Virus record (IMG/VR): IMGVR_UViG_3300004369_000178
Location: 1-21,467 of that record
From: a virus
Length of the DNA: 21,467 bases
Strand: one strand, 5' to 3'
Shown: positions 1 to 21,467 of the stretch, in pieces
Position numbering within the stretch: position 1 is the stretch's first letter
Layout: each line of letters starts with the position of its first letter
Made by a program: the position numbers and the translations under genes
The notes under the pieces: generated by a model
Databases searched by the model: none
Seen by the model: only the letters and a program-made list of their open reading frames with translations
What the model was told of the DNA's origin: nothing

Positions 1-429
1 CGCCGCCTTGATTTCAACACCATCCTGCGTGATCGTCAGACAGGTCGCGTCTATTCCACTGGATCTTATATGGAGATGACTAACACTTTCATTCAGCAAT
101 TGAAAGATCGTAACGCTGGTGTGAATGTTCTTGGTTTCCGTATCATGGGTGGCAACGGTTTGTCTAACTTTGTTTCTACATATGCCAGCATTGCTCACTA
201 CGATCAAGTCCAGAAGCAGTGGAAGAAGAACAAGTCCGCTGTCATTCCTTTCCCTAAGAGCTACACTGCTCTCTACGCTATCAGCAACAACGCTATTGAC
301 GAAGAGGTTGAATTCAATGTAGAGAGTGGTGCCAAGAAAGGTGAGATCAGCAAAGCATTCAAGAAGATGCTGGGTTCTAAATCCACCAACAAAAAACTCC
401 TGAACTCTTTTGTGGAATACATCGCATGA
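1..429 (+). CDS. C-terminal part of a probable vWA-domain protein (5' end outside window)
   Basis: The frame is open from base 1 to a TGA at 427-429, giving 142 residues of a longer protein. Visible features are a hydrophobic strand (NVLGFRIM) following a helix (TNTFIQQLKDR), as in the second half of a von Willebrand factor A fold, and a basic C-terminal helix ending NSFVEYIA. The metal-site (MIDAS) part would lie upstream and cannot be seen. The gene sits two places before a MoxR-family AAA+ ATPase; such ATPases commonly pair with vWA proteins (MoxR/vWA, CobS/CobT). I infer that the two act together, perhaps as a remodelling chaperone. The next gene starts in an ATGA overlap. The vWA assignment rests on fold-like pattern and context, not on a decisive motif. 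Confidence 0.5.
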   Translation, partial: RRLDFNTILRDRQTGRVYSTGSYMEMTNTFIQQLKDRNAGVNVLGFRIMGGNGLSNFVSTYASIAHYDQVQKQWKKNKSAVIPFPKSYTALYAISNNAIDEEVEFNVESGAKKGEISKAFKKMLGSKSTNKKLLNSFVEYIA

Positions 430-563
430 CTTATACTAAAGGAGATATTTTCCTCCACAAATACACACACAAGTTATACATTTATGATGGGGAGGTGTGG
501 CGCGAAATTGTCCCGAGTTCTTACTTGGGCGACCAGTTGCGAGACTGTCCACCCACCCCATGA
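426..563 (+). CDS. 45-aa hypothetical protein
   Basis: A short frame opens at an ATG (426-428) that overlaps the stop of the upstream gene as ATGA and closes at TGA 561-563. The product begins MTYTKGDIFLH and contains the aromatic-rich strands KLYIYDGEVWREIV, so it is probably a small beta-rich protein. I recognise no family. The translational coupling and the regular strand pattern argue that it is a real gene; the short length argues for caution. Its stop codon overlaps the -35 box of the promoter for the next gene. Confidence 0.5.
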   Translation: MTYTKGDIFLHKYTHKLYIYDGEVWREIVPSSYLGDQLRDCPPTP

Positions 564-587
564 CACCACCACCTTTTGCCCTATAAT
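560..587 (+). promoter_or_regulatory. Sigma70-like promoter for the cobS-like gene
   Basis: ATGACA (560-565, five of six matches to TTGACA) is followed after 16 bases by a perfect TATAAT (582-587). Transcription would start near 594, leaving a leader of about 15 bases before ATG 609. The leader has no Shine-Dalgarno sequence and ends in gcaaccaacca. This looks like an early promoter read by host RNA polymerase. Confidence 0.65.
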
Positions 588-608
588 TACTTCATACGCA
601 ACCAACCA

Positions 609-1706
609 ATGCCTGCTCGTTCCGAACTGACCACTACCCAACTCACTTCTTATCTGTCTGAAACCTATGGTAACGACATCAATGCTGATGATGTGCGTTC
701 TGCTGCAGATCACTTTGGAGTTACTTATCCGACTGCGGTAAAGCGTCTGCGTGACTTCTATGTCCGTCGTGGCACTTGGAACCTGACTGTTCAAGAGAAG
801 CTTGAGCAGACCTACAATGCTCCTGCTGCTGCTCCTGCCGTTGCTGTTACCGAACGGGAAGAACAGAACCTCGTTCCCCTCAAGGATGACACTTATGTCC
901 CGTTCGGGAACTTTGCTGATGTGAAAAAGATCATCAAGTCTGGTCTCTTCTACCCCACCTTTATCACTGGTTTGTCTGGCAACGGTAAGACCTTCTCTGT
1001 GGAGCAAGCATGTGCTCAACTGGAACGTGAATTGATTCGTGTAAACATTACTATTGAAACCGATGAAGACGATCTTATTGGTGGCTTTCGCCTTGTGGAT
1101 GGGGCAACTGTTTGGCATAACGGACCTGTCATTGAGGCACTCGAACGAGGTGCAATCCTGCTACTCGATGAGGTTGACCTTGCTAGCAACAAAATCCTCT
1201 GTCTCCAATCCATTCTTGAAGGCAAAGGTGTGTTTCTGAAGAAGACTGGTCGCTACGTTCAACCTGCTGCTGGTTTCAATGTGATCGCTACTGCCAACAC
1301 CAAGGGCAAGGGTTCTGATGACGGTCGTTTCATCGGCACTAATGTTCTCAACGAAGCATTCCTTGAGCGTTTTGCCCTGACCTTCGAGCAGGAGTATCCT
1401 ACTCCCGCTGTTGAGACCAAGATTCTTGAGAAACTTGCCGAACAACTGGGTTGTCAAGATGATGAGTTCTGTGCTAAACTTGCTACTTGGGCAGAAGTCA
1501 TTCGCAAGACTTTCAACGATGGTGGTATTGATGAAGTCATCTCTACCCGTCGCCTCACCCACATTGTCCGTGCTTTCTCGATCTTCGGTAAGCGCATGAA
1601 GGCAATCGAAGTTTGTGTCAATCGTTTCGATGACGAGACCAAGACTTCCTTTATTGAACTCTACGATAAAATCGATGAGAACGCTAATGAAGAAACAAAC
1701 GCTTGA
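609..1706 (+). CDS. cobS: MoxR/CobS-like AAA+ ATPase
   Basis: A 365-residue AAA+ ATPase. Walker A is GLSGNGKT (121-128), the motif DEDDLIGGF (152-160) is typical of the MoxR/CobS clade, Walker B is LLLDEVD (184-190), sensor 1 is TAN (228-230), and FLERF (251-255) carries a likely arginine finger. Residues 1-60 form a helical, HTH-like N-terminus. Cyanophage homologues are called CobS after a cobaltochelatase subunit, but no other cobalamin gene is present, and a remodelling role with the nearby vWA-like protein is at least as likely. I chose ATG 609 because an in-frame TTG at 576 lies inside the promoter, upstream of the likely transcription start. The family is clear; the substrate is unknown. 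Confidence 0.85.
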   Translation: MPARSELTTTQLTSYLSETYGNDINADDVRSAADHFGVTYPTAVKRLRDFYVRRGTWNLTVQEKLEQTYNAPAAAPAVAVTEREEQNLVPLKDDTYVPFGNFADVKKIIKSGLFYPTFITGLSGNGKTFSVEQACAQLERELIRVNITIETDEDDLIGGFRLVDGATVWHNGPVIEALERGAILLLDEVDLASNKILCLQSILEGKGVFLKKTGRYVQPAAGFNVIATANTKGKGSDDGRFIGTNVLNEAFLERFALTFEQEYPTPAVETKILEKLAEQLGCQDDEFCAKLATWAEVIRKTFNDGGIDEVISTRRLTHIVRAFSIFGKRMKAIEVCVNRFDDETKTSFIELYDKIDENANEETNA

Positions 1707-1860
1707 ATTCCACGGATACATCGGTCACCTAGCCCGTCTCAAAGACGGGCAGACCGTTAAAATTCTTGGTGGACAAAACCTCGTTCTATTCGTCAGAAAG
1801 ATTGACGGTTCCATCATTGAATGCTATCATAATGATATTGACTTTATCTGGGATAAATGA
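1687..1860 (+). CDS. 57-aa hypothetical protein
   Basis: ATG 1687 lies 20 bases inside the end of the cobS-like gene in another frame, and the product runs to TGA 1858-1860, overlapping the next ATG as ATGA. The frame is open further upstream, but that stretch is out-of-frame cobS sequence. The product (MKKQTLEFHGYIGHLARL...) has alternating hydrophobic residues with glycine turns (DGQTVKILGG, KIDGSIIECY), suggesting a small SH3-like or KOW-like barrel. No family is recognised. Coupling at both ends supports expression. Confidence 0.6.
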   Translation: MKKQTLEFHGYIGHLARLKDGQTVKILGGQNLVLFVRKIDGSIIECYHNDIDFIWDK

Positions 1861-2144
1861 ATTTTAAATATAATGAAGATGCTCTCCTGCAAGATCTGCG
1901 TGATTACATCACAAGTACCTATGGACAACATTACTCTGCTGGTAATAACAGCATCCAAACGTTAGACTTGATTGAAGCATGTGGTGACGCTGAAGCATTC
2001 TGCCGAAGCAATATCCTGAAGTATGCTTCCCGATATGATAAGAAGGGCACAGCACGTCGGGACATCATCAAGATCCTGCACTACGGACTGCTTCTCCTTC
2101 ACTTCTCCGACAAGACCGCCGTTACCGAAACTTACAATCAATGA
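1857..2144 (+). CDS. DUF3310-like small protein
   Basis: A 95-residue protein. Residues 36-82 match the pattern of the phage DUF3310/SaV family: a helix with DLIEACG, then F-x-x-SNILKYASRYDKKG, then a helix with D-x-x-K-x-x-x-Y-x-x-x-L. That family occurs widely in phages and has no settled biochemical role. The gene is coupled by ATGA overlaps to the 57-aa gene before it and to gp45 after it, so it is co-expressed with the replication genes. The family call was made by eye. Confidence 0.65.
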   Translation: MNFKYNEDALLQDLRDYITSTYGQHYSAGNNSIQTLDLIEACGDAEAFCRSNILKYASRYDKKGTARRDIIKILHYGLLLLHFSDKTAVTETYNQ

Positions 2145-2809
2145 GCACAGTGATTCTTTCCAAACAAACTCGCGACATTCTTAAGAACTTTTGCACTATC
2201 AATAGTTCTATCCTGATTCGAGAAGGCACTGTACTCAAGACTATTAGTGTTGGACAGAATGCTATTGCTGAATATAAAAGCGAAGAATCTTTCCCTCAAA
2301 CTTTCGGCATCTATGATTTGAATCAGTTTCTTGCAGGACTGTCTCTCTTTGATGATGCAGCGCTGCAATTTGATAACGAAAATTATGTTACCATTCGTGG
2401 TAATGGTCGTTCAGCAAAGTATTATTTCTCAAACCCAGAAATTACTTTGAGTTCTGCACCAGAAACTACTGTAAAGTTTCCTGGAACTGACTTTAGTTTT
2501 GTGGTCAAGTATGAAGATCTAGTTGCACTTCAGAAAGCATCTGCAGTTTATGATTTGCCAGACCTAGCATTCCGAGCTTCTTCTGATGGCACGATCAATC
2601 TCGATCTGTGTGATAAAGAGAATGATACTGGTAATGTATACAGTCAAACTGTGAGTGGTGAGAGCACTGGTGATTTTGATCTCTCTATGAAAGTTGAGAA
2701 CCTTCGTTTGCACCCAGGCAACTATAAAGTAAATGTTGCTTCTGGTGGTATTACCGAGTGGATTCATCAGAGCATTGACTTGAAATACTATATTGCACTT
2801 GAACCTTGA
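2141..2809 (+). CDS. 45: Sliding clamp gp45
   Basis: A 222-residue protein, close to T4 gp45 (228 aa). The start MSTVILSKQTRDILKNF and the segment FGIYDLNQFLAGLSLFDDAALQF (55-77) are typical of T4-type trimeric clamps, and the remainder is the expected strand-rich fold. It encircles DNA, tethers gp43 and, in T4, also activates late transcription with gp33 and gp55. The clamp loader (gp44/gp62) follows. The stop TGA (2807-2809) shares its last base with the ATG of the next gene (TGATG). RegA in T4 represses gp45 translation; the same is plausible here but cannot be shown from the sequence. Confidence 0.93.
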   Translation: MSTVILSKQTRDILKNFCTINSSILIREGTVLKTISVGQNAIAEYKSEESFPQTFGIYDLNQFLAGLSLFDDAALQFDNENYVTIRGNGRSAKYYFSNPEITLSSAPETTVKFPGTDFSFVVKYEDLVALQKASAVYDLPDLAFRASSDGTINLDLCDKENDTGNVYSQTVSGESTGDFDLSMKVENLRLHPGNYKVNVASGGITEWIHQSIDLKYYIALEP

Positions 2810-2813
2810 TGAA
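2807..2813 (+). repeat. Direct repeat TGATGAA, left border of the YkgJ-like insertion
   Basis: This copy covers the gp45 stop and the start codon of the inserted gene. The second copy is at 3273-3279, at the gp44 start. Because TGATG is also the normal stop/start overlap, part of the match may reflect coupling rather than recombination. Confidence 0.4.
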
Positions 2814-3282
2814 CGGAAAAGAATGTGGTGGATGTACTTTATGCTGTCGTGGAACCTTAACAGTTAAGATCAACGAACATAAAGTATATCCAGAGCATCC
2901 TTGTCCTCACGTTGTGGAACATGGTTGTGGTATCTATGAAGATCTATCGCGACCTCCAATATGTGATAGCTATGGATGTGCTTGGTTGAAAGAGTGGACT
3001 TTGCCAGAATGGATGAGACCAGACAAGGTTGGATTCTTAATGACAGAACAAAGAAAATTTGTCACTCTTACTGCTGACTTTAATGGTAAAATTGATGGAG
3101 CCGCACTACTCTTCGCTATTGAGTGGTGTAAGCAAAAGAAAAAAACTATGTTCTATACCGTAAAGTCTCATGGACTTGGAGAGTATTTTCGTGGTAGTAT
3201 TATGAATCATCCAGAGTCTGTGTTTAAGCACGGATCTATGGATGAAATTTTTGAGCCTGTAGAATTACTTAATGATGAATAA
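2809..3282 (+). CDS. YkgJ-like CxxCxxCC cysteine-cluster protein
   Basis: A 157-residue protein starting MNGKECGGCTLCC. The N-terminal C-x2-C-x2-CC signature (C6, C9, C12, C13), with further cysteines at 32, 40, 52 and 57, matches the zinc- or iron-chelating YkgJ-type family. Eight cysteines in the first 60 residues suggest one or two metal sites or an iron-sulfur cluster. The C-terminal half has no cysteine cluster and no recognised fold. It sits between clamp and clamp-loader genes, which are adjacent in T4, so it is an accessory insertion. ATG 2809 is preferred over TTG 2806 because it forms a TGATG junction with gp45. It overlaps gp44 by about ten bases. A metal-dependent modification or redox role is possible but unproven. 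Confidence 0.75.
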   Translation: MNGKECGGCTLCCRGTLTVKINEHKVYPEHPCPHVVEHGCGIYEDLSRPPICDSYGCAWLKEWTLPEWMRPDKVGFLMTEQRKFVTLTADFNGKIDGAALLFAIEWCKQKKKTMFYTVKSHGLGEYFRGSIMNHPESVFKHGSMDEIFEPVELLNDE

Positions 3283-4219
3283 AAAATTCCTTTGGGTCGA
3301 AGAGTATCGACCTCGCAAACTGCAGGACTGTATTCTGCCCAAGAATATCAAGGAATCTTTTCAGGCATTCCTTGAACAAGGTGAGATTCCTAACCTGCTT
3401 CTAGCAGGAACTGCTGGTGTTGGCAAGACTACCGTAGCCAGGGCAGTCTGTGAGGAGATCGGTGCTTCCTATATCGTCATCAACGGGTCCGACGAGGGTC
3501 GTTTCCTAGACACGGTGAGGAACAAGGTCAAGCAGTTCGCTAGCACCGTCTCTCTCGCCTCTGGAGCGCCCCACAAGGTCGTTATCATCGATGAGGCAGA
3601 CAACACCACCAACGACGTGCAACTGTCCTTGAGGGCGGCTGTGGAGGAGTTTCACAGCAACTGTCGTTTCATTTTCACCTGCAACTTCCCAAACAAAATC
3701 ATCGAACCGCTGCATTCTCGCTGCACGGTGGTGGACTTTCGTGTCAAGAACGAAGCCAAGATGGAACTGCAGGGTCAGTTCTTCGTGCGTCTTAAGCAGA
3801 TCCTAAAGGAGAATGAGGTTGAGTGTGAAGACAAGATTCTTGTCAAGTTAATTCAACGTTACTATCCTGATTGGCGTCGTCTTATCAATGAGTGTCAGCG
3901 TCATGCTGCTACTGGTAAGATTGATACATCAATTTTGGTTGATATTGCTGACGTATCAGTCAATGATCTAGTCAGGTCTATGAAGAACAAAGAGTTTACC
4001 ACTGTCCGTAAGTGGGTTGTGGAAAACATTGACAATGATCCTAACATTGTCATCCGTAAGATCTATGACTGTTTGTATGAAAATCTCAAGGGTGCATCTA
4101 TTCCAGAGGCTGTTTTAATTCTGGCAAAGTATCAGTATCAGATTGCTTTTGTTGCTGACCAAGAGATCAATCTACTGGCATGTTTAACCGAGGTAATGAT
4201 GAGCTGTGAGTTTAAATAA
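3272..4219 (+). CDS. 44: Clamp loader large subunit gp44
   Basis: A 315-residue AAA+ protein (T4 gp44 is 319). It opens with the RFC-box-like FLWVEEYRPRKLQDC, followed by Walker A AGTAGVGKT (45-53), Walker B VVIIDEAD (103-110), sensor 1 TCNF (136-139) and the arginine-finger motif SRC (149-151). With gp62 it uses ATP to load the gp45 clamp. ATG 3272 and ATG 3275 are both possible; 3275 (MNKKFLWVEEYRP) fits the repeat-border interpretation better. Base composition changes inside the gene: bases 3421-3720 are 54% G+C (163/300, hand count) but 3841-4140 only 39% (116/300), a sign of mosaic origin. It ends TTTAAATAA. Confidence 0.95.
   Translation: MMNKKFLWVEEYRPRKLQDCILPKNIKESFQAFLEQGEIPNLLLAGTAGVGKTTVARAVCEEIGASYIVINGSDEGRFLDTVRNKVKQFASTVSLASGAPHKVVIIDEADNTTNDVQLSLRAAVEEFHSNCRFIFTCNFPNKIIEPLHSRCTVVDFRVKNEAKMELQGQFFVRLKQILKENEVECEDKILVKLIQRYYPDWRRLINECQRHAATGKIDTSILVDIADVSVNDLVRSMKNKEFTTVRKWVVENIDNDPNIVIRKIYDCLYENLKGASIPEAVLILAKYQYQIAFVADQEINLLACLTEVMMSCEFK
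3273..3279 (+). repeat. Direct repeat TGATGAA, right border of the YkgJ-like insertion
   Basis: Second copy of the repeat at 2807-2813. It contains ATG 3275, the second possible start of gp44. Collapsing the two copies would join the gp45 TGA directly to this ATG. Confidence 0.4.
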
Positions 4220-4739
4220 TAACTATAAAGTTCTTCGCAGATTCCTGGACCCAGAGGAAGCAGAAGCACTAGGAAAAGAATACATTGACTACTGTGAAAA
4301 GTATGTTGAAGTAAACGAAGATGGCAATCGCCAAAACTTTGGATACATTTCTTTCCTAGAACTGTTGGTGGCGAAGACGCCAGAAGTGAATTGGATACTT
4401 GGTGAAAAGGTATTGCCTACATACTGCTACGGTAGGGTGTATTACAATGGCAATATTCTCAAGCCACATGTAGACAGATTGGAAAGTGAAATAGCAATCA
4501 CGGTTCATCTATCATCTGATGAACCGTGGGATATATGGGTAAGAGATCCAAGTGGAAATAAAAATTACGTCACCTTGACATATGGTGACGCAATGATATA
4601 CAATGGTATGACGGCAGAACATGGTCGCGATCCCTTCAAGGGTCAGTATCATGCTAACGCATTCCTATTTTACAATAGAAGTAGGGGACAGTATTCTGTT
4701 CCGTGGAAACAACACTTAAGGAAAATAAATGAACACTAA
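4206..4739 (+). CDS. 2-oxoglutarate/Fe(II)-dependent oxygenase
   Basis: A 177-residue protein with the double-stranded beta-helix signature of 2OG-Fe(II) oxygenases: LKPHVDR gives the H-x-D pair (H88, D90), and TAEHGRDPF supplies the distal histidine (H139), followed by K145 as a possible 2-oxoglutarate ligand. Prolyl-hydroxylase-like members are common in cyanophages; substrates are mostly unknown. The start is GTG 4206, since no ATG precedes the domain; GAGG at 4190-4193 is a suitable ribosome-binding site. It overlaps the gp44 end by 14 bases and is the first gene of the block inserted between 44 and 62. Dam lies in the same block, so a nucleic-acid substrate is conceivable but speculative. 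Confidence 0.8.
   Translation: MSLNNNYKVLRRFLDPEEAEALGKEYIDYCEKYVEVNEDGNRQNFGYISFLELLVAKTPEVNWILGEKVLPTYCYGRVYYNGNILKPHVDRLESEIAITVHLSSDEPWDIWVRDPSGNKNYVTLTYGDAMIYNGMTAEHGRDPFKGQYHANAFLFYNRSRGQYSVPWKQHLRKINEH
4211..4220 (+). repeat. Direct repeat TTTAAATAAT, left border of the 44/62 insertion
   Basis: The repeat covers the last codons and stop of gp44 (Phe-Lys-stop). An identical 10-base copy lies at 6312-6321, across the junction with gp62. No third copy was seen by eye in the window. Confidence 0.5.
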
Positions 4740-5013
4740 ACTTGTGCGTTTTCGTTCTGGCGAGGACGTAATTTGCGATCTCATTAACGAGACTGATACT
4801 GAAATTACTATTGGGAATGCTCTGGTAGCAGTTCCTCAAGGTCAAGGACAATTGGGATTTGCTCCGTGGTCTCCTCTAGCCAAGGAAGATATTGAATTCA
4901 CTGTTCCACGGGACTATACAGTCTATATGGTAGAACCAAATCCTAGTATTGTGGAGCAATATGAAAGCATCTTCTCTACTCTTATTACACCTAAAAAACA
5001 ACTTGTTCTCTGA
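4729..5013 (+). CDS. Small beta-rich protein, possible Sm-like family, copy A (94 aa)
   Basis: ATG 4729 follows AAGGA at 4721-4725, a good ribosome-binding site. The N-terminal half (LVRFRSGEDVICDLI) resembles the first strands of an Sm/Lsm barrel, where G-x-x-V marks a strand-turn. A second block has F-x-P-W-S-P, IEFTVPRDYTVYMVEP and SIVEQYES. The same order of motifs recurs in the proteins at 7816 and 8189, so I treat the three as diverged paralogues. Proteins of this kind are usually annotated hypothetical in cyanophages. RNA binding would fit an Sm fold but is inference. It overlaps the oxygenase by 11 bases and the next gene as TGATG. Confidence 0.65.
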   Translation: MNTKLVRFRSGEDVICDLINETDTEITIGNALVAVPQGQGQLGFAPWSPLAKEDIEFTVPRDYTVYMVEPNPSIVEQYESIFSTLITPKKQLVL

Positions 5014-5219
5014 TGAAAGTACCTACTCAAGAAGAACTTATTCATCTTAAAATTCAAGCAGCAATGCGCGAGAATGCTTTTCCAGAAGATCAAATGAAAT
5101 ATCTTGGTGAAAAAGATGGTCATCATTGGTACTTGGTTGCTGGTGAATATGAAGTTCCTGCTAGTGACATCGAAGAATTTGAATTTGCTGGAGAAGTTGA
5201 TGAAGAAGACTACACCTGA
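5013..5219 (+). CDS. 68-aa acidic hypothetical protein
   Basis: Starts at ATG 5013 in a TGATG overlap and ends TGA 5217-5219. An N-terminal helix (PTQEELIHLKIQAAMREN) is followed by strands (HHWYLVAGEYEVP) and a strongly acidic tail (EEFEFAGEVDEEDYT). The acidic tail could mimic DNA or simply aid solubility. No family is recognised. It lies inside the 44/62 insertion and overlaps the next gene by 20 bases. Confidence 0.6.
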   Translation: MKVPTQEELIHLKIQAAMRENAFPEDQMKYLGEKDGHHWYLVAGEYEVPASDIEEFEFAGEVDEEDYT

Positions 5220-5460
5220 AAACGTGAAAGAATCAAACGAAGGATTGTTTCATGCTAAAATGAACTTACCTACTGCAGCTGCACATTGTGGCATGACGCA
5301 GAAAGAAATGAAAATGACCTTCTGGGAATACCTCAAATATCATGACGCAAACTTTAAAATCACTGAAGACACCGCTCCGCTACCCAGGGGGCAAAAGCAG
5401 GGCACTAGCAAACCTGTTCCGATTCCTCCCAGACCTTTCCCAGGCAACGGAGTATCGTGA
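5200..5460 (+). CDS. 86-aa protein with HTH-like core and a tail overprinted on dam
   Basis: ATG 5200 is the most likely start; the longer open frame upstream is out-of-frame sequence of the 68-aa gene. Residues about 24-45 (LPTAAAHCGMTQKEMKMTF) look like a helix-turn-helix: 'AAAHCGMTQKEMK' has the spacing of a turn between recognition helices. From about residue 48 the coding frame shares DNA with the start of dam, for 119 bases. That tail is proline- and basic-rich (SKPVPIPPRPFPGNG) and low in complexity, as expected if it arose by stop-codon loss over the dam frame. The core is probably real and may bind DNA; the function of the tail is unknown. Confidence 0.55.
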   Translation: MKKTTPENVKESNEGLFHAKMNLPTAAAHCGMTQKEMKMTFWEYLKYHDANFKITEDTAPLPRGQKQGTSKPVPIPPRPFPGNGVS

Positions 5461-6187
5461 ACCTTTTCTTGGTGGCGGTAGTGTAGCAATTGAAGTGACC
5501 AAAAGGTATCCTAAATTAGATATCTGGGTCAATGATTTGTATGAACCTCTCTATAACTTTTGGTGTGAGTTGAGAGATCATGGCCGCGAGATGCGAGATC
5601 AACTTGTGCAACTAAAGTATATTCACTGTGATCCTACATCTGCAGAAGTATTATTTAAGCAATCAAAGGACTATCTAAATGGAACACAAGGTGATCAATC
5701 CAATCTATCTCGTGCTGTTGCTTTTTACGTTATTAACAAGTGCTCTTTTTCTGGTCTCACTGAATCCTCATCCTTCTCAAAGCAGGCTTCAGAAAGCAAT
5801 TTCTCAATGCGAGGCATTGATAGACTCCCAGACTTCTCGTTGATGATTAAGAATTGGAAAATTACCAACCTATCTTATGAAAAGCTCCTTACCGACGATC
5901 GAGACACCTTCACTTACCTCGACCCGCCCTATGATATTAAATCTAACCTATACGGAAGGCGAGGTAGTATGCACAAGTGCTTCGATCATGACACCTTTGC
6001 TGCTGATTGTGACCGTTTTATTGGTCCTCAATGCATATCTTACAACTCGTCTAATCTTGTTAAAGAAAGGTTCGAAGGGTGGACAGTAGCAGAATTTGCA
6101 CACACCTACACCATGAGGAGCGTGGGGAGTTATAATACAGATCAAGCGTCTCGCAAGGAACTCATCCTTACTAACTATGAAGTGTGA
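5342..6187 (+). CDS. dam: DNA adenine methyltransferase (D12 class, Dam-like)
   Basis: A 281-residue N6-adenine methyltransferase (T4 Dam is 259). TPLRYPGGKSRA (10-21) and PFLGGGS (41-47) form the AdoMet site, and TYLDPPYD (191-198) holds the catalytic DPPY. This order (AdoMet site first) is the alpha/D12 class that includes Dam and T4 Dam. The start must be ATG 5342, since no later ATG precedes the PGGKS motif, giving a 119-base overlap with the preceding gene. GATC is not rare in the window: about ten sites can be picked out in the first 2 kb. Methylation of the phage's own GATC sites is therefore plausible. No partner restriction enzyme is visible, so it is probably an orphan enzyme. Confidence 0.9.
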   Translation: MTQTLKSLKTPLRYPGGKSRALANLFRFLPDLSQATEYREPFLGGGSVAIEVTKRYPKLDIWVNDLYEPLYNFWCELRDHGREMRDQLVQLKYIHCDPTSAEVLFKQSKDYLNGTQGDQSNLSRAVAFYVINKCSFSGLTESSSFSKQASESNFSMRGIDRLPDFSLMIKNWKITNLSYEKLLTDDRDTFTYLDPPYDIKSNLYGRRGSMHKCFDHDTFAADCDRFIGPQCISYNSSNLVKERFEGWTVAEFAHTYTMRSVGSYNTDQASRKELILTNYEV

Positions 6188-6320
6188 AGTCAAACTCTAC
6201 GTTGCAGGTCAGGTCTTCACCGAAGAAGTGATTGCTCGCAACTATCAAGAAGCCAGGGAGGTTGCCCTGGCACGTAACCCTAATGCCAAAGTTCTTGGTG
6301 TGACTGCTGTATTTAAATAA
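6177..6320 (+). CDS. 47-aa conserved-looking small protein
   Basis: ATG 6177 lies 11 bases inside the end of dam; the stop is TAA 6318-6320, which shares its last base with the gp62 ATG (TAATG). The product, starting MKCEVKLYVAGQVFTEEV, has a strand-strand-helix-strand pattern (KLYVAGQVF, EARNYQEAREVALARNP-type helix, AKVLGVTAVF). The compact, regular pattern and coupling at both ends support a real gene. No function is recognised. Its last bases, TTTAAATAA, are the same as the end of gp44. Confidence 0.65.
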   Translation: MKCEVKLYVAGQVFTEEVIARNYQEAREVALARNPNAKVLGVTAVFK

Positions 6321-6321
6321 T
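6312..6321 (+). repeat. Direct repeat TTTAAATAAT, right border of the 44/62 insertion
   Basis: Second copy of the repeat at 4211-4220, 2101 bases downstream. It spans the 47-aa gene stop and the first bases of gp62. Collapse of the two copies would place the gp44 stop directly on the gp62 start (TAATG). Confidence 0.5.
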
Positions 6322-6700
6322 GGAACTAAAGGACTATCTCTATAGTATTAATCAATCAAAAAAGAATCTACTTGATGATAATGAGGATGCTGTAAGAAAG
6401 TATCCTCCTTTTATTATCAATAAGTGTCTGTCTGGATTTACTGATAGCATTCTCTTTGCTAACGAGATGAACAAGTATCATCAGTTGGATAAGAAGATGC
6501 AATATGACTTTTACATAAATAGTTTGAAGCCTAGAAAGCGTTTTACGCCGTGGGTGAGAAAAGAAACTCTTGAGCATCTTGAATTGGTGAAGCAATATTA
6601 TGGTTATAGCCATAACAAAGCCGTCGCCGCATTGAGGATTCTCACGAATTCTGAACTAGATGAGATTAAAAAACTATTAGATACAGGCGGACAAAGATGA
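6320..6700 (+). CDS. 62: Clamp loader small subunit gp62
   Basis: A 126-residue protein, shorter than T4 gp62 (187) but of the size seen in cyanophages. Recognisable segments are PPFIINKCLSGFTDSILFANEMNKYH (29-54), which matches the gp62 core pattern of hydrophobic 'NKCLS' and 'ANEMN', and KKMQYDFYINSLKPRKRF (58-75). With four gp44 subunits it forms the clamp loader; gp62 itself has no ATPase motif. In T4 it is next to 44; here six genes separate them. It overlaps regA in an ATGA. Confidence 0.88.
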   Translation: MELKDYLYSINQSKKNLLDDNEDAVRKYPPFIINKCLSGFTDSILFANEMNKYHQLDKKMQYDFYINSLKPRKRFTPWVRKETLEHLELVKQYYGYSHNKAVAALRILTNSELDEIKKLLDTGGQR

Positions 6701-7119
6701 CAACTGAAATTGAAGTACAGTGGCAACCCGCTGATATGGTGGAAGTGAGTTTGTCCGAACCAGATGACTTTCTAAAGGTTCGTGAGACACTCACCCGTAT
6801 CGGAGTTGCTTCCCGTAAAGAACGTAAACTATATCAATCCTGTCACATTCTACACAAACAGGGTAGATATTATATTGTGCATTTTAAAGAACTGTTTGCT
6901 CTTGATGGCAAGAAGACAAACTTTACTTTGAATGATCTTCAGAGACGTAACCGTATTGCACAACTGCTATCAGACTGGGGACTGGTTGCTATTGTTGATG
7001 CTACTGCCATTGAAGATGTGGCACCTCTCAATCAGATTAAAGTTCTTGCTTTTAAAGATAAGGATGAATGGAATCTTGAGTCCAAGTACAACATCGGTCG
7101 AAAGAAAACGGAAGTGTAA
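6697..7119 (+). CDS. regA: Translational repressor RegA
   Basis: The protein aligns along its length with T4 RegA: EPDDFLKVRETLTRIGVA, LYQSCHILHKQGRYYIVHFKE and the DWGL...I block are near-identical to the T4 pattern. RegA binds mRNA at initiation sites of early genes (in T4 including 45, 44 and regA itself) and blocks ribosome entry. From ATG 6697 it is 140 residues, with about 13 extra N-terminal residues compared with T4 (122 aa). ATG 6736 (MVEVSLSEPDDF) would match the T4 start better, but 6697 forms an ATGA with gp62, and no clear ribosome-binding site precedes 6736. A terminator follows. Confidence 0.93.
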   Translation: MTTEIEVQWQPADMVEVSLSEPDDFLKVRETLTRIGVASRKERKLYQSCHILHKQGRYYIVHFKELFALDGKKTNFTLNDLQRRNRIAQLLSDWGLVAIVDATAIEDVAPLNQIKVLAFKDKDEWNLESKYNIGRKKTEV

Positions 7120-7134
7120 ACCGAATAAAAGTGT

Positions 7135-7160
7135 GCGGGGCTCAACACCCCGCTTTTTTT
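7135..7160 (+). terminator. Rho-independent terminator after regA
   Basis: A 6-bp stem (GCGGGG 7135-7140 with CCCCGC 7148-7153), a 7-base loop and seven T residues (7154-7160). It closes the replication operon that ends with regA. Confidence 0.88.
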
Positions 7161-7169
7161 GTTTTCTAT

Positions 7170-7175
7170 TATAAT
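7170..7175 (+). promoter_or_regulatory. -10 box (TATAAT) upstream of hsp20
   Basis: A perfect TATAAT lies ten bases after the regA terminator T-run. At the usual distance the -35 region would fall in the terminator stem (about 7147-7152) and does not match TTGACA, so this promoter may be weak or need an activator. The leader to ATG 7235 is about 55 bases, with AAGGAG at 7222-7227. Confidence 0.45.
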
Positions 7176-7234
7176 TAGTAGTGGATGCCGTAAAGGGTCC
7201 ATTAACAACTCTCGCTTACTTAAGGAGACTATCA

Positions 7235-7711
7235 ATGAATAAATACGCTTGGGACGTTTACTCTCCCTTCTATGTGGGATTGGATGATGTTTTCCACAGA
7301 CTCGAATCGATGACGAGTCATAACAAAAACTATCCGCCCTACAATTTAATCAAGCATGACACCGCTAATTACGAAATCGAAATCGCTTTGGCGGGCTTTA
7401 AAAAAGATGAGATCGAAGTATCTACTGAATCAAACATTCTCCGAGTTGCCAGCAAAGATACGAGAACAGATCCTAATGTCGAGTATCTCCACAAAGGATT
7501 ATCCAAGAGATCTTTCTTGAATACATGGCAACTATCTGATGATATTCGTGTGACTGATGTAGATTTTGCGGACGGTTTACTGCGTATTTCGCTGGAAAAA
7601 ATTATTCCAGAACACCAAAAGCGAATCACTTATACTATCGGTTCAACTAAAGATCCTCAATTCTTGACTGAAGATAGAAATTCAAATTTTCCTGGAGAAA
7701 ATACTCTATAA
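7235..7711 (+). CDS. Small heat-shock protein Hsp20
   Basis: A 158-residue alpha-crystallin-type chaperone. The alpha-crystallin domain spans roughly 33-133: PPYNLIKHDTANYEIEIALAGFKKDEI, ILRVASKD, then the hallmark DGLLRISL (113-120, G-x-L). An I-x-I-like motif (ITYTI, 131-135) follows. It binds unfolding proteins without ATP; cyanophage Hsp20 is thought to protect phage or host proteins during infection, with the target unknown. ATG 7235 is chosen because of AAGGAG eight bases upstream; the open frame further upstream crosses the promoter. It is expressed from its own unit between two terminators. A late-promoter motif overlaps its stop codon. Confidence 0.92.
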   Translation: MNKYAWDVYSPFYVGLDDVFHRLESMTSHNKNYPPYNLIKHDTANYEIEIALAGFKKDEIEVSTESNILRVASKDTRTDPNVEYLHKGLSKRSFLNTWQLSDDIRVTDVDFADGLLRISLEKIIPEHQKRITYTIGSTKDPQFLTEDRNSNFPGENTL

Positions 7712-7714
7712 ATA
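7707..7714 (+). promoter_or_regulatory. T4-type late promoter motif TATAAATA
   Basis: A perfect TATAAATA, the T4 late -10 sequence, overlaps the hsp20 stop codon. Transcription would start near 7720, only about 60 bases before the terminator at 7739-7781, so the product would be a short RNA or would depend on read-through. Confidence 0.5.
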
Positions 7715-7738
7715 TATTTGAATATCGTCGGCGCAGAC

Positions 7739-7781
7739 AGAGGGGTAACTGGCCAAATCCAGTTGACACCCCTCTTTTTTT
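7739..7781 (+). terminator. Terminator after hsp20, merged with a promoter
   Basis: An 8-bp outer stem (AGAGGGGT 7739-7746 with ACCCCTCT 7768-7775), a 6-bp inner stem (AACTGG 7747-7752 with CCAGTT 7759-7764), a GAC bulge at 7765-7767, and seven Ts at 7775-7781. It should end hsp20 transcripts. Confidence 0.88.
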
Positions 7782-7791
7782 GTGTTATCAT
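7763..7791 (+). promoter_or_regulatory. Strong sigma70-type promoter with -35 inside the terminator hairpin
   Basis: A perfect TTGACA (7763-7768), a 17-base spacer and TATCAT (7786-7791) with an extended -10 TG (7783-7784). The -35 box is the 3' side of the terminator hairpin, and the spacer contains the T-run. It should drive the 7816 gene and, through coupling, gp43, uvsX, gp41 and mazG. The leader of about 18 bases has no Shine-Dalgarno sequence. Confidence 0.8.
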
Positions 7792-7815
7792 ACTATTATC
7801 CATTTCGTATAAACT

Positions 7816-8214
7816 ATGGCTACATCTATTGTTGTGCTCCAAACTGGTGAGCGTGTTATTACTGACTTGCAAGAGATGCGAGAGAACAATGACCCAGAGG
7901 GCAAACCTGTATGCCTGGTCATGATTCGACCTTACATCTTGAGTGTAGAGAAAACTGTTGGTGACCCCTCTTCACAAGAAGTTCAGGTTCGTTTCAGCAA
8001 ATGGCTTCCATACTCCACTGATACCGAATTTAAAGTGGCGTTCTCTACACTTATCTCCATCGGTGCTCCTGATCCTGGACTAATTGAAGCTTACAACAAC
8101 ACTGTTGCACAGGCAGAAGCAGCAGAAGCAGCTGCTACTCGCACTGAAGTGACTCCAGCACCTGCTGCTGAAACTGGTTTCGTTCCTAATGATGCTGAAA
8201 CTGCTCAAGTTTGA
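7816..8214 (+). CDS. Small beta-rich protein, possible Sm-like family, copy B (132 aa)
   Basis: The N-terminal ~95 residues follow the order of motifs in the 4729 protein: IVVLQTGERVITDL (compare LVRFRSGEDVICDL), then VRFSKWLPYS, TEFKVAF and PDPGLIEAYN (compare PWSPL, IEFTVP, PNPSIVEQYE). An alanine/glutamate-rich tail (AEAAEAAATRTEVTPAPAAE) is extra and probably disordered. No established function; an Sm/Lsm-like fold is my inference from the strand pattern. It is the first gene after the strong promoter at 7763-7791, which suggests early, high expression. Confidence 0.65.
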   Translation: MATSIVVLQTGERVITDLQEMRENNDPEGKPVCLVMIRPYILSVEKTVGDPSSQEVQVRFSKWLPYSTDTEFKVAFSTLISIGAPDPGLIEAYNNTVAQAEAAEAAATRTEVTPAPAAETGFVPNDAETAQV

Positions 8215-8446
8215 CGGGCACTGGCTCGTCGCAGAGGTTGAAGAGATTCCTGGTGTAGAGTTCGGAGACCCCGACTGTGTGCTAAAATACCCATGTGAAG
8301 TGAGCGGGGATGGAGCAGTGCCCTTCCCCGAGTTCAGTGACGACCGAGAGATTGCTGTTCGTTCATCGGACATCACTCTCATCTGCGAACCATCTGCTAT
8401 GTTCGCAGCACTATATTATGATCTGAAAGACAAAGAGGACGAATGA
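8189..8446 (+). CDS. Small protein, possible third Sm-like paralogue, copy C (85 aa)
   Basis: ATG 8189 (or 8192) lies 26 bases inside the previous gene in another frame; the stop overlaps gp43 as ATGA. The sequence LLKFDGHWLVAEVEEI, then DCVLKYPCEV, FPEFSDDREIAVRSSDI and ICEPSAMFAALYYD follows the motif order of the 4729 protein (strand, glycine turn, strand, aromatic-Pro, E-I-x-V, EP-x-x-x-x-x-x-Y). Similarity is weaker than between the other two, and I call it a paralogue with caution. Its position directly before the polymerase and coupled to it suggests a link to gp43 expression or function. Confidence 0.6.
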   Translation: MMLKLLKFDGHWLVAEVEEIPGVEFGDPDCVLKYPCEVSGDGAVPFPEFSDDREIAVRSSDITLICEPSAMFAALYYDLKDKEDE

Positions 8447-10935
8447 AGTTTTACACCAGTGTTGAACAATCTGGAAACAACATTTTTGTGAGAGGATATC
8501 AAGATGGTAGAGCGTTTGAAGATAAGGTAAAGTTCAACCCTACTCTTTATCTACCATCCCTTAAACCTACAGATTGGAAGACACTGGACGGTAAATATGT
8601 GCGTCCTGTACAACAGGGTACTATCAAAGATGCCAAGCAATTCATTGAAGAACACAAAGAGATCCCTGACTTTGAGATCTGTGGTCAAACACGCTTCCTG
8701 AATCAATACATTTTTGATCAGTATCCTGAAGAGGAGATGAAGTACGATATCAATCAGATTCGTGTCTTCACTGTTGATATTGAAACTGGTGCCGAGAACG
8801 GATTCCCAGACATCGAGTCGGCTGATCAGGAGATCTTGCTGATCTCCCTGAAAGACTCCCACACTGGTAAGATCTCTGTCTTCGGTACACGTCCATTCAA
8901 GAACACAGAGAAGGACGTTCATTACATGCACTTCCAGACGGAAGAGGGTATGCTCAAGGCATTCCTTCACTGGTGGTCTGGCAACTGTCCCGATGTTATC
9001 ACTGGTTGGAACGTACAGTTGTTCGATATTCCGTATATCGTCCGTCGCATTGAACGTATCCTGGGAGAAAAAGAGGCGAGACTTCTATCTCCATGGAAAA
9101 ATATTTTCTGTAGGGAAGTCTATATCAAAGGCAGGAAGAACATTGCCTATGATATTACTGGTGTGGCTACGCTTGATTACTTTGAGTTGTATCGTAAGTT
9201 CACGTATACCAACCAGGAATCATATCGTCTTGACCACATTGCATTTGTAGAACTTGGTCAGAACAAACTGGATCACAGTGAGTATGATACCTTCAAAGAG
9301 TTCTATGATAATGACTGGCAGAAATTTGTAGAGTACAACATCATTGACGTTCGCCTGGTTGACAGGTTGGATGACAAGATGAAGCTACTTGAACTTGCTA
9401 TCACCATGGCGTATGATGCCAAGGTGAACTTTGAGGACGTGTATTCACAGGTCCGCATGTGGGATAACATCATTTATGTTTATCTCGCACGTCGCAACAT
9501 TGCTATCCCTCCTAAACATGAAAGTAGAAAGGACAACAAGTATGCTGGGGCGTATGTTAAAGAACCTATTCCAGGAATTTATGACTGGGTGGTTTCTTTT
9601 GACCTCAACTCCCTGTACCCTCACCTCATTATGCAGTACAACCTCTCGCCAGAGACGTTGTTACCAGTTAAGCATCCCTCGGCTAACGTCGAGAGACTCC
9701 TAAATCAAGAGATTGATTTGAGTGATCTAGATGGCAAGACTGTGTGTGCTAACGGCACATACTACGACACCACATTTCGTGGTTTCTTGCCAGAATTGAT
9801 GGACAAAATCTATCAAGAACGTACTATCTACAAGAAGAAGATGCTTGCTGCCAAGCAGCAGTATGAGAAGACTCCTACCGTCGAGTTGCAGAAAGAAATC
9901 TCTCGCTGTAACAACATTCAGATGGCAAGGAAGATCCAACTCAACTCCGCTTATGGTGCTATCGGCAATGAACACTTCCGATACTACCGTTTGGAGATTG
10001 CAGAAGCGATTACAACATCAGGTCAGTTGTCTATCCGTTGGATCAGTAACAAAACCAATGCATATCTAAACAAGATTCTGAAGACAAATGATGTTGATTA
10101 CGTTATTGCTTGCGATACCGATTCTATGTATCTTAATCTCGGTCCTTTGGTCGAGGCTGTATTCAAGGGACGAGAGACAAATGATGAAATCATTGTTGGG
10201 TTCCTTGACAAGGTGTGTCAGGTGGAATTTGAAAAGTTTATTGAAAGTTCTTACCAAGAGCTCGCCAATTATGTTCGGGCATACGAACAGAAGATGAAAA
10301 TGAAGCGGGAGAATATCGCTTCAAAGGGTATCTGGACCGCCAAGAAGCGATACATTCTCAACGTCTGGGACAGTGAGGGTGTTCGCTACTCTGAAGCCAA
10401 GATGAAAATCTGTGGCATGGAGACGGCACGTTCATCTACCCCCGCATTCTTCCGCAATAAGCTCAAAGAGGCATACAAGATCATCATCAATGGTTCTAAT
10501 GATGATGTCCTTGAGTACATTGATAAGGTAAAGACCGATACCCGTAAGCAAGAGTATGCAGACATCGCTTTTCCTCGCGGTGTAAACAATCTGGACAAGT
10601 ATCGTAGTCATGCTGACATCTATAACAAAGGAACACCTATCCATGTTCGTGGTGCCTTGCTCTATAATCATTATGTGAAAAAGCATAAGGTCGAGCATAA
10701 GTATGCTAAAATACAGGAAGGTGAAAAGATCAAGTTCTTGTACTTGAAAGAACCAAACCCTATTGGTGAGAATGTAATCTCATTCATGGGACGTATTCCT
10801 ACCGAGTTCAATGTAGAAAAGTACATTGATTATAACCTGCAGTTTGACAAGTCGTTCTATGAACCTCTTAAGAATGTTCTAAATTGTATCGGTTGGAGCA
10901 GTAAGAAAACAGTATCACTTCTATCATTCTTTTAA
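8443..10935 (+). CDS. 43: DNA polymerase gp43 (family B)
   Basis: An 830-residue family B polymerase (T4 gp43 is 898). The 3'-5' exonuclease is intact: ExoI TVDIETG (D112, E114), ExoII NVQLFD (D195), ExoIII YNIID (Y298, D302). Polymerase motifs are A DLNSLYP (D387), [10 protein letters not shown] (497-505) and C DTDS (D558, D560), with [10 protein letters not shown] downstream. The C-terminal [11 protein letters not shown] resembles a clamp-binding peptide for gp45. The gene is uninterrupted, with no intron or split as found in some relatives. It starts in an ATGA overlap and is followed after one base by uvsX. Confidence 0.97.
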
Positions 10936-10936
10936 T

Positions 10937-11968
10937 ATGGATTTTCTATCGCAAGTAATTAAGGATAGCAAAAATGAGTTTGCTTCTCTTGTATCTGATG
11001 GCATTGCTGCTGGTGACGTTGAAAGTTTCGTTGATACTGGCAGTTACATCTTTAATGCCTTGGTTAGTGGCTCCATTTTTGGAGGCATTCCTTCTAATAA
11101 AATTACAGCCCTGGCAGGAGAAAGCGGGACTGGCAAGACTTTCTTTTGCCTTTCTGTTGTTCGTAATTTCCTTGACCTTGATCCTGATGCTGGCGTCTTA
11201 TATTTTGAAACCGAGTCTGCCATTAGTAAGCAGATGATTGAGAGTCGTGGCATTGACTCCAAGCGTATGGTCATTTTCCCTGTCAATACAGTGGAGGAGT
11301 TTCGTACCCAGGCAGTCAGGATCATTGACAAATATATGGAACAACCAAAAGAGGATCGCAAACCACTGATGTTTGTGCTAGACTCTCTTGGTATGCTAGC
11401 CACCAACAAAGAGGTTGAGGATGCGTCGAACGACAAGAACGTTCGCGATATGACCAAGGCACAACTTATCAAGTCTTGTTTCAGAATCCTCACATTGAAG
11501 CTTGGCAAGGCTAATATACCTATGTTAGTTACCAATCACACCTATGATGTCGTCGGTTCTTATGTCCCTACAAAAGAAATGGGGGGAGGCAGTGGACTCA
11601 AGTATTCTGCTAGCACAATCGTATATCTCGGAAAGAGAAAGGAAAAAGATGGAACGGATCTCGTCGGAAACATTGTCAAATGCGAGGCTAAAAAGTCTCG
11701 TTTGACCAGAGAAGGATCAAAAATTGAGACACGTCTGTTCTTTGATGAGCGTGGACTTGAGAGACACTATGGACTCCTTGAATTGGGAGAGCGAGCAGGA
11801 CTGTGGAAAAACACTGCTGGTCGCTACGAGATTGACGGCAAGAAAGTGTATGCAAAGGCAATCCTAAAGGACCCCGAGACATACTTTACTGAAGAGATTC
11901 TTGCCAAACTAGATAAACAAGCACAACGCGAATTTTTGTACGGAGCAGATGATGACGGAGAGTCTTGA
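10937..11968 (+). CDS. uvsX: RecA-like recombinase UvsX
   Basis: A 343-residue RecA-family protein (T4 UvsX is 391). Walker A is GESGTGKT (61-68), the catalytic glutamate lies in YFETE (E91), Walker B is LMFVLDS (144-150), and [20 protein letters not shown] (199-218) covers the loop 2 DNA-binding region. It pairs and exchanges strands for repair and recombination-primed replication, normally with UvsY and gp32, which are not in this window. One base separates it from gp43, and gp41 starts 20 bases before its end, so the three are co-expressed. Confidence 0.95.
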
Positions 11969-13340
11969 GCAAACCATCTTAAGAAATCTGATATGCAGTG
12001 AGGACTACTTTCGTAAGGTAGTTCCCTTCCTAAAGAAAGAATACTTTCAGGACCAGCATCAACAGGTTATCTTTGATGAGATTCAAGACTTCGCTGGAAA
12101 ATATGATAAGTTCCCTACAAAGGAAGTGCTAATCTTACAATTGCAACAGAGAAATGACCTCACTGAAGAAACTTATCAAGCGTCTGTTCACCAGATCAAC
12201 GCCTTCACAGACGAATGGGTTGACACCAAGTGGCTCACTGACGCCACAGAAAAATGGTGCCAAGAACGAGCAGTCTACAACGCCATCTTACGGTCTATCA
12301 AGATCGCAGAAGGAGGCGATAAGGAAGTATCAAAGGACGCGATACCAGGCATACTCCAAGAGGCCCTGGCAGTATCTTTCAACGAACACATCGGACACGA
12401 CTACGTACAAAATGTAGCAGAACGCTACGACTATTATCACCTTGAGGAGCACAAGATCCCGTTTGATATTGACAAACTGAATCTTGTAACTAAAGGTGGT
12501 CTACCTAACAAGACACTCAACGTTGCCCTTGCTGGTACAGGTGTTGGTAAGTCTTTGTTCATGTGTCACATGGCATCTTCATGCCTATCCATTGGGTATA
12601 ATGTGCTGTATATCACAATGGAGATGGCAGAAGAGAAGATTGCTGAACGTATTGACGCTAACCTTCTCAATGTAAACATCCAAGAGATCGGCTCTATTCC
12701 AGAAGACATCTTCAAGAATAGGGTTAATGAGATTGGTAGGAAGTCTCAAGGTAAGTTGATTATCAAAGAGTATCCTACTGCTGCTGCTCATACTGGGCAC
12801 TTCAAATCTCTGTTGAATGATCTGTCACTTAAAAAAGATTTCAGACCCAACATTATCTTTGTTGACTATCTGAATATCTGTGCTTCATCTCGATATAAAG
12901 GACACATTGTGAACTCCTATACTTATGTCAAGGCAATCGCTGAAGAACTTCGTGGTCTTGCTGTTGAGCATGATCTTCCTATTGTTACTGCTACCCAAAC
13001 TACTCGTAGTGGATTTGGCAATAGTGATGTGGACCTTACTGACACTTCTGAAAGTTTTGGTTTGCCTGCTACTGCCGACCTTATGCTTGCTCTTATATCA
13101 ACGGAAGAGCTAGAGCAGTCTGGTCGCATTATGATTAAGCAACTTAAGAACAGATACAATGATCTCACCTATTATCGCCGCTTCACTGTGGGTATTGACA
13201 GGGCGAAGATGAAGCTGTATAATGTTGATGACTCCGAAGGCGACCTAACTTCTGAACCAGAAGATGAAACCTACGAAGCACTTGAGGAGATCTCAACCAA
13301 ACAATCACGACTCGATAAATTTTCCCAATTCGTTATATGA
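11949..13340 (+). CDS. 41: Replicative helicase gp41 (DnaB family)
   Basis: A 463-residue protein (T4 gp41 is 475) with an N-terminal helical domain and a RecA-like core: Walker A AGTGVGKS (195-202), [10 protein letters not shown] (221-230, with the H1a glutamate), Walker [10 protein letters not shown] (302-310, D306) and the sensor glutamine in TATQTT (Q350). It forms a hexamer that unwinds DNA 5'-3' and works with primase gp61, which is not in this window. ATG 11949 or 11952 may start it; both lie within the uvsX end, consistent with coupling. The stop overlaps mazG as ATGA. Confidence 0.95.
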
Positions 13341-13741
13341 CCATTAATTTCTCTCGCTACGAAAAGTTTGTAGATGCAGTTACCTCCGACGCTTCTACTG
13401 ATTTTGTTGCGCTTTCTGATCGCCTCGTCGAACTTGATTCTAAAGGTGCCAATATTGAACGACTTCTCACTGCTGGCGTTGGCATTAATGCTGAAGGTGG
13501 TGAGTTCCTTGAGATCATTAAGAAGATGGTCTTCCAAGGTAAGCCTTGGAACGACGACAATCGAGAGCATCTCATTATTGAGTTGGGTGATCTTATGTGG
13601 TACGTAGCACAAGCGACCCAGGCACTTGGAATTTCTTTTGAGGAAGTGCTTGCAACTAACGTAAAAAAGTTGGAAAAACGTTACCCTGGTGGATCATTTG
13701 ACATCTACTACTCGGAGAACCGTTCCGAGGACGATCGTTAA
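13337..13741 (+). CDS. mazG: MazG-type nucleotide pyrophosphohydrolase
   Basis: A 134-residue all-alpha NTP pyrophosphatase. The metal site is EGGE (E53, E56) and ELGD (E82, D85), the family's E-x-x-E ... E-x-x-D pattern with the expected spacing, and NVKKLEKRYPGG (108-119) is the usual C-terminal helix. It hydrolyses NTPs or dNTPs to NMP and pyrophosphate. In cyanophages MazG was proposed to lower ppGpp or to clean nucleotide pools; sequence alone does not decide. It is the last gene of the gp43-uvsX-gp41 operon. No terminator is visible directly after it. Confidence 0.9.
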   Translation: MTINFSRYEKFVDAVTSDASTDFVALSDRLVELDSKGANIERLLTAGVGINAEGGEFLEIIKKMVFQGKPWNDDNREHLIIELGDLMWYVAQATQALGISFEEVLATNVKKLEKRYPGGSFDIYYSENRSEDDR

Positions 13742-13758
13742 AAAATAATTAAAAGACC

Positions 13759-13786
13759 TTGTTTTGTGGTGGTTTCCTGATAAAAT
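13759..13786 (+). promoter_or_regulatory. Promoter for the 69-aa gene and tRNA-Ser
   Basis: TTGTTT (13759-13764), a 16-base spacer and TAAAAT (13781-13786), preceded by an extended -10 TG (13778-13779). Spacer length and distance to the ATG (21 bases) equal those of the cobS promoter. The leader ends gcaaccaccac and has no Shine-Dalgarno sequence. Confidence 0.6.
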
Positions 13787-13807
13787 ATATACAGCAGCAA
13801 CCACCAC
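13766..13807 (+). repeat. 9-bp inverted repeat spanning the -10 box
   Basis: GTGGTGGTT (13766-13774) and its exact complement AACCACCAC (13799-13807) lie 24 bases apart. The -10 box is between them, and the right arm ends at the base before ATG 13808. It may be an operator or a DNA-level structure; the initiated RNA would contain only the right arm. Confidence 0.55.
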
Positions 13808-14017
13808 ATGATCAACCTCCACGAACGCTACGGACACTACCTGAACAGCAACAGAAAACATGACATCACAGGTGAACGTGTCCTGGGTTACGGATGGGAA
13901 GATAATGGCAAGGACATTTGTGGGTATTATGTGCTCACTGAAAAACATAGAATGCTCTTTGACTTGTCGGGAGTATTCCAATACAAGGAAGGGTGGTCGA
14001 GTGGTTTAAGGCTCTAG
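13808..14017 (+). CDS. 69-aa hypothetical protein ending inside tRNA-Ser
   Basis: ATG 13808 directly follows the promoter and inverted repeat. The product has aromatic-rich strands (GYGWEDNGKDICGYYVLTEKHRMLFDLSGVFQY) and no recognised family. Its last ten codons and stop (TAG 14015-14017) are the first 31 bases of the tRNA gene, so the C-terminal residues GWSSGLRL are dictated by tRNA sequence. Either the tRNA was inserted and truncated an older protein, or the gene ended here by chance. RNase P cutting at 13986/13987 would leave an mRNA without a stop codon. Confidence 0.55.
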   Translation: MINLHERYGHYLNSNRKHDITGERVLGYGWEDNGKDICGYYVLTEKHRMLFDLSGVFQYKEGWSSGLRL

Positions 14018-14071
14018 TCTTGAAAACTAGCGAAGTGAGAGCTTCCGTGGGTTCGAATCCCACCCCTTCCG
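13987..14071 (+). tRNA. tRNA-Ser (anticodon UGA)
   Basis: A complete class II tRNA can be folded by eye. The acceptor stem is GGAAGGG (13987-13993) with CCCTTCC (14064-14070) and discriminator G 14071. The anticodon stem CTAGT/ACTAG encloses the loop CTTGAAA with anticodon TGA at 14021-14023. The long variable arm (14031-14046, GAAG/CTTC) is typical of serine tRNA, and the T arm is GTGGG-TTCGAAT-CCCAC. CCA is not encoded. It reads UCA and other UCN codons, probably supplementing the host supply for phage genes. Phage tRNAs are common in cyanomyoviruses. Confidence 0.95.
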
Positions 14072-14086
14072 TTTTGCGCTATGATA

Positions 14087-14119
14087 GGGGACACCTAAAT
14101 AAGGGTGATCCCCCTTTTT
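14087..14119 (+). terminator. Terminator after tRNA-Ser with a late promoter in its loop
   Basis: GGGGACACC (14087-14095) pairs with GGTG-a-TCCCC (14104-14113) with one bulged A; a T-run follows at 14115-14119. The loop holds TAAATAAG. It should end transcripts from the promoter at 13759. Confidence 0.75.
14095..14101 (+). promoter_or_regulatory. Late promoter-like motif CTAAATA
   Basis: CTAAATA, a variant of the T4 late TATAAATA, sits in the loop of the terminator, 24 bases before ATG 14126. The distance suits a late promoter for the ligase-like/NMNAT-like gene. No Shine-Dalgarno sequence precedes the ATG. Confidence 0.5.
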
Positions 14120-14125
14120 CTGTAG

Positions 14126-15901
14126 ATGGCAACCCAGAATAAGCACCTGGAGCACCTGGAGGACGAGCTTATTAATTATGGGTATAATGGATATGTCGCC
14201 TCTAGAGATCTAATTCAAAGCTTTATCGACGAACTTGGTGGCCGTCCTAGTGGTAACATAAAGGTTACTACCAAATGGGACGGCGCTCCAGCTGTGGTTT
14301 GTGGCATCGACCCAGAGAGCGGCAACTTCTTCGTTGGCACCAAGTCTGTATTCAACAAGAAAGAACCAAAGGTAAATTTTACCGAAGAAGATATTGATAA
14401 GAATCATGGCGAGATCCCTGACCTAGCCAAGAAACTGAAGTATTGTCTGAAGTATTTTCCTGAACTGAAAGTCAAGGGAGTTATTCAGGGAGATCTTCTC
14501 TTCACGGATGAAGACGTTCAGACGAAAACGATTGACGGAGAACGTTTTTATACTGCTACTCCCAACACGCTGACGTATGCTTGGCCTGTAGATAGCAATC
14601 TTGGTAAGGCAGTAAATACTGCCAAGATCGGTGCTGTATTCCACACGTATTACAGCGGTACGGGTCCAGTCAATACTTTGTCTGCTGGTTTTGGTGTTGA
14701 TAAGTTCAACCTGAAATCCACTCGTAATGTATTCCTGGCAACTGCTACTGTAGATAACATCAGCGCCAAGTCTGGTCTTACTACTTCTGAAGAGCGTGTG
14801 CTGAAGTCTGTTGTCTCTGTTGTTGAACGGAATGCTTCTATTGCAAAAGAGTTTCTTGAGATCATCGCTCACGAAGCAGGCAAGCAATTCACGCTTGGTT
14901 ATACGATGAAGCGTTTCACGAACTCTTATGTGAAAGAAGGTAAGACCATCACTAATGTAAATGCTTTTATTAGTGGTTTTACAAAAGCATTTGAGAAAGC
15001 ATTAGTAGAAAAGATTGAGAGTCTGAAAACTGAAAAGTCCAAGGCACAGTATCGTGATGTTCTTGCTGATGGCATCTCTTATCTAGAGAACAACAACAGA
15101 GCATTCAAAGCATTCGTCGTGATGTATAACTCCTTCACGAATGCCAAGAACCTGATCAACCTGAAGCTTGCTGGGTTGAGCGACACTCGTGTATTCCTTC
15201 GCAGCGGTGACAACTTTGTGGTGACGAAGCCTGAAGGTTTTGTTGCTATCGTTGATGGCAAGGCAGTCAAGATTGTTGATCGTCTTGAGTTCTCTCGTGC
15301 TAACTTCACGCTAGAGAAGTCCTGGCGTCCTCCTGCTGGTGAGGGTGCAAAGGTTGCTGTATTCACGTTTGGTAGGTTCAACCCTCCTACTACTGGTCAT
15401 GAGCTGTTGATAAATAAGGTTAAGGAGTATGCTGCTGGTAATGACTATTTTGTATTTCCTAGTCACACTGTAGACAAGAAAGGAAAGAACCCTTTGACTG
15501 CTGCACAGAAAGTATCTTTCATGCAGATAATGTTTCCTTCTCACAAGAATAATATCATTTTGGATGAAACCATTCGTGATGCTATCAAAGCGTTGAAGTG
15601 GTTAGAAGGAAAGGGATATACGGATGCTATCTTTGTTGTTGGTTCTGATCGTGTTCCTGCTTTCCAATTCATCAAAAAATATAATGGCAAAGACTATAAC
15701 ATGAATACTGTTGAGATAAAGAGTGCTGGAGAAAGAGATCCAGATGCGGATGATGTCTCTGGTATGTCTGCAAGTAAAGTTCGGAAGGCAATAACTGAAG
15801 GAGATTTTGCTGTTGTGGGAAGCGCATTACCAAATTCTGTAAAAACTGATTCTGACTTTAAGAAGATGTATATTCAAGCAGTATTAGAGGGAATGGCATG
15901 A
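14126..15901 (+). CDS. Ligase-like (DUF6267-type) and NMNAT-like nucleotidyltransferase fusion
   Basis: A 591-residue two-domain protein. The N-terminal part has KVTTKWDGAPAVVCG (46-60), a K-x-D-G motif like motif I of ATP-dependent ligases and capping enzymes (K50 as the candidate adenylated lysine), then FFVGTKSVF (68-76) and VIQGDLLF (119-126); this matches the pattern I associate with DUF6267. The C-terminal part begins FTFGRFNPPTTGH (413-425), the HxGH-type nucleotide site of NMNAT/cytidylyltransferases, and has GMSASKVR (546-553), the counterpart of the ISxTxxR motif. The middle (about 150-400) is unassigned. Late-type promoter context. Roles in nucleic-acid end repair, RNA capping or NAD metabolism are possible; none is shown. 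Confidence 0.75.
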   Translation: MATQNKHLEHLEDELINYGYNGYVASRDLIQSFIDELGGRPSGNIKVTTKWDGAPAVVCGIDPESGNFFVGTKSVFNKKEPKVNFTEEDIDKNHGEIPDLAKKLKYCLKYFPELKVKGVIQGDLLFTDEDVQTKTIDGERFYTATPNTLTYAWPVDSNLGKAVNTAKIGAVFHTYYSGTGPVNTLSAGFGVDKFNLKSTRNVFLATATVDNISAKSGLTTSEERVLKSVVSVVERNASIAKEFLEIIAHEAGKQFTLGYTMKRFTNSYVKEGKTITNVNAFISGFTKAFEKALVEKIESLKTEKSKAQYRDVLADGISYLENNNRAFKAFVVMYNSFTNAKNLINLKLAGLSDTRVFLRSGDNFVVTKPEGFVAIVDGKAVKIVDRLEFSRANFTLEKSWRPPAGEGAKVAVFTFGRFNPPTTGHELLINKVKEYAAGNDYFVFPSHTVDKKGKNPLTAAQKVSFMQIMFPSHKNNIILDETIRDAIKALKWLEGKGYTDAIFVVGSDRVPAFQFIKKYNGKDYNMNTVEIKSAGERDPDADDVSGMSASKVRKAITEGDFAVVGSALPNSVKTDSDFKKMYIQAVLEGMA

Positions 15902-17658
15902 CATACGACTTAAAAAAAGAATTAAGAACCATAAATGAGTTCATAGACATTGATATTGTTGCGACAAAAATTAGAAGACTATTAAAACTAGTTAATATTG
16001 CTGCAGCACATGCATTCAAAGAAATGTATAATGAATTAAATGGCTTTCTATATGAAATTGATGGTGGTAATTCTGATATAGATGATAGTTCATCGTTGAT
16101 GGAAATACAGAAGTATGTAACTAATAAAACCAGTGTTCCATTTCATTATAAGATGACATGCGACGATGGAAATGCTTCGTATTGTAATTTAAATTCTAGA
16201 ACTTCTAGAGAACAATACATTAAATCTATGATTGAGTTTATAAATGCTCGACCAATAAAAAGCAAACTCAATATAACAGACATGAAATTTAAAAGTGACA
16301 ATGGTAAAAATCCTAGACTATTCATTCAAATGAGATACTCTCATGATAAGATGAATGCAAAAGGAAAAATAGAATCTAAAAATACAAATTTAAATTTTAA
16401 TTTTGCTCTCAAGTATGCTGGTAGTGCTGCTGATGCAAAAAAACTAGAGTCTTTAAAACCCTCTAATGTTACACCATCAATTCTAGATCGATGGATGACT
16501 CCTGATGAAATGTATAGGACAGTAATATCATATATTAATGGAAATAGTTTTCCAGTTTCTAGTCCTTCTGTGAAAAAATCTTATACCGATGCTGTGTCTG
16601 ATTCTTTCAACAGTCCTTCTTTGAAAGATAACTTGGGTATCGCACCAGATTTATCTTCGGAGTTTTTTGAAATACTTTCTGCGCTGAAATTAGGTAAACT
16701 TCTTTCTCAAAATAATGCAATGATGAAAGAGATTGTGGGATATCCCGACGAACCAATAAAAAAAATAGAATTGAATATCCCTCAAGCAGCAAACGAAGCT
16801 TTGATAGATTACAAAGTTGCTGTTAATGGTGAAAGAAATAATCCATTAAAAATTAGTGTGAAATCTAAAGTACGAGGATCTTCTACTGCTACTGTTAAGT
16901 TTACTACTGCATTTGCTAATGAAGCAGAAGTACATACTTGGTTTAAAAATTTAAAATTTGCTAGAGCCAAAAATTATAATGTAGGACAAAGAATGATAGC
17001 TGCTTCTTCTCTTGAATATAAAAACTATAGTGGTCGAGGAACTTTATATCCAATCAGAGCAGTGAGAAAACTTTTCTCTGGTTCCAAAAGATCTGTGATA
17101 AGATCCGACTTTAATTCTGTTTTGAGCACATCTTCAATGTCTATTGATGACTTTTATAAAGTAATTTCAATTCTCGATAAACAAATTTCTAGTGTTTCTA
17201 AAAATTACGAAGAATTGGATAACATGATATCTGATGAGAAACTGCTTCTCAAATCGAAAAACTTTATTGCGGATAATCTTTTCAAAGAACCGAGTAAGGC
17301 AAAGAAATTGAGAGAGAGTGTTCGTATGACAAAGGAAGATGCTGAAAAACATAGTCCCAATAATAAGTATACTTTTACGTTGAACAACATGGCATTACTG
17401 TGCGAGAGAGTGTTAGTTAGATCATCACAAAGAGATAGTAAGTCTAAATTTAATTTTTATAAATTATTTTATGATCAGGTCTTAAAAAAAGAAGCAGTGG
17501 TTTATGCTGTAACAAAAGTAGATGATAGTGGTCCTGAAGAAAAATTAGAGTACACTTTTAATAGTGCTAGAAATTTTAAACAGTATCAAAAATGGATTTC
17601 GTTGAGAACCAAAAATTATGCTAACAATTTACAAGATGCTTTGGGAATGGCGGTATGA
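15898..17658 (+). CDS. 586-aa AT-rich hypothetical protein
   Basis: It starts in an ATGA overlap with the previous gene and ends in an ATGA overlap with the next. Base composition is very different from its neighbour: 29% G+C over 16201-16500 (88/300) against 45% over 14281-14580 (135/300), by hand count. The protein is rich in Lys, Asn and Ser, soluble, with no signal peptide or membrane segment seen. LIDYKVAVNG ... LKISVKSK (302-324) faintly resembles a PD-(D/E)xK nuclease core (D304, K322), but the usual acidic residue before the lysine is a serine, so I do not assign it. It may be a foreign gene placed in the late region. Confidence 0.7.
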   Translation: MTYDLKKELRTINEFIDIDIVATKIRRLLKLVNIAAAHAFKEMYNELNGFLYEIDGGNSDIDDSSSLMEIQKYVTNKTSVPFHYKMTCDDGNASYCNLNSRTSREQYIKSMIEFINARPIKSKLNITDMKFKSDNGKNPRLFIQMRYSHDKMNAKGKIESKNTNLNFNFALKYAGSAADAKKLESLKPSNVTPSILDRWMTPDEMYRTVISYINGNSFPVSSPSVKKSYTDAVSDSFNSPSLKDNLGIAPDLSSEFFEILSALKLGKLLSQNNAMMKEIVGYPDEPIKKIELNIPQAANEALIDYKVAVNGERNNPLKISVKSKVRGSSTATVKFTTAFANEAEVHTWFKNLKFARAKNYNVGQRMIAASSLEYKNYSGRGTLYPIRAVRKLFSGSKRSVIRSDFNSVLSTSSMSIDDFYKVISILDKQISSVSKNYEELDNMISDEKLLLKSKNFIADNLFKEPSKAKKLRESVRMTKEDAEKHSPNNKYTFTLNNMALLCERVLVRSSQRDSKSKFNFYKLFYDQVLKKEAVVYAVTKVDDSGPEEKLEYTFNSARNFKQYQKWISLRTKNYANNLQDALGMAV

Positions 17659-17933
17659 AAAATTTTAGAAAACTACGAGAAGAAGCACTGCGTCAGCAAC
17701 ATAGACACGGTGATGTCTTTGCGGAGGGTGATGTAATCATGTCATCTATTACGGGCGAGAAAGGTACAATTCACCGCGCTGGTGTCAATTATGTTATTGC
17801 AATCACGGAGTCTGGAGACATGTTCCGTGCATGGATTAAGGATGTGCGGCACGTTAACGTGACGGACACTATAAATAAAGAAAGGAAAAGTAGTAGTATT
17901 TTCAACAATGGAAAGACAAAAACCAGTCAATAG
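17655..17933 (+). CDS. 92-aa protein with a KOW/SH3-like domain
   Basis: After a basic helix (MKNFRKLREEALRQQ) comes VFAEGDVIMSSITGEKGTIHR, then GVNYVIAITESGDMFRAWI: a strand-GD-strand-turn-strand pattern like KOW or SH3 barrels. The last ~20 residues (TDTINKERKSSS...) are low in complexity and are read across a late-promoter motif (17870-17877) and into the next gene, a 26-base overlap. Probably a virion or assembly accessory protein by position. Coupled to the 586-aa gene by ATGA. Confidence 0.6.
   Translation: MKNFRKLREEALRQQHRHGDVFAEGDVIMSSITGEKGTIHRAGVNYVIAITESGDMFRAWIKDVRHVNVTDTINKERKSSSIFNNGKTKTSQ
17870..17877 (+). promoter_or_regulatory. T4-type late promoter motif TATAAATA
   Basis: A perfect TATAAATA lies inside the 3' end of the 92-aa gene, 30 bases before ATG 17908. 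The spacing suits a late promoter for the probable structural gene that follows. AGGA at 17883-17886 is too far from the ATG to be its ribosome-binding site. Confidence 0.65.
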
Positions 17934-18954
17934 TGTGCAGCATAATGATGCCTACTCACAGGCACTAATTGAAGCTTATGGTAAGTGGATGGGTGGAGCA
18001 GGATTCCAACAGTCCACAATTGAAGAGGCTACTGCAATCCCAGCACCAGAAAAGAAAGAACTTGCAAGTCCTGGTCCTGCAGGTGGTGCTGATTCTTCTA
18101 CATCAATCCCATCCCTCACAGGAAAGGAGGCGAAAGCAGATGATTTCTCTACAAAGGATCCCAAAACAAATTCTGGTGCGCCTGATCCTGCTCCCAATCT
18201 TCGTGCTGGTACAGGTATCAAACAATCTCACGGATCAGAAATTAAAGACACCACGAAGGTGGTTGCAAGAGAAGAAGCCTGCGGTTTTTGTGGTGGGAAG
18301 GGGTGCTCCAAGTGCGAGAAGAAAGATAAGAAAGACATGAAGAAGGAAACTGTTGAGTTTGAACTCAATGGTGTCACCTACATGATGGAGAAGAAGAAAG
18401 GACTTGACGGTAAGGCTTGCTGGAAAGGTTACAAGCAGATGGGCACCAAGATGAAGGGTGGTAAACGTGTTGATAACTGTGTCAAAGCAGGTTATGAACC
18501 AGAAGGTAACATGCTTGAGTATTTTGAGAAGGATCCCAAGTCTGGCAAGATGGTCAAGAAGCACAACTGTGCAAAGAAAGTCAAGAAAGAAGGTCTTGAG
18601 TACACTGTCATCCCTGGTGAGCACACCATGCTTGAGGATGGCACTGTAACTCACTACGATATTATGAGAGAGACAACCATTCTTCATAACGTACCTGTAG
18701 AAGACCTTGAGATCATGATCAGTGAAGTTCATGAGCACGTTGTCAACGACGCAAAGAACAGAGAAGTTCTTGGTGAGAAGAAACTTGATCCTGTAGGCAA
18801 GGAAGACAAGGATGTAGATAACGACGGTGATCATGATAAGTCCGACAAGTATCTACTTGCTCGTCGTAAGAAAGTCTCCAAGATCATCAACACCAAGAAG
18901 AAGATGAAGGAGCAGGCAGAACTTCGTGCGGAGATCGAAGAAGAAAAAAAGTGA
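17908..18954 (+). CDS. Probable virion/assembly protein with zinc-knuckle-like and EF-hand-like motifs (348 aa)
   Basis: A charged protein. Residues 40-120 are Pro/Ala/Ser-rich and likely disordered. ACGFCGGKGCSKC (124-136) is a CxxC-x4-CxxC cluster resembling half of a DnaJ-type zinc site. CWKGYKQMGTKMKGGKRVDNC (171-191) is a repeat-like motif I associate with cyanophage structural proteins. VDNDGDHDKSD (303-313) has the spacing of a calcium-binding EF-hand or dockerin loop. The C-terminus is a basic coiled-coil-like helix. A late promoter precedes it, supporting a virion or scaffold role. No precise family is assigned. The stop overlaps the next GTG start. Confidence 0.6.
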   Translation: MERQKPVNSVQHNDAYSQALIEAYGKWMGGAGFQQSTIEEATAIPAPEKKELASPGPAGGADSSTSIPSLTGKEAKADDFSTKDPKTNSGAPDPAPNLRAGTGIKQSHGSEIKDTTKVVAREEACGFCGGKGCSKCEKKDKKDMKKETVEFELNGVTYMMEKKKGLDGKACWKGYKQMGTKMKGGKRVDNCVKAGYEPEGNMLEYFEKDPKSGKMVKKHNCAKKVKKEGLEYTVIPGEHTMLEDGTVTHYDIMRETTILHNVPVEDLEIMISEVHEHVVNDAKNREVLGEKKLDPVGKEDKDVDNDGDHDKSDKYLLARRKKVSKIINTKKKMKEQAELRAEIEEEKK

Positions 18955-19205
18955 AAGCCGCTTCCGTTGAAGTGATGCCAGACATCGAAGACGGAGCGGA
19001 AGATGCTTCTGCTAAAAAGAAGCATAAAAAATATGTTCTCGGTGCCTTGAAGAAGCAGCAAAAAGAATCTGTTGATCTAGAGGAGGTAGCACCCCCTGGA
19101 AAAAAGTATGAGAGGATGGTGAAGCACATTAAGAAGAACTATCCTAAAGACAAAGAGGGTATTGCATACGCTACTGCGTGGAAGCATAAGAACAAGAATA
19201 AATAA
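18951..19205 (+). CDS. 84-aa basic protein, probable structural/assembly accessory
   Basis: GTG 18951 overlaps the upstream stop as GTGA. The first 20 residues are acidic (VEVMPDIEDGAEDASAKKKH); the remainder is strongly basic. KKYERMVKHIKKNYP and GIAYATAWKHKNK (50-82) form a conserved-looking motif that I have the impression recurs in cyanophage virion proteins. The first in-frame ATG (MPDIEDG) is at codon 9, so a shorter product is possible. It probably works with the preceding gene. Confidence 0.6.
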   Translation: MKAASVEVMPDIEDGAEDASAKKKHKKYVLGALKKQQKESVDLEEVAPPGKKYERMVKHIKKNYPKDKEGIAYATAWKHKNKNK

Positions 19206-19224
19206 TAGGGTATACTATGCCCTA
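19206..19224 (+). other. Short hairpin containing a -10-like TATACT
   Basis: TAGGGTAT (19206-19213) pairs with ATGCCCTA (19217-19224), including one G-U pair, around a 3-base loop. TATACT (19211-19216) lies within it, but no -35 box is found at the right distance and no T-run follows, so it is neither a clear promoter nor a terminator. It lies in the gap before ATG 19230. Confidence 0.35.
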
Positions 19225-19229
19225 AAATC

Positions 19230-19448
19230 ATGCTTGCATTTTTACTTCCACTTGCATCAAAAATTATCTCTGATGCAGTATCTAAAATCCCCGATAACGA
19301 AGAACTAGGTGAGAAACTAATCGACATTTGTCTGGTTATTCTAGGCAAAGCCGTTAAACTCACGAAGACCGATATGGATGATCAACTCCTCGAAGTTGTA
19401 TCCGCCGCTATTAAAGCAAGAGAGGAAGCACCTGATGAAGGTGAGTGA
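19230..19448 (+). CDS. 72-aa hypothetical protein with hydrophobic helices
   Basis: The N-terminus MLAFLLPLASKIISDAVSK is hydrophobic but soon amphipathic, and a second helix GEKLIDICLVILGKAVKL (27-44) is hydrophobic enough to bury in a membrane or a protein core. The end is acidic (EEAPDEGE). Two short hydrophobic helices in a small late-region protein could suggest a holin-like role, but the pattern is equally compatible with a soluble helical bundle, and I do not assign it. A terminator follows eight bases after the stop. Confidence 0.6.
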   Translation: MLAFLLPLASKIISDAVSKIPDNEELGEKLIDICLVILGKAVKLTKTDMDDQLLEVVSAAIKAREEAPDEGE

Positions 19449-19455
19449 TATCTAT

Positions 19456-19486
19456 GGGAGAGGTGTATACACCTCTCCCTTTTTTT
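19456..19486 (+). terminator. Terminator with a perfect 10-bp stem
   Basis: GGGAGAGGTG (19456-19465) and CACCTCTCCC (19470-19479) form a perfect stem with the loop TATA; seven Ts follow (19480-19486). The last T is the first base of a late-promoter motif. It ends the block from 17908 to 19448. Confidence 0.92.
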
Positions 19487-19493
19487 ATAAATA
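19486..19493 (+). promoter_or_regulatory. T4-type late promoter motif TATAAATA fused to a terminator
   Basis: A perfect TATAAATA starts on the last T of the terminator T-run and lies 32 bases before ATG 19526. It should drive the Ig-like structural gene late in infection. The leader has no clear Shine-Dalgarno sequence. Confidence 0.75.
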
Positions 19494-19525
19494 TATACTA
19501 GGTAAAACGAACGCGCTGTAAAACC

Positions 19526-20107
19526 ATGTCCCTATACGGAAGAACAGACAGTGCTGCTAATGTGACCAAAGCTGGTCGTGGTATTGCAGCATCGTCACAA
19601 GCAAAACAAATTATTTTTGTTGACAACCAAGAAGCTGCTCTCAAAGAGAACAAGGATCGCGGCATTAACGCTCCTGGTTGGTGGTCTTATTACACCTATA
19701 CTGATGGTGAAGGAAACGTCCGTCACAAAGCAGAGATGCTTGTAACGATTGCTGGTCCCGATCTCAATACTAATGAGACCCAAAATGACGACGCAGTTGT
19801 GGCAGATTTCGCCATCGATATTGATTCTCAACCAGCAGCTGCTTCTGTATTAACTGGAGATCCTGCACAGTTTGTTGTTGCTGCAGTATCACGCCCAGCT
19901 GGCGGAACACTATCCTTCCAGTGGCAAGAAGATCAGGGTGCTGGATTCGTCAACCTTGCTGATGGTGGAGTATACAGCGGTGCTACTGCTGCAACTCTTG
20001 ACATCTCTGATGCTACAGGATTTGACACCTATCAGTATCGCGTAGTTGTCTCTGTTGTTGGTGGTGCTGATGTTACCTCCGATGCTGCTCTGCTCACCGT
20101 TGCTTGA
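19526..20107 (+). CDS. Virion protein with C-terminal Ig-like domain (193 aa)
   Basis: Residues 1-78 (MSLYGRTDSAANVTKAGRG ... GWWSYYTYTDGEGNVRHKAE ... MLVTIAG) form a compact N-terminal domain of a type I associate with cyanophage virion proteins. After a linker (about 79-100), residues 103-193 have an Ig-like pattern: FVVAAV, LSFQWQ (core W133), VYSGATAATLDIS, then D-x-Y-x-YRVVVSV and ALLTV. There are no cysteines, as is usual for phage Ig-like domains. Such domains decorate capsids or tails (for example Hoc) and bind surfaces weakly. It is the first gene after a late promoter. Confidence 0.7.
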   Translation: MSLYGRTDSAANVTKAGRGIAASSQAKQIIFVDNQEAALKENKDRGINAPGWWSYYTYTDGEGNVRHKAEMLVTIAGPDLNTNETQNDDAVVADFAIDIDSQPAAASVLTGDPAQFVVAAVSRPAGGTLSFQWQEDQGAGFVNLADGGVYSGATAATLDISDATGFDTYQYRVVVSVVGGADVTSDAALLTVA

Positions 20108-20114
20108 TGAGTAA

Positions 20115-20471
20115 ATGCTATTTGATGAGTTGACCCCAGACAACTGGGTAATGTTTGCTATTAAACATTACAATAATCCTAATTCTGTTACCTTTGATGA
20201 CTTTAAGAAAGATCTAAATAAGATTAAGTACATTAAAAGGTTGTTTCGTCGCTATGAAACTCATGGTGAATTGAAAACTCATCTTATATTAAATCATATC
20301 ATTGTGATGTATAATGTATTTGATGACGCTGCCACTCCTCTACTTTTTTATAAGATAGAGGCTACACATTGGTCGGCACTAAAAGCATTTATGCTTGTAC
20401 TTAACCGACTACCTGAATCTTTAAACAAAGAAGTTGATCAAGAATGTCTGAAGGAACTAAACCTACTGTAA
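20115..20471 (+). CDS. 118-aa hypothetical protein
   Basis: Starts at ATG 20115, seven bases after the Ig-like gene. The product is mostly helical and aromatic-rich: MLFDELTPDNWVMFAIKHYNNP, KYIKRLFRRYETHGELK, LILNHIIVMYNVF, then FYKIEATHWSALKAFMLVLNRLPESL. The compact pattern looks like a conserved T4-like phage protein of the late region, perhaps for virion assembly, but I cannot name a family. It overlaps the next gene by 28 bases. Confidence 0.65.
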   Translation: MLFDELTPDNWVMFAIKHYNNPNSVTFDDFKKDLNKIKYIKRLFRRYETHGELKTHLILNHIIVMYNVFDDAATPLLFYKIEATHWSALKAFMLVLNRLPESLNKEVDQECLKELNLL

Positions 20472-21163
20472 ATGAAATGATGGCAGGCAATGGTGCTGGT
20501 CTACAGATCCCACCTGCTTTCGTTTTTGTCAATCCTAGATCACATCGTCGTTATAAAAAAGCAAACCAAGACAAGGTAGATGGTCGCACCAAGGGTGCAA
20601 AATCAATGCTCTCTCGTATTCAGTCCCGTAAAAAAATGAAAGAAGAATTAGAAAAAACTATTTCTGAAGCTGCACCCTCGGAGACCGAGAGAGCGCAGAA
20701 GCAGATCGGTCAGATGAAAAAACTGAACCGTGCTAAAGATCTGCAGAAGAAGCGCGATGAAGCAAAGAAGAAGATGCAGAACAAGACCAAAGAAATGGAT
20801 GTTCTTATGAAGGCACGTATGTCTGACTTCAAAAAGAAAGCATCTGATCAAACCAAGAAACTTAAGAAAGAAGAAACTGACGTGACTACTAACATGATTA
20901 CTGAAACTGCTGCACAAATGGACGCACTGGATGTTGCAATGCAGGTCGCAACCTCCGAACTCAATCCTTCTGGCGTCGAATCATTTGCGAAGATCACCTT
21001 TGGTGATGGTTCGCAACAGAACCTGGACAATTTTTCAGCGAAGCGTATCGCTGCTTGTTATGCACAGCTGCCTGATGAGCAACAGACCCAGTTCCGCTAC
21101 ATGCTGAACAAAGACGCTGCTACTTATCAATCTGCTCTTGACTTTGCTATCCGTAACGTTTGA
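20444..21163 (+). CDS. 239-aa coiled-coil protein, probable virion/assembly protein
   Basis: Residues 1-45 contain LQIPPAFVFVNPRSHRRYKKA. Residues about 57-150 form a long, highly charged helix with Lys/Glu/Arg repeats (KKMKEELEKTIS, QMKKLNRAKDLQKKRDEAKK), a probable coiled coil. The C-terminal ~85 residues (TAAQMDALDVAMQVATSEL ... DEQQTQFRYMLNKDAATYQSAL) are helical and less charged. This resembles scaffold- or tail-type proteins, but no family is certain. The last gene follows after 12 bases with a strong ribosome-binding site. Confidence 0.6.
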   Translation: MSEGTKPTVNEMMAGNGAGLQIPPAFVFVNPRSHRRYKKANQDKVDGRTKGAKSMLSRIQSRKKMKEELEKTISEAAPSETERAQKQIGQMKKLNRAKDLQKKRDEAKKKMQNKTKEMDVLMKARMSDFKKKASDQTKKLKKEETDVTTNMITETAAQMDALDVAMQVATSELNPSGVESFAKITFGDGSQQNLDNFSAKRIAACYAQLPDEQQTQFRYMLNKDAATYQSALDFAIRNV

Positions 21164-21175
21164 TAGAGGAGCACC

Positions 21176-21467
21176 ATGGCATTCGGTCTTGGTAAATTAG
21201 CAGTTTTAGAAAGTAAACTGGACATTTATGAAGATCTCTCTAAAGAGATGCTTGACAAACTTGAGAGAGCGGTAACAACCATCTCGGACAATAGTAACAA
21301 GATTGCTATTGTATTAGAGCGCCATGAAAATCGTTTAGATGAAGGTGAACGTGTGAATGATGCTATCATTGAAATGATCAAAGATCATCAGAAGTATGAT
21401 GATCGTATGTTCAAACAATTGGATCAAAAGATTGAAGAACTGAATAAGAAAACCGATAGGAACACAA
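21176..21467 (+). CDS. Coiled-coil protein, 3' end outside window
   Basis: ATG 21176 follows GAGGAG (21166-21171), the best Shine-Dalgarno in the late part of the window. The visible 97 residues (MAFGLGKLAVLESKLDIYEDLSKEML ... IAIVLERHENRLDE ... KQLDQKIEELNKKTDR) are almost wholly helical with heptad-like spacing, so a coiled coil is likely. The frame is open at the window end. It has the look of a conserved small virion-associated protein; no function is assigned. Confidence 0.65.
   Translation, partial: MAFGLGKLAVLESKLDIYEDLSKEMLDKLERAVTTISDNSNKIAIVLERHENRLDEGERVNDAIIEMIKDHQKYDDRMFKQLDQKIEELNKKTDRNT

Follow-up and report, generated by a model that had tools for sequence, protein, structure and literature searches.

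A predicted ligase-fold domain, DUF6267, is linked and repeatedly fused to a HIGH-superfamily nucleotidyltransferase in T4-like cyanophages

Analyzing a window of 21,467 nucleotides of T4-like cyanophage DNA (the whole stretch studied here), close to that of Synechococcus phage S-PM2, we found a single gene for a 591–amino acid protein in which DUF6267, titled "family of unknown function" in Pfam, is joined to a nucleotidyltransferase of the HIGH superfamily. On the basis of its motifs and modeled structure, DUF6267 can now be assigned a predicted function at the level of the superfamily, which turns it into a directly testable family. The explanation that we consider best, although its probability falls slightly short of even, is that an end-sealing enzyme and a dinucleotide-forming partner work together within a repair module. 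The computationally supported part of this explanation comprises the gene, its motifs, both folds, the linkage of the two halves, their repeated fusion, and a leader found in relatives.

A two-domain gene downstream of a serine tRNA

The first-pass annotation had described a fusion gene, and this was borne out: The frame is real, and Pfam places DUF6267 and CTP_transf_like (residues 414 to 554, 4.5e-6) within one 591–amino acid product (Table 1). The reverse strand across 14126-15901 contains stops throughout. The S-PM2d138 counterpart is 93.4% identical to the window protein, along which the PHROG matches run in the order phrog_455 (unknown), phrog_3041, and phrog_395 (cytidyltransferase). 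The strings singled out in the annotation, KWDG at K50, PPTTGH at residues 420 to 425, and GMSASKVR at residues 546 to 553, are all present, and their conservation argues against chance occurrence. A PADLOC search, run to probe a role as a defense system, left the window protein unmatched.

A late-type promoter had also been proposed ahead of the gene, and this claim fell. Exact copies of TATAAATA occur in the window at 7707, 17870, and 19486 only. The element in front of the gene, CCTAAATA, differs from it at two positions and makes up the loop of a hairpin that resembles a terminator, with a T run behind it; the hairpin directly follows tRNA-Ser(UGA). The tRNA occupies the same place in S-PM2, S-H9-2, S-RIM32, and the relative L010, and the hairpin after it is conserved in the same four. 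This tRNA lies outside the main tRNA cluster and is missing from the S-PM2 and S-H9-2 annotations that we saw.

Table 1. Coordinates of the gene, its domains and motifs, and flanking features in the window.
Feature	Position	Strand	Details
tRNA-Ser(UGA)	13987..14071	+	Just upstream of the 591-aa gene
Terminator-like hairpin and T run	14087..14120	+	z -2.25; between tRNA-Ser and the gene
Two-domain gene, DUF6267 and HIGH-superfamily nucleotidyltransferase	14126..15901	+	Single open frame, 591 aa
DUF6267 domain, residues 5-398	14138..15319	+	Pfam 5e-111; AlphaFold; VIA-align
Motif I, K50-W-D-G, proposed nucleotidylated lysine	14273..14284	+	K50, D52, G53 invariant in 83/83 and 80/80
Motif III-like, Q121-G-D123	14486..14494	+	Invariant in 80; on strand 119-127
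Motif IIIa-like, VFHTYY (H173, Y176)	14636..14653	+	H173, Y176 invariant; strand 168-177
Motif IV-like, E370-G-F-V373	15233..15244	+	E370, G371, V373 invariant
Motif V-like, K382-I-V-D-R386	15269..15283	+	K382, R386 invariant
HIGH-superfamily nucleotidyltransferase domain, residues 409-591	15350..15898	+	Pfam, PHROG, structure matches
TTGH nucleotide-binding signature, residues 422-425	15389..15400	+	H425 53/53; T422 51/53
SASKVR signature, residues 548-553	15767..15784	+	S548, R553 53/53
586-aa neighbor	15898..17658	+	Overlaps the stop of the 591-aa gene by ATGA
Small gene, homologous to C-terminal part of virion-type cytidyltransferases	17655..17933	+	MKNFRKLREEA, loosely leader-like

DUF6267 carries the motif series of covalent nucleotidyltransferases

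Within DUF6267, motifs I (KWDGAP), III (QGD), IIIa (VFHT), IV (EGFV), and V (KIVDR) follow each other in the order of covalent nucleotidyltransferases. Their names were assigned by manual mapping onto T4 Rnl2, in which the corresponding motifs are K35-I-H-G, F-G-E99, F119-D120, E204-G-Y-V, and K225-C-K. Motif I has the superfamily form KxDG/KxxG with an invariant lysine, and motifs III, IV, and V lie in order on strands of the structural model. Motif III of these enzymes usually ends in glutamate (GE); in DUF6267, aspartate replaces it. We aligned 80 homologs from viral contigs, mostly 31 to 47% identical to the window protein, and found H7, H10, E12, K50, D52, G53, P55, K73, Q121-G122-D123, H173, Y176, E370, G371, V373, K382, and R386 to be invariant; a joint alignment of both halves held 83 DUF6267 and 53 cytidyltransferase rows. 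Motifs I, IV, and V are also kept in S-SM1, S-CREM2, Stenotrophomonas phage DLP_6, and Methylophilales phage Melnitz-1, as is motif III, save for QAD instead of QGD in S-SM1.

The aspartate in motif III, together with a large helical insertion in the domain, would fit a DUF6267 that is ligase-like in fold yet noncatalytic and acts as a nucleotide-binding or structural partner. We give this little credence, since every catalytic-type residue is invariant in the 80 sequences despite their divergence, and nearly all are retained in versions of 295 to 324 amino acids that have lost the insertion.

The predicted fold of DUF6267 resembles RNA ligases

We modeled DUF6267 with AlphaFold from a DUF-only alignment (pLDDT 90.6, pTM 0.86). 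An earlier form of the model, built from the joint alignment, was poor at residues 366 to 406 because DUF-only rows had slid into the C-terminal half, and the DUF-only alignment repaired this region. In the model, strand 45-50 leads to a turn at K50 and on to strand 56-61, EGFV lies on strand 371-376 and K382 on strand 379-383, and the long helical insertion (residues ~212 to 349, ~130 amino acids) separates motifs IIIa and IV.

Nucleic-acid ligases filled all of the 25 best VIA-align rows, and 23 of these were RNA ligases. At the top stood the Naegleria RNA ligase with a Z score of 8.6 (3.6 Å, 185 residues), a value within the range attainable without kinship, followed by T4 Rnl2 (7.2), T4 Rnl1 (7.1), RNA editing ligase 1 (7.0), and Trl1 (7.0); further rows included archaeal RNA ligases and human DNA ligase 1 (6.4). 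Foldseek alone returned no ligase match for the model and placed unrelated helical proteins on top, hmmsearch of the PDB with the DUF6267 profile gave coiled-coil noise and no ligase, and hhalign found no match between the DUF6267 and T4 Rnl2 profiles. Given the moderate Z scores and these negatives, the case for a ligase rests on the motifs and on the coherence of the structural matches, and we grade the evidence for a nucleotidyltransferase fold as moderate because Foldseek alone was negative. On this evidence, DUF6267 is very probably a ligase-fold domain, and the lysine that had been put forward as nucleotide-accepting, K50, falls inside that predicted fold.

DUF6267 shares its core fold and the I-III-IIIa-IV-V order with Naegleria Rnl, T4 Rnl2, T4 Rnl1, and Trl1 and, like them, has no C-terminal OB domain past motif V. 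It differs from these enzymes in lacking detectable sequence or profile similarity to them, in carrying QGD in place of GE, an N-terminal HLxHxED element, and the insertion between motifs IIIa and IV, and, in the window protein, in being fused to a HIGH nucleotidyltransferase. Matches to the domain came from 469 phage records searched, most of them cyanophages, and from over 590 stretches of viral contigs, while a literature search retrieved no paper that names it. A cellular origin found no support: The 36 matches in the genome contig set all fell on assembled contigs, almost every one of which belonged to a metagenome or single-cell bin, and the neighboring genes had a phage-like appearance where read.

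The C-terminal half is a HIGH-superfamily nucleotidyltransferase with more than one candidate substrate

With the whole model as query, Foldseek matched NadD, NadM, and PPAT (best E 1.2e-4), and VIA-align scored the C-terminal half at 13.8 against PPAT and 13.3 against NMNATs, a tie (Z 12 to 14 across PPAT, NadD, and NadM). The half combines a Rossmann fold with the (T/H)xGH and SxxxxR signatures of the HIGH superfamily, in agreement with the architecture first proposed. The original label HxGH was correct for GH and wrong at the first position, which is threonine in 51 of the 53 rows and histidine in 2. TxGH is the PPAT form of the signature. As TxGH, S548, R553, and also K551 are conserved among the cytidyltransferase rows, the half is likely to be catalytically active, a prediction drawn from the alignment.

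The designation NMNAT-type, in turn, fits the fold and is unproved for the specificity. The best NCBIfam models, NadR (2.6e-5) and NadD (6.9e-5), scored far under their curated cut-offs (TIGR01526, 23.6 versus 341 bits; TIGR00482, 23.0 versus 112 bits); with the PPAT tie, this leaves NMNAT as just one option. The C-terminal half has the fold, (T/H)xGH, and SxSKxR in common with NadD, NadM, NadR, and CoaD. It is set apart from the NMNAT/PPAT families by TxGH, by scores under every curated cut-off, and by the lack of a Nudix or NadR kinase domain in the window protein.

The cytidyltransferase annotation, the PPAT tie, and the TxGH form would suit an enzyme making CDP- or ADP-activated compounds of the CoA, sugar, or glycerol type, which DUF6267 would then place on phage DNA or protein ends. 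The neighbors, however, are nucleic-acid and nucleotide enzymes, with no sugar or lipid genes among them, and we consider such a role quite improbable. A different possibility, raised in the first-pass annotation, is that the C-terminal half rebuilds NAD+ in the face of an NAD-depleting host defense, with the ligase half handling a nucleotide or modifying a target. NadR and NadD are the top NCBIfam models, and in phages, HIGH-superfamily NMNATs function in NAD+ salvage (PMC9503650). Phages with NadM also have NadV (PMC9503650), but a NadV-type phosphoribosyltransferase was not noticed in the window. Considering as well that the NadR and NadD scores are so low and that salvage needs no ligase fold, we regard NAD+ reconstitution as unlikely.

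The two halves are neighbors in most cyanophages and were fused at least twice

Most cyanophages, such as S-H9-2, S-RIM32, and S-SM1, encode the halves as separate neighboring genes, while HTVC008M has at least one gene between them. S-CREM2 is a counterexample, with the DUF6267 and cytidyltransferase genes 65 kb apart. Among the 149 DUF6267 loci fetched first, many of which are S-PM2–like, fusion accounted for 57 and direct adjacency for 44; in the rest, the genes lay further apart or ran off the contig end. A tree of 55 DUF6267 domains placed fusions on well-supported branches in two separate clades, that of S-PM2 and that of the relative L060. Fusion happened at least twice independently. 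In one S-PM2–like genome (IMG/VR 638275561, 196,280 bases; locus L053, 6001-7780), the fused gene appears as overlapping frames of 192 and 436 amino acids; the gene is one intact frame in LN828717, an S-PM2 deletion mutant, and the split may be a sequencing error.

Lasting proximity and two fusions would both be accounted for if DUF6267 used NAD+ and an NMNAT-like half remade NAD+ from NMN and ATP, thereby sparing it. LigA takes AMP from NAD+, and the conserved H7/H10/E12/D13 element ahead of motif I sits at what we take to be the position of the NMN-binding Ia domain in LigA. Nevertheless, our analysis yielded no sequence or fold link between this element and the Ia domain, and PPAT fits the C-terminal half equally, which makes NAD+ recycling an improbable reason for the pairing.

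Neighboring genes point to a possible nucleotide and RNA-end repair module

In relatives, the cytidyltransferase is also fused to a Pol-beta nucleotidyltransferase (L088 and L126), to an AAA_33/zeta-type P-loop kinase (L084 and L067), or to a RimK ATP-grasp domain (L131). The last protein (L131, 5537-8674; 1045 amino acids) consists of cytidyltransferase, RimK-type ATP-grasp, and Zn_protease-type (retropepsin-like) domains. Genes nearby encode an adenylate-kinase–like protein (PF00406, 3e-40), zeta/AAA_33 (PNK/zeta-like) kinases, an NT5C nucleotidase, and a HAD protein weakly matching the RNA-repair family HAD_SAK_1. Phage RNA-repair sets described by Iyer and colleagues consist of an RNA ligase, PNK, a phosphoesterase, and a Pol-beta nucleotidyltransferase (PMC7824862), and the ligase-fold DUF6267 likewise adjoins kinase, HAD, and Pol-beta nucleotidyltransferase genes in relatives. 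The accessible portion of that article mentions neither DUF6267 nor its HIGH nucleotidyltransferase, and the Pol-beta domain of the relatives matched PF01909, in contrast to the RlaP-type enzyme of the sets presented there. Among the loci examined, no complete partner set was found in one phage, and no partner protein reached the cut-off for a named RNA-repair family.

In the explanation that we tentatively favor, an end-sealing enzyme with a dinucleotide-forming partner, we infer the chemistry, RNA as target, the substrate of the C-terminal half, and injection. K50 of DUF6267 would attack ATP (or NAD+) to form lysyl-AMP, and the AMP would then be moved to a 5'-phosphate end, most likely of RNA, so that the break is sealed. 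RNA is favored as the target because the nearest folds and the neighbors are of the RNA-repair type. The TxGH/SxSKxR half would link AMP with a small phosphorylated molecule, for which a pyridine mononucleotide is the likeliest candidate, to form an NAD-type dinucleotide, and may perhaps recycle a by-product of the ligase. Both halves would belong to a nucleotide and RNA-end repair module, to which relatives add kinases, HAD phosphatases, and a Pol-beta nucleotidyltransferase.

The 586–amino acid neighbor in the window has homologs immediately ahead of DUF6267 in L148 (1401-2765), L127 (3688-5001), and L098 (3607-4995). By eye, its conserved E258, D304, and S320-V-K322 resemble a PD-(D/E)XK nuclease. 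Relatives of the small gene at 17655-17933 are misannotated as ribonucleotide reductase subunits, and the PHROG label "ferrochelatase" for 4206-4739 of the window is doubtful, as the product looks by eye like a small enzyme of the 2OG-Fe(II) oxygenase type.

Relatives carry a capsid-targeting leader that is absent from the window protein

A capsid-targeting sequence takes the internal proteins of T4 into the prohead (PMC3012670 and PMC5694885); IPII and IPIII begin with MKTYQEFIAEA. Many DUF6267 and cytidyltransferase proteins have similar starts of the common form MKxFxxFLxE(A), such as MKKFQDYLVE, MQSFLTFLTE, MNNFNQFLTE, and MKSFLQFISEA. The pattern was composed after such examples had been seen and the sequences are related, so the following counts are descriptive: It was present in 35 of 74 DUF6267 proteins with an N-terminal extension (shuffled expectation, 1.0), 22 of 77 cytidyltransferases (0.4), 10 of 119 genes directly upstream (0.3), and 19 of 303 among the next four genes (0.5), compared to 5 of 739 elsewhere (2.1) and none of the 38 DUF6267 proteins of the S-PM2/cyanophage type.

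Virion proteomes agree with this pattern. The S-SM1 cytidylyltransferase T4-GC190 (gp190; MKKFSAFLNEA) was detected in virions by mass spectrometry (PMC3037559), as was S-CREM2 gp154 (MKNFSSFLTEA; PMC10665884, Table 3). Thus, both leader-bearing cytidyltransferases that we checked against published proteomes, as far as these were accessible, were found. In the accessible S-CREM2 data, a SAM hydrolase (MKDFDSFLEE) and an APH-like kinase (MKRFDAFLTEE) of the virion also match, and four of six frames bearing the pattern were detected, compared with 46 of the 211 frames without it (Fisher p 0.026); the DUF6267 protein, which is leaderless, does not appear there. The S-CREM2 authors propose virion-borne kinases and cytidyltransferases, with a caution about copurification, and the accessible text makes no mention of a leader (PMC10665884). 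The leader supplies a sequence-based rule for predicting the cyanophage enzymes that travel in the virion, and this rule fits an existing proteome. The leader is alike in T4 IPII/IPIII, S-SM1 gp190, and S-CREM2 gp154; in contrast to T4, the putative cyanophage cargo is made up of nucleotide enzymes rather than small inhibitors.

The window protein starts with MATQNKHLEHLED and has no capsid-targeting leader of the T4 internal-protein type. Because the supposed promoter is a terminator loop as well, packaging of this protein is not predicted. The first-pass annotation had tied the gene to virion formation; the leaders and virion proteomes of relatives support such a tie indirectly, whereas the window protein itself gives no ground for it. 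In many marine T4-like phages, leader-bearing members of the module would be injected with the DNA. The S-PM2 lineage has the two enzymes fused and lacks the leader, and its protein probably functions within infected cells. A broader scenario, which we consider possible but doubtful, is that marine T4-like phages pack, through capsid-targeting leaders of the T4 type, a set of enzymes acting on nucleotides and RNA ends and inject them, so that RNA or pools of nucleotides would be repaired as soon as infection begins, and that the S-PM2 lineage fused two of them for expression in the cell. The set would comprise the DUF6267 ligase, the HIGH adenylyltransferase, adenylate-kinase–like and PNK-like kinases, a HAD phosphatase, and a Pol-beta nucleotidyltransferase.

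Leader-bearing P-loop kinase genes lie next to DUF6267 in L092 (6480-7043; adenylate-kinase–like), L123 (1244-1831), L147 (4464-5048), and L157 (7191-7769). In the Cas9-like gp12 listed for the S-CREM2 virion in the accessible data (L226, 7704-10313), LRFASFMAEA occurs ~16 residues past the annotated start.
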